A DNA stretch of 64,000 nt, from positions 558,001 through 622,000 of the forward strand of contig NC_018216.1 in NCBI RefSeq assembly GCF_000219625.1, given 5' to 3'. The notes below the pieces were generated by a model. It made no database searches. It worked only from the letters and a program-made list of their open reading frames with translations, and was not told the origin of the DNA. This document shows, one piece after another, positions 1-64,000 of this stretch (within the stretch, counting starts at the first letter, position 1; every line of letters starts with the position of its first letter). The DNA comes from Zymoseptoria tritici IPO323 (lineage: Eukaryota > Ascomycota > Dothideomycetes > Mycosphaerellales > Mycosphaerellaceae). The position numbers and the translations under genes were made by a program.

Positions 1-189
1 AAAGGAAAGCACAGCTTGCTCGTCGAGCTCTAAGTATGCTTGTTCCTTCTTACGTTAGTTTACTGCCTTTTTCCCCTCCGTATAGTAGTTAAGTGCCGCA
101 GCGAGGCGTAAGAAACCCTTAATAAAGCGCCTATAGTAGTTCGCGAAGCCGATAAAGACCCTAATGTTATATATTAACCGGGGAAGTAG

Positions 190-489
190 CTACTCCTGGA
201 CCGATCTAACCCGTTCTAGGTCGATCTCTAGCCTATTACGTATAATAACGTACCTAAGGTAGTCGACGCGGTCCTTATAGAAATCGTACTTAGACAGGTT
301 AGCGTACAACTTGTGTTTCCGGAGGCGCTCCAGCACCTCCCGGACGTGGCCCTCGTGCTCCTTTACCGTTTTAGAGTATATAAGGATGTCGTCGAGGTAA
401 ACAACGCAGAACACGTCGATTAGCCCTACTAATACGCTGTTAATGAAGTTTTGGAACACCGCGGGGGCATTGTAGAGCCCAAAGGGCAT
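190..489 (-). pseudogene. Gypsy reverse transcriptase core fragment
   Basis: This 99-residue open stretch contains the RT catalytic block: an MPFGLYNAPAVFQ segment, then VVYLDDILIYS, with the YLDD box holding the catalytic aspartates. It continues into the thumb region (LRKHKLYANLSK). The first residue is not a real start; it is the surviving open part of a long pol frame interrupted on both sides by RIP-type stops. The equivalent region in copy 2 (34193-34411) keeps the same VVYLDDILIYS core. It is a dead fragment. Confidence 0.88.
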
Positions 490-2705
490 TACGGTGTATT
501 CGAAATGGCCGTATCTAGTCCGGAAGGCTGTCTTCTACTCGTCGCCTTCCCGGATACGGACACGGTAGTACGTATAGCGGAGGTCTATCTTCGTAAAGTA
601 CTTGGCGCTAGCTAGCTAGTCTATTAACTCGGAAATTAAGGGAAGACCCCCCCTGTTCTTTACCGTGACCGCATTTAGGCCGCGGTAGTCGACATAGAGG
701 CGGAGTGTGTTGTCCTTTTTCCTCGCGAAGAGGATTAGCGCGCCCGCCGAGGATGTCGAGCGGCGAATAAAGCTACTCTTTAGATGTTTAGGGAGCTACT
801 TGCGCATTGTATCTATCTCTACCTCCGACAGAGCGTACATAGGGCTAAATAGGACCCTTGCTCCCTTAACTAGGTCGATCCTAAGATCGTACGGTCTATG
901 CGGTGCTAACTTGCTAGCTAACTCCTCCGAAAAGACGTCGGAGAAGTTAGAGTACGCTATTAGGACGCTATTCTAGTCTAGTTCGAGTCTATCCTCGACC
1001 TCTTAGATCGACATAACGTAAAGAGCTACCTCGACTTTACTAAGACACTCCTAGTAGAACCTGTCCGGGGACACTACCGCTATCGCTTAACGCTTTTAAG
1101 GTTTCTACCTCTAGAAGACCTTCTTTAGAGCGAAGTTAATACCCGGGTTGTACTTCTCGAGCTAGGGCATGCCGAGCACGACTTCGAAACTGTAGATACG
1201 TCCTACCTTAAACATGTCTACGCACCCCTACGCCTTGCTAGAGGTGTCTATAGCCTTGTAGGAGTTTCTCGTTTCTCTAAAGACCTACAAGCTCTAGCTA
1301 TTTAGAGTTAGGTACTTTGTCTAGGTAGATAGCTCGGAAACCGTCTACCCTATTTCCTTTGCTAGTATAGAATCGTAGAAGTTGTCCTAGGCGCCGCTAT
1401 TAATTAGGCCCCGGACCTTTCTAGACTCCCCTAGGCCGTTTAGCGTCAACTTAACGCTAATTAGGCGCCCTTGCTAGGCGCGGCGCTTTCCTAGCTTAGC
1501 CGAGCGCCGCTAATCCTTATTGTAGAGGACTTGGCCTACCTAAGTAACAGCGTCTACTTAGGGGGCGTCTCTTTCCCCGAATCCTTCTATAGGTGCTAGT
1601 TAGTACAGTCGCGGCGGATATGCCTAACCTGTTAGCATCCGTAGCACGTAGCCTTAGAGGGGGCCTTCGGGTTCTGTTCGCTATCGCTAGTCCTTGCCTT
1701 CTTGCCGTCCGGAGTAGCAGAGCCGTCGCTAGGGCGCTTCTTCGCCTACTTAGCGGACCTTTTAGCAGCCTGCCTCTTACGAGCCTCCTATTTAGAGCCC
1801 TCGTTAGTACGGTAGGCCTTTTTAGCCCTTTCCTCGGCGTCTACTAGGTTTAGTAGGGCGGTAGGGTAGTTCGAGAGGCGGTTACGAAGGGTCTATAGAA
1901 GGGCGCTATAGAACCTAAGGATCTTCTTGCTATCGTCCCTTTTATCGAGCTCCTTTTAGAGTGTCTTTAGCTCCTCGAGGAGTTCTTCCGGCGTACGGTT
2001 ACCTAGGATAACCTTTTTTAGCTTCTCGTAGGCCTTCTCGCGCCGTTCGGTCTCTATACCTATTAAGTTAAGTATAACCTCCTTTATTATAGACTAGGTT
2101 AGCTTAGACTAGTCGTTAAGGCCGTCGACGTAGCGTTCCTAGTAGTCTTACTAGAGCTTTCCTATATAGTCGGCAGCAAAGTCGACCTTGCGGTCTTCGC
2201 GTTCGGCGAATCCTTCGTGTCGTCTAAAGGCTCTTTTAAGGGCTCGGACCTAGTTGTCGTAGCTCGCACGCGACTTGCCCTCGAAGACTAGTAGCTCCTT
2301 TAACTTAGGGAGGTTATCCCTCGTTTTAGTGTGCTAGTTAGGTTCGGAGAAGAGGTAGCGGAGGGTAGCCGTCCTTAGGTTCCCTTCTAGCGTAGGATAG
2401 TCTAGTTCGGCATAGAGTTCCTTAATCTTCTACTAAAGGGTTAAGAACTCGAAGGTAGCGCGGGCGACTTCGTTGTCGTGCTCCTAGGTAGCCCTTTCTT
2501 CTGCAGTCTCTCCCGAGCTAGGCTAGTTAAGAAGGTTAACGTCCTATAGCTAACTAGCAGGCGTAGCTAATAGCTCCGTAGAGGAAGCGCTTGCCTACTG
2601 TCGGGCGGAGGTGTTAGGAAGGGAATCGTCCTAACGACGGGTAACCTTTAGAGCTATGTTAGTAGTTTTCGGTATAGTTGTACGGTTGTTTTTAATCGAA
2701 TCGAA

Positions 2706-3034
2706 TGTTAGAAGCACCTCGAGAGGGAATGTAGGCTTGTACCGAAAACAAATAGTTGTAGAATGTAACAAGTCGATTCGATAAGGAAGGGGATAGATAA
2801 GAGCGTCCCCCAAGGCTATATACCCGCCCTTCGTATTGCTAAATGCGTCCCTCCGCCTAGACTAGGCACCGGTCGCAGTCTAACGTCCGCTCGGGGGCTA
2901 TCGTGCGCCCGTAAGGTTCGTCCCTCTACAGGATGTCCTAGTCTGGGCCAGATAAGATAGCACCGGTAATCTGTAGTGCCAGGATGGTCCAGGTTAGGAC
3001 AGGTGGGGGGCGTCATCGTAAGGGTGTCCTCACA
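2706..3034 (-). repeat. LTR of Gypsy element A (copy 1)
   Basis: This 329 bp block starts with TGTTAGAAG and ends with CCTCACA on the plus strand. The same 329 bp recur at 22148-22476 and 42986-43314. TG...CA ends and identical lengths mark it as the LTR. Here it is the 5' LTR of a minus-strand element. Confidence 0.93.
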
Positions 3035-4189
3035 ATATATTTCTTACTCGTTTAATTGTGCCCCTTTATGTACGTATAGTAGTTAGTAAGCAACACGGCT
3101 ACTATAAAGAACTAACTAACGGCTTACTTACTAAGTATAAGCTACTTATAGAACGTGTTATAGGCCTACTTACGAGTAGTATTACTAAAGGCGTATTCGA
3201 CGCTAATCCGTAGACTAGAGAGATTCTTATTAAAGCGCTTCTACTCTAGCGTAAGGTAGTAGCGACTAAGTAAATAAGCGTATAGCGCTATAACTCTAAA
3301 GCTACTAAAGTATATAGGATCTCCGTATAGATAGAGCGGTATACGGTTATAGAAGAGTCTTCGAAGTCGTCGGTTAACGCCGGAGTGTCGATATATAAAC
3401 TAGTCGTTCTTACTACCGTTAAAGGGGCTAATAAGGCTAGATACGAGACTATCCGGTGTAATAATAGCCTAGTATTTATAGCCGTATGCCTTCTTATAGC
3501 CTAAATACTACTTCCTTTAGTTTCTGCCGGGCCTTACGAAGCCTTAAAAGTAACTATCTACGAACCCCTATATTATGCCCTCGGCGCTAGCGTCTCTAAT
3601 TATAGTCGCGAAGTAATAGAGCCTCCGGTAGCTACGGAGGCGTAGATGCTATTCGACAATAGTGCTATACCGCTTTACGAGGTAGTTAATAGTATCTATA
3701 AAAACAATAGAGCACTATAATTTACTACGGCTAAACTTCTCCGTAGTATCCTCCTACCGGCATAGATATAATAGGCGCTAAAGGACGAGAGTAAGAGCTA
3801 TCTTAGGTAGTGCTTAGTAACGATAATAGAAGGTTATTATATTAATGTCGAAGGTAATAGCGAGTTCTTCGATTTTATCCTTTAAAAACCTAAGGTATTA
3901 ATTGTTAGTTAGCGGCGGTAACGGTAACCTTTAACTTCTAACGCTTAGCTTCCTTCTTCCTTCTTCTACTACTACTACTACTACTACTTACCGCGTATGC
4001 TTCCGATACTAGCTATCCGGCCTTCTATAGAGCGACTAGTCGATAAACTCGTAATACGAATCTTCCTTCTTCTACTTCGGCGGCTTATATAGCCCGTACT
4101 AGGCTACTAATACGATTACTAACACCGCGAGCTCGAGCTTAATCGAATTATCTATTATAAGAGCATAGGAAGCGGTCTAAGGGCATACA
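3035..4189 (+). pseudogene. Unassigned RIP-mutated coding repeat
   Basis: No family is recognised. One plus-strand frame from about 3118 stays readable for several hundred bases, interrupted only by TAG/TAA codons of the kind RIP makes from CAG, CAA or TGG. This suggests a former transposon or captured protein. A (tac)7 microsatellite lies at 3967-3987. The strip ends where a SINE-like element inserted (TSD acaaggtaagtaag). It could be the gag of an unrelated retroelement or a DNA-transposon ORF. No catalytic motif could be picked out by eye. Confidence 0.5.
3967..3987. repeat. (TAC)7 microsatellite
   Basis: Seven perfect TAC units lie in the RIP-mutated coding repeat, flanked by CTT/TTC-rich sequence. 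In the reading frame of the relic this would code a leucine run. Confidence 0.9.
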
Positions 4190-5089
4190 ACAAGGTAAGT
4201 AAGGTCGGCGACGAGGAACACCTGTACGTGGTGCCGGCTACGAACCTGCGACGATACCGTCGTTGCAGAGCTAAGTTTCCTCCGAAGGATTGGAGAGGCC
4301 GTCGATCCCTCTTCCCTTACAACAACAACACGACCTGGAGGTACGCCTCCTATCGAAATACAAGCTACAACAGAACAACGGCACGATTCGAACGAACAGC
4401 CCTCTACGCTACAAACGAGAAGAAGAAGAAGAAGGAGAAGCAGTCCACTCTGCCCTATACGCGCACCTCCTCGAAATCCGAATCGAAATCGCATGTCCCT
4501 AGAGACGTTGTCGCCCTCGAAAGGAAGCATACATGCACTTTAAAGAGCTGGAACTCGGTAGAATCTACAACTCTGCGATCAACCTGCGTAGCTGTATGCG
4601 TTTGGAAGCGGTATACAGTTCTATAAAGGCATATTAAGGATAAGAGGGGGCAGCGAGTTAGATAGCTGCTTTTGTACTGCTTGTGCACTGCATTCTACAC
4701 TGCTTTTGCACTGCATTCTGCACTGCTTTTGCACTGCATTCTACGCTCCTTTTTTTCGAATTTGTAGCGTGCGTGCGAAGCGGAAGGATCCGCTAAAAAT
4801 TCTGCAAAAAGCTTAGCGCGAAAATTCTGTAGCCCCGGCTGCAGACAACGACACTTGTTTGATTTCCTTTGTCTTGCGCTGTTTTAAAGTCCTTCGGCAG
4901 ATTCTGCTTATAGGTCCTACCTTAGGCACGGGGTTTCCCTTAAGGTTAAAGAATACCGAAAGAATTTAATTGTAAATAGATCTACTGCCTTGTTCGCAAG
5001 GCCGTCCTACATAGTCTTAGACTCCAAAAGGACGTAAATGGAACAAACAAACAAACAAACAAAACAAACAAACAAACAAGGTAAGTAAG
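4190..5089 (+). mobile_element. SINE-like element, copy 1, with target-site duplications
   Basis: The insert is 4204-5075. It is flanked by 14 bp direct repeats, acaaggtaagtaag (4190-4203 and 5076-5089), and ends in an (AACA)n-type tail, the mark of target-primed insertion. Its 3' half matches three other copies (28594, 31422, 33305); its first 80 bases differ from theirs. From about 4670 to 4750 it holds tandem CTGC-TTTTGCACTGCATT-type units. Near the 3' end a hairpin (4987-5002) has a 6 bp stem GCCTTG/CAAGGC closed by a TTCG loop. Unlike its surroundings it keeps abundant CA and TG, so it is young or escaped RIP. ORFs inside it differ between copies and are not credible. Confidence 0.85.
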
Positions 5090-5168
5090 AGCGTAAACAC
5101 TAGAGCGACACGGCCAAGAGATATTGCACAGACTATACGCGTTTTTACGCTTTACCGGATTGATTTAC

Positions 5169-5495
5169 TTACAACATACACGTAACCTTCCGAATCCGGT
5201 AGTTGCGTGGCCTGGCAGTGTATACAGCAAGGCCCTGTAAAAAAGCTCTAGTAGCGCTGCGGACGAGCAAAGCAGGAGGACTAGATCCACCGGACTTGTG
5301 TTTAGGGCAGCTTGGGTTCCGGATAAGATCGCAAGGATCGTTGTTTCCGATGGTACCCGGGTCGTCGGGAGTAGCGCTGCGGACGAGCAAAGCGGGAGGT
5401 TCGGGCGCCATTGGCAATGGAACAGGTGCTGCGATTGTGCGGAGCGCCAGGAAGAGCATGGATGTGAGGATGAAGAAGTTCATGGTGATTTGCAT
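5169..5495 (-). CDS. Secreted two-cysteine repeat peptide precursor 1
   Basis: This 108-residue protein has a clear signal peptide. The second methionine (base 5483) begins MNFFILTSMLFLALRTIAAP, almost identical to paralogue 2, so translation may start there. After the signal come two copies of PPALLVRSAT, exactly 120 bp apart in DNA (29 bp direct repeat at 5251 and 5371). They bracket a 40-residue unit carrying DPCDLIRNPSC, a C-x7-C loop. The arginine before each SAT could be a protease site. The C-terminus runs to within about 80 bp of the SINE junction and lacks a second cysteine pair, so the 3' end may have been lost to transposon insertion. Family unknown; a secreted peptide precursor or effector is the inference. 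Confidence 0.7.
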   Translation of the reverse strand: MQITMNFFILTSMLFLALRTIAAPVPLPMAPEPPALLVRSATPDDPGTIGNNDPCDLIRNPSCPKHKSGGSSPPALLVRSATRAFLQGLAVYTARPRNYRIRKVTCML

Positions 5496-5560
5496 GGTAC
5501 TTTGTGGTGGTGGGCGTTGGCTGATTCGTGAGAGTACCTTGGGCAGGCAATGCGATGCTT

Positions 5561-5568
5561 CTTATAAC
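5561..5568 (-). promoter_or_regulatory. Probable TATA element of precursor 1
   Basis: The minus strand reads GTTATAAG about 80 nt upstream of the M5 start of precursor 1. Two paralogues have comparable TATA-type boxes, though those lie farther upstream. Confidence 0.4.
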
Positions 5569-5569
5569 A

Positions 5570-6939
5570 CCCGTGGGCTGCATACCACTTGGCCGATACC
5601 AGCATTCGACGCCTGCTTCGGGTAAGCATCGACGATGGGTCGAGTCTATATTAGTCCACAGTCGGAAGCTGGTGGTATTCTTCTCAGGGGATGGGCTTTC
5701 TGCTTCTTGTTTTTGGTCCAGAACCTGCACCTGCAAGCATCGGAATAGACAGCATTGAAACTTTACCTTCACTGGTGGCCTGATTCAATGGTATGAGTAC
5801 GAGGGAGTAGGCCAATCCGGCCCTGAACATCACCCCTAGGCCTGCAGAGGTCATCTATTTTCATGCAACCACGTGCTGTTCACGTAGTGCCGCATCAAGT
5901 GCCGTCGGCGCGAACCTGGTCGGGTGATCATTGGTGTCCTGCTGGTAATAAAGTAGTAGACCAATCGAGGCCTGCAGCTGTGCCTACCTTGCAAGTGCGG
6001 ACAGCACTCCTGCAGTGATTCGAAATACCGAGTTTGCTGCATGGCGTGCTTGACTTCTCTCTTCTTGGTCTGGCCAGCATTTGGCTCTCGTGTCATTTCC
6101 ACCACCAGTTTGTCGTCGTCTTGCATTTCTGGTCTGACAATGTAATCTCGGAAGTTCCGATTCGTTGTGCTTTTTTGTCTCGTGCAATATAGGGTTCGTG
6201 CTCACTGTCAGAGCCTCGTCGATTTCTCTGAGTGGCGATCGACCGTGCTCCTCGAAAAGAAAATACATCTGACCTGTAAAGGAGTGCGGCCCGGGAAAGA
6301 GATGGCGATGACCTCCGGACTACGTGGCAGAGAGACTTTGCAATTAGCTTTTGGTCAAGCAGGGAGTACTTCGTCGTTAGGTCTACTCCACGCGCTGACA
6401 GTTGAGTGCGGTCGGCAGCGGAAACCTTCATATGGCCGACGATTTGTGAGATGGGCTCGCAAGTCCTGCAAGGAGCGGACACGAGTTCTTGATCTTGCAG
6501 CAGGCTTTGCTGGGAGAAGGGACTACAACAAAACTCCCTTAAGGTATGCATCAATTGAGTATACTTGGATCTACAGTATTCAGTAAGCCGACTCAGAGGT
6601 GGGAAAGCCCGAGCGAAAATCAGACACAACGCCAAGTGTGTTCAGGAGGGAAGAGTTCCCGTTGAATTTCATCGCTGCATTGAGACTCTCGAAAAAATGA
6701 AATTGTCCGAAGAAGCAACCTCTGCCATTACTTTCGTGAAGCACTCCTCATTATACCATGACCTGCTTGAAGACAAAAATTCATGCCATATGCCTCCCCC
6801 CTCCGATCCACCCGTCTCCTCTTCTTCTCCAATTCGTTGCCATTTCCTTCTCTCCCTCTCATCATATCGACTTCGGTGCCCCAATTGTGTACCTCCGTAA
6901 TCCTGCCGCCGTCCACCTCCAACATATCAAGCACGACCA
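5570..6939. other. Intergenic, between precursors 1 and 2
   Basis: No convincing gene was seen. The part next to precursor 2 (about 6785-6900) is pyrimidine-rich on the plus strand, so it is purine-rich on the coding strand just after the stop. Similar tracts follow precursors 3 and 4. ORFs of 90-180 codons here overlap on both strands and show no domain or codon logic. Confidence 0.5.
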
Positions 6940-7080
6940 TCAATCACCACAGTTGGGTGCGGCCAGATCGCATTCCGGGTCGGTTGTAATAGTGGTGACG
7001 GGTCTTTTGTCGTCGGGTATTGGCGCTGCAGAAGTGCGGAGCGCAAGGAGTAGCGAGGAGGCGAGAACGAAGAAGTTCAT
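6940..7080 (-). CDS. Secreted two-cysteine peptide precursor 2 (46 residues)
   Basis: A 46-codon ORF begins MNFFVLASSLLLALRTSAAP, matching the signal peptide of precursor 1 at most positions. The predicted mature part is 26 residues. It contains a KR pair (residues 25-26) followed by about 20 residues ending in DPECDLAAPNCGD, a C-x6-C loop at the C-terminus. This is the minimal single-unit member of the family. A TATA-like box lies 183-190 nt upstream, as in precursor 4. The product is predicted to be secreted, and the post-KR peptide with one disulfide is the likely mature form (inference). No known family was recognised. Confidence 0.72.
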   Translation of the reverse strand: MNFFVLASSLLLALRTSAAPIPDDKRPVTTITTDPECDLAAPNCGD

Positions 7081-7262
7081 TTTGATGTTGTCGTTCGAAT
7101 CGCTTGCTGGGCGTCGAGTGCGATTGTTGGCCGGCTTGCGATGACTTCTTGGGTATCGGCGAGTTGCGATGCGAGCTCGAATGGTTCGCTGATCGGCTGA
7201 GGTGGGCTGTTTGGCTGACTCGAGTGTTCGACTGGATATGCCTTGAGCAGCGACACGGCGCC

Positions 7263-7270
7263 CTATTTAT
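7263..7270 (-). promoter_or_regulatory. Probable TATA element of precursor 2
   Basis: The minus strand reads CATAAATAGGG about 183-190 nt upstream of the ATG. The same distance separates the TATATAG box of precursor 4 from its start (185-192 nt). Confidence 0.5.
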
Positions 7271-9116
7271 GCACGAATGCAACGTGTGCCGATCGCGAAG
7301 ATTCCAGCGGAAGTGCACGGAAAGGCTGTTCTTCCAGGATGTAGCTTCGTCATCGTACTCGTCGACAAACAAGGAGGATGCTTGGTGTGGACAACTTTAT
7401 CGACGGCAGAACTATTTCGGGAAACTTTTGGAATCACCAACGATCGTTACCTCGTGGTCGGAAAACACCTGGACCAAACGCAAGAAGTAGTGCATGGCCC
7501 CTTGGGCATGTCACCGGCCTTTCCGTGCCAATGGGAGCTCTCGATCAACTGGCGGGATGTGCTCAAGCAGGGTAGATACTTTGTCGACTGTCCGCGCTAT
7601 TCCTGTATGCAGGATACAGGTTGTGATAGCTGGGTGTAAGCAAAGACGTCTTCGCGGATCAGACCCATCTTCCGACTCCGGTCCAGCATCGCGACCTGTT
7701 CCCTGCGCCAAAATGCTCGTCGATCTCCCGACTCTGGTCTGCTAAGTGCCCGACAAAGCCACTGCTGCCGTGGAGTAGCTGTAACCCCGGCTGCTTGACA
7801 TTACAGCGTGTCAACGCATCGTGGTGGTCACCGTGCAGACCAGTCCGGAATGACAGCGTGACTACCCGGGAATGGGCCAAACCGCCCCTGAAGGCTACGT
7901 TGTCCCTGCGAAAGAGGTGATCGGACCATTTCAAAACCCGTAGCCCGGTACGGAGCGCCTCTATGGAAGCCTCTCGCAAGCTGCGAGCATCGATGATCGT
8001 CATTACGATCGGCTCGGCGGCTATAGCAAACAAGGCCTGAATGTCACAAGTATCGTTCTCCAGGGACGAACGCCGGAGCTTCAGTCTGGATCAAAATTCG
8101 TGCTTTGCCGGGAACACCATTTGGTCAAGGAAGGTCCGGACCTCAACGAACAGACCCAAATTTACCATCCAGTCATCCCGGGCGTTCGTCTGACCCGGAG
8201 GCATCGGGCGAGAGTCATGCAACAGAGCATGTCAATGAAGCAAGAAGGAATTTCTTCCACTGCAATATCACGATATCCACCATCATCAAATCGGAGCACA
8301 ACTTTGATGCGATCATGTCGCAGCCATCGTTGGGGAGGTTCCAGCGCCATTGATGTTCATATAAGTTGTGCACGGGGCAGATGGTACCGTGAGCAGGTGA
8401 TGAGCTCGTGCTCACGGACCCGTCTCACGGTCTCACGTGGGACGTGGTGGTGCAGTGCATACAAGAATAGCGCCGGAAACGTCCAGCGAATGCGAGCATC
8501 ACATTCTGTCGAGATCGGGCTGCCATGGGCTTGTTCTGACCTTGCAACCGGCCATCGGGGAATGGGAGCGCGGAACTCTCCAGGGCGACGGGCATTTTGA
8601 CGATGCGAAATAGTTGTCCATGCTCATGCAAGTATGGGCGATCGAGCGCCCTTTCCTTCGGATCCCGAACGCGAGCACGGGAGATACCATCTTGGAAATA
8701 GCTCAAGCGGAATCAAAGCTGAGGCAGGAGGCAAACCCGGTCAAGAAGGCGGTCCACCCAAGAAAGAGTATTAGATCTGGTACAGCAGGCCGCGATACAT
8801 AATGTCGTCGTCTCCAGACCGACAAGGCTGTAGTAGCTCTCCGGCACCATACAAAGCAAAATCTGTCAACGAAGGTCTGATTCGCCTGCCGAGTGAACGA
8901 AAGCTGGTTCGAAGGAGTCCAGTTGCTCTTGCCCAATTCGCTCTCTCCTCGTTCGCCGCCATACTGCTACCTTTCCGTTTCGCAACTCTCCCGCAATGCC
9001 GCCAAATCATCCAGCCATCACAATCCCAGTTCTCCCTCCAAGTCCTACGCTCCTTCTCGTACTCCCATCCATCCGTCCGTCGCCCTTTTCCAATATCCTC
9101 CCCATCACGTCACACT
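7271..9116. other. Intergenic, between precursors 2 and 3
   Basis: No supported gene. Overlapping ORFs of 60-170 codons occur on both strands without recognisable domains. The last part (about 9010-9110) is pyrimidine-rich on the plus strand and forms a purine-rich 3' region after the stop of precursor 3. The stretch is not RIP-mutated (CA and TG are common), so it is ordinary unique or anciently duplicated DNA. Confidence 0.5.
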
Positions 9117-9440
9117 TCAGGTACTCTCATCAGCGGTCGGCGGATCGCACTTGCTGTACGGACAATATTCCGGGTTCCGCTTTTGTTGAGGCACAGTGTT
9201 CACCGGTGGGTCGACCTTTGTGCAGCCCGGGTCGTGAGGAGGACACTGTTGGTCTGGCAGATGTTTAGTCCACCGTGGCAGCAGCGGCGCCAGACTCCGC
9301 TCTTGTTGTGGTGGGTCTCCTTTGCACACTGGACTCCCGGGATGACATTGAACTGGTCTCGGGTGTTTGTTTGGCAACGGCGCCGCGGAAGCTTGGAGCG
9401 CCAAAAGGAGCGCGGAAGCAAAGAGGAGGAAAGACTTCAT
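9117..9440 (-). CDS. Secreted two-cysteine peptide precursor 3, three units
   Basis: The protein has 107 residues starting MKSFLLFASALLLALQASAAP (signal peptide, residues 1-20). Three units follow, each with one cysteine pair then DPP: CHPGSPVC then GDPPQQER; CPPHDPGC then VDPPVNTVPQQKR; and CPYSKC directly followed by DPP at the C-terminus. Loop sizes are C-x6-C, C-x6-C and C-x4-C. The ER (48-49) and KR (87-88) pairs sit exactly between units, as expected for Kex2-like trimming of a multi-peptide precursor. The start was placed at this ATG because it aligns with paralogue signal peptides; the open frame extends further upstream without similarity. Not recognised as a known family. Confidence 0.75.
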   Translation of the reverse strand: MKSFLLFASALLLALQASAAPLPNKHPRPVQCHPGSPVCKGDPPQQERSLAPLLPRWTKHLPDQQCPPHDPGCTKVDPPVNTVPQQKRNPEYCPYSKCDPPTADEST

Positions 9441-10888
9441 GTTTATTGTTGAAGCTCTGTCGTGGGTGATGGGTTGTGTCTGTCGGAAGTGTTCTTCGAT
9501 GATGGATTGTGCAATCCGGAGAATCGAAAGTGGCAACAGGATCGTAATCCCTCGATGACCGATGAGCTTGATGTGATCGTTGACGGATGTCTGGGAAGGA
9601 TAAGGAGTCGCGGAGCGAACCTTGATTTGTAGACAAGACCGATCCTTCCACTCGCAAGACTTCGCCGCGGACAAAGGCGGAGCTGCTACTCCAGGGACAC
9701 AGCTCGATCTTCACGCCCTCTGCTCGAAGTTTCTCGTGCATGCGTGAACAACTCCTCGGAGAGCGTGCATCCAATACAGGGTCTTCATATCCTAGCAATG
9801 TCGTGAGAGCTCCCCGGTAATATCGCAAGAGCAGCTCCGTCTCACTCATCATGAAAGAAGGGAAATTCTCACCGCAGAAGGAATGGTGAGAAACTTTCCC
9901 ACGAACCCATACTTTCCGGACTGAGCTGTGTGTGATTGCCAGAACCCGGTGCCTGGTTCTGCGGGGCGATACCGACATTTTCATGCCGATATGAACAGAC
10001 AGGGATAACGCTTACACAGGTCAACTCAATCGATATTCTCTTCACCGACGAGTCCTCGGATCGATCGAGACAGTCCAGGAGAGAAGTCTCAGTTCCAGCA
10101 GACCGCTGGAAAGTGCCGGATCTTCACTTTTTCGGCGAGAGATCGAGTCGTCGAACCGTTCTTTGGTATACGACTCTGGTCGACTGGGTGATGTCAAGCA
10201 TCTACGGCATGCTGACCGACGGACAACTCAATCGACACCATCTTCGGGTGGCCATCACACCGAGATGCCGAGCTCCCAGGGTTTCTGGAACCGTTGGTTT
10301 GCTGTTCAGGGGATGATGTTCACAGCCCGAACTCAGAACACGGAACACTCGACTGGCGCTCACAGACGGCGGTTCGATCGATTGTGTCTGAGCGGCACTG
10401 GCTGAGAAGCATCCATACTTCCTTCCGAATCCGGACCCCGATTCTTGATCTGAGTAGAGCATGTGTTGGGCGACATCACGGAATTGTCGTCTACAGACGG
10501 CAGTTCGATCGGTTGTCTCCGAGCTGTACTGGTTCAGTAGCATCAATACTGCCGTTCAATAGACGAACACCGATTCTTGCTCCTGGGAGAGGACATAGCG
10601 GGCAAAATTGAGGAACTCGTTCGCATCATGCGTGTGAGAATTGTGTGCAGCCGTCAAAATTGCATACCGTGCTCGACTATCTGATCCTTCATCGCCCAAA
10701 ACGCAACTTCTTCCATCCTCCACCCGTAACTCATCCATAACGCAGACTCCTCGCCAGACACGCCAAGATCCTCGATACCGCCCGCCCCCGTTTTCTTCTC
10801 CACAAGTTCTCCTTCCACTCGTCCAGCTCTCTTCACTCCCTCCCCTAATTCCCTCTCTCCCCTCCCTCCAGGACAGTCCATCAGAGAT
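9441..10888. other. Intergenic with diverged tandem duplication, upstream of precursor 3
   Basis: No gene supported. Bases 10361-10490 and 10491-10600 are diverged tandem copies (both contain AGACGGC-GTTCGATCG and an ACCCCGATTCTTG/ACACCGATTCTTG block). A short block at 9791-9811 recurs upstream of the secreted repeat protein at 53 kb. The end near 10690-10880 is pyrimidine-rich on the plus strand, forming the purine-rich 3' region of precursor 4. Confidence 0.5.
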
Positions 10889-11642
10889 TCAACAACCCCC
10901 GGGTGTTTCCGGACTGCAGTGAGGGACAACGGGGTCGACTTTTCTTGCTGGCTGTGGGCTCCGCGCAGCAACACCTCCATGACCACCAGGAGGTCCACAA
11001 TTGTCGGGATCGAGGCACCAACGGTGAACCTTTGGCTTCGGCTCTGGGTCCCGCGTAGCAACACTTCCACCACCATCAGGAGGACAATCGTCGGGATCGA
11101 GGCACCAATGATAGTGCTTTGGCTCCGGCTCTGGGCTCCGCGCAGCAACACCTCCACCACCACCAGGAGGACATTTGTCGGGATCGAGGCACCAATGATA
11201 GTGCTTTGGCTCCGGCTCTGGGTTCCGTGCAGCAACGTCGCCTCCACCGCGACGTGACGGAGGAGCTTTCGGCTCAGTGTCTGGACCCGTCTGTGGGCTG
11301 CGCGCAGCGACAACGCCGGCACATTCTTTCGGGTCATCAGGCCCACAGATTGGCGCCGAGTTCGGTGGTCCCTCCGGCGTTGCGAATGCACTCCGTTCGG
11401 CAAGGCGGTCGCTGGAATCGTTCACTGGCTCTGGCTCTGGGTTCCGCGCAGCTACAACTCCATCACATATATCCAGGTCACACGGCGGCGGCGGCGGGCG
11501 GTGGCGGATGTACGGTATTGCGGATGCATCTCGTGCAGCGAAATGGTCGCTTGGATCATTCACTGGTGGTATCACAGCGGCAGAAGCCCGAAGTCCGTCC
11601 GAAAAGCAGCGCAGAAGCGACGACGAGGGAGAATTGCTTCAT
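10889..11642 (-). pseudogene. Secreted two-cysteine peptide precursor 4, nine units, frameshifted
   Basis: The ATG at 11642 opens a signal peptide MKQFSLVVASALLF. After a one-base frame offset near 11585-11620 the next frame reads ASAAV and then nine units, each ending in AAR, AER or ATR. Six units carry a cysteine pair: CDLDIC, CGPDDPKEC, CLDPDKC, CLDPDDC, CLDPDNC and a final CSPETPGGC. Three adjacent units of 29 residues (87 bp repeats starting 11003, 11090 and 11177) share a PEPxPK core and WCLDPDxC. The span of 754 bp is 3x251+1, so removing one base would give about 250 residues. Either the gene is a recent pseudogene or the read has an indel; the repeat frame itself is clean over 228 codons. 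This is the largest member of the cluster. Confidence 0.72.
11003..11263 (-). repeat. Three 87 bp in-frame tandem repeats in precursor 4
   Basis: The 18-mer GTCGGGATCGAGGCACCA begins at 11003, 11090 and 11177, giving exact 87 bp (29 codon) spacing. The two downstream units are nearly identical in DNA, so the array expanded recently. Variation falls between the two cysteines (K, D or N before the second C) and in the glycine-rich tail. Confidence 0.9.
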
Positions 11643-11826
11643 GGTGAGGTTCGTCGTGGTAGATGATGTGTCGAGAGACGGCTTGTAGTGGTGATTGGTT
11701 GTGTTCGCTGGTCTGCGATCTCTGGTCGTGCAGGAGGCACAATGTCTTTTGAGGATTTGTTCCTTGATCGCAGGCCGAGGGCTTGAATCTGAAAAACAAC
11801 AAGGTGAGAGCGACAAACAGCGCTAT

Positions 11827-11834
11827 CTATATAG
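11827..11834 (-). promoter_or_regulatory. Probable TATA element of precursor 4
   Basis: The minus strand reads GGCTATATAGATAG, 185-192 nt upstream of the ATG. Its distance matches that of precursor 2. Confidence 0.5.
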
Positions 11835-12918
11835 CCGCGGAAACACAGATCGAGTCGGAGTCGGAGACCGCTCTTCCCCTCTCGCGCAAGGGTAGCTCTT
11901 ACCTTGAGAACTTGATGGACCTTTCCAGCACATGCATTGGCTCGGAATGCCAGGCGTCCGCTCAGGGATTCACAGATTCAACCTAGCTCCTGCTTACGAT
12001 GACAAGGACACCAAACCATATTCCAAGCATGAATGTACCTCGTCGATCGAGGTCTCTGTGCGGAGAACGTCGATCGTCCTCGTGGTATCCTGGTAGAACT
12101 AGCAAAGCGAGGTTGCTGACACCAAAGTTGACCGACCGTTTCTCGTCATCTCTGTTTCGGTCAATCGTACTGTGGTATTCGCCGTTCGATACTCACATCG
12201 CCATAGCTGCGCGTAGTCTCTTTCAAGGCAAACATCGAGCGTCTCTTCCAATAGTCGGAGCACTAAAAAGTATCAGTCCCGTTTCCCAGCAGCGGACACC
12301 GACTCTCCCACGATGTAAAGCTGTACCTTGTCTGGTGAGCAGATACCATGTCCTGTTCAACGTCACTCGCGCGACGTGCTTGGCGATCCGAACGGACACA
12401 TCGAAGGCCGCGAACCTGGTAACTTGGAGGGGTGATCTGATCGGCTTGAGCTCACAGGTCTGTCCTCATGTGTGCTGTATCTTTGGCCCTAGACTGCGAA
12501 TGATGTCAGCACAACTGGCCTCGCGGAGATTGGCGTTGTGCTTCGTGTACAGAGGGTGTCGCCAAAGTATGAAGCATTTCACACTCTCTGCGACACTCTC
12601 GAACCAATTCGACTGGAGTAAGATGTCGAGACCTGCCCGAAGAAGGCGGCGACATGGTGCTCGGGAGCCAGTGCTGATCATTTGCGAAATGCACAAGTAG
12701 GGTTGTAGGTAGTTTGCGAGCTGTCCTTGTAGATAGCCAGCATCGGAATCCAAATCGAGGTCGTGGGATTTTCCTCACCGCACCACATCCAATGAGTGTG
12801 GACGACACCCGCGCGAGGTAGGAGAGAGCACATCAATCGAGTTTGACCCACATCCGTAGCTGCTACCTGCTATGTCTCAGTCCTCTGACCATCCGACACC
12901 TTCGCCTTGACAAGCAGC
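11835..12918. other. Intergenic between precursor 4 and the DUF1349 gene
   Basis: No gene supported. A 233-codon plus-strand ORF (11999-12700) was considered and rejected. Parts near 12050-12190 resemble the upstream region of precursor 3 (10040-10190), for example in TGTGGTATTCG/TTTGGTATACG, suggesting the cluster grew by duplication of genes with their upstream DNA. Confidence 0.4.
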
Positions 12919-13865
12919 TCACTCCCTCTCAACAACCAGATCCTCAAATGTGACCTCAATCCCCTTCTCCTCATCCTCTCCCGCCTCAGCCGTCGGCCTA
13001 TTTTTCAGATCGTCAGCCATACTCAGCCAAAACTAAATCACCGCCGGCTCAAGGCCTGGTGCAAGCGGCGCAAGCCGCCAAAGCGTCGACCCTGATCTCA
13101 CGCATGCTTGCAAGTCACACACACTTCGAAAGTACTTACTTCGCCGCATAAACCCCCACCCAAACCTCAGCGTCCTCTCTCCCCTCCATAAACGCCCACT
13201 TGACCTCCCTCATCGGCTTCAGACCCTCTCCACCCGCTTCCTCCGACGAGCCCTTTTGCGCGGCATAGATCCACAACGTGGTCCCATCTCGCACCGCCCG
13301 GAACGTGGCTTTTTGATGGTACTCATTCGACATCGGGGAGAGCGACCAGTCAGAATACCGATCCGTGCCGACGATGCCGAGAACGGAGGAGGTTTCGAAG
13401 AATTCGATGCCAGCCTTAATATGTTTGATGCCCTTTACCCTCGCACTCGGCAGCTTCTTCGTACCACCTTCACCACTTCCATCTGCAGGAGGATTCGGAA
13501 AGGCGATGAAGATCCCACCTTGATCGTATTGTGTTTTCCACGGCTACGACAACACCGTAATGTTAGCACAAATGATCCTGCCCTCACTACCATCCTCACC
13601 GTCCACTCAATCCTCCACTCTCCATCTTTCTCATACGGCGGGAAGAGATTCAACATACAGCGAAAACAGTAACCTCCACCTTCTTAAACTCACTCGCCCG
13701 CATACTCTGAAACACCAGGGGCGCATTAAAAACATCGTCGTCGTCGCCGCGGCGCCAGATATCCGTGTGTGGAGGTGCCGTGATCGTAAACGAGTCCTTC
13801 CCGATATTCTTCGGGACAGAAGCGCCGTGGAGGGCTTGCCATTTCGGTTGCTGCTCGGAGGTCAT
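12919..13865 (-). CDS. DUF1349 family protein (concanavalin-like fold), three exons
   Basis: Exons are 13865-13659, 13543-13140 and 12997-12919 (690 nt, 229 residues). Intron 1 runs GTATGT...CGTAG; intron 2 has a perfect GTAAGTA donor and a TAG acceptor, and both keep frame. The joined protein follows the DUF1349 pattern: an N-terminal APLVFQSM segment, WKTQYDQGGIFIAF, then AGIEFFETSSVLGIVGTDRY and SDWSLSP, an RDGTTLWIYAAQ strand, and near the end VWVGVYAAKPT and IEVTFEDLVVE. Members are small cytosolic beta-sandwich proteins, mostly of unknown function. Without the third exon the frame would stop right after YAAK, which is why the spliced model is preferred. Family assignment is from recall of the pattern. 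Confidence 0.82.
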
Positions 13866-14706
13866 GTTGAGTTAAGAAACGCTTCTTATGGTCTCGATAC
13901 TGGCGTTGGTCTTGTTTGGAAAGTTGGATGAGTTCGACGGAGATCGTCTGGGGCCAAGATCCAAGGTGAGTTGTTGATGTTTTCAAAGGTCGAGTTGCTC
14001 GATAAGGCAGTCTGCGGGATAATTGACGATTGACGACATCTTTGTCGATCGGCCGCTGAACGTGGCTGGGAGAGGGGACAAGCCAATCACGGCTAAAAGC
14101 GGGTGAACCTCGCGGAATTCAGTAATGAGAGTCGAAGTGAGTTGTGAGGTATCGCTTGATGGCACAGAGGACGAAAGGACTCGGGTTGAGGCGCAGGTGC
14201 ATTGCTATACCGGAGTCCTCTCCAGCTACCTGGGCTACAAACTCACCAAAGGGTCAGTGCCCGCGTCAAGTTAACAATGGAATCCATCGAATCGAGAACC
14301 GAACCAAACTTGAATTCAATGTTCTGTTTCATCTCTTCTTTCATATTCATCGCAATCATGTCCTTAAGCAACAGAGCAGGTGATGATAATGTTACAGTTC
14401 CGCCGTGCCTCATCCTCAAAGGTCTCCTCTCCTCCAACCTGAATGACTTTCAACCTGGATGGCGTATTCTCCTCGAGTCCTCGTCCCGCGAATCCTCTGC
14501 CAACCTCCGCCAGCCTTTCTTCAAGCGTGCGCCGCCTCGTTGCTGGTCCTGATTTCTTTCTTCATCCCTTTCGCTTTTTCAAGCTCTAATGAAAACAAGT
14601 CTAGCAGCGCAAGCTTGTGGTTCATGCCGTCAAAAACGTCCTACCCGCGCGACCGCAAATATTGAGTGAGGATGCTCCAACCCACGCTCGGTTCTCATTC
14701 AATGGT
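13866..14706. other. Intergenic between the DUF1349 gene and the Gds1-like gene
   Basis: About 840 bp holding the promoter of the DUF1349 gene and the 3' region of the Gds1-like gene. No ORF here has recognisable domains. Confidence 0.5.
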
Positions 14707-16098
14707 TCAATAAGCATCAAACATATCCTCCAACTCCTCCAACTCGACCTCCTCCGGCCTCCCCAAATCCCACCCTCCCATCGCCGCATCCGGCAACATC
14801 AACATGCCCTCGACCTCCCTCTCACCCACCTCGACCTCCATCTTCCCATCTCTTTGACTCCCCTCCTCACTCCTCGGCCTCAGCACCGGACTGCTGAAAT
14901 CCATCCCCGTCGTCGTCTTCACATTGAGAAATCCGGCCTCGCTACTAAACAAAGCAGCCGCACACTCGCTATTCTTCAGCGCCGCGCTCTCCTCTGTTTC
15001 TTCCGCCTCATCCTCCAGCCCTTCAATTGACATGCTGATACTGTCCGCATCTTGCTCCGCGCCTGTGTCCGTTTGTCCTCCATCCATACTGACATCCCTC
15101 GCGGATTCCTGACTACTTCTTCTCGCGAGAGCTTGTTCGTATAATGCCGATGCGGTTTGTTTGAAGTCGCGTTCTTCATTTTCGAGGGGTGGTGAAGCGG
15201 CGCGGCGGGAGTGGGAGTAGTCGCTTTGTTCGCGTGAGATGGAGTCGCGGGAGGGGTAGGAGCCTACGGGTGCGGGAGGAGAGAAGTGGCCGTCGTCGGC
15301 GTCGGTGGAATCGAGGTCGTGGGAGGAGAGGTCGACTTCAGGAGAAGGGGAGAGGGCGTGGCGGTCGCGAATGAAGTTTCGTTGGTCGGGTCCATCTTCT
15401 TCGTCGGCGGCGGAAGCGGAGGAGAGAGAGGGCGAGATGATGCGCGCTGGCTTGGGTGGTTCGGAGGCGACAACTTCGGGGATGGGCTGGTGAGGTGTTG
15501 TGGTTAAGTAGAAGTAGAGACGTCGCGGGTGGATTGGTGAGAGGTCCTTTGCAAGAGGGCAAGGGGATATGGCGGGCCAAGAGCGGTGGAGGTAGGCGGT
15601 CAGACGGGAGGAGATCAGTGCGGTCGGGTTGGCGGATCTACGCAATATGTTAGCCGTGTCCCTCAAGCATGTCACACTGGGGTCGTCGCACTTCTCCACG
15701 GAATGTAGCTTGGTTGCAAGCACAGCAGCCAGCTCCTTGACCAAATGCGGTCGATTGCCCGTCTTCTCCAGTTGTTGAATCGCTCCAACGACGATATCAT
15801 CATGTATTCCTTCTGTGTCGACCTTGTGTCCATTCTCGAGCACCGGACTAGGTGGCGGCGACAACTCGGACAACATTTTGGGCTTCTCCTTCTCTTCCTT
15901 GATGCGAATGACGGTCGTGGTGCGGGGCGGGCTCATAAGTCCTGAGGCTGGTGAAAGGGCCAGATGCGACCACTTCGTCTTCTTCGCGGGGCGGTGTTCG
16001 TCGTCCTCGGCGACGGAGCGTGTTGTCGAAACGAGATGGCGTTTCGGAGCGATGACACCCATGTCGCCTAGGTTGAGGCTTTTGCGGCGGGTTTGCAT
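14707..16098 (-). CDS. Gds1-like winged-helix protein, probable transcriptional regulator
   Basis: The start is placed at MQTRRKSLNLGDMG (16098), giving 463 residues if unspliced. The winged-helix region is about residues 98-205, with ALISSRLTAYLHRSWP and HPRRLYFYLTTTPHQPIPE, typical of fungal Gds1-type proteins (yeast Gds1 is a nuclear protein linked to nitrogen and respiratory growth). Within it, 15638-15691 looks like a 54 nt in-frame intron: donor GTGCGA, branch site GCTAACAT, acceptor GTAG. Removing it joins HSVEK to SANPTALISS and gives 445 residues. The C-terminal half is acidic, serine-rich and low complexity, ending in an ELEELEDMFDAY-like motif. The ORF is open further upstream but that part lacks similarity. 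Confidence 0.8.
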   Translation of the reverse strand: MQTRRKSLNLGDMGVIAPKRHLVSTTRSVAEDDEHRPAKKTKWSHLALSPASGLMSPPRTTTVIRIKEEKEKPKMLSELSPPPSPVLENGHKVDTEGIHDDIVVGAIQQLEKTGNRPHLVKELAAVLATKLHSVEKCDDPSVTCLRDTANILRRSANPTALISSRLTAYLHRSWPAISPCPLAKDLSPIHPRRLYFYLTTTPHQPIPEVVASEPPKPARIISPSLSSASAADEEDGPDQRNFIRDRHALSPSPEVDLSSHDLDSTDADDGHFSPPAPVGSYPSRDSISREQSDYSHSRRAASPPLENEERDFKQTASALYEQALARRSSQESARDVSMDGGQTDTGAEQDADSISMSIEGLEDEAEETEESAALKNSECAAALFSSEAGFLNVKTTTGMDFSSPVLRPRSEEGSQRDGKMEVEVGEREVEGMLMLPDAAMGGWDLGRPEEVELEELEDMFDAY

Positions 16099-17528
16099 TG
16101 CGGCGGTCGGTCGAGGGAGGTTCGTCGCAAGCAGGGTGGATTCTGTTGAGATGGGTGCTCGAGGACGGTGAGGCGAGAAGATTGGAGGATGAGTTGTGTC
16201 GTCGCGGAATGAATGTCGAGGTCGGACGTGTTGTGGTTGGACAAGAATGTTCCCGGTCAGGCAGAGAGCTGCTTGGAGCTGTTCGGGCGGCGATTGGCTT
16301 TGGGTTCGACGACCTTGCATGCGCATGCATATGCCGGCGTCGAAGTAAGGACGGGGGACCGGGAGGAAGCTCAAACCGTGACAAGATTCAGCGGTCAGAA
16401 ATCCGGCCGTCGTCGCTGTGAACGATGTTGACGGGATGTATCTGGATTGTTGTGTCGCTGTTTTGATGTTGAGGACGATATCGTATCGTATCTCCTGATT
16501 GACGATGAGGGAATTCCGAAGATGCCCGTCTTGGAAGCTGCCCGACCAGAGGGGAAGTGTGGCCCTAGCGTGGCCGGTTACGTAGCAACGACGGGATGGA
16601 TTTTCGATGAGAAGGAACTGATGAATGAATTGCACAAGACGGGCGGTCGCATTGATGGACAACACTTTGATGCACGTCGCCGAGATGTTGTTGTCGAGTC
16701 GAGTCGAGTCTCCGTGTTTTGTATTTCCCCTCTTTGCGTTCTAAAGGAAAAGAAGGGAATGATGAACGATAACAAGTCTGTCTACCTTAAGGTTGTCTCA
16801 CCTTTCGACCGTGCCGCGGATTGGTCGACCGCAAGGATTTCCCTCTTATTTCAATCGGTGATCCTGGCAATAGTTCGGGATCATGCCCATCATACGTCAA
16901 GTCTCAATTCTCCTATTATTGACCGTCATCCCTATACTCGCCGCTCAACTGCTCGTATTTCTCTCATCATGTCGTTCTGTCTGGAGGAGAGCGAGAGCAT
17001 CATCATCAAATCGTGATCTCGACTTCCTTCGTCTAGCAGAATTGGTGGTAAGTTTGCTCGCTACGGCTTCAGATGCACGTTTGCAAACGCCACGGAGTCA
17101 ATGAACAAATCGGATCAATCGACTGTGCCGGCTCTATACCAAATCTGTCGGCGGGCTACTTGGGTACTTGCAGGGACGTCACTTTCACTTTCGCTTGCGC
17201 AAGATGCGAGTCTCATACCAGCCCTGGCGAACAACCACATGAGCTCTGCTTGGTCCGTTTGCACTTGCTCGTCGGCCGTGCCACAGGATATGAACTACAC
17301 CGCGCCGTGATAATCCTCATCACGCAGCACGCGACTGGACAGCGTTGGTCGATCTATTCCTCCCACCTCCTCTTCCCTCTTCCCCATCGAGTCTGGACTC
17401 GACGTGCGACTTGAATACCGTCAAGGCACAGTCCAGGCTCAACTCCGCGACCACGTCGGCAACCGTACACGAAGATATGAACGTGACCGTCCACAACGTA
17501 GTGTCAGTGCGTTTGTTCGGCCGTAACT
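16099..17528. other. Intergenic, up to the Copia insertion site
   Basis: About 1.4 kb upstream of the Gds1-like gene. It is not RIP-mutated and no gene could be supported. It ends in TAACT (17524-17528), the target duplicated by the Copia element; the other copy is at 45864-45868, so before insertion this DNA was continuous with the strip left of the pterin dehydratase gene. Confidence 0.6.
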
Positions 17529-17638
17529 TGTTAAAAGTCATGAGCCATAGATTGTTGATCTACATGGTGGGCCATGGTCTTAACTAAATACAGATATGGT
17601 ACCGATGTCGGACCTGAACACGTGTTTAATATTCAACA
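17529..17638 (-). repeat. Copia 3' LTR (110 bp)
   Basis: TGTTAAAAG...TTCAACA, differing from the right LTR at four positions, all transitions of RIP type. It is very short for a Copia LTR. It keeps many CA and TG dinucleotides although the interior is strongly mutated. Confidence 0.93.
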
Positions 17639-18759
17639 CTCCCACTCGACGAGCGTGCTAAATCCTATGTAATTAACTATGTAATTAACCGATAACTCCT
17701 ACTAAAACGCTATTTCCCGCTGCCTCGTTAAAAAAACCTTATTAAGGGAAAAAGAGTGTAGCTAACTGTTTACTAAGGTTACCGTTTCCACTACCGACTG
17801 CGAACGCCGCTTCATTTCTATCTCTTCTTAATTCCTAAATTCGTCTAGTTATTATTACGCTAGCGATAGCTAACTTCTTCCTATTAATCTAGGCTTCGTT
17901 GTCGTATTATATCCGGTCGATTCTAGTAAAGAGATCTTTAGCTAGTAGATGTTAAGCGATGTATTAATATAGGTAGTCCGGAATTCTGTCCTTAATAATA
18001 TTAACGATAAACAAGTTTATCTAACCCTAGCAAGCCTATCTCTAGCGTAGTCGATTTACATTAAAGCCCTCGTTAAATTGTTAGGCTTAAACAATTTTAA
18101 GAGGATACCGCTCGGGATAGGTAAACACTTCTTTAAAGGACGGTCTAACGGAATAAATAAAATAAAGTATTCGGGTTGTCTAGTTAACTTTTAATTAAGG
18201 ATCTAGTAGACTAAGGATAGGGACTTTCTCTACGAGAAGTCCGGGTCGTAAGAAGCGGACATTACTAACGTAAAGTTCTACTATACGTTGTAGGTAGCTC
18301 GCGTCGTAAATGTTATCGTCTATGTCCTCTTCGTTAATCTAGAGTCCGGCGTTAGAGTTCGAATTTAGTTACTATTCGTAAAACTATGCCTAGTATTAGT
18401 ATATACTCGCTCCGTATCTTCGTGCTTCTTCTCGCGCTCTCGCGAGACCTATTAGTTAGGTTGCTATTACTAGCGCGTAGTTTAATATAAGGTTTAATGT
18501 GTAATTTAATGTATATATATATATGTATATATAGGTGCTTTTAAGACGGTTACTAGGTTATACGGTATTTGTGCTTTTTAAGATAATTATAAGGTTATAA
18601 AAGTAGACGGCCCGTATTTAATAAACCGGACTAAGGAGTCTATTATGTAGCGGTGCTTTTAAGGTCGTTCTCGCTTAATAGACCTACTGTTCTATTAGTT
18701 CTAACGTGTCGTACAAGGATTGTTACCTTAATTAATCTCTATCGTTATTATGCCGAGTA
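17639..18759 (-). other. Copia 3' non-coding region
   Basis: About 1.1 kb separate the end of the RNase H frame from the 3' LTR, unusually long for Copia. It is AT-rich and RIP-mutated, with a TATATATATATG tract near 18515 and a GGTGCTTTTAAG motif that recurs (about 18534 and 18652). No coding frame was recognised; another degraded insert is possible. Confidence 0.45.
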
Positions 18760-21700
18760 CGGATAATTGTCGGTTAAATTCGCCTAGTACGAGAGCCTTC
18801 GTAAGAATGTCGGCGACTTAATAAATCCCGGGGATGTACTATACCTTAACGCGCTGTTCTTCGATAAGCTGTCGAATAAAGTAGTACTATACGCGAATGT
18901 GCTTTGTACGGTTATAGTGCTCCGGGTTCTTTACGATAGCGATAGTACTCTAATTGTCGACATTAATTAAGACAGCTCGATCTCTATAGTTTAACCCGAA
19001 GTAGGTAAGTATGTCCTTTAGCTACGCCGCTTCTTTACTAGCGTAGTAAAGAGCGGTATATTCAGCCTTAGCTATAGATAGCGCGACGGTTGTCTACTTC
19101 TTTAATAACTAGCTAATCGCGAATCCTCCTAGTATAAAGATATAGCCGCCGACGGACTTGCTTATAAATAGATCCCTAGCAAATTCTACGTCGGTAAATC
19201 CTCTAAATTTATCGGTACTATTAAATTCTAGTGCGCGGTTAATAGTGCCTTTAATATAGCGGAAGATTCGTTATACTAGTTCGGCGTATTACTTCGTAGG
19301 ATTATAACAGAATCGACTCGCGACAGATACGGCGTATACGAGGTCGGGGCGTATTCCGAGCATACTGTACATTAGTAAGCCGACTACGGACTAATACTAT
19401 TTTCGCTCCTCGTTGCTATAGACGTAGTTAGTTAGTAGCGGCTCGTATTTAATGTCGGTACGAATTAGCGTTGCTTAGGCGTTAGCCGATGTTATCTTAA
19501 ACTTCTCGAGGACTTACTTAAAGTAGGTCTCCTAGCTAAGGCGTATCCTATTGCCGTTTCGACTAACTACGATGCCGAGGAAGTGTTTACACTCGTTTAT
19601 GTTAGTTATTTTAAAGCGCTTTAATAGACTTTCCTTTAATGTATTAATGCGGTTAATATCCGGTCCTACGATAAGTAGATCGTCTACGTAGGCGAGGAGG
19701 TAGGTCGTTCTATCCGAGAAGACTACGTTATTATATTAGTAGGGAGTAAATCCTATGTCTTTTAGTGCTGTCTTTAGTGTAAGATACTAGATTCGCGGTG
19801 CTTATTTTAGGCCGTATAGCGCTTTGTTAAGCTTATAGACTTTTCCCTCCTACTCGTGTCCTAGTAGTAGTCGTACGTAGACTTCTTCGTCGATATCGCC
19901 GTAAAGGAACGTAGTTTTAACGTCTATTTAATAGACCTTCTAGCCGTAGATTAAGGCAAGTGCGAAGAGCATCTTATAGCTTATTAGTTTAACGACGGAG
20001 GCGAAGGTCTCGTTAAAGTCGATTCCTTCTTCTTGTTCGAAGCCGCGAACTACCTATCGTGCCTTAAATCGATATACATTTCCTTTGTCGTCTCGTTTAA
20101 CTTTAAACACCTACTTTCCGGAGAGGGCGTGTTTGCCGCTAGGTAGTAAGAACTCGTCGACGAGTGTCTAGGTGTTATTTTTAATAAGAGAGTCGTACTC
20201 GTCCTTTATTACTTTAACCTATTTGTACTTATATTTATTACGTGCGACTTCCTTATAGGATTTCGGTTCGATAGGATCTTCGGCGGTAAGTTAGATCTTT
20301 ACCGAGTCGGTAGCTAGTGCGGGTTATAGCTATAGTTTTTCTTCGTCTTTTAGTTTAGACTTTATCTATTTTTAACCGGTAAGATCGAGTTCGATCTCGA
20401 ATGTATCCTCGGTATTAATAGAGATATTAGAACCCGCTTCTTCGGTAGCCGCTCTTAATAGTAGCGAGCGTAGACTATTATTACTAATGTCGGATGCGAA
20501 GTAGCCTCTAAAGCTAGGCTTTTAGCGAGTAAACCTAGGACCCTATAATCCTAGCTTGTTACTATCTCTTTAACGAATCTCGGGGATTATGTTACCTAGC
20601 TAGACTTACTAATTCTCCTACTTAGGTAGGTAACGAGTAAGTTCGTTAAAGCTTAGAACGTTGCCGTACTTATCGCCGGTCTCGAAGTACGTTAGTATTA
20701 TTTTATCGGTAGTTATTACGGCGACCTAGTTTACGCTTGTCGTTAGGTAGATAACTTTAATAGTTTTGTAGTCGATAGTAGTATCTTTATTAAATATTAC
20801 CTCCTTTGCTCGTTTAATTGCCCTAGTATAAGGGTTCTATAGTCGGTAGAGGTTAGTGCCCTCGTAACCGACGAGGACGCGAACTTGCGCGCGGTCTTCC
20901 TATTTCTTCGGGAATTTTCGCTTCGGTACGAGTTTGTATACGTAGTAGCTAAGTCGGCGTAGCTACAAGAGGTTATATTGTCGTCCGGTAAATACCTCGA
21001 GGGGAGTTTTCCCGTTAGCGAGCGCGATAGACGGTCGCCTATTAATAAGGAATACCGCTACGCGGACGAGTTCTAGCTATAGCGCTATTTAAACGTCTAC
21101 GTCGATTTTCGCGTAGTATACGATATCCTAAATTTGACGGTGTCGTCGCTTAGCTATACCGTTTTAATCTGCCTAGTAGGGAGCGGTCCCTTTAAAGATA
21201 ATGCCGTACGATCGCTCGAGGCTCTTTAATACAGGCGTAAATTTAGGACCTATATCGCTTCGGAAGGCCTTTACTCGACCGCCGGTCTTTAGTTCGGCCT
21301 TCTTAATAAAGTCTTTAATGTAGTTGCCGATTTTAGGGCCGTCTTTTAATTTGTAGGTATAGATCTAAGTATAGCGCGTTAAGTCGTCGACGAGTACGAG
21401 GTAGTATAATTCGCCGGATTTTAAAAAGGATTTATAGCCGGTAGATTTCGAACTTCTTATAGGACCGTAGAGATCTATATAGATAAGTCCTAGTTTCTCT
21501 TCTTATCGTAGTAGGTTAGACTTAATAAACGTTCGAACACCTTTCCCTCGAATATAGGTAGAGTAGTTAAAGTCCTCGTCGTAGTACGCGATATTTATTT
21601 TCGAGAGAAGCTTACGTAGAGAGGGAAGATTTAGGTAGCCGAAGCGTTAGTACTAGACGCGTAGAGGTAGCTTCTTCGTAGAGCGACTCGTAAAGTACGA

Positions 21701-22147
21701 CTATCTAAGTAGTACGCGCGCATTCGGTAATTGTTACGAGTAGAGATTCTACTAGTTATAGAATAGCGACTTGTTCGAGACGTCGAGTTTCTAGAGGTTA
21801 CCGAGTTAAGTACTAGTTACGATTGTTCTTCCGGTAATGCGGTCTTAAAAGCGATAGGAGCCGATCGTTAAAAAGTAATCGGCGCCGCCCTATTAGATTA
21901 TTACGACTAATAGTAAATTAACCGTTATTTAAGGGACGTATAGCACACCGTATAGTGCGATTATCTAAGTCCCGTCGTCTTGTTTAATAGTAAGCTCGAT
22001 AACGCCTATACCGATAGTATAAAAACCGGTACCGCAGCCTTCTATTTTAATCTTACGTTTAAACGGTTTGTACGTCTTAAACATTTTACGTTAGTAGCAG
22101 ACATAGCGAGAGCAGCTAGAGTCTACTACCTAGTCTAATAGACCGAG
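18760..22147 (-). pseudogene. Copia pol: protease, integrase, RT, RNase H (RIP-inactivated)
   Basis: Reading from the right on the minus strand: a protease-like VVDSSCSR segment at about 22100-22140; an integrase zinc-finger block (NLPSLRKLLS) near 21600-21640; the integrase core; RT with AYVDDLLIV near 19670-19705; and RNase H with HSDSTIAIVKNPEHYNRTKHI near 18890-18960, ending in ADILTKAL near 18800. The order is diagnostic of Ty1/copia. Frames are broken by many TAG/TAA codons. The Gypsy A insertion cuts it just upstream of the protease motif (TSD CCGAG at 22143-22147). Confidence 0.88.
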
Positions 22148-22476
22148 TGTTAGAAGCACCTTAAGAGGGAATGTAGGCTTACACCGAAAACGAATAGTTG
22201 TAGAATGTAACGAGTCGATTCGATAAGGAAGGGAATAGACGAGAGCGTTCCCCGAGGCTATGTACCCGCCCTTCGTATTACTAAATGCGTCCCTCCGCCT
22301 AGACTAGGCACCGGTCGTAGTCTAACGTCCGCTCGGGGGCCGTCGTACGCCTGTAAGGTTCGTCCTTCTATAGGATGTCCTAGTCTAGGCTAGATAAGAT
22401 AGCACCGGTAATCTATAGTACTAGGATAGTCTAGGTTAGGGCAGGTAGGAGGCGTTATCGTAAGGGTGTCCTTACA
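22148..22476 (-). repeat. Gypsy A 3' LTR
   Basis: 329 bp, TGTTAGAAG...CCTTACA on the plus strand. Same length as the partner LTR at 42986 and as copy 1 at 2706. Confidence 0.93.
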
Positions 22477-22779
22477 TTGCCCCCCTCCCCTCTCTATAAC
22501 TAACCTTAGTTGCGGTAGAAAATTCATAAGCTATTAGCTGCTAGATGTCCTAATCTAGAAGGATTTGCGGGTCTATAGCGTCGCTATATTAATTTAATTC
22601 TTCTTCTAAACTTTCTCTTTTCTTTACTAACTACTAAAAGTAAGTAATCTAGGGTAGTGCTAGTATAGTCTAGTTTAATCTAGTAAGGCTAATATTAGCG
22701 TAGACATACTATATCTTCCGCCGCCGCGGCCCTCGTACGTAACGATTACGCTAGAAAGGTCCGCAACAGGACTTTTAAC

Positions 22780-23612
22780 TATAATCCGTACTTTAATTGT
22801 ATTAAAGATATTAAGCAGAACAAAGACTTAACTAAACTATGCTAGTTAGCGTTAGAGAAGCCTATTAAGGGTATTACTGCTAAATGCGCCGGCTGTCTAG
22901 ACGACAGAAACGCCGATTACTTCTAGGTAGGATATTTCTAGACTATTCTAGAGTCTTTTAGATCTAGGCTAACCCTAGATAGCTCCCGCCGGCCCGTAAG
23001 GACGAGTAGGACACTATTAATGCCTAGATTTAAGTAGAGTACGCTAATCCGGTAGCGAACGCGGATAATAGGAAGAAGTTAAGGAGCAAGGTGCTCCTAT
23101 TTGCTAGTTCGATTAAGTTGTATATGCCGTTCTAGCTTATTTTAGACTAGTATGCTAATAGTTAGCGCCTTAGGGAGCTTAGAAACAGCGTACGCGGCCC
23201 GGAGGGTCTTACTTTATACTAGGGTACCCGCGAGTAGGACACGACGGGTTAAAAGGTTAAGAAGCGGGACAGGTCGGCCGCTACTTTTATAGAGAAGGCC
23301 GTAAGTATACCGTTCTAGCGCATTTTAGACTATACTAACGCTAGGGTGTAGGAGCAGGCTGCTACCGGGACCCCGAGGTCTAAGAGAAGCCGCCTAATTA
23401 ATCTAAAGGGCGCTATTACGGTCTAGTCGTTAACAGAAAAGCTTAATAAGTACAAGACTGCCTTACATCGCAATAGTAAGGCCCTAGAGAGGTTTAATAT
23501 ATACGCTAGGGGTACGGGAAAGACTAATAGGGAGGCGTTAAAGGCTTTAGTGCGCACTACGGCCGCTTAGGAGCGTAAAGAGGACGCTTCGGACGAGGAT
23601 AGCGATAATTAA
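22780..23612 (+). pseudogene. Antisense accessory ORF in Gypsy element A
   Basis: Between the chromodomain and the 3' LTR a plus-strand frame, opposite to gag-pol, stays readable for about 200 codons (about 22990-23612). It ends at a TAA after ERKEDASDEDSDN. Its internal stops are all TAG or TAA. An upstream segment (about 22780-22980), in another frame, contains a CAGCLDDRNADYF-like stretch with clustered cysteines, so an intron or frameshift may join the two. The protein looks basic and ends acidic. No family was recognised. Extra ORFs in this position are known in some plant LTR elements; the antisense orientation makes it noteworthy. Confidence 0.5.
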
Positions 23613-23879
23613 GCCGGTTTAGTCTAGTTAGCTCTAGCAGTATATAGGGTATAACAGATAATACTATTACGTAGAGTAATAGGGCCCTTTTAAGTTATAA
23701 TAGCGCAGAATAGCTCGACGTAGGCTAGAATAGTCTAGAATAGAAAACCTTAACGCCTAAATAAAATCCCTAGAATTATTAAAAATGTTAAAGTCTAATA
23801 TTATAAAGCAAAAAAGGATTGAAAAATTAACTAAGGGGGTTAGCGTTTTTTCTAGAATTTACCGCGCGCAGTCGGTCCT

Positions 23880-25752
23880 TTCTAGCCTATTCTGCGCCGG
23901 TAGGCCCGCATTACTGCCGGGCTAATGTTAACTACTGCTTCCTAGGAGTTCTCGGACTAGTCGTAGTCTTTCTACTTAATAAGGTACTCCCGATTGTTTA
24001 GTTCGTCTACACGTTCGGCCAGAATAGCCTCGACTTCGTATTTATTGTCCTCTCCTACGTCGTATCGCATTATCCTGTCCTATTTGCGACTAAACTAGTC
24101 CGGGATAGATAGTTCTAGTAGAGAAACATAGAAGGTTAGGTAGATCTTTAGTAAGTCTGGTAGATCGAGCGTATATGCGACGCGGTTAATAACCGCTTTT
24201 ACCTTATAAGGTCTAATATATTTATAATCGAGCTTTGCCGAAGGTCTTAATAACCTAATATTGCGTATATTAAGGTAGACTTCGTCTCCGACGTTAAAGG
24301 AGATGTCCTTCCTATACTCGTTCGCCTACTTAGCTATTTGCTTCTTTGTTTTAGCTAGTCTAACCCGTAGTTTCTTCTAGTTAGAGATAACGCGGTCCGT
24401 AAGTTGTGCGGCGAACAGCGCTTCTCGTCTATCCTAGCGTAGTCTAGGCTAGTAGCACCGCCGAGGGTCCCGTATCGTATATGCCTAGAATAGCGTAACC
24501 CCTATTGCGGAGTATACGCTATTATTGTACGAGAATTCCGTAGTAGAAAGTAGGGAGGCCTAGTTGTCCTATTTATAGTTATAGTATGTACGAAGATACT
24601 ACTTTAGCGTCTAGTTTTGGCGCTCTATTTGCCTGTCTATTTAAGGGTAGAACGCTATACTTAGTTTTCGGCGTATGCTAAGGCAGAAACAGAACGTGCT
24701 CTAGAATTTTAAGGTTAGGATAGGCCCTCGATCCGACATAATCGTAGCTAGTACGCTATAGAGTTGTACGACTTCCCTTATAAACACCTCTACGAGCTCT
24801 ACTACGGTAATCGTCTTCTTATATAGTGCATAATAGACTATTTTAGTGCATCTATCTACGATTACTAGGATTAAGTCGTAAGCCTAGCCTAGAAGCATGC
24901 TAGGTAGTAGGTCCGTTATAAAGTCTAGCGTTACATCCTCCTATAGTATAAGTAATAGTAGCTCTACGTACAGCAATCCGTAAGGTTTGTGCCGCTGTAG
25001 CTTTAACCTACTACACGCTTAGCACGTTCGTATATAGTCCTTAACGTATTTCCTTATTTTAGGCTAGTAGAAACTCCTTTATAGAAGTTCGAGCGTTCGA
25101 GAGAAGCCGAAGTGCCCTACTATAGGGTCGTCGTAGCATTCCTAAAGCAGTTAGAGTCTTATGCTTCCTTTAGGTACGTAGGCCTTGCCGTTTATATATG
25201 CGACTCTATCCTCGTTAGTCTATCGATCTACCTAGAAAGTAGGTTCCGCTTAGTCCTTCTCCTTGTTAATCCTATTAAAGGTCGGATCTTTTAAGAGGGC
25301 GCGTTTTAGGCGCGTTTTTAGGTCTAGGGCGTCTTTTACTACCCCTACGTGCCTTACTAGTCTATTATAGTCTAGATACAGTTAGAATGCCGTCTAGAAG
25401 AGCCGTAAGCTTATAGACGACTCTTCGTCTATAGCCTACCGTCTAGAGTAGTCCTTATCCGTTAGGTCGGGCCTTCTACTTAGTGCATCCGCCGCCCTAT
25501 TAGCCTTACCGGGTCTATAAATAGTCCTAAAGTCGATCTGCGACAACTACTCGGCCTATCTAACCTACCGCCTAGATAAGGTCTTAGTCGTTATAAGCGT
25601 TTGTAGGTTTGTATAATCCGTTAGTAGTTCGACCTAGTATCGAGCCCCCTCTAGGTATTGTCTAAAGTGCTTAAAGGAGTCTACGACTACTAATAGCTTA
25701 GCGTCTTCCGTAACGTAGTTCCGTTCTACCGCGATTATCTTTCGTAAGAAGT
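23880..25752 (-). pseudogene. Gypsy A RNase H (3' part), integrase and chromodomain
   Basis: The minus-strand frame from 25752 leftward gives the end of RNase H (about 25400-25752), then integrase (about 24080-25400), and at about 23900-24060 a chromodomain with EVEAILAERVDE, REYLIKWKDY-like and SEN residues in the expected order (one tryptophan codon is now TAG). A C-terminal chromodomain places element A among the chromoviruses, whose integrases target heterochromatin marks. RIP stops interrupt all parts. The LINE inserted into the RNase H part. Confidence 0.8.
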
Positions 25753-25816
25753 TTGTTTGTTTGTTTGTTTGTTTGTTCCATTTACGTCCTATAGGAGTCT
25801 ATAACTATGTAGGACG

Positions 25817-25832
25817 GCTGTCTCGCGACAGC
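25817..25832 (-). other. LINE 3' end hairpin
   Basis: On the coding strand: GCTGTC-GCGA-GACAGC, a 6 bp stem with a GNRA-type loop, followed by CCGTCCTACATAG. All four SINE-like copies have a hairpin at the same place, before the same CCGTCCTACATAG, but with different stem bases that still pair. Confidence 0.8.
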
Positions 25833-25974
25833 AGTCTATCTATGTACAATCGTTGTTCTCTCGTATCTCTTAACCTTAGGGAAAGACCCGTGCCTAGGAT
25901 AGTAGCAAGCTAGTATCGAAGGACTTTAAAGAAAGACAAATAAGGAAAAGTAAAAGGAGTATAGGCTAGACGGT

Positions 25975-28900
25975 CTCGTCTTCGCCTCTTGCTAGGTGCT
26001 AGGACCTAGAAGCAATCTTTGTATCCGAGAGAAAGGTAGTAAGGTGTTTCCGGAGTTCCTTATCTTCTATTATTTCTAGTAGAGATTGTGCTTGTCGTAG
26101 CGGTAGTAGCCTAAATACATTGTAGATAGGGCAGCTACATACGAGGTGTTCTACTGTTTCTCGTCGTCCGCAAGGGCAGTCTAGCGTCGTTACGTGTCTA
26201 AAGCGATAGAGATAGGACTTTAGGTATCCGTGTCCTAATAGGATAGTATAGAAGGCACTAGTTAAAGCGCGTCTTCCTCCTATTCTATGTTTTCCTAGCG
26301 AGCTCTATAGAAATCGACTAAGGTAGCTATTTATATTCCTAGGTACCTTATTAATCTCCCGTTATCTTGCTATTTCGTATCGGGTTTTCCAGACGCTAAA
26401 GAGATCGTCTTTTGCGTAGTTAGCCCTCTCGTATTCTACGAAATACTTGTATTATTAGAGTCGATAATAGAGTAGTTGTATCTGTGTTCTCTGTCGTTTT
26501 TATAGAAGTATCTCTCTCGAGTCCTCGTATCGGACTTCTCGCGTATCCGAAGGCGCGCTTTAGATAGCGAGTCTTATAGGGTAGTTTTCGGGTAGCTTTA
26601 CTACGCGTAGAGAGTATAAAATTAACTGTCTCTCTAGGCGTAGATCCGGGAGGAAGAGATTTAACTCTACTTCGGACAGGACGTTTAGGGCGGTACGGAA
26701 AACGCCTAGGATCTTTCTATAAGCTTTACTTTATAAAGATACTAGAGGTTTTATACTCTTTTTCGACCGCTACCAAATTAGGGCCCCGTAGTTTGCTATT
26801 ATAGTAATGTAAGCTAGGTAGATCTTTTTTAACGATATAGAAGATAGACCGCGTTCGGTATTTGCTAGTCTTTCTAATCGATAGAATGCCGCTTATGCTT
26901 ATACTAATCTTATTATAATATGCTCCTTAAAGGTAAGACCGGCGTCTAGCTAAATCCTAAGCTACCTTATCGCTTTCTTTGCCGGGCGAACAATATTACT
27001 ATTTAGAAGAATTACCGGGTAATCGGACCCTTTCCCTTTCGAGAAGTGTACTTAGTCTGTCTTTGCTAGGTTAAAAGTAATCGAGTTCTTCTTTCCTAGG
27101 TCTATTAGCCTTCTTGCCTTACGTTTTAGTACCTTAGAGTTCTTCTTAAGGGACGTAGACGAGGTAGATAGTCTAATATCGTCGACGTAGGAACTAGGAG
27201 TAACTCCTTATAGCGAGAAGAATATGTCGCGCGTATAGATAAGAAAGAGGATAGGAGATATCGGGCTGCCTTGCGGAACGCCGATCTCTACGTCCTAGAA
27301 TTCCTATATCTATCCGTCGAATACTATTCGTAGGCGTCTATTACTTATAAACGACTAAACCTAACGTATAAGGCTATACGGAAGCCTTAACTAGATTATT
27401 ATTCTTAACAGTCGGTTCTTTGCAACGTAGTCGTATGCTCCTCTTACGTCGAGGAAGATAACTAAAGTCTTCTTTTTCTTTCTTCGATTCTCCTCGATTT
27501 CGTTTGTTAAGAGAAGCACCGTATCGATAGCCGATTTCTTCTTTCGCCCTCCTAACTACGAGTCGTGTAGAAGGGGCTTCGTCTCTGCGATAATCCCTAG
27601 GCGTTTTGCGAGTATTCTCTCGCTAATCTTACCGAGACAGTTTAGGAGAGAGATAACTTAGTAGGCCTTAGGGACCAAATAGTCTAGTTTTCCCGGCTTT
27701 GCTAGAACTACGCCTGTCGCAACTTTCCAGCATTAGGGGTAGTATCCTTCGTCGAGTAGCCTACTATATATACGTAGAAAGGTAATAGGAATAGCGCCGT
27801 ACGCTTTACTAATAATAGCTTGCGTAATACCGTCTAGGCCCGGCGTTTTTCCTTTTACTATCTTCGTACTATAGGCGGCAGCGAGTTCCTCTTCGGTTAG
27901 CGTAGTCTAGCCCTAATCCCCGGCTGTATATACTTCCTAACGGCTAGGTAGAGGTTCCTCGGTAGGAGGGCGCGGAAATAAGGCTTCGGAGAAGGCCTTA
28001 CATTTCCCCTTAAAAGAATCTTTATTGTTTATCGTAGGTATCTGTCTTCGGCTGCTATTCCTAGTATAGGACATAGCTTTAAAGATAGATTTCGAGTCTT
28101 CTTTTTTAAGGAAAGCGTTCTAGTAGTTCTTCTTAGCTGTTTTAATAGCTTAGAAGTACTCGTTTCTCGCTTTCGTATACGCCTCTTTCTCGTCTAGCGT
28201 CGGCGTACGTCCGTAGGTAAAGGTCTGTCTATATGTTCTAGACATTATACGGCGTAGCGTGCGTAGCTCTCTATTCTACTAAGGTTTTGCGTAGGCGTGT
28301 ACTACTTTCTCTAGGATTGCTCCCCGCATCGATTTGGTAATATACGAGGTAAAGGAGTCTGCGATGTCGTCGAGGGAGTTCGTATAGTTAATAGACGTCG
28401 CCTTGCTTATTAGGAGATCTGTAAACAGTTCCTAATCTGCGGAAGCTATATCTAGAACTACTTTCTTCTGTTAGGCTCGATCTTGCGCGCTAATAAGGTC
28501 TATAGATATAGCCTTATGGTCTAAGCCTGTCGGAATCGTTCTCTAGTCGATTTCTTTCGTAGATAAGGATCCTCTTGTAAACGTAAGGTCTAGACGGCCG
28601 AACAGACTGCACCTTCACGCGGTGGCCGTTGTAAGTACCTTCCTCGGAAGGGAAACTAAGACAGTCTAGAAGAAACCTCCTCGAAAACCTCTCGAAATCC
28701 GCCTAAAATCCTTCTCGAAATCCGCCTCGAAATACAAGCTATAACAGAACAACAGTACGATTCGAACGAACAGCCCTCTACGCTGCAAACGAGAAGGAGA
28801 AGAAGAAGAAGAAGCAGTCTACTCTGCCCTATACGCGCACCTCCTCGAAATCCGAACCGAAGCACTTTAAAGAGCTAGAACAGTTAGTAGAATCTACAAC

Positions 28901-30060
28901 TCTGCGATTAACCTGCGTAGCTGTATGCGTTTGGAAGCGGCATATAGTTCTATAAAGGCATATTAAGGATAAGAGAAGGCAGCGAGTTAGACAGCTGCTT
29001 TTACACTGCTTTTGCACTGCTTTTGTACGGCATTTTGCACGGCATTCTGCACTACTCTTGCACTGCTTTTGTACAGCATTTTGTACTACTTTTGCACTGC
29101 ATTTCGAATTTGCAGCGTGCGTGCGTGCGAAGCGGAAGGATCCGCTGAAAATTCTGCAAAAAGCTTAGCGCGAAAATTCTGCAGCCCTAGGCTGCAACAC
29201 TCGTTTAATTTCCTTTGTTCTACATTTGTTTAAAGTCCTTTAGCACTACCTTAGGCACGGGGTTTTCCCCTAAGGTTAAAGAATATAGAAGATTTTAATT
29301 GTAAATAGATCTACTGCCTTGCCTTTAGGGCAAGGCCGTCCTACATAGTCATAGACTCTAAAAGGACGTAAATGGAATAAACAAACAAACAAAACAATAA
29401 ACGTAAGGTCTAGGACCGACTCTGCGTCTAGGTGCGGCCTATAGAAGGTCCCGACACCTATCGTATTACGTAGAGTAAAGCCCTAGTCTTCTATCCACTC
29501 TATAAATTCGCGGGCACTAGTAGTATCCTTTCCCCTCGGATCCTAGGACGGGTGTCTAAGGTTAAAGTCTCCTACTAATAGAGTGTTTGGAAGGAACGTA
29601 TTACGTAGAGAGTAGAGGCTTCTCTCTATTATTCGTCGGTTTTGCAGGTTCTCGGTATCCCGAAGGTCCTTCTCGTTATAGAGATTAACTATCTAGATCT
29701 TGTTGCCCTTCTTGTCTGAAATAACAAAGGAAAGTATGTTGCTATCGTCTAATAAAATAGGAGAGATATTAACGTTAAGTCTTATACTAATATATAGCAT
29801 TGTTCTTAGCTGGATCGTCGAATCCGTAGTCGTTAGGAATAGCTAGTTGTAATCCCGGTGTGCGATAGATCTTGTCTCTTTATAGCCTATTATCGGGTCT
29901 TCTATAGTCTACGGTTCCTAGACTAGTAGAAGGTCGGCTTTCTACTTAACCGCGACGTCTAAGGTAGACTCTATAGCCTCGATAGATTAGTTAAGATTAA
30001 CGTAGAAAATCTGTAGAGAGTGTTCTAATATGTAGAACGTTCTAGGGGCCTCCCTTTCTA
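25975..30060 (-). pseudogene. LINE ORF2: endonuclease, reverse transcriptase, C-terminal zinc motif
   Basis: On the minus strand the APE-type endonuclease lies right of about 28594 and is split by SINE copy 2 (recognisable at about 29650-30050: VNLNQSIEAIESTL, DLLLV-EP). The RT lies around 27150-27600 with KKTLVIFLDVRGAYD, VEIGVPQGSPISPILFLIY and SYVDDI. The C-terminus (about 25980-26190) holds DCPCGRRETVEHLVCSCP, a C-x-C...H...C-x-C zinc motif typical of the Tad/R1 group. Several TAG/TAA stops interrupt it. It is unlikely to be active, but it is the natural source of machinery for the SINE-like copies, or a relative of that source. Confidence 0.82.
28578..29413 (+). mobile_element. SINE-like element, copy 2, inside the LINE endonuclease
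   Basis: Insert 28594-29397 (804 bp) between 16 bp duplications TAAACGTAAGGTCTAG (28578-28593 and 29398-29413). It begins ACGGCCGAACAGACTGCACC and ends in an (AACA)n tail. The 3' hairpin at 29316-29336 has an 8 bp stem GCCTTGCC/GGCAAGGC. It is oriented opposite to the LINE and is clearly less RIP-mutated than the LINE around it. Confidence 0.9.
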
Positions 30061-30079
30061 TTATATACGATCCTTCGCC

Positions 30080-31200
30080 TTCTCGACTCTTAGGCTGTCC
30101 GCGCCTACGTATAGACGGTTTTAAATAGCCCTTTTTGCCTCCTCCTTAGTAGCAAAACCTACTAGAACTGTCGCCCTAGTAAGAGTCCTTCTTCTCTCTT
30201 CGTTTGTTAGCTAAATCGGGGTGCCTACGAGTTTAAGACCTCTATTAAAGGTCTTAATTTCTTGTTAAATATCCTATAGGCCCGTTAGCGTATTAAAGTT
30301 CGCGGTCGAGACGCCGTAGACTATAACCTTATGCTAGAGAGAGTCCTCTATTACCTGTGCCTTACCTACGATATCGGTAACCTTAGTAAGGCTATCGATC
30401 GTTCGTTAGCGGGCTTTCTCTATTACAAAGTTTAGGACAATATTACCCCGAACTAATTTCTTTATCGCAAGGATAGCTAGCTCTTAGTCTTCGCCTTTAA
30501 GAGCGTTGTTAATTTTGTCTCGGGTTGCGATCTAGTCGAGTTCCTTCTCTTTATCCTTTAGTACAAGGATAAGAGGCATCGGTTCTGCTTGTTCTTTCGG
30601 CTTACTAGCCCTCCGGGAGACGGTCGTCTACTATTGTTGTTATTGTTATTGTTATTATATTGTCTTTATTATCGAGGAGGTAGAGGTAGAGGTAGCGGAT
30701 CCGCTATCTCCCTTAACAACGTCTACGAAAGTAGGCTTCTTCGCCTATGCTACTAGTTTCTTTATTATCGTTTCTAGGTTCGAGACTTACTTTGCGAGGA
30801 TTTAGGATATTATCCTAAAGTCTGTATACTCGGTAAAGTGCCGAAAGACTTCGAGAAGGTCGAGAACCCGGGTTTGTTCTTCTAGAATCCTACCTAGATC
30901 CCCCGCTACTTCGACTAGTAGCTGTCGGGCTTGTAGGATCTTCTCGTTCGCGGGCGTACGAAAGAGTGTTTATTTCTTTCCGAGAGAAGGGCTACGAGTC
31001 GGGGAGCTACTAAATTCGAAGGGGTTTTGCCTTTTCCTAGGTAGGAAAGGAATGCCGGTTCTTTTTAGTAGTTCCTTCGGCAACGGCAGGGTTTTAAGAG
31101 ACTTAAACGTAACTTCCTCGTCCCCTCTAGCTATAGCTTTTAGAGTCTAAGGGGCTAAGCTTACATCTGTTATTTCCGTCTCGGTAGATATTGTCTTTTT
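30080..31200 (-). pseudogene. LINE ORF1 (gag-like)
   Basis: A RIP-interrupted minus-strand frame precedes ORF2. Its best part (about 30080-30500) includes ATVLVGFATKEEAKRAI, the segment found before the zinc knuckles in ORF1 proteins of Tad-type LINEs. An (xTATTG)-rich low-complexity run lies near 30630-30660. Boundaries are approximate. Confidence 0.6.
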
Positions 31201-31407
31201 ATTGTTGTTTGTTATTTAAAAAGAGGCTTAGCAGTCTTACGCCGAGAGGGCTGCTTATTCGTCTCTATTTCTAATCGCGTTCGGGTCCTAGCCTACTTAC
31301 GATACTAGGGCACTCTTCTCCCTACTATACAAAGTAGGAGTATAGGAGAAGGTATACTTTAAAGAGGAGAGAAGAGATATATAAATATACCTCTACTTCT
31401 AGGAAGT

Positions 31408-32209
31408 ACTCTAGCCTATAGACGGCCGAACAGACTGCACCTTCACGCGGTGGCCGTCGTAAGTACCTTCCTCGGAAGGGAAACCAAGACAGTCTGGAAG
31501 AAACCTCCTCGAAGAAACCTCCTCGAAAACCTCTCGAAATCCGCCCGAAATCCTTCTCGAAATCCGCCTCGAAATACAAGCTACAGAACAACGGCACGAT
31601 TCGAACGAATAGCCCTCTACGCTACGAACGAGAAGAAGAAAGAAGCAGTCCACTCTGCCCTATACGCGCACCTCCTCGAAATCCGAACCGAAATCGCACC
31701 TCTTTCCCTCTAGAGATTCGTCGCCTCTATGGAAAAGTGCACTTTAAAGAGCTAGAACTCGGTGGAATCTACAACTCTGCGATTAACCTGCGTAGCTATA
31801 TGCGCTAGAAGGCGGCATATAGTTCCACAAAGGCATATTAAGGACAAGAGAAGGCAGCGAGTTGGACAGCTGCTTTTTGCGCCTTTGCGCTGCATCTCTT
31901 TCGAATTCGCAGCGTGTATATGTGCGAAGCGGAAGGATCCGCTGAAAATTCTGCAAAAGCTTGGCGCGAAAATTCTGCAGCCTTGGGCTGCAACACTCGT
32001 TTGATTTCCTTTGTCATTTGTTTAAAGTCCTTTGGCATTGCCTTAGGCACGGGGTCTCCCCTAAGGTCAAAGAATACCGAAAAATCTGATTGTAACTAGA
32101 TCTACTGCTTTGCCTTTATGGCAAAGCCGTCCTACATAGTCTTGGACTCCGAAAGGACGTAAATGGAACAAACAAACAAACAAACAAACAAACAAACTCT
32201 AGCCTATAG
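31408..32209 (+). mobile_element. SINE-like element, copy 3, in the LINE 5' part
   Basis: Insert 31422-32195 (774 bp) between duplications ACTCTAGCCTATAG (31408-31421 and 32196-32209). Same ACGGCCGAACAGACTG start and (AACA)n tail as copies 2 and 4. The hairpin at 32107-32127 reads GCTTTGCC/GGCAAAGC: the third base pair has changed from C:G to T:A on both sides. It retains many CA and TG. Confidence 0.9.
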
Positions 32210-32955
32210 TAACGTGCGTCTTTATAGTAGGCTTTAAAGGCGTTCTGCGGGTAGCCGTAGCAGGTTCGGGATAACCTTTGTCTCTAAGGAAAGGTAGGCC
32301 TATACTCTATATAGAGTATCTAGCTATATAGCTAGTACTACTACTCTAATTCCTAGAGGTGCAAATTCGTCCTTACTAAACTACACTGCTCCTTTAGCTT
32401 CTTCTCTCGGCGGCGTAGGACAACAGGTAACTCTAGTGTAGAGAGAACTAAGTATATATATATGTTTGTGTATCCTAGGAACACTGCTCTTGTTTAGCCT
32501 TTAGCTCTTTTAAAATTCGACTAAATCAGGCGTTTAATAGCTAGAATAAAAGCTCTCGTCGAGGGCTTTTAAACGGGCTACACAGCGTCCGAATCGGCAG
32601 CGTATTAGTTGTATTATAGTATGTTAAAGTATTATAGTATAGGTTGTAAACCTTCCTTATATAATGCCCTAAACAGGGAATATTTCGAGTGTAGGGGAGG
32701 TAAGGTCGGAATAAAGTTTCGGAGGTAGGGGCCAAATCCCGGAGTTTAGGGTCCAAATTTGCACCCTAAAGGGGGCAACAAGGTAAATCTTTAAACTCTA
32801 GTAGCGGCGTAGGTTTTAAGGGCAGCGGGGTAAATGCGGGTTCGTTAGAACGGCCTTGATAAGGGCTTTCGAATAGTGCGTGTTTGGTAATAATCGGGTC
32901 AATATTGGGTGTGCAATGGAAGTGCGGATGTCGATGAGAACGTTTCGTAAGAAGT

Positions 32956-35342
32956 ATAATATAGGGAACTACTATGTTTTGCCGTAGTCTTCGTATAGTT
33001 AGCTTAGGATGCCCGAGATTGCCTCTCCTAAGGCGTCGGTTTCTACTCTATAGGGCAGTTCTAGGTTAAAATAGCGTAGGATAGGAGCTTCCGAGAACCT
33101 TTTCCGCAATTCGTTAAAGGAAAGTATAGCTTGCTCGTCGAGCTCTAAGTATGCTCGTTCCTTCTTACGTTAGTTTACTACCTTTTTCCCCTCCGTATAG
33201 CGGTTAAGTACCGTAGCGAGGCGTAAGAAACCCTTAATAAAGCGCCTATAGTAGTTCGCGAAGCCGATAAAGACCCTAATGTTATGTATTAACTAGGGAA
33301 GTAGACGGCCGAACAGACTGCACCTTCACGCGGTGGCCGTCGTAAGTACCTTCCTCGGAAGGGAAACTAAGACAGTCTGGAAGAAACCTCCTCGAAAACC
33401 TCTCGAAATCCGCCCGAAATCCATCCTTCTCGAAATCCGCCTCGAAATACAAGCTATAACAGAACAACGGCACGATTCGAACGAATAGCTCTCTACGCTA
33501 CGAACAAGAAGAAGAAGAAGAAGAAGAGGCAGTCCACTCTGTCCTATACGCGCACCTCCTCGAAATCCGAATCGAAATCGCATGTCCCTTCTCTAGTAGA
33601 GACGTCGTTGCCCTCGAAAGGAAGCATACATGCACTTCAAAGAGCTAGAACTCGGTGGAATCCACAACTCTGCGATCAACCTACGTAGCTATATGCGTTT
33701 GGAAGCGGCATATAGTTCTACAAAGGCATATTAAGGACAAGAGAAGACAGCGAGTTAGATAGCTGCTTGCGCATCCGCGTCGCTCCTGCACTGCTTTTGC
33801 AATGCAATGCATTTCCTCTCTCTTTCGAATTCGCAGCGTGTGTGCGAAGCGGAAGGATCCGCTGAAAATTCTGCAAAAAGCTTAGCGCGAAAATTCTGCA
33901 GCCCTAGGCTGCAACACTCGTTTGACTTAGCACGAAAATTCTGCAGCCCTAGCTGCAGATAACAGACAACGACACTCGTTCGATTTCCTTTGTCTTGCAT
34001 TTGTTTAAAGTCCTTTAGCATTGCCTTAGGCACGGGGTTTCCCCTAAGGTCAAAGAATACTGAAAGAATTTGATTGTAAATAGATCTACTGCCTTGCTTG
34101 CAAGGCCGTCCTACATAGTCATAGACTCCAAAAGGACGTAAATGGAACAAACAAACAAACAAACAAACAAACAACTAGGGAAGTAGCTACTCCTAGACTA
34201 ATCTAGCCCGTTCTAGGTCGATCTCTAGCCTATTACGTATAATAACGTACCCGAGGTAGTCGACGCGGTCCTTATAGAAATCGCACTTAGATAGGTTAGC
34301 GTACAACTTATGTTTCCGGAGGCGCTCTAGTACCTCCCGGACGTAGCCCTCGTACTCCTCTACCGTTTTAGAGTATATAAGGATGTCGTCGAGGTAAACG
34401 ACGTAGAACACGTCGATTAGCCCTACTAATACACTATTAATAAAGTTTTAGAACACCGCGGGGGTATTATAGAGCCCGAAGGGCATTACGGTGTATTCGA
34501 AATAGCCGTATCTAGTCCGGAAGGCTGTCTTCTACTCGTCGCCTTCCCGGATACGGATACGGTAGTACGCGTAGTAGAGGTCTATCTTCGTAAAGTACCT
34601 AGCGCTAGCTAGCTAGTCTATTAACTCGGAAATTAGGGGAAGACCCCCCCTATTCTTTACCGTAACTGTATTTAGGCCGCGGTAGTCGATATAGAGGCGG
34701 AGTATATTGTCCTTTTTCCTCGCGAAGAGGATTAGCGCGCCCGCCGAGGATGTCGAGCAGCGAATAAAGCTACTCTTTAGATGTTTAGGGAGCTACTTAC
34801 GCATCGCATCTATCTCTACCTCCGATAGAGCGTACATAGGGCTAAATAGGATCTTTGCTCCCTTAACTAGGTCGATCCTAAGATCGTATAGTCTATGCGG
34901 TGCTAACTCGCTAGCTAACTCCTCCGAAAAGACGTCGGAGAAGTTAGAGTACGCCGCTAGGACGCTATTCTAGTCTAGTTCGAGTCTATCCTCGACCTCT
35001 TAGATCGATATAACGTAAAGAGCTGCCTCGACTTTACCGAGATACTCTCGGTAGAACCTATCTAGGGATACTACCGCTATCGCTTGCCGCTTTCGAGGTT
35101 TCTACCTCTAGAAGACCCTCTTTAGAGCAAAGTTAATACCCGGGTTATACTTCTCGAGCTAGGGCATACCGAGTACGACTTCGAAACTGTAGATACGTCC
35201 TACCTTAAACGTATCTACGTACCCCTACGCCTTACTAGAGGTGTCTATAGCCTTATAGGAGTTTCTCGTTTCTTTAAAGACCTATAGGCTCTAGCTATTT
35301 AGAGTTAGGTACTTTGTCTAGGTAGATAGCTCGGAAACTATC
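32956..35342 (-). pseudogene. Gypsy A RNase H (5' part), RT and protease region
   Basis: The interior of element A resumes after the LINE TSD. It aligns with bases 1-1340 of copy 1. SINE copy 4 interrupts it at 33305-34172. The RT core on the minus strand near 34193-34411 has FYVVYLDDILIYS. It ends at CTATC (35338-35342), the target duplicated by Gypsy B. Confidence 0.88.
33291..34186 (+). mobile_element. SINE-like element, copy 4, in Gypsy A
   Basis: Insert 33305-34172 (868 bp) between duplications AACTAGGGAAGTAG (33291-33304 and 34173-34186). The empty site is visible in copy 1 of Gypsy A at about 172-185. The element starts ACGGCCGAACAGACTG and ends (AACA)n; the hairpin at 34091-34106 is GCCTTG-CTTG-CAAGGC. 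It contains a partly duplicated internal block (GCGCGAAAATTCTGCAGCCCTAG at about 33886 and GCACGAAAATTCTGCAGCCCTAG at about 33930). Confidence 0.9.
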
Positions 35343-35617
35343 TGTCAGAGGCTGGTGCCTAAGGCTGCATCGGCTGTGCCGATGCCTAGGCTAACGCCCA
35401 ACGGACGAACGCCGGTTCAGAAATCTACTAGGCCGAATTGGGAACAAGCTTCCTTTCAGCCGACTAGAAGGCCACGTATGCGCTAAGCGACGCTACGCGC
35501 ATATATAGCTTATACTCGACGTTCCGTTGTTCTAGATAGATCTTCTTTTCGGTAGCTTTAGAATTTCATATATTCGGATCTGGACCTTTGTGCGCAACTT
35601 CGGTTTAGACCCTTATA
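35343..35617 (+). repeat. Gypsy B 5' LTR
   Basis: 275 bp. It differs from the 3' LTR by about eight transitions, for example CATATATAGC against CACACACAGC, nearly all C-to-T at CA in this copy. Much of the LTR still has intact CA and TG. Confidence 0.95.
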
Positions 35618-35649
35618 TTTTCTAAAGCTCGTTATCGAATGGATTCCTC

Positions 35650-37010
35650 GACAGAAATACCGCCTAAACTTTAGGCGCAGCTCGCTATAGAGATAGAGTA
35701 GATTTGAAACGAATATTGCGCCGCTATCGTAGAGACCGAAGCTATACATAACGAACGACATCGAGCTAACGAGCTCGTATAACGCGAACTCGAGACAGCA
35801 CGGCGCGAACTTAAGGCAGCACGACGTAAACTCGAGACACGTCTCGAACAAGCCGGAAAACGACTAGTATAACGGACGCCGGAAGCGAGTAGCTCTATAC
35901 TCGCCCCGGAAACAATCGAAACAACAACGACGGACATAAACACGAACAACGACTATATACCGAGACGCCTAAAAAAGCGTCTCCCGACGCTACGGACCTT
36001 TAGTAGCAAAAGATTAGAATAGGAAGACTAGCACCTCGCTACCCTATCGAAGCTCGCTATCGACAAAGTAGCTATTAGTAGGGACTTCGACTAATTCCTC
36101 TACTTAATAAGTAGGCTCGAAGAGAGTGTAGCGAGAATAGCAAGAACAACTATCGAGAACGCTCTCCGACTCGGGTAAGGTAACGCGAACGATTTCCTTA
36201 AGTACCTAAACAGTATCTACAGCGATATAAACTAGTAATAACGAGCGCTACAAACCCTCTCGAGGATATAATAGCGCGATAACGAACCTATCGCGACCTA
36301 CCTACCTCGATTCGAGGTAGTTCTTGCTAATATAGGAATAGCCGAGACCCTCTCGCTAGGTACGGAATCGGACCCGAAGCTCGAAGGTATTTGGATTACC
36401 CTTCTCGAGAACTCTCTTAATAAAGAGATGCATAAGGCATTGCTCCCGTTTGCCTTAAACCCGCCGGATAAGTACTTAACCTTTACGAGAAACCTTCTAA
36501 CTATCGGCGGATCGCTTACAAACCTTCGTTTTCGGTCGAACATGTCTAGACCCTCCGCTCCCCGGGCGACCCTACTATCGACAGGGTTATAGGCGACCCT
36601 GCTATCGACAGGGTTATAGGCGACCCTGCCGCGAGAATCGAAAGACGAAATAGATTAGGAACCGACTCGATCTAACCGAGTCGAGTTAAGTAATAAGAAG
36701 AGAGCAAAGTAGGTTACGAGAGAAACAATACAGGCTCGAAGGGAATAAGGCCTTTATCTCCGTTGCAGGATAAAAGGGCACCTTATCGCCGACTATACCT
36801 ATCTTACCGCCCGAAACCCGAACGCTATATAAGCTATAGTTAGTAAGGCCGAGCGCGAGATATAGGAAGTCTTTCTAGAAGAAGACAACGACTCGGTATC
36901 GGAAAACGAGTAGCCTCTACAATAAGTCGTCTACAGAGGCAGAGTTAGATATAAGTAGAAGTAGAGTAGAATATCTTTCGAGATACAAAAATGGAACGAT
37001 CTCTTTTCTA
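35650..37010 (+). pseudogene. Gypsy B gag region (RIP-inactivated)
   Basis: Between the 5' LTR and the protease-RT frame lies about 1.3 kb of plus-strand sequence rich in glutamate, arginine and alanine codons with TAG stops (about 35690-36330). A GGCGACCCTGCTATCGACAGGGTTATA-type unit is repeated in tandem near 36565-36625. Position and composition indicate gag; no zinc knuckle was identified with confidence. Confidence 0.6.
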
Positions 37011-40000
37011 TGCTTCCGCTATTATTAACGACGACGCACTTCGATTCTCTCTTATCGACAACAGCAGCTAATCGTATTGTCTAATAAACGAACAGTTAGC
37101 TAAGAGACTCCGGCTCCTGTAGATTCCTATTCCGAGACGAAAGGTTATCGGCGCGCAAGGATCCCCCTCGCAGAAGAAGGGAATCTCTTTTGTTACTAAG
37201 TTCTCTCTTAATGTCGGTAGGCACAAGTCTACAGCGTTTGCTTACGCTATACCCGACTTATAAGAGGATCTTATTCTCGGAAGGCCCTATCTCTTTTATA
37301 AGAGTATATAAGTTATCGAGTCGACGAACCGTCTCGAGTTCCTTCTCGACAGTTTTTTAATATCTTGCGAGATATAGCTAATAGGTTCTACGAAGGCTAA
37401 GGCCGTTAGTAGAGCTGCCTTTAGATACCTCGCTCGGTTATCTCGGAAACGAGATATTACTATCTTTACCGCCTCTCTCGAAGACATTAAGAAGGCGTTA
37501 CGTACGAAGAAAGCCCTTACTCGTAAGGATATTGTCGAGAAGCTTCCCGAACACTACCGCCCCCGGATACGTGCCTTTATCCGGGAAGGAGAGTAGTTAC
37601 CGCCGTATCGACCTAGATTTAACTACAAGATCCTACTTACTACTAATAGCAACGGGAAACCTAGCGAACCTCCCTAAGGCCCTCTCTACAATATAACCCG
37701 GGACGAGCTCTTAGTCCTCTAGAAGGAACTATACTCGCTCCTCGAGAAGGGCTATATTCGGTATAGCAAGTCCCCTACCGCTACGCTAGTTCTTTTCGCT
37801 AAGAAACCCGGCGGCGGCCTTCGTTTCTATATTAACTACTATAGCCTAAACGCTATTACTCTAAAGGACCGTTTTCCCCTCCCGCTTATCTAAGAGACGC
37901 TTACGTCTCTTAGTAAAGCTAAGTAGCTTACGAAGCTCGACGTTTCTACCGCATTTTATCGGATCCGTATTGCTAAAGGCGAGGAATAGAAGACTACTTT
38001 CCGTACCCGCTACGGCTTGTTCGAGTAGAACGTTTGCCCCTTTAGTCTTACTAGCGCGCCGGCTACCTTCTAACGGTATCTAAACTAGATCCTACGCGAC
38101 TTACTCGACAACTTTTGTATAGCTTATATCGACGACATCCTTATCTTCTCTTCTAGTACCCTTACCGACTACCGGGAGAAGGTAACGTAGGTTTTATAAT
38201 ATATCGAGGATAGCGAACTTGTCCTAGATATATCGAAGTACGAGTTCGAGACTCGTACTACGAAGTACCTAGGATATATCGTCGAAGTAGGTATCGGCGT
38301 ATAAATAGACCCCGCGAAGGTATAGGCTATCCGGGACTAGGATAGACCCCTAACTGTTCGCGGAGTCTGCTCGTTCCTTAGGTTCGCTAATTACTATAGG
38401 ATGTTTATCCGTAAGTATAGCGATCTTGTTCGCCCTCTTACCGATCTTACAAAGAAGATAATAGGCTTTCGTTAGGGAGACGAATAGGACAAGGCCTTCG
38501 AGGATATTAAGGACGCTTTTATCTACAGACCTGTCCTAGCGAGCTACGACCCGGACAAGAAGACGCGAGTCGAGCCCGACTCTTCGGGCTAGGCGATAGG
38601 TAGTATACTATATTAATTCGATATAGCACTACAGACTTGGCGACTAGTAGCGTTCTTCTCGTAGCGATACGCTATTGCCGAGATTAACTACGATATCTAT
38701 AACAAAGAACTCTTAGCTATCGTTAAGTGTTTAAAGGAATAGAATTCGGAACTACGTAGACTAAAGTACGAATTCGAGGTCCTTACGGATTATAAGAACC
38801 TCGAGCCTTTCTTTATTAAGAAGTCTCTTAACGAACGCTAAATCCGATAGAGCGAGTTCCTCGCGCCCTTCTATATATTATTAGTTTATCGCCCTAGAAA
38901 ATAAGCTACTGTCCCGGATACGTTATCTCGATAGGAGCAGGACATGCCGCGAGACGAATCCGACGATAGGCTACGTAGTCGAGAGGGAATCTTACTCGAC
39001 TCTAGCCTAAAGACCTTCCCTGCCGAGCTATCTACGCCTACTTCTCCCTTCCCGGACGATACCGAGTTATCGTAGCTTTAGACAGACGCTTTTTCGCTAC
39101 TATGCGGAAATAGTTACTTACGTGTACTTAAGGCCGTCGAATAAGGTTAACGGGCGTTCCCTATAGATCTTAACCTTAAGCTCTCTATCGGGGAATGCGA
39201 TATATAGGACGGCCTACTTCGCTTTCGAGAACAGATCTAGCTACCTCTCTTCGAACTGCTAACGACAAGGGTTATCCAAACGACGCACAACTCGGTCCTC
39301 GGTAGATATGCCGGACGCGATGCTACTATCGACTTTCTATCTCGATAGTTCTTCTAGCCGGGAATAAACGCCGAAGTACGTAAGTTCGTACAAAACTATG
39401 CTACGTACGGACAGACTACTATCTAGAGAGAGAAGCGACGCGGGCTATTACGTCCTTTGCCAATCCCGGAGCGCATTTAGATAGAGATATCGATAGACTT
39501 TGTTACAGACCTAGCGCCTAACGAGGAGGACGGCGCTATTACCCTCCTTATTATTACGGATCGCCTCGGGAAAGGCACTATGCTCTTACGAGTCCCTTCC
39601 GGCCAATTCGACGCTAAGGGCGTTATAGAGCTCCTTATCGAACGCTACGTCGGTATATACTAGCTACCTACTAGTATTACGTCGGATCGAGGTGTTTAAT
39701 TCGTTAACGCCCTCTAGAAAGAAGTATGCGAGCGGTTAGGTGTCGTTCGGCGACTATCTACTACGTACTACCTAGAGACCGACGGTTCTACCAAACGACG
39801 GAACTAGGAAGTCGAGACCTACTTGCGGGCATTCGTTAGCTATAATTAGGGCGATTGGGGCAAGTAGCTTTCGCTCGTATAGATCGCCTTAGATTCGCGC
39901 GTACCCTCTACAACGTAGGTCTCTCCCTTCTTCCTTATATATAGGTACTACCTGCGTACGATCGAAACTATTTCTAACACTATCGAGTCGCCTCGGAACC

Positions 40001-40590
40001 CTCGCGAAGAAGGTACGTATATCGTTACTAAGCTATAACAGGCTTACGAGTTCGCCGCCTTAGCGATAGCCGTAGCCTAGTAGCAGTAGGAGTACTATAC
40101 GAACCGGTCCCGGAACGTCGCTACTAAGTACAAGGTTAGGAACAAGGTCTGGCTCTTACTTCGGAATATTAAGATAGACCGGCCTACGAAGAAGCTCGAC
40201 TAGATTTACGCGAAGTATATAGTTGTTCGTACTTTCGAGAGTATGCCCTACTTCGTCGAGCTCGATGTTCCTCGCGGTATTTATCTAAGGTTTTATACAT
40301 CGCTCTTACGCTTAGTATATAACGATGCGCTTCCGTCCTAGATCGTTACGGATTCGTAGCCCGCCGCGATTCTTAACGATGTAGGAGACGAAGAATACGG
40401 TATAGAGGCGCTTCTTCGCTATCGTACGAGGCGCGTCGGCCGCGGCTATCGCCGAGAGGCTCTTGTTAAGTAGGTAGGTTCCGACCGACCTACTTAGGAG
40501 CCTTTGTGCGAGTTTAAGGATATAGTAGCCCTCGAGCGTTTTAAGACACTCTATAGCGACGCGAATACGGCAGACGGTCCTTAATAACCT
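37010..40590 (+). pseudogene. Gypsy B pol: protease, RT, RNase H, integrase
   Basis: The plus-strand frame shows, with TAG/TAA interruptions: RT with [42 protein letters not shown] and AYIDDILIFS (about 37730-38150); RNase H (about 38560-38960); and an integrase core with ITDRLGKGT and SDRGV near 39560-39700. RT-RNase H-integrase order identifies Ty3/gypsy. Many tryptophan and glutamine positions are now stops. Confidence 0.85.
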
Positions 40591-41323
40591 TAAACTGCGC
40601 GGCGTTAGACTCCTTAGTCCGGTTCTTTGTTACGGGCCCTTACCTTTACCGGATACTAGATACAACTACTAGATACTAGATACGACTACTAGATACCTGT
40701 TTATCTATCGTACGATATAAAACTACGACACCGCGCTCGGTGTACTAGACTCGACCCTCTTCCTTTAACAAAAGATAAGAATCTCGCAAAAGATTTAAGT
40801 CTTCCCCCTCTTAAACTTGTAGTAAACTATATCGACTGTGCAACGAAGTACTTAGAAGTCTGCGACTTCCCGACCGGGTAAAACCCGCAAGTTTAAGAGG
40901 AGCATTACAGAATAGAGGACCTACATAACGCAATAGCGTATATAGTAATATATAGAGCACAACCCTGCTTGCGACATAGGGTTAGCCGAACTGCTTCTGT
41001 GCGCACCCTAAATAGCCAGCCGTTAGGCTACTATGTCTATTAGCCGCTTCATTATCGGCCTAGACGTTATCGACTAGTAGGTTGCATAAGGCGTCTTAAG
41101 AACGTGTAAATCTAAGCACATATAGATTCCTAAAAAATATATACCTAACATTTTCCTAGAGGTCAAATAGCTAAGTAGAATAGACCCTTTACCTCCGGCT
41201 TTTTATAAGCTGCAGAGCATAAGATTAGCAGGTTGGGAGGTAACGGAGCTAGATTTCCAGGATAGGGTGGAATTTTGAGGCGAATTTAATAATCACACCG
41301 GTTTTGCGATTAGGGGTAGGGAT

Positions 41324-41342
41324 GGGGGGGGGGGGGGGGGGG
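41324..41342 (+). other. Poly-G polypurine tract of Gypsy B
   Basis: Nineteen consecutive G follow GGGTAGGGAT directly upstream of the 3' LTR, in the position of the plus-strand primer of an LTR retroelement. The run also makes assembly length here uncertain. Confidence 0.85.
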
Positions 41343-41345
41343 TAT

Positions 41346-41620
41346 TGTCAGAGGCTGGTGCCTAAGGCTGCATCGGCTGTGCCGATGCCTAGGCTAACGC
41401 CCAACGGACGAACGCCGGTTCAGAAATCTACTAGGCCGAATTGGGAACAAGCTTCCTTTCGGCCGACTAGAAGGCCACGTATGCGCCAAGCGACGCTACG
41501 CGCACACACAGCTTATACTCGACGTTCCGTTGTTCTAGATAGATCTTCTTTTCGGTAGCTTTAGAATTTCATACATTCGGATCTGGACCTTTGTGCGCAA
41601 CTTCGGTTCAGACCCTTACA
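41346..41620 (+). repeat. Gypsy B 3' LTR
   Basis: 275 bp, TGTCAGAGG...CCCTTACA; the less mutated of the pair. Confidence 0.95.
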
Positions 41621-41625
41621 CTATC

Positions 41626-42985
41626 TACCCTATTTCCTTTGCTAGTATAGAATCGTAGAAGTTGTCCTAGGCGCCGCTATTAATTAGGCCCCGGACCTTT
41701 CTAGACTCCCCTAGGCCGTTTAGCGTTAACTCGACGCTAATTAGGCGCCCTTACTAGGCGCGGCGCTTTCCTAGCTTAGCCGAGCGCCGCTAATCCTTAT
41801 TATAGAGGACTTAGCCTACCTAAGTAATAGCGTCTACTTAGGGGGCGTCTCTTTCCCCGAATCCTTCTATAGGTGCTAGTTAGTACAGTTGCAGCGGATA
41901 TGTCCGACCTATTAGTATCCGTAGTACGTAGCCTTAGAGGGGGCCTTCGGGTCCTATTCGCTATTACTAGTCCTTACCTTCTTACTATCTAGAGTAGCAG
42001 AGCTGTCGCTAGGGCGCTTCTTCGCCTACTTAGCAGCCCTTTTAGTAGCCTGCCTCTTACGAGCCTTTTATTTAGAGCCCTCGTTAGCGCGGTAGGCCTT
42101 TTTAGCCCTCTCCTTAGCGTCTACTAGGTTTAGTAGGGTAGTAGGGTAGTTCGAGAGGCGGTTACGAAGGGTCTATAGAAGGGCGCTATAGAACCTAAGG
42201 ATCTTCTTACTATCGTCCCTTTTATCGAGCTCCTTTTAGAGTGTCTTTAGCTCCTCGAGGAGTTCTTCCGGCGTACGGTTACCTAGGGTAATCTTTTTTA
42301 GCTTCTCGTAGGCCTTCTCGCGCTGTTCGGTCTCTATACCTATTAAGTTAAGTATAACCTCCTTTATTATAGACTAGGTTAGCTTAGAATAGTCGTTAAG
42401 GCCGTCGACGTAGCGTTCCTAGTAGTCTTACTAGAGCTTTCCTATATAGTCGGTAGCAAAGTCGACCTTGCGGTCTTCGCGTTCGGCGAATCCTTCGTAT
42501 TATCTAAAGGCTCTTTCGAGGGCTCGGACCTAGTCGTCGTAGCTCGTACGCGACTTGCCCTCGAAGACTAGTAGCTCCTTTAACTTAGGGAGGTTATCCC
42601 TCGTCTTAGTATGCTAGTTAGGTTTAGAGAAAAGATAGCGTAGGGTAGCCGTCCTTAGGTTCCCTTCTAGCGTAGGATAGTCTAGTTTAGTACGGAGTTC
42701 CTTAATCTTCTACTAAAGGGTTAAGAACTCGAAGGTAGCGCGGGCGACTTCGTTATCGTACTCCCGGGTAGCCCTTTCTTCTGCGGTCTCTCCCGAGCTA
42801 GGCTAGTTAAGAAGGTTAACGTCCTATAGCTAGCTAGTAGGCGTAGCCGATAACTCCGTAGAGGAAGCGCTCGCCTACTATCGGGCGGAGGTGTTAGGAA
42901 GGGAATCGTCCTAACGACGGGTAACCTTTAGAGCTATGTTAGTAGTTTTCGGTATAGTTGTACGGTTATTTTTAATCGAATCGAA
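41626..42985 (-). pseudogene. Gypsy A gag and 5' leader
   Basis: Aligns with 1344-2705 of copy 1. On the minus strand it follows the 5' LTR and contains the leader (ATTCGATTCGATTAAAAATAACC next to the LTR) and gag. No intact frame. Confidence 0.8.
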
Positions 42986-43314
42986 TGTTAGAAGCACCTT
43001 AAGAAGGAATATAGGCTTACACCGAAAACAAATAGTTATAGAATATAACAAGTCGATTCGATAAGGAAGGGAATAGACGAGAGCGTTCCCCGAGGCTATA
43101 TACCCGCCCTTCGTATTACTAAATACGTCCCTCCGCCTAGACTAGGCACCGGTCATAGTCTAACGTCCGCTCGGGGGCCGTCGTACGCCTGTAAGGTTCG
43201 TCCTTCTATAGGATGTCCTAGTCTAGGCTAGATAAGATAGCACCGGTAATCTATAGTGCTAGGATAGTCTAGGTTAGGGCAGGTAGGAGGCGTTATCGTA
43301 AGGGTGTCCTTATA
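42986..43314 (-). repeat. Gypsy A 5' LTR
   Basis: 329 bp; right end CCTTATA (CA changed to TA). Followed by the TSD CCGAG. Confidence 0.93.
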
Positions 43315-45753
43315 CCGAGTTTAGCGTCTTCGATCTCGTCTTTAGTTAGGTCTAGTTTAATAGTAGCGAAGGCTAGTATCCGGAATCGCCTCTAACTACG
43401 CCGTCGTCCGGCTAGTTAGTCCGATAGTACTAGCGAGGGTTCTTTATTCTTTAAGAAGAAACTATATACGCTAGCTTTTATTAGTCCGGACGACATCTGT
43501 GCCTTTAGCTTCTTACGGCGAATAGTGTCTTCTTCGTCGTCTAATATCTCTCCGGCAAGGCCTAATAGGTAGGTTCTATTAGACCTTCGCATCGCGTAGG
43601 CGCCTTACGTTGTTTGTCTACTACCCGACTTCTCGCGCTTAAAGCGCGGCTTCTTTTAAGGACGGTTGTCGTCCTTTCGGAGGTACGGGAACTATATTAT
43701 ATAGGCCCCGTTTATGTAAGAGGGAGGACTATATTAATTGTGTATTACATAAGGACTATTAAATAGTCCCTTTAATTAGCCTCTAGAGTGTAGTTTCGAA
43801 GCATTATGCTCCGGTGTAATATATGCGGTAGGGTTTAGCCTACCAGTCTCGCGCTTCTGTTTCTTTAAGTTAAAGTTCGGTCGCGTAGTATAAGCACTCG
43901 TAGCGGTTTCTTTACCTTTTATTAAGATGTACCTGTTGCGAGCCTTGTTCTTAATTAAATTAAATAATAGGGTATCCCCCGTGCTACTACCGCCGATGTT
44001 CTAATTCTAAGAGATTATATCGATCTAGTCCGTAAATCCTAAACCGAGGCGGTTTATAAAAACAAGGACCTTCTAATTCTAATTTATTAGATATCCGGTC
44101 GGTAGTCGGTTCTACTTATTAAAGATTCTATTGTACTCTAATATAAAAGTGTTGTAGTCGGGGTATGCCTTAAGATAGCAAGACTCCTACTCTTTAAGTT
44201 TTGCGTTAATAGTAGCAGCGCCGTTAGGCGTATATATCTGTTCGAGGGTCTAAATAACCTCTTTAATTGTCGTAAATTCTTTAACTCTGTCGGCGTAGTG
44301 CTTTAAGCATCGCGAGACGATATAGCCGTAGAGCACTTCGTTAACCTTCTTAAACTCTACGAGTACGACTATATATTTATTATATAAATTAATATCGTCT
44401 ATATCTTCGGGAATAGCTAGAAGCATCCCTTTAATATAAGGCCCGGTAGCCTTCGTAGCGTCGAAGAATTTAACGGTCCCTATTTGTTTCGCTGCATTAC
44501 GGTAGTCGTCGTAAAATATAAGCTAGTTCTCGACACCTTAGAGAAGTAGTATAGAGTTAAACACTTTCCTATCGCCGTAGATATCCTTTTGTACTTTCCG
44601 CTACTTAGTAGAGTAACGAGTTATTCGTTTCGCTATTGCTCGTACGGGTGCTATCGTTCGGGTACGTCTAGTACGTAGTATAATGTCGCTAAAAGTTGTT
44701 AGAGCTCTCTTTATACTAATAGGTAAAGATCGCTTAGATCGAATACTCGGTATGTCCGAGCTATTATTAGAGTCGCTAGGTTTAGCATCTAGTTATAGCA
44801 CAATTGTACTGCTCGTCTCTTCTTATTCGTTCTTATCTTCGGAAGACGATTCTTCGCTTTATACGTTAGGGTCGGTTTGTTTAGTTTATTCGGTGTCTTC
44901 GGAGGTAGCGGTGTTACTTACGGTAGTCGTAGATATATCGGTAGTTAAAGTAGATGTAGCCTCGGTACGGCGCTTAGATTTTAGATTTTTTAGTAGGTAT
45001 ATAGAATTCTTATTGCCTTATACCCCTTCGCTCGTAGTAGCGGTTAGTTGCTCGTTTAGCATTAATACTAGATTTAAGCTATAAACGACTAGTTCGTTCT
45101 TCGATTTCTTAACTATTATAGACTTAATCGTCTATAGGTTGCCTTCGATTTGTTTGTTGTAATAGTAGAGTGCTACTCGTTCGGCGTTCTTACGTTTCTA
45201 CGCTTCGTATTCTTCTTACGTTTAACTAGGTTTTAGACCTTTTGTAGCCGGTATAGAAGTAACGTTTAAGGATTTAGCAGCGTAGTGCCTTCGTATGTAG
45301 TAGTAATAGTAATAAAAATAACAGCGTTGTGCCTTTTAAAAGAGAGAGTAAGGACGTAGGTATACGTGCGTTTTGTAATAGTATATAAGAGAGTAGCGTT
45401 ATACTTCTAAATTAAATTAAACAGCTGTGCTAACCCCTAAGGGATTTCTTTACCGCTTAGGGTTTAGATCGTTATAATTATTAATTAATAAACTATGTTT
45501 TAATTTAAAGACTTATTAGTCTAGCCCTTTAGGCGAGTATATTCTAGCTACTTATAGGCGTAGTAATTTAAATTATAAGGATAAATTAATCCTTTAACGT
45601 ATATAGCAGTGCTATTAAGTCCTTTAACTGTTGTGTGTATAAAGTCGTTACTTCGTTTCCTATAACTTCGTTTAGCTAAGCATTGCGACTAATGCGGTAG
45701 GAGAGGAACAGTAATGTTATATTACGTATAAACGCTTACCCGGGCTTATAACC
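43315..45753 (-). pseudogene. Copia gag and 5' leader
   Basis: The remainder of the Copia element, continuing the frame cut at 22147. Position indicates gag (about 43320-45100) followed to the right by an AT-rich leader next to the 5' LTR. The 133-codon plus-strand ORF at 44683 is antisense to it and not credible. RIP stops are dense. Confidence 0.6.
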
Positions 45754-45863
45754 TATTAAAAGTCATAAGCCATAGATTGTTGATCTACATGGTGGGCCAT
45801 AGTCTTAACTAAATACAGATATGGTACCGATGTCGGACCTGAACACGTGTTCAATATTCAACA
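45754..45863 (-). repeat. Copia 5' LTR (110 bp)
   Basis: TATTAAAAG...TTCAACA; first dinucleotide TG mutated to TA. Followed by the TSD TAACT at 45864-45868. Confidence 0.93.
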
Positions 45864-45868
45864 TAACT

Positions 45869-46471
45869 CCTTGACCCTGGCATGCCCCATGCCACAGGAA
45901 CCAAACCACAACTGTGGTATCGTGGAAAAGTGCCGGATCTATGATGGTTCCTTCTCAAGACCACAACGCTCCTCCAACACCGATTTCCCTTTACATGAAG
46001 TCCCAGGTGTGAATTTGCAGCGATGTATTTAGTTGCAGCTATTTTCTTCCCACCTTCTCTGAAGCCTTGTTGAAAATAATAATACCAGCCTTTCAAACGA
46101 GCGTATGTCCCGGGCTCCTCAATACTCACTTGCCTTGCCTCGCCTCTATTGCTCATCATCGCCTCGCTGTGTCGCTTCTTCGGCTCGCTTCGTCTGTACG
46201 CAGGCCGTGATGACATCTGCGCAGCGAACAGCTACAATAGGAAAGGAATAGCTGCAATGAACCCTCCGGGCGAGAAAACATCAATTCCAATCCCGAGCGT
46301 CGACGACTGAATCCTTCAAAATCAAAATCGAACACTTCTCGCCTCAGTCCGCGTGCCTCCTCCCAGCACGACTGACTCCAAAAAGCTTCACCCAAAACCC
46401 TAAACTCATCACCCTCCATCAAGGGTAGCTCGCTCACTCACCTCACCTCCTCCATCTCCGCTCGCCACGAC
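45869..46471. other. Intergenic, upstream of the pterin dehydratase gene
   Basis: About 600 bp of non-RIP DNA between the Copia element and the PCD gene. No gene supported; presumably the PCD promoter. The Copia insertion sits about 610 bp upstream of the start codon. Confidence 0.5.
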
Positions 46472-47120
46472 ATGTCCATCTTGGCGCCCCTACGACGCCA
46501 AACAAACCTACACGCACTCTCCAGAGGTCCTCACCATCTCCAACCCACCACCACACGGACCTTCGCCGCAACATCCCGCACAATGCTCCACCCCTCCACC
46601 CTCTCCATCTCCCCCGGCTCCGACTCAGAAACCGTCCTCCGCGACACCTCCACCCTCATCGAGTCCGGAAAATGGAAATTGTGCAATTCGGGAAAAGGTC
46701 TCGAACGAACCTTTAAATTCAAAACTTTCAATAAAACTTGGGTATGTCTTCGCCATCAATATACCTGGTCGCCGTGGATATTGCTTGCAACACCAGTTTT
46801 CAGCATCAGACATGTCACACCACATGCCATACTTACCACGAGATACACCACAGGAATTCATGAATCAAATAGCAGCCGAATGCAAAAAGACTCGCCACCA
46901 TCCGGAGTGGAGCAACGTGTACAACAAGACGCACATTCGCTGGACGACGCATAGTCCCGAGGGGTTGTCGGGGAAGGATACGTATATGGCCGAGTTTTGT
47001 GATGGGGTAGCGAGGGAGTGTGGGGAGGTGGAGGTGGAAAGTGAGACTGGGGAAGGGAGTGGTGGGGAGGTGAGGGTTGAGGCGGGGGATTGTTGTGGGA
47101 AGAAGGTGGAGGGGCGATGA
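46472..47120 (+). CDS. Pterin-4a-carbinolamine dehydratase
   Basis: Two exons, 46472-46741 and 46854-47120, joined in phase 0 (intron GTATGT...CACAG, 112 nt), give 178 residues. Pterin-4a-carbinolamine dehydratase regenerates pterin cofactor by removing water from 4a-hydroxytetrahydropterin. Family signs: GKWKLCNSGKGLERTFKFK, then EFMNQIAAECKK followed by HHPEWSNVYNKTHIRW and a THSPEGLSGKD segment, carrying the expected HHP and TH residues. The first 37 residues are rich in R, S and T with no acid, so they could be a mitochondrial presequence; a second ATG at residue 38 (MLHPSTLS) would give a cytosolic form. The C-terminal 35 residues are an unusual G/E/V-rich extension. Confidence 0.87.
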
Positions 47121-47364
47121 GGACTGGAAGAATAGGAATTTTGGTGCTGTTGGGTTGGAAGTGGAGGAGATTGTGCGTGGCGGGGTTATTGTCTTCAACT
47201 CCTTGAAGGCTGTATGTATGAATGTGAGTTGTATCGCTAACACATCAACCCACTCGAAACAGCCCCAATCACCACGAAAGAATATCTTCCAAACAGCCAC
47301 CACGATCCAACTTACAAAGAAAAAGAACATATTCGAAACAGCCACACCCCGCCAACCACCTCTC

Positions 47365-47874
47365 TCAACACTCATCCTCATCCACCTCCACCTTAACAAC
47401 CACACTCTTCACCTCCTTCTTCACCACCACCTCCTTTCCCTCAAGCACCACCTTCGCCAACCCTTTCAACCCGGGAACGTGCTCCCTCACGCCCTCCTCG
47501 TCCCTCACAGTCAAACACCTCAAACCCTTACACCTCCCCGCCACGATCCCCAATGCAGTCAAGTACATCCCTCTCACCAACGCAGTCCTTTGCTCCGGCG
47601 GCATAATGGTCAAGTCCGTCAGACCTGTCAACGCTTGCATGGCGCGATCGAGCTTGGCCAGGTCTTGTTGGTAAAGGCTCCACGCATTGCGGCGAGGTTC
47701 TCCGGCGGAGGGGCGGGAACTGGGTTCTTCGAAGAGAGCAGTGAGGTCTACGTCTGTCAAACGGAGGGTAAGGACTTTCAAGCGCTTGATCTCGGAGTCG
47801 GAGGCGCGGAGGAGCCAGGTGTAGAGTTTCGCTTGGGAGGAGAAGGACTTTGGGAGCTTTTCCGTGGTTGGCAT
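47365..47874 (-). CDS. F-box-like fungal protein, probably incomplete at the N-terminus
   Basis: The open frame starting MPTTEKLPKSFSSQAKLYTWLL codes 169 residues, with a leucine-rich middle and a lysine/valine C-terminus. Just upstream, in another frame (about 47890-47990), the minus strand encodes LLTLPPQLRDHIYSTIL and LPLLPTCHQ, the usual opening of fungal F-box-like proteins (LPPELRxxIY and RTCHQ). The gene therefore probably starts farther upstream and has an intron or a frameshift near 47880. Function unknown; F-box-type proteins usually recruit ubiquitin ligase substrates. It is convergent with the pterin dehydratase gene. Confidence 0.5.
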   Translation of the reverse strand: MPTTEKLPKSFSSQAKLYTWLLRASDSEIKRLKVLTLRLTDVDLTALFEEPSSRPSAGEPRRNAWSLYQQDLAKLDRAMQALTGLTDLTIMPPEQRTALVRGMYLTALGIVAGRCKGLRCLTVRDEEGVREHVPGLKGLAKVVLEGKEVVVKKEVKSVVVKVEVDEDEC

Positions 47875-47989
47875 GATTTCTTCTGGACCTGATGGCAGGT
47901 TGGGAGGAGAGGGAGGATGTCGATCTCGCTGGTCAGGATTGTGGAGTAGATGTGGTCCCTAAGCTGAGGTGGCAGAGTAAGGAGAAGGC

Positions 47990-49996
47990 AGACTGCACGC
48001 CTGTGAGGTTGATTTCCAAAGGATGGCTATGCCCGGTATCCGCGGCAGACTCCGCGGTGGCTCTTGTAGTGTTCAAAAGTCCTCCAACGATCATGGTAGC
48101 TTCCGAGTGGCAGTGATGAACTCCCTCCAGCTCCGAGATACGGCTGGGGTCCTCTGGAGTCGTCCTAAGACAAGGCGTGTCAGAGTCAGGCAATCCGTGT
48201 TTCGAGACGGACGTCTCATGACAACCGTGGAAGTCCGAAAGTCTGCTATTGATCACGTCAATTGAACTCAACTGAATTGGGTACTTTACATCGAAACAGC
48301 GGATGAGAGCTCGATACATATACTGATTTCTGCACCACCGACCTGTGACGTCTGTCCGTATGCGACGCACGGACGGTATGAGTCTGCGTGGAGTGCACAT
48401 TCAGTATTGGGGTTAGACTCGTTGTAGGGGGTCCCTCGACCTCGGAGCAAGGCTTAGCGACCCACGTGGAGACAAGGATCGAAGTGTCGACGGTAGACGC
48501 AGACGTAGATGAGCTGTAGGCGTCTCGGACAATGGACTGTTGTCCGCATTCGGCAGCTCGTCTGTATCGGGTCTGTGTCTTGGAAGAACCACTTTCTAAG
48601 GGCCGAGCACAGTGGCTCACGCGAAACGAGGGCGGTATAGGTCGAAGGCGGAGAGAAAGTAAGAGTGGCTGGCCATTCCCATCAGCGGCCCAGCAAAGCT
48701 TTGACATCAACACCGAGCTCGTCCGACAGAGGCTGAATGAGCAAATATTCCCCATTACCTGGATCAAAGACCAGCTCTCCTCGGCACCGCCAGCGATAGA
48801 GAATAATCGCATGACGTGCAGTCCACGCAGAGGGAATGGCTGATAAGGCGACTATCGGACCTTGATCGTTCCACAGGGCGGCAGTCACAGAGTCGACACG
48901 GATCTGAGACGAGGTTCAAGCCTGATTGTGTGAACAGCACGACGCCCCAGCGTGACGGTCGATCGCTGCAGCCATCCCTAGAGCCCGGACATCGCGGTAA
49001 GAGGCTCCGCCTTGACGAGACAATCATACATGAGGTCGTCTCTTCATTGGTCAGAGCATTAATGTTTTCGAGGTCGACTCTGGGGTCTGCCGAGGCGAGG
49101 CAGGGAATCCGAGCATGTCCGTCTGGAGCGGGCAGGCTCTATCATGGCACTTTGATAAAGCCGGGGTCTGGACGCAAGGCTGCGGCCATCGTCGTTTGGA
49201 GGCATTGCATCATTGACGGTATGTTCGAAAAGGGTTGCATTCAGCGAAGCGATGTGGCGTAAGCAAAGAGGCTCTTTTGGGTGATGTTCGAGAGAGAAAG
49301 AGATGGATTGTGAAGGTCGAAGGGGCAGTGGAAGGGACCCTGGTTGCTCGCGTGGCAGCCACAAATTGAGACCTTCGTCAGCCACTCCAACATCTTCGCA
49401 CATTTGATGTTGATATGAGCAGCTCGTACCGACGACATGTCGATAGTCATTCCCGAGTATGCATGTTCCAATACGCCCGCTAACGCCGGTGTCACCTCTT
49501 CGAAGCTTCTCTCACGTGGGAATGACAGCTGGGGAGCATAAGCGAAGTCTGTCAATGATGCCGTGCAGAACAATGGAGAACATTCCGACTGTGTGACAAT
49601 AGCCAGCCACGAGGCGGACTGATCATGGCGGTGCACTTCAGACGGACGAACGAGCTGCAAGGCAGCCATCCAGAGCCAGCCGCCCAAGAAACAGAGACTT
49701 GACTCGCGAAGTACGGTAGGATCGATCAACACCGCTTCCCAATTGCATTTCCGTTCCTCCCCATGCTATGCTCAGACGCTCGCAGGTACACATACGCAAT
49801 CACGCCGTGTAACGTAGAATTACAGAAGTAAGAACCCAAATTCCCATCGCGCCGCGGCGGCCACGAGAGAGTGTCTATCGACTGGCCAGACCAGACCATT
49901 CTCAAGCCACCACGTGGCAGGTCACACCAGACAGCGTGCTGCAGTGCAACAGACACACCACATGGTCAGAACGCCATATCCACTAGACGACCTGCT
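47990..49996. other. Gene-free stretch of about 2 kb
   Basis: ORFs of 60-190 codons occur on both strands but overlap one another and show no domains, signal peptides or splice-supported extension. The DNA is not RIP-mutated. I see no RNA gene or repeat here. Confidence 0.5.
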
Positions 49997-51339
49997 CTAT
50001 ACGCGAAGCAACTTGGCCGCATAATCCGCAATCAGCTGCTCCGTCGGGAAGGCCATCTCCTCTAACTTCTGCGCATACGGAGTCGGGACCTCCGCGCCCG
50101 TGACGCGAACAGGAGGTGCCTCCAGGTAATCGAAAGCGTACTCGGCCGTGAGGGCGATGATCTCGGCACCCACGCCGAAGCTGGGGAAGCCCGACTCCAC
50201 CGCCATCATGTGGCCGGTCTTCTTGACGGATTTGACAATCGCTTCGACGTCGAGAGGCTTGATGCTGCGGAGGTTGATGACTTCTGCTTCGACTCCGTAC
50301 TTGCTCTTGAGGATCTCGGCGGCTTGGAGGGATTGTCCGACGCAGCGGGAGAGGGTGACGATGGTGAGATCCTTTCCGGGGCGCTCGATTTTGGCTTTGC
50401 CGAACTGTTGTGGTTTTTGTTAGCTTTGCTGCTGCCCGATCTGGCTCAGGATGTGGGTTTGCCCTACCGGAATGACAAAGTCGTCGCTTTGCGCCTCTTC
50501 GCTCATGGGGAAGGAGAGACCGTAAAGGAGCTCGTTCTCGAGCACACACACCGGGTTAGGATCGCGAATGGCAGCTTTGAGCAGACCCTTGGCGTCCTCT
50601 GCGGAGTATGGCGCGACGACCTTGAGACCTGGGATAGAGCCGTACCACGCCGAGTAGTCCTGGGAGTGCTGAGCAGCCACACCGGCGGCGAAACCGTTGG
50701 GCCCACGGAAGGTGATGTTGCAGGGTTGGATGCCTCCAGACATGTAATGTGTCTTTGCGGCGGAGTTGATGATTTGATCAATGGCTTGCATAGCGAAGTT
50801 GAAGGTCATGAACTCGCAGACGGGGTGCAGACCCGCCAATGCGGCGCCGACAGTGAGACCGCAGAATCCAGACTCGGTGATGGGACTGTCGATGACTCGC
50901 TTGTCGCCGAAGCGATCTAGTAGGCCTTTGGTGACCTTGTATCTGTGGGAGTGTTGTCAGCTTCCTCTCTTGACTTTTTGTAGCACCCCATTCCTCCCGA
51001 CTTGTGCAATGAGACCGGTTGGAGTTTCAGAAATCGCTCTTCCTCGCACATGCTACACAGCATATCCTCTCCTGCAAATGCCAATTGGAAGACTCACGCG
51101 CCGTTGTACTGTGCAACCTCCTCACCAAGGACGAAAACTTTTGGGTTCTTCTCCATCTCCTCGACCATGGCCTCATTGAGCGCCTCACGGACCGTCATCT
51201 CCTTCTGACCCGTCGCATAGTTCCTCCATCGTGACACGGCCGGCACTGACAATTTTTGAAAGGTGGATCGGGAGAGAGCTGCGGAGGGTTGGGTGCGGAG
51301 GAGCTGCGCCGCGGGGCGCACGAAGCGGGCGGCGACCAT
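49997..51339 (-). CDS. PDB1: Pyruvate dehydrogenase E1 component subunit beta, mitochondrial
   Basis: Exons 51339-51098, 50942-50468 and 50404-49997 sum to 1125 nt (374 residues). Introns are GTGAGT...CACAG and GTAGGG...CAACAG, and frame is kept at both. With E1 alpha it decarboxylates pyruvate on thiamine diphosphate in the mitochondrial matrix. Residues 1-38 are an Arg/Ser/Ala-rich transit peptide. Then come [17 protein letters not shown] and [20 protein letters not shown], the [20 protein letters not shown] block, [14 protein letters not shown], and the C-terminal transketolase domain ([20 protein letters not shown]). Length and all conserved blocks are as usual for the family. Confidence 0.97.
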
Positions 51340-51911
51340 TGTGTGTGTGCGAGGGAGAGGTGGTTGCGGTGATGGGGATCGCAAGATGAAGCTGTGGCAG
51401 ACAGGGCTGTGTCGACTCGAGAGGGTGGAGTGTACTGCTAAGGAGGAGGAGGTCCGACGGTGGAATTCGTCTGGCCGAAGCTGAGACCAAAGCTCCGTTG
51501 AGAGGATCTTCTTTTGATGTCGGCCCGGTTTCTGCAGGGCTGAGAAACACCAAGCGTCAAACTTTGTAAACATCGGAGGAAAGATATGACCATCCACAGT
51601 GATCGATCTTTCTTCCCTTCTACTTCATCTACATATCCATCGATTTCCGATATGACTTTCAGCCACCGGGTACCCCTACAACAGCAGAGTCATATGTTGA
51701 CTTTTAAACCGCACCCCGTTTGAATACCAAAGGCAGCATACCACGAACATAAAAAGCGCCGAGCAATGCCGCCCGGGATACCGTATTCCGCCGTTCCAAT
51801 CCGACATTGCTTCCCAGAAAGTCATACTACAAGAACAACAATGTAGAACTGAAGCAGTGTCAATGAGACTCCATTGCGAACTGCAGGCGAAACCAAAATC
51901 AAAAAGCAATA
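51340..51911. other. Intergenic between PDB1 and the acidic secreted repeat protein
   Basis: About 570 bp with the PDB1 promoter and the 3' region of the next gene. Nothing else supported. Confidence 0.5.
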
Positions 51912-53234
51912 CTAAGCACCTCTCGTCTTCCTCGCTCCGAACAACTTCCGATGAATCCCATGGTGCAGTCCATGTCCATGGCGATTGTGAACAAAGGGAC
52001 CCGGTGTCGGCGCAGGAGGGAATCCGTCAACCGAACGAGCAGCGACAGACGGCTCGCCAGTCTCCTCATCCTCGACTTCCTCATCGTCTTCTTCATTGTC
52101 ATCCTCCTCGACATCACGCGCGAGGAGCGAGTTGTGCTCGTCCTCAAGGGCGAGTTCGCGAGCGACTAATGCGTGATCATAGCCTGTGAGACTGTAATCG
52201 ACGCCGTCATCGGATCCGACCTCTTCACCATCTTCCGCGACGGCGTTTCGAGCGACAAGTTCATGGTCGTAGCCTTCGAGGTTATCAATTTCGGCGTCGT
52301 CGTCTTCTTCGTCATCGTCAAGATCACGGGCTGCGAGCTTTGAAGAATCTTCCTCAGACTCGAAGTCGTCTTCGTAGTCATCAAAGTCGGCATCAGCATC
52401 GTCTTCTCCAACGTCTCGAGCCGTCAATTCGCCCTCATCCTCCTCAGGAGTCCAGAAATCGGCATCGTCCTCTTCCTCTTCGACATCGCGGGCCTCCAAT
52501 CCACCTTCATCGTCCTCAGAGGCGTCAGCCTCAGGACCGGCGTCTTCAGGTGTGTCGTCCTCGGCAGTCTCAGCCTGTGGAGTCTCAGCCTGAGGAGTCT
52601 CGGTCGTCGGAGGCTCGGCCTTGGGAGTCTCAGCGGTCTCAGTCACATTCTTCACTGCAGCTTTGACCCCGTCGAGGACCGCGGCACCGGTGTCTTTCAG
52701 CTCATAGTACACACCCTGCTCGCGATGAGGTGGAACCTCCTTACTAGCGTCGAGATCGCGCTTCTCGACTTCCGCATTCGTCCCGGTAGTATCCTCCATA
52801 TCCTCTTCTTCAAAAGTCAAGCTCGCCGCGTCGCCATCTTCCGCCACAAGCGGCGCATCGTCTCCAGCATCAATCTCCCCACCCTCATCATCAACATCTC
52901 TCTTCTCCACTTCGGCACTCGTTCCGGTAGTATCCTCCATATCCTCTTCTTCAAAAGTCAAACTCGCCTCATCGCCATCCTCCGCAACGAGCGACGCATC
53001 ATCACCGGCATCGATTTCCGCACCCTCGTCATCAACATCTCTCTCCCTCAACGGTCCTCTGGGTCCGCCTTTCAGTCCGAGGTTCTTCGTCGCGATTCTC
53101 CATTTCGCACCGAGATTACCGCCCAACAGACCGGAACGGGCAGCGGGTACATTGGGACCAGTCTTGGCGGTTGCGACGCCGGCGGCGGCGGTGGCGGCCG
53201 AGAGGGCGGTTATGGTTAGGAGAGAGAGTTTCAT
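51912..53234 (-). CDS. Secreted acidic repeat protein with KR/AR-spaced units
   Basis: 440 residues from the ATG at 53234: signal peptide (MKLSLLTITALSAATAAAG), then a very acidic Asp/Glu-rich chain. Two long near-identical units, each RDVDDEG-x-EIDAGDDA...VEKR, open the mature part. Next is a Thr/Pro/Glu-rich spacer (TPQAETPQAET). Then come at least seven shorter units, each introduced by a motif like LEARDVE, LTARDVG, LAARDLD, LVARNAV, LVARELA, LLARDVE or VAARSVD. The tail turns basic and His-rich (HGHGLHHGIHRKLFGARK). KR pairs end both long units, as in fungal Kex2-processed repeat proteins, and AR precedes every short unit. A secreted multi-peptide precursor is the inference; a cell-wall or metal-binding acidic protein is the alternative. 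Confidence 0.75.
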   Translation of the reverse strand: MKLSLLTITALSAATAAAGVATAKTGPNVPAARSGLLGGNLGAKWRIATKNLGLKGGPRGPLRERDVDDEGAEIDAGDDASLVAEDGDEASLTFEEEDMEDTTGTSAEVEKRDVDDEGGEIDAGDDAPLVAEDGDAASLTFEEEDMEDTTGTNAEVEKRDLDASKEVPPHREQGVYYELKDTGAAVLDGVKAAVKNVTETAETPKAEPPTTETPQAETPQAETAEDDTPEDAGPEADASEDDEGGLEARDVEEEEDDADFWTPEEDEGELTARDVGEDDADADFDDYEDDFESEEDSSKLAARDLDDDEEDDDAEIDNLEGYDHELVARNAVAEDGEEVGSDDGVDYSLTGYDHALVARELALEDEHNSLLARDVEEDDNEEDDEEVEDEETGEPSVAARSVDGFPPAPTPGPFVHNRHGHGLHHGIHRKLFGARKTRGA

Positions 53235-54352
53235 GTTTCGTCTTTGTCCTGTCTTGTTGGACAAGGTTCTTGTGGGTCTTTTTCTTGTGACTCTCGTCGT
53301 GGGTTTGGTGGGGGATTGGACAGGAGAAGAGGAGGGCTTTTGGGTCGGAGGGGAGAGATGTGTGGAGATGGGATTGGGAGGGAAGACAAAGAAGATGAGA
53401 TGCGTTCAAAGAGGGCGATTGACGTTTTCGGACGGGTTCAAAGGACGAACAGTGTGGGACGACAAAGGACTTGAATTGGAGGAGATGAGCAGGTGAGATT
53501 GAATGAGGTTTCCTACCTGACCTCGCAGGATGCTTTCCTGTGAATGGGGTGCTCAGATACTGGGCGTGCTGTGCTGCTGTGACCTCCATTGCGTGCAAAT
53601 GAACCAACGGTAACAGGGAAGTTGTTCTAGAGAGCACATAGATTCTCCTCGGTTCCTTGAAACCAAATCCGTGCTTACAAAAGGTGGCCCTGCTGCTGCG
53701 TCGGGATGACAATGGGAACATCGTAGACAGACCAGTCTGATCGATTTCGGGAACCTTTAATTTTTCTCCGACAACCGAGATAACTCGCAGTGGTGGAATG
53801 CAAAGCACCTCCGTTCCCAGCACTTTTCGAATTTCTACATTCCACACCTCCTGAGGGCCTGGCTGCCATGAGCTTCGATGCGAGGCCTTTTCGACCCTAG
53901 CAATGTCGTGCGAGCTCGACCTTGTATCTCGGGAGTACTCACCGCAGACGGAGTGGCAAAGGACAGCGGCTCAGATTCATCGGGATAGGCTGAGGCATAT
54001 AGGTGAAGCCTGTGTCTGGCAGTTGCATCATGTCAAGGTTGAGTTGGCCTTGGCGTAACTCTTTCCTCTTGCTTGATAGTCGATCGTATTCCAGCAGCAC
54101 TAAACAAGGCACGAGGGAGGCAAAGCAGGCACTGTGCAATCTGAGTGCTCGATTCTGCAAGATATCAACACTCGCTGAGACCTGATAAGCTGCGTCAAAG
54201 TCTACTCCTCAATTAGCCAACGCCAGTGACCTCTAAGCACTTCTCAATCGACCTGTACAACCCAAAGGTTTTCTTCTTCCCAAGCGCCAGATTACCATAC
54301 AAACCGGCCTGCCAGCCACCATGTTTTCCAGTTCCCATTCCCCAACCCGCAT
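53235..54352. other. Intergenic between the secreted repeat protein and ILV3
   Basis: About 1.1 kb. Bases 53896-53917 share CCTAGCAATGTCGTG-GAGCTC, and 53938-53948 CTCACCGCAGA, with 9791-9812 and 9868-9878 upstream of secreted precursor 3. No gene supported. Confidence 0.5.
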
Positions 54353-56234
54353 CTAGACCGCATCCGTGATACACCCATGACTAGCATCCTTGACCACCCT
54401 CGCATACTTGAATAGCGTTCCCTTCTGGTACTTCAACGGCGGTGCCTTGAACTCCAACTTCCGTCTTTGCAGCTCCTCGTCCGACTGGTCTACAATATCG
54501 ATCACACGCTTATCCGCATCGATGGTGATGGTGTCGCCGTCTCGTACCAGTCCAATGGGTCCGCCGTCTTGTGCTTCCGGGGTGATGTGGCCGATCAAGA
54601 ATCCGTGGCTGCCGCCAGAGAATCGTCCATCCGTGAGAAGCGCAACATCGTTGCCGAGTCCGGCGCCCATGATGGCAGAAGAAGGCTTCAACATCTCGGG
54701 CATTCCAGGGCCGCCCTTGGGTCCTTCGTAACGGATAACACAAACGGTCTTCTCGCCCTTCTTGATCTCGCCGCGCTCAAGCGCAGCGATAAAGTTGTCC
54801 TCCTCGTCGAAAACACGGGCTTTGCCGGTGAAGACGGTGCCTTCCTTCCCGGTGATCTTGCCAACACTGCCCCCGGGTGCGAGCGATCCGCGGAGAATGC
54901 AGATGTGGCCGGTCTCCTTGATAGGATTGGACATGGGACGGATAATGTCTTGGTCAGCGGGGAAGTCGGGCACATTCTCGACATTTTGCTTGAGTGTGCG
55001 ACCAGTGACGGTCATACCGCTGCCGTCGAGGACGCCCTCTTTCAACAGGAACTTGATCAGAGATGGAGTTCCGCCGATCCCGTAGAGGTCCTCCATGACG
55101 TATTTGCCGGATGGTTTGAGGTCTGCAAGGAATGGTGTTCGGTCGGTGACGGCCTGGAAATCGTCGATGGTGAGGTCGATGCCAACGCTGTGAGCGATGG
55201 CGATCAAATGCAACACGGCATTCGTTGATCCTCCCGTGATGTTAAGCAGAACCATTGCGTTCTCGAAAGCCTTTCGGGTCAGGATATCAGATGGTCTGAT
55301 GTCTTCCTTCAACAGATTTCGCATCGCTGGGCCTGCTGCAAGACACTCCAAGTGTTTCGCCTTGCTCTCTGCTGGGTTCGTCGAAGAGCCAGGTAGAGAC
55401 ATTCCCATAACCTCAATCACCGACGCCAGGGTGTTGGCAGTGTACATGCCACCGCATGCACCAGCGCCAGGACATGCGTGTCGGATGGTATCAAATCGCT
55501 CCTCCTCGCTGATCTCTCCTGTGATGAACTGTCCGTATGCCTGGAAAGCCGAAATGATGTCCAGCTTCTCATTCTTCGGCTTCTTTCCACATCCCGCTGC
55601 GATCGTGCCTCCGTACACCATCAAACTCGGTCGGTTCACCCTTCCCATCGCCATGATCACACCCGGCATGTTCTTGTCGCAACCGGGAATGCTGATGTTG
55701 CCATCATACCACTGCCCTCCCATGACGGTCTCGATTGAGTCTGCAATCAAATCTCGACTTTGCAATGAATATCGCATTCCTTTTGTGCCCATGCTGATCC
55801 CGTCACTCACACCAATGGTGTTGAACTGCATGCCGATAAGTCCGGCCTTTTGCACACCCTCCTTCACACGGTTGTTCAAATCCATCAGGTGCATATTGCA
55901 GGGATTTCCGCTGTACCAAACAGACGAGATTCCGATTTGGGCCTTGCTCATGTCCTGCTCTTTCAGTCCGGTAGCGTAGAGCATGGCCTGCGAGGCGCCT
56001 TGGGATTTTGGTTGCGTGATGGCTTTGGAGACGGCATTAAGGCCTTCGCCATCGTCAACGGGAGAGGCTTGCGGTCGGCGGGCGGTATGCGAGAGGGATC
56101 GTCTGGTAGTTCGTGGTCAGTCAAGTTTTCGAGAAGCTGTTCGTGTAGACATGGGAGGCAAACATCGAATGCCATTGTGATCGCGAGCACCACGCTGGTC
56201 GCGTAGCGCTTGCACCGGAGCGAAGAGCGAACAT
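54353..56234 (-). CDS. ILV3: Dihydroxyacid dehydratase, mitochondrial
   Basis: Exon 1 56234-56164 and exon 2 56102-54353 are joined across a 61 nt intron (GTTTGC...TACCAG with a CTGAC branch site), giving 606 residues. It dehydrates 2,3-dihydroxy-isovalerate and -methylvalerate, the third common step of branched-chain amino acid synthesis, using an iron-sulfur cluster. Cluster and catalytic blocks are intact: [36 protein letters not shown], and C-terminal [19 protein letters not shown]. The Arg/Ser-rich N-terminus ([15 protein letters not shown]) fits a matrix presequence. The donor is less usual than GTAAGT, so the exact exon 1 end is the least certain part; exon 2 alone covers the whole enzyme from MLYATGLK. 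Confidence 0.95.
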
Positions 56235-56728
56235 GGTCGCTTTGATGGGTATCTCAAAGCTTCCGACGGGATGAGAAGAGGTGTTGCAGAGTGAGCAATG
56301 GAGGAAACGAATGTTTGGAATAAATTCCGTGGTCAGCAAGCTTGAACCGCATTTAATTCGACCGAGTCACTTCATTCAGGGACCGATGTCGGGTCTCCGG
56401 TCGTATTTTGAGTCACGGTTGGAGTCACGAAGAGCTCCTCCTCCACTTCCCTTGTCCCCTTTCATTGACTCTTTCGTCTCCTTGATGTCCAGATACCACC
56501 CTCAACGTGCATTCACGACTACGGCAGATTCAAATCAGGTATGGATGCGAATTATTCGCCATCCGCCGTCAGCATGCTCGCAGAACATCTTATGCGAAGC
56601 TTGACTGGCCTACGAGCTGGCAAGGAGGATCATGCATGCGGCTCGGCCTCGCGCGTGGCACTGTGATATTATGCTGCAGCCCCATGGGTAAGTGTCCTCT
56701 CGTCTCCTCGAGCCCGACGAAGATCAAA
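56235..56728. other. Divergent promoter region, ILV3 / HET gene
   Basis: About 490 bp between the divergently transcribed ILV3 and HET-domain genes. A GAGTCACGGTTGGAGTCACG direct repeat-like pair lies near 56408-56430. Nothing else supported. Confidence 0.4.
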
Positions 56729-58422
56729 ATGTGGCTTCTCCACGTTCGTACCCGCGAGCTAGTCCACTTCATGGATGACCGGAGCGTGATTGGCAAGTAT
56801 GCAATTTTGTCACACACCTGGGAAGATGAGGAAGTCTCCTTCACGAATATTAAGACTTCCGAGGCCCATGATATGATGGGATACCGCAAGATCGACTACA
56901 CCTGTCGCCAAGCAGAAGCTGATGATCTCGAATACGTTTGGGTCGATACTTGCTGTATCAACAAAGACAGCTCGGCGGAGCTCTCGGAGAGCATCAATTC
57001 CATGTACCGGTGGTACTACAATGCAAAGATCTGCTATGCATAGATTTCGAGTCCGAGTCCCTGATGCTGTTTGAGGACGATGGCGACGCGTACATTATGA
57101 GTTCCAACAGTTTCGAACCCGACAGTGCGTTATTCTCACGAGATGGAGCTACGTCTCGATGGCTGACTAGAGGCTGGACCCTGCAAGAGCTCATCGCGCC
57201 GCTGGATGTGTGCTTCTTCGACCGCAACTGGCGCAAATGTGGCACGAGGCAGAGTCTGCGACAGCGTCTCGCGACCGTCACCAAGATTGATGAATGTCTA
57301 CTCACAGACCGGGATCGACTTGGTAACTACTCAATCGCAACGAGACTTTCGTGGGCTGCGTCAAGGATGACCACTCGACAAGAGGACGAGGCATACTCTC
57401 TACTTGGAATCCTCGACATCAATATGCCACTTCTATATGGCGAGGGCTCTCGAGCTTTCAAAAGGCTTCAAGAAGAGGTCATCAAGGTCTCAACAGACCA
57501 GTCCATCTTTGCGTGGGCTCCCGAGCTGCCCGAGGATAGTCGCATGCTACTGGCGCCCAATTGTCGCAGCTTCAGACATTCGCGAGATGTCAAAATCTCC
57601 GCGCGATATGCAGGCATTGGCGAAGGATTTGAGCTGGCGAATGTCGGCTTGCGCATCAGACTGGAGACCTTGGAGTCTCCCGACGACGAACTTGTTCATG
57701 CTGCTCTTGAATGCTTTGCGGAAGAAGCCGCCACGCGATGCATATATCTAAAACTGCGAAGAATTCCTCCTCGATACTCACAAAGCGCTACATCGTCCAG
57801 CGTGTATGAGGTCGCACGAAATCCATGGTCGCGGTTGGACAAAAGCCACCATCGAGCATTGAGTCTCGAGGCGTACAAGCGAGAGAGAAAAGACGTCGTA
57901 ATCGTCCGAGACGGCGAGCTCATAACTGTCTGCCTCGACATCGATCCCAATCTGCAGTTGGAGCGCACCTCTCGTCTCGGGCAGCCACTCGCGATTTCTC
58001 ATACTACCTCGACCATTACACTCCGGCCAGAACGATTCGGCTCCAGAACCTCCACCGCGGTCCTTCGCTTCTGTGTGTTCGTGCGCGACCGTCAGCAAGC
58101 AACCGCCAATGGCCTGCCTTTCCTGGTGAAACTTTGTGCTGAAGGCGCAGTCAATGCCAATGAGCCGACGCCGGTGGCAGTCTGGCAGGCGGTGGCACTC
58201 GACAGCAACATTTTCTATAGAGTCTGGTCAAGGGCGGATGCGAAAAGCCTTCCAGAACTTGACCGGCTGCCACCGGGAATGCTCATCTTTCAGATTGTGC
58301 GTGGTCCTGCTGGTCTCGTCGGGCACGATTTGGCGGCGTGGACAAATACGATCATACCCCATACACCCTCGACGTGGGCTGTTACACAATCAGACCCTGT
58401 ACGGCTGCATGATTGGGAATAG
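56729..58422 (+). pseudogene. HET-domain protein, frameshifted
   Basis: The HET domain opens MWLLHVRTRELVHF, then YAILSHTWEDEEVSF and VWVDTCCINKDSSAELSESI, followed by NSMYRWYYNAKICYA. There the frame hits TAG (57041), and the protein continues one frame over as DFESESLMLFEDDG, then SRWLTRGWTLQELIAP, the second HET block, and AEDEAYSLLGI-like and NMPLLYGEG segments. The span is 3x564+2 nt, so one base is missing (or two are extra) near 57035-57045. No GT-AG intron fits. HET proteins trigger heterokaryon incompatibility cell death and are often inactivated by such lesions. The remaining 380 codons are clean, so the lesion is recent or an assembly indel. Confidence 0.82.
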
Positions 58423-58447
58423 GCGACTGTTTTCTTAGATCAACTAA

Positions 58448-60801
58448 TCAGACCTTCCCCAACTTCGTCGCCGACCTCGCGGCAATCTCCTCATACTGCT
58501 CCATCCCTCTCTCCAACTTCCTCAGCTTGCCCTTCGTCAGCCGAAACACCACCCTCGTCCTCTTTCCAAAATCCCCATCCTCACTCTCACTATCCTCCGT
58601 GGACGCACCATCATCCTCCAAATCCTCCGGCCTCGAAACCGCCGCAAACTTCTTCATCGACTCGCCTTCCACAACACATCTCATGAAGAACCGGTCGTGC
58701 GTCACCACAAGCAGCGCACCTTCGTACGTCTTCAGCGCTATGATCAAAGCTTGAATCGTGTCTGTGTCCAGATGCGTTGTCACCTCATCGAGGATGAGGA
58801 CATGTGGCGGATTGGCCAGGACTTTCGCCAATGCCAGGCGTACTCGCTGACCACCTGAGAGAAGCGCAATCGGAACGTCCGATGCAATCTTGCCTGCCAA
58901 TCCAACACCGGAGAGAAGAGCACGGGCATCCTTCTCGACTGTCTCAGGCCCGAGAAATGCGGCGATGTGCGAAAGAGCAGTAGCCGTCGGATCTGCCGCT
59001 GCGATCTTCTCCATCTCTTCCGCAGATTGCTGCGAATATAGTCCGATCTTCGCTCGGGTATGGCGAGCGACAGTGCCTGATGTGGGCAGAACGACCTTTC
59101 CCGTACCCGACTCGACACCCATGGCAAGACTTACGAGTGTCGACTTTCCCGATCCATTGAGACCCGCGATCCCAATGCGGTCGCCCATCTGAATCGTCAA
59201 GTCGATATCCGTCAAGATCTGGGTCGCCTTCCGCTTCGGAGCCGCCGGATATGAAAAGCAGACCTTCTCGAAGCTCACCAGACTACCCGGAAATCGCAGA
59301 TCAACAGGCTCCTTGGCGATGACCATCGTTGCGGGCGGATCAAATTCCGGGACAGGAATCTCGTCTCGCGAGGTGAGGTGATAACCTGCAAGATCTCGAT
59401 TGAGCTTGAAGCGGGTGCCTTTGGCAGAGACTTGCAGACCCATCTTGTCATCGAGTTTCTTCTTTCGAGAAGCGGCTTGTTTGAGCTTCTTATCGTCGCC
59501 GGACTTTTTGGCCGCTTGGATGTTGTTATCGATGGCGGACTGCTGGTGCTTCTTCTGCTTGTCTAGTGCACTCTGCATGCGGGAGAAGTATAGATACGAC
59601 TTTAGACGTTCAGTCTCGTAGGAGGAAAGATTGCCTCGGAAGCGTTCGAGGGTTTGGTTGCGGAGCACGAGGAGCTCCTCTGCTATGGAGTCGCCGAACG
59701 CTCGGTCATGGGTAACGACTAGGACGGTCGTGGTTGGTGTGAGTTCTTGAATGTAGCTTTCGAGCCAGATGATGGAGGGTAGGTCGAGGAAGTTGGTGGG
59801 CTCGTCGAGGAGTAGGAGGTCGGCGGACTGGCATAGAGCGCAGGCAAGACTGCATCTTGTACGCCAGCCGCCGGAAAGTTGTGAGCGTGGTTGATCGAGG
59901 CTTTCTTGGGAGAATCCCAGGCCAAGCAGGACTGCGCGAGCTTTTGCTTCTGATGCTGCAGCGTCCATCTGGTGGTATCATTAGCAAAGCTTCGTCATCG
60001 CACCGACCAGAACACTCACCAACTCCAACGACGTCTGCACGTGGCCCAGCATCTCGGCGGCTTTCTGACTTTCATCAGCCATCTCTGCAGGACCTACTTC
60101 TGCCTCAAGATTCTCTTCAGCTATGCTGAGATCCTCTTCGAGCTTGAGCAGCACTTTTCTCCACTGAGCACCTCGCCCTCCACTCCTCAACAACGCAATC
60201 TGCCTCGCCTGATCCGTCTCCCTCTGCAATCTGCCTAGCGAAACTTTCCGATAAGCCCTCACGCCCGCCATTGGATTAGTAGTAGCAGCCTCAATCGCCG
60301 TCGACAGCGTCTCCGATTCCTCCATCAACCTCTCTCGATCCTTGTCGCTCCGCAATACATACTCCAAGACCGTCGGCCCGGCCGACTCGGTAGAGACATC
60401 CAGCTTTGCGACCTCGTCTTCGAAATTCGACTCCGTCTGGCCTAGCAGCAGGACTTTGACGCCTCGCGGTATGCTTGGTATCTGATCCGTTGCAATAGCT
60501 CGTAGAAGTTTCGACTTGCCGATGCCATTCTTGCCGTGGAGAACGTAGTGTCGACCTCGTTGTAGACTGAATGAAGCGTGTGCGAGCAATTCTCGGTTGC
60601 CAATGGACATGTTCAGGTCTTTTACTACGATCTGGACAAGAAAGGCATTAGTCTCGGTCTCGTCGATCTTGCTACGGGGAGTCTTGCTTCTTTGAGATTG
60701 TTGTCTTCATCCATCTCCGTGTGGAAGCGGCTTTGCTGGGCCGTGATGGTGAGGGCGCCCGAACTTGCTTTCGCAGCATCTTTCGCTTTTTTGACTGGCA
60801 T
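58448..60801 (-). CDS. ABC-F family ATPase (twin ABC cassettes, no membrane domain)
   Basis: Exons (60801 or 60610)-60020 and 59968-58448 are joined by a 51 nt intron (GTGAGT, GCTAATG branch, CCAG). From M at 60610 it is 703 residues. Cassette 1: Walker A GKNGIGKSKLL, signature QLSGGW, Walker B LLLLDEPTNFLDL. Cassette 2: Walker A GLNGSGKSTL, signature LLSGGQRVRLALAK, and LILDEVTTHLD in place of the usual LDEPTNHLD. A charged linker (KKHQQSAIDNNIQAAKK) lies between, as in ABC-F proteins acting on ribosomes. An upstream ATG at 60801 begins MPVKKAKDAAKASSGALTI and QQSRFHTE, which looks like the genuine N-terminus but is out of frame by one base near 60690; no intron resolves it. It is convergent with and 25 bp from the HET gene. 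Confidence 0.88.
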
Positions 60802-61415
60802 CGTTGTACGGATCTTCCTCGTTGCTTGGTGAAAGACTAGTTCAATCTCGTTCTGGGAGTGAAGTAAGGATGGAGAAGAAATGCAATAAGATGTTGGTCA
60901 CCAAAGTCAGCTGCGGGGCGCGGCCTCACTTTGTACTCTCACGGTGCTTTACGGCAGTCGTAAAAGCTGTCGATAGCATGACAATAGCATGACTGGACGG
61001 CCCTGAGAGAGCGAAGTGGAGTCCATGGGCATCCGCAGCCGAGCCCAGCAGCTGCGGGTTTTGCCATGTGTTAGTCACACAAGTGCGGTGTCCGGATTGA
61101 CACAAGATGCCCAGCAAGATCGACGCCCTGTACCGAAGTCTCTGGTCCGGTGTACGAATGTATACGAGATCTGGAATTAGAAGTGGGATAGACCTGGTAC
61201 TCGAATGGAGTCCAGGTCGCAGTGTCTACCGTCGATGGATCGTATTGGTGATATACCTTACGGAAGTATCTGGCCGACAACCTCTGACTGTAATGGAGAC
61301 GGCACGTCGTTCTTGCCTTAGTCAGCATTGCCGGACCGGGACCCCTGCCACCGGCTGGTACCTACACGTCGTCTCCATCGTCGTTGCGTCGTCTCTTCCA
61401 TCACATACCCAAGTC
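60802..61415. other. Divergent promoter region, ABC-F / epoxide hydrolase
   Basis: About 610 bp. An ORF opens in frame upstream of the hydrolase (from 61107), but the added residues lack similarity. Nothing else supported. Confidence 0.45.
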
Positions 61416-62624
61416 ATGTCCGAGTGTATCCAGCCTTACAAGCTCTCGATCCCACACTCCGATCTTGATGACCTACAATTGCGGCTCCGTCTGGCCCGCT
61501 GGCCGGACAAGGAGATAGTCACCGATTGGTCCCAGGGCGTTCCCCTCGCCTCGATCCAAGAACTGTGCGAGTACTGGCGAACACAATACGATTGGCGGCG
61601 CTGCGAAGCGCTGCTCAACTCATATCCCCAGTTCACTACAATCATTGACGAGGTGGAGATCTATTTCTTGCACATCCGGTCAAAGCACGAAAATGCTCTT
61701 CCCATGCTCTTGACCCACGGCTGGCCTGGCTCGGTTCTAGAATTCAGACATGTCATTGACAAGCTTGTAGACCCGGAGTCCCACGGCGGCTCCTCTGAGA
61801 ATGCCTTCCATCTCGTAATCCCAGCACTGCCTGGCTATGCATTTTCCGGCAAGCCAGCAGAGACAGGATGGGACTATCAGCGCACCGCACGTGCATGGGC
61901 AGTATTGATGCAAAGGTTGGGATACGTGGAGAGTGGATGGGTCGCCCAGGGTGGCGATTGGGGTGCCCATGTTACCACATTGCTAGGCCACCAAGCGGCC
62001 AAAGGTCTGAAGGGAGTACATATGAACTCCGTCTACTTCGAGCCGAAGGTAGAGCACTACTATCGAAGTACACCCGCAAGCGTGTGCTGACTGATCCACT
62101 TGCAGAAAGAAGCACAACTCCCATGCCATGATGGGAAGGGCGTAGAACGAGCCTCGTACTACGATCGCATTCGGGACAAAGGCCATGGAGGCTACAAGCA
62201 TCAGCAAGAAACCAGGCCACAGACTCTCGGCTACGGACTTGCCGACTCCCCAGTCGGCCAAGCTGCCTGGATCTACGAGAAGCTCAAAGACTGGTCCCAT
62301 CACGACGGCGACGTCGAGAAAGTATTCAGCAAAGACGAGATGCTCGACACGATCATGCTGTACTGGCTGTCCAACTCCGGAACGTCCTCCGCGCGGTTCT
62401 ATTGGGAGTGCGAAGTCGATGCGACTGCTTGGAGGGTCGATGTTCCGGTTGGCGTAAGTTGGTTCGGTGGCGATAATTGCTATACTCCAAGGGAGTGGTG
62501 CGAGAGATATTACAAGAATATTGTGTACTGGAATGAGACGGACAAAGGCGGCCATTTCTCTGCGTGGGAGCAGCCGGAGCTCTTTGTCGGGGAAATGCGC
62601 GAGTGGAGAAAGACGATCAGGTGA
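61416..62624 (+). CDS. Epoxide hydrolase (alpha/beta hydrolase with EHN domain)
   Basis: Exons 61416-62048 and 62106-62624 (57 nt intron GTAGAG...TTGCAG, with a TGCTGAC branch site), 383 residues. It opens epoxides to diols. The N-terminal EHN-type domain has IPHSDLDDLQLRLRLARWPD. The core has HGWPGS (oxyanion loop), GGDWGAHV with the nucleophile aspartate, a cap region ending YKHQQETRPQTLGYGLADSP with candidate ring-opening tyrosines, and the catalytic histidine in DKGGHFSAWEQPELF. No signal peptide or membrane anchor, so it is likely cytosolic. The start at MSECIQPYKLS is where family similarity begins. Fungal members act in detoxification or secondary metabolism; no cluster partners are visible nearby. 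Confidence 0.92.
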
Positions 62625-63179
62625 GAAGAGACAATTATGGAACGAGAAGTGGAGCGCTGAAGACGACATGTCGGCTGGGATTCTAGTGAGTCTCAACGTC
62701 TATCAGAGAGCACGGCGGGTCGCTTGGCGTACAACGAGATGCCCATCCAACCTCACGAAGCCGAAGTCATATCAGCATCAAGAGAGGTCGATGTTCGTCG
62801 AATCTATCTGAATTGCTGCTGTGTAATAATCAATGCCCAAGGCAAAGAAGCTATCGTGCGGCATGAGTGCTCACGAGGCGACTCTTGTACCAATGCCGAG
62901 AACCAGACCCCGGGTGTAGTTTGCACCAAACGCCTTTTTCCGCAGTACGCCGATGCCACGCTGCATGAGGATGTTGAGATGGATGGAAGTGATCTTGTTG
63001 CACTTTTGTCGCGATGTATGAGTTCGTCGAAGTCTTATCGCCAAGTAGGATTTGTTAGCGTAAGCTCTCCAAGGGGCACAAACAGGGTGGTGAACAATCA
63101 ATCGACCTATCCCCGAAGGGGTTGGATTGATGGATTGACGCCATGGCTAGGATTGATTAATGGACTAATTTAATTACTA
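62625..63179. other. 3' flank of the epoxide hydrolase gene
   Basis: About 550 bp without a supported gene; unique, non-RIP sequence grading into AT-rich DNA. Confidence 0.5.
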
Positions 63180-64000
63180 TGGTAAGGATTGATTAATGCT
63201 ATCGTATTAATTAATCCGGTGGATTAATAGATTAGTAATCGATTAGTAGATTGGTAATTAATCCGGTAGATTAAGGATAGATTAGCCGGTGTAAGGGCCA
63301 GCCTACTGCAGGCACCGCCGGAGGCCAGCGCGCCGTAGGCGGAGCAATTTTAAAGGATTAGTCAATCGATATAGCCAAGGATTAGTTAATCCGAGTAGTT
63401 TAAAGGTGTTGTTAGCGTTAGTAAGGGTAGTATTGTTGTAAAGGTATAGGTTAGGGTTAATTCGAGGAATTCGAAGGAGTTGTAAACCTAAGCGCAAACC
63501 CTAATTGCGGAGCCTTACGAATCCTACTATTTCTATTAGTCGGGGAGCAGCCGAAACGCGGGGACTCCGCGCATATGCTAGCGCAGAGCCGCATATTAGC
63601 TCCAAACTAGTCCGCTCTAACATTACATACTTCTTAATACTGGATTTCTCTACTAAGAAATCTACACACTGTAATTTGCAAGGGCGCTTTACTAAGATCT
63701 CGAATAGCGCTTTCCTATAAAAAAAGAATAAGTATTATTAGGTATATAGTTGTAGAGTTATCGAAGCTAGAAATATCGCAAGGTTTTAAGATCAAGAATT
63801 AGACTTTTAGCTACAGCAATCTCTCGACATTTAATAACTAAACAGCTGTAATACTAACATCATTCTTAAAACTTACTACATCGACATGATTTTTAATTTG
63901 CATTTAAGCGCAGATCTCGCGCTTTCTAATAAACTACTCCTCGTTATGTTAGCACATTAGGATTACATTTAAATAGTTACCGCAATATGTTAACGATGCT
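63180..64000. repeat. AT-rich RIP-mutated repeat relic with GATTAAT units
   Basis: From about 63110 to 63300 the sequence is built of imperfect GATTAATGGATTAAT-type units; after that it becomes AT-rich with TAG/TTA in excess, like the RIP-mutated block at 17.6-45.7 kb. No protein or terminal repeats were recognised. It probably marks the start of another transposon-rich tract that continues beyond the window. Confidence 0.5.

What the first reader, a model, noticed from the sequence alone, without database searches (positions are those of the whole stretch)
5169..11642. Tandem cluster of secreted multi-unit precursors with two-cysteine loops
Four minus-strand genes in 6.5 kb share an almost identical signal peptide (MNFFILTS, MNFFVLAS, MKSFLLFAS, MKQFSLVVAS). 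Their mature parts contain 1, 1, 3 and 6 C-x4-7-C loops, mostly with D or P next to the cysteines. In the two multi-unit members the units are separated by ER, KR or AAR. This looks like a family of processed, disulfide-closed peptides that grows by gene and unit duplication. I do not recognise it as a described family. Known relatives in concept are Kex2-processed repeat proteins and dikaritin precursors, but no UstYa (DUF3328) or tyrosinase gene is in the window.
Basis: partly seen in the sequence, partly recalled or inferred. Interest (0 to 1): 0.88.

Follow-up and report, generated by a model that had tools for sequence, protein, structure and literature searches.

The report
Secreted cysteine-loop peptide precursors, partly broken
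A fungus (apparently the wheat leaf-blotch fungus) carries a small cluster of genes that seem to encode secreted chains of short, ring-closed peptides, processed much like fungal mating signals but at unusual cut sites; two of the four genes look interrupted in this genome, and the peptides' target is unknown.

Summary
The cluster is real but partly misread. G1 (5483-5250) is multi-unit: a 16.4-kb nest of repeats splits it from a three-loop piece at C3:546455-546814. G4's signal frame ends after 28 codons; its six-loop frame has no Met. G2 and G3 are open. The 28 cysteines of the mature pieces form 14 C-x4-8-C loops (0 of 20,000 shuffles). Units in G1 and G4 mostly follow single Arg and X-P/X-A ladders; G3 and G2 lack ladders. 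G2 has a C5 paralog: signal and both loop ends are kept, loop centre and linker changed. Best reading: secreted precursors, cut at single Arg by a kexin, trimmed by a dipeptidyl aminopeptidase, giving one-disulfide loop peptides, aimed more likely at plant or microbes than at mating. They seem to work like Kex2-processed repeat proteins and alpha-pheromone precursors but fail the dibasic-site rule of published surveys. Expression and other isolates could not be examined; three searches found no outside homolog.

The parts
5250..5483 (-). G1, 5' piece: signal peptide, PPALLVRSAT spacer twice (5399-5370, 5279-5250) and one loop CDLIRNPSC (5333-5307). A further piece with three loops lies outside the window at C3:546455-546814 (-).
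1..5249 (.). Right part of a 16,435-bp insert (C3:546815-563249) that splits G1: inverted ends, AGT at both flanks (read by eye from the printed junctions), nest of related repeats.
6940..7080 (-). G2: 46-aa secreted protein with one C-terminal loop CDLAAPNC (6972-6949); paralog on C5:592851-592988, 70% identical.
9117..9440 (-). G3: 107-aa open precursor with three loops (9347-9324, 9245-9222, 9164-9147) and ER, LPR and KR separators.
11556..11642 (-). G4 signal-peptide frame: 28 codons, then stop.
10892..11638 (-). G4 unit frame: 249 open codons without a Met, in another frame than the signal; six loops (11482-11465, 11347-11321, 11191-11171, 11104-11084, 11017-10997, 10918-10892), VAAR/VATR/LAER separators, 87-nt tandem units.

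Best explanation
The cluster encodes secreted peptide precursors. After signal-peptide removal, a kexin-type protease cuts after single Arg residues (V-A-A-R, L-L-V-R, V-V-V-R, Q-Q-E-R) and at the few KR; in G1 and G4 a dipeptidyl aminopeptidase then strips X-P/X-A dipeptides (for example SP-EP-EP), releasing short peptides, each closed by one disulfide into a 4-8-residue loop. G2 and its C5 paralog are single-loop forms; G1, G3 and G4 are multi-loop forms. I think the peptides act outside the cell, more likely on the plant or competing microbes than in mating, and that the set turns over quickly by unit duplication, linker replacement and loss. Shown here: anatomy, loop statistics, a paralog with kept signal and loop ends, the interruptions, and presence of Kex2-type and DPP-type genes. 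Inferred: secretion, cleavage, trimming, disulfide closure and target.
For: Cysteine pairing 14 of 14, 0 of 20,000 shuffles. P or A two residues after R in 16 of 26 cases against 7.7 in shuffles, reached in 8 of 20,000 (repeated units are not independent, and 2 of the 16 lie inside the CDLIRNPSC loop). R-anchored ladders of two or more X-P/X-A dipeptides: 10, namely 1 in each G1 piece and 8 in G4 (one of these within a proline run), including VVVR|SASANAAPAPAPAPDP and VAAR|SPEPEP. G4 repeat spacings 90, 87, 87, 75, 144, all multiples of 3. G1 unit copies on either side of the insert: 4 differences in 99 nt, all synonymous. G2 versus C5: signal dN 0.09, dS 0.42; in the compared loop ends (10 codons) 3 synonymous codon changes and one E-to-D; 10 of 10 linker codons changed in meaning. 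One P_proprotein (Kex2-type) and two DPPIV_N matches in the genome. PMC9769878 (passages) says that products of KEPs expressed in Pichia possibly indicate monobasic KEX2 cleavage in vivo; PMC13211469 (passages) says monobasic killer-toxin sites are confirmed in K1 and K28.
Against: No transcript or peptide data. No homolog for G3 (E <= 1), G4 or G1's distant piece (E <= 10) in the large protein search; for G4 only the 7,995 candidates sharing most words were scored, G2 was not searched, and the collection may hold few fungal proteins. G2, C5 and G3 gave no ladder of two or more dipeptides. The centre of the loop is not kept between G2 (CDLAAPNC) and C5 (CDLANNC), which differ in length, and KR of G2 is absent from C5. 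Kex2's published matrix gives zero weight to a P2 other than K or R (PMC2515848 section 7). G1 and G4 look interrupted. dN exceeds dS in two of three G4 unit pairs (0.078/0.053, 0.26/0.33, 0.31/0.23), so unit constraint is not shown there.
Confidence: 0.5

Rival explanations
1. A decaying cluster: former secreted-peptide genes that no longer matter in this strain, with G2 and G3 the last open copies.
For: G1 split by a 16.4-kb nest of repeats; G4 signal and unit frames do not connect. PMC7014611 (passages) reports that 63% of predicted effector orthogroups in the species are accessory.
Against: G2 and C5 keep signal and loop ends with mostly synonymous change; the G1 units differ only synonymously. 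A GT-AG intron could bypass the G4 break (13 open spliced readings among introns of 40-199 nt tried, 4 of them losing most of the signal; donors look weak by eye).
Confidence: 0.25
2. Secreted proline-rich proteins that are not cut into units; the loops are local staples and the Arg residues incidental.
For: Few dibasic sites (none in either G1 piece or C5, one each in G2 and G3, RR and RK in G4); proline is 21% of residues; no ladders in G2, C5 and G3.
Against: Arg recurs at unit borders and is followed at +2 by P/A more often than in shuffles; dipeptide ladders directly after Arg in G1 and G4.
Confidence: 0.17
3. G4 or G3 is the alpha mating-pheromone precursor of this fungus.
For: Signal peptide, two-cysteine units, XP ladders in G4; W-C at three G4 loops, whose cores are nearly alike (CLDPD-K/D/N-C); PG inside two G3 loops and the last G4 loop. 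PMC6339444 section 8 reports two-cysteine alpha pheromones in 13 dothideomycetes, and its passages say that variation among repeats of one precursor is frequent. PMC10569646 (passages) reports alpha factors with few or no KEX sites in some species. My pattern scans found no other candidate: W-C-x3-G-Q-x-C gave six places, of which I translated three and saw no repeat precursor.
Against: No GQ in any piece; the other three G4 cores and all three G3 cores differ from one another; KR/RR do not separate the units; G4's frames do not connect in this assembly. The looser C-x3-G-Q-x-C scan listed only the first part of 257 places, so a canonical precursor could be missed.
Confidence: 0.07
4. Dikaritin-type RiPP precursors, cyclised by UstYa enzymes.
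For: Signal-like start plus repeated cores.
Against: No UstYa piece listed within about 500 kb; no dibasic separators between most units; Tyr is 0.9% of residues.
Confidence: 0.01

Closest known systems
Kex2-processed repeat proteins (KEPs)
   Same: Signal peptide, repeated units, basic cut sites between units, mostly unknown function (PMC6339444, PMC7329392, PMC9769878, passages).
   Different: Units are separated mostly by a single Arg, not KR/RR/KK/RK; by the cut rules stated in the two surveys G1, G3 and G4 would be passed over (my inference; I did not run their pipelines and could not read their tables). Cores vary within a precursor.
Ascomycete alpha-pheromone precursors
   Same: XP/XA ladder after the basic site (G1, G4), two-cysteine cores, several units per precursor (PMC10569646, PMC6339444, passages and section 8).
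   Different: No GQ, many differing cores, mostly monobasic sites, a cluster of related genes plus single-loop forms.
Small secreted cysteine-rich proteins of this genome with a similar signal peptide (C1, C3:2755352, C6, C7, C11 twice, C12)
   Same: Signal of the type MKxxxLASTLLLALCASAAP; E-values from 1e-4 to 0.19 for the 25-aa query, so the weaker ones may be chance.
   Different: Other cysteine patterns in the mature part, as read from the genome.
Pfam PF16720 Albumin_I_a
   Same: G4's unit frame scores 32.9 bits in all, above the 23.8 cut-off.
   Different: Only repeated short matches: two single units score 17.1 and 16.4 bits, a third nothing; treated as chance resemblance.

Membership tests
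KEP | N-terminal signal peptide | tested here: inconclusive
   G1-G3 begin with a hydrophobic stretch ending in AA|P; no signal predictor was available; G4's signal is in another frame than its units.
KEP | At least 3 repeats between KR/RR/KK(/RK) sites | tested here: not met
   Dibasic sites: G1 pieces 0, G2 1 (KR), C5 0, G3 1 (KR), G4 2 (RR, RK). Rule from passages of PMC6339444 and PMC7329392.
KEP | Actual Kex2 cleavage | not testable with these tools
   A Kex2-type gene is present.
Alpha-pheromone precursor | STE13 signature XA/XP before each core | tested here: inconclusive
   Present after most unit-border Arg of G4 and after three of the four such Arg of G1; in G3 only KR|NP has it, ER|SL and LPR|WT do not; absent after KR of G2.
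Alpha-pheromone precursor | Conserved 9-14-residue core repeated | tested here: inconclusive
   Three of six G4 cores are nearly alike (CLDPD-K/D/N-C); the other three and all three of G3 differ. PMC6339444 (passages) says variation among repeats is frequent.
Alpha-pheromone precursor | GQ or PG turn in the core (vast majority of Leotiomycete repeats, PMC10569646 passages) | tested here: inconclusive
   GQ in 0 of 14 loops; PG in 3 of 14 (two of G3, the last of G4).
Alpha-pheromone precursor | KEX1/2 sites KR, RR or KK after cores | tested here: not met
   Only one KR in G3 and one RR in G4; PMC10569646 (passages) notes exceptions in some species.
Dikaritin RiPP | UstYa (DUF3328) gene nearby | tested here: not met
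   61 PF11807 pieces at E <= 0.001 in the genome, none listed between C3:60,316 and C3:1,702,438.

The most novel reading that the evidence does not exclude
The fungus has a leader-conserved, mature-hypervariable peptide family (in pattern like cone-snail toxins: a recalled comparison): one signal peptide type precedes many cysteine frameworks, and one branch has become multi-unit, released at monobasic kexin sites and trimmed by dipeptidyl aminopeptidase, giving a changing mixture of disulfide-loop peptides. Surveys that demand dibasic sites would have missed this class.
Probability: 0.25. Interest if true: 0.75.

Novelty: new variant of a known kind. Interest (0 to 1): 0.5.

Why it matters
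If monobasic, dipeptide-trimmed precursors are common, the two published KEP surveys undercount fungal secreted peptides, since they cut only at dibasic sites (PMC6339444, PMC7329392, passages; the first says, of fungi in which it found no such repeats, that unusual cut sites cannot be excluded). A peptide family with a kept leader and changing disulfide loops in a wheat pathogen would give a simple sequence rule for finding more, and a direct peptidomics test.

Tried and rejected
Homolog searches with G3, G4's unit frame and G1's distant piece found nothing. PDB by sequence, for G4's unit frame only, gave one chance-level match (E 1.3). Pfam hits Defensin_propep (signal region, below cut-off) and Albumin_I_a (summed over repeats) were set aside. 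D/P enrichment beside cysteines was rejected as composition. The C5:1988513 hit to G3 (E 0.11) lies in an open 148-codon frame without a signal-like start and was dropped as weak. The closely spaced C-x3-G-Q-x-C places look like copies of one dispersed sequence, not a pheromone. Of the six W-C-x3-G-Q-x-C places three were translated; of the other three, two show an in-frame stop in the printed match and one (C19) was not looked at. Literature: the listings (shown: 20 of 32, 20 of 64, 2 of 2, 20 of 148, 20 of 40, 6 of 6, 11 of 11, 15 of 33) held no paper that by title or shown abstract describes this cluster; the supplementary tables of the KEP surveys could not be read. Fold prediction was not run.

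Full report
Where it is. The window is C3:558001-622000 of a genome of 39,686,251 bases in 21 contigs. C3 is 3,505,381 and C4 2,880,011 bases long, which I recall as chromosomes 3 and 4 of Zymoseptoria tritici IPO323; no tool named the genome. The start of the abstract of PMC13059725, seen in a search listing, gives 21 chromosomes for IPO323.

What is there. On the minus strand, G2 (7080-6940, 46 aa) and G3 (9440-9117, 107 aa) are open. G1 starts at 5483; its reading to 5169 runs into a repeat at 5249. G4 starts at 11642 but its frame ends after 28 codons, while the six-loop frame (11638-10892) has no Met. A script found 13 open readings with a GT-AG intron of 40-199 nt; 4 of them lose most of the signal, and the donors look weak to me by eye, so splicing past the break is possible but not supported.

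G1 is split. A search with G1's DNA found a 90% match at C3:546697-546820 next to an inverted copy of the repeat end. That piece, C3:546455-546814 on the same strand, carries three more loops and VRS separators. The interval between, C3:546815-563249, has inverted ends and, by eye, the triplet AGT at both flanks; it holds several copies of related repeats, matches pieces of the C4 locus that holds a 5.4-kb copy at about 81-100% identity, and has a TpA/ApT ratio of 2.14, which I read as repeat-induced mutation (recalled interpretation). The two G1 pieces were searched and compared apart.

More than chance. 28 of 28 cysteines of the mature pieces fall in 14 C-x4-8-C pairs; shuffles averaged 4.1, maximum 10, none of 20,000 reaching 14. 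Left out of that count were the cysteine in G1's repeat-derived tail and those in G4's signal region. P or A stands two residues after R in 16 of 26 cases (shuffle mean 7.7; 8 of 20,000 reach it); two of the 16 lie inside a loop. Both tests treat repeated units as independent, so they overstate significance. G4's repeat spacings (90, 87, 87, 75, 144) are all multiples of 3, and Tandem Repeats Finder gives an 87-nt period with 3.3 copies. Constraint on G4's units is not shown: dN exceeds dS in two of three pairs.

Relatives inside the genome. A search with G2 found C5:592851-592979 (70%, E 1.2e-10), G3 (E 0.0027), G1 (E 0.0028), C6:1766925 (E 0.0062) and C11:228890 (E 0.076). G2 and C5 align over 464 columns of DNA at 77%. 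Their signals differ mostly synonymously (dN 0.09, dS 0.42); in the 10 codons compared at the two ends of the loop there are three synonymous codon changes and one E-to-D; all 10 codons compared in the linker differ in meaning (the linker was compared without gaps, so this is crude). The centre of the loop, left out of that count, is not kept: CDLAAPNC against CDLANNC, one residue shorter. Queries with C5 and with the C7 signal found further loci with similar signals. Nine loci were translated; seven gave an open start by my pattern, with other cysteine patterns, and L058 and L062 gave none. So a shared signal alone does not define the cluster: G1, G2 and C5 share signal plus C-[DN]-L loop; G3 and G4 share mainly signal and layout.

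Processing. Dibasic sites are few: none in either G1 piece or C5, one in G2, one in G3, two in G4. Instead a single Arg precedes X-P/X-A ladders in G1 and G4: VVVR|SASANAAPAPAPAPDP, VAAR|SPEPEP, VATR|DPEPKP; ten ladders in all, none in G2, C5 or G3. PMC6339444 (passages and section 8) and PMC10569646 (passages) give XA/XP as the STE13 signature of alpha pheromones. PMC9769878 (passages) says that products of KEPs in Pichia possibly indicate monobasic KEX2 cleavage, as shown before in yeast; PMC13211469 (passages) lists confirmed monobasic killer-toxin sites. Against this, the Kex2 matrix in PMC2515848 (section 7) scores a non-basic P2 as zero. The genome has one P_proprotein match and two DPPIV_N matches.

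Membership. By the rules of the two KEP surveys (passages) the cluster is not a KEP, although it looks as if it works like one. Against the alpha-pheromone criteria it fails the dibasic sites, is mixed on the repeated core and the PG/GQ turn (0 of 14 loops with GQ, 3 of 14 with PG), and meets the ladder at many sites of G1 and G4. It is not a dikaritin by neighbourhood: no UstYa piece is listed between C3:60,316 and C3:1,702,438 among 61 found.

Function. I favour extracellular loop peptides that meet the plant or other microbes, because cores vary between units, linkers turn over and half the cluster looks interrupted; that is inference. Mating is less likely, but my search for a canonical alpha precursor was incomplete: six strict places of which I translated three, and only the first part of 257 looser places listed.

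Limits. One genome, no expression data, no other isolates, no access to supplementary tables. The large protein search found nothing for G3, G4's unit frame (7,995 candidates scored) or G1's distant piece; G2 was not searched there. Literature listings (most show only the best 15-20 papers) held none that by title or shown abstract describes the cluster.

Noticed in passing
C3:546815-563249 (window up to 5249): 16.4-kb insert with inverted ends and AGT flanks, nest of related repeats; two short frames that I recall as resembling Gypsy-type and LINE-type reverse transcriptase; pieces about 81-100% like the locus of a 5.4-kb copy at C4:1425273-1430688.
   Followed up: partly
C6:1766925, C7:1062219, C11:228890, C11:1311376, C12:119578, C3:2755352, C1:5026169 (translated); C5:739141 and C11:1290018 (not resolved): Loci whose signal peptide resembles MKxxxLASTLLLALCASAAP; the translated ones go on into different cysteine-containing mature parts, several of which by eye seem to run into an intron.
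   Followed up: partly
window 10892-11584: Pfam Albumin_I_a passes its cut-off on the whole G4 unit frame only because short sub-threshold matches add up over repeats.
   Followed up: yes
C2:1981289, C3:335675, C4:2328843, C5:177445: A dispersed sequence, in places repeated 42 nt apart, reading CELGGQLC or nearly so, turns up in the pheromone-pattern scan; probably a repeat element.
   Followed up: no
whole genome: 61 UstYa (PF11807) pieces, several close together (C4:1.684-1.692 Mb, C5:1.845-1.849 Mb, C12:0.698-0.702 Mb).
   Followed up: no
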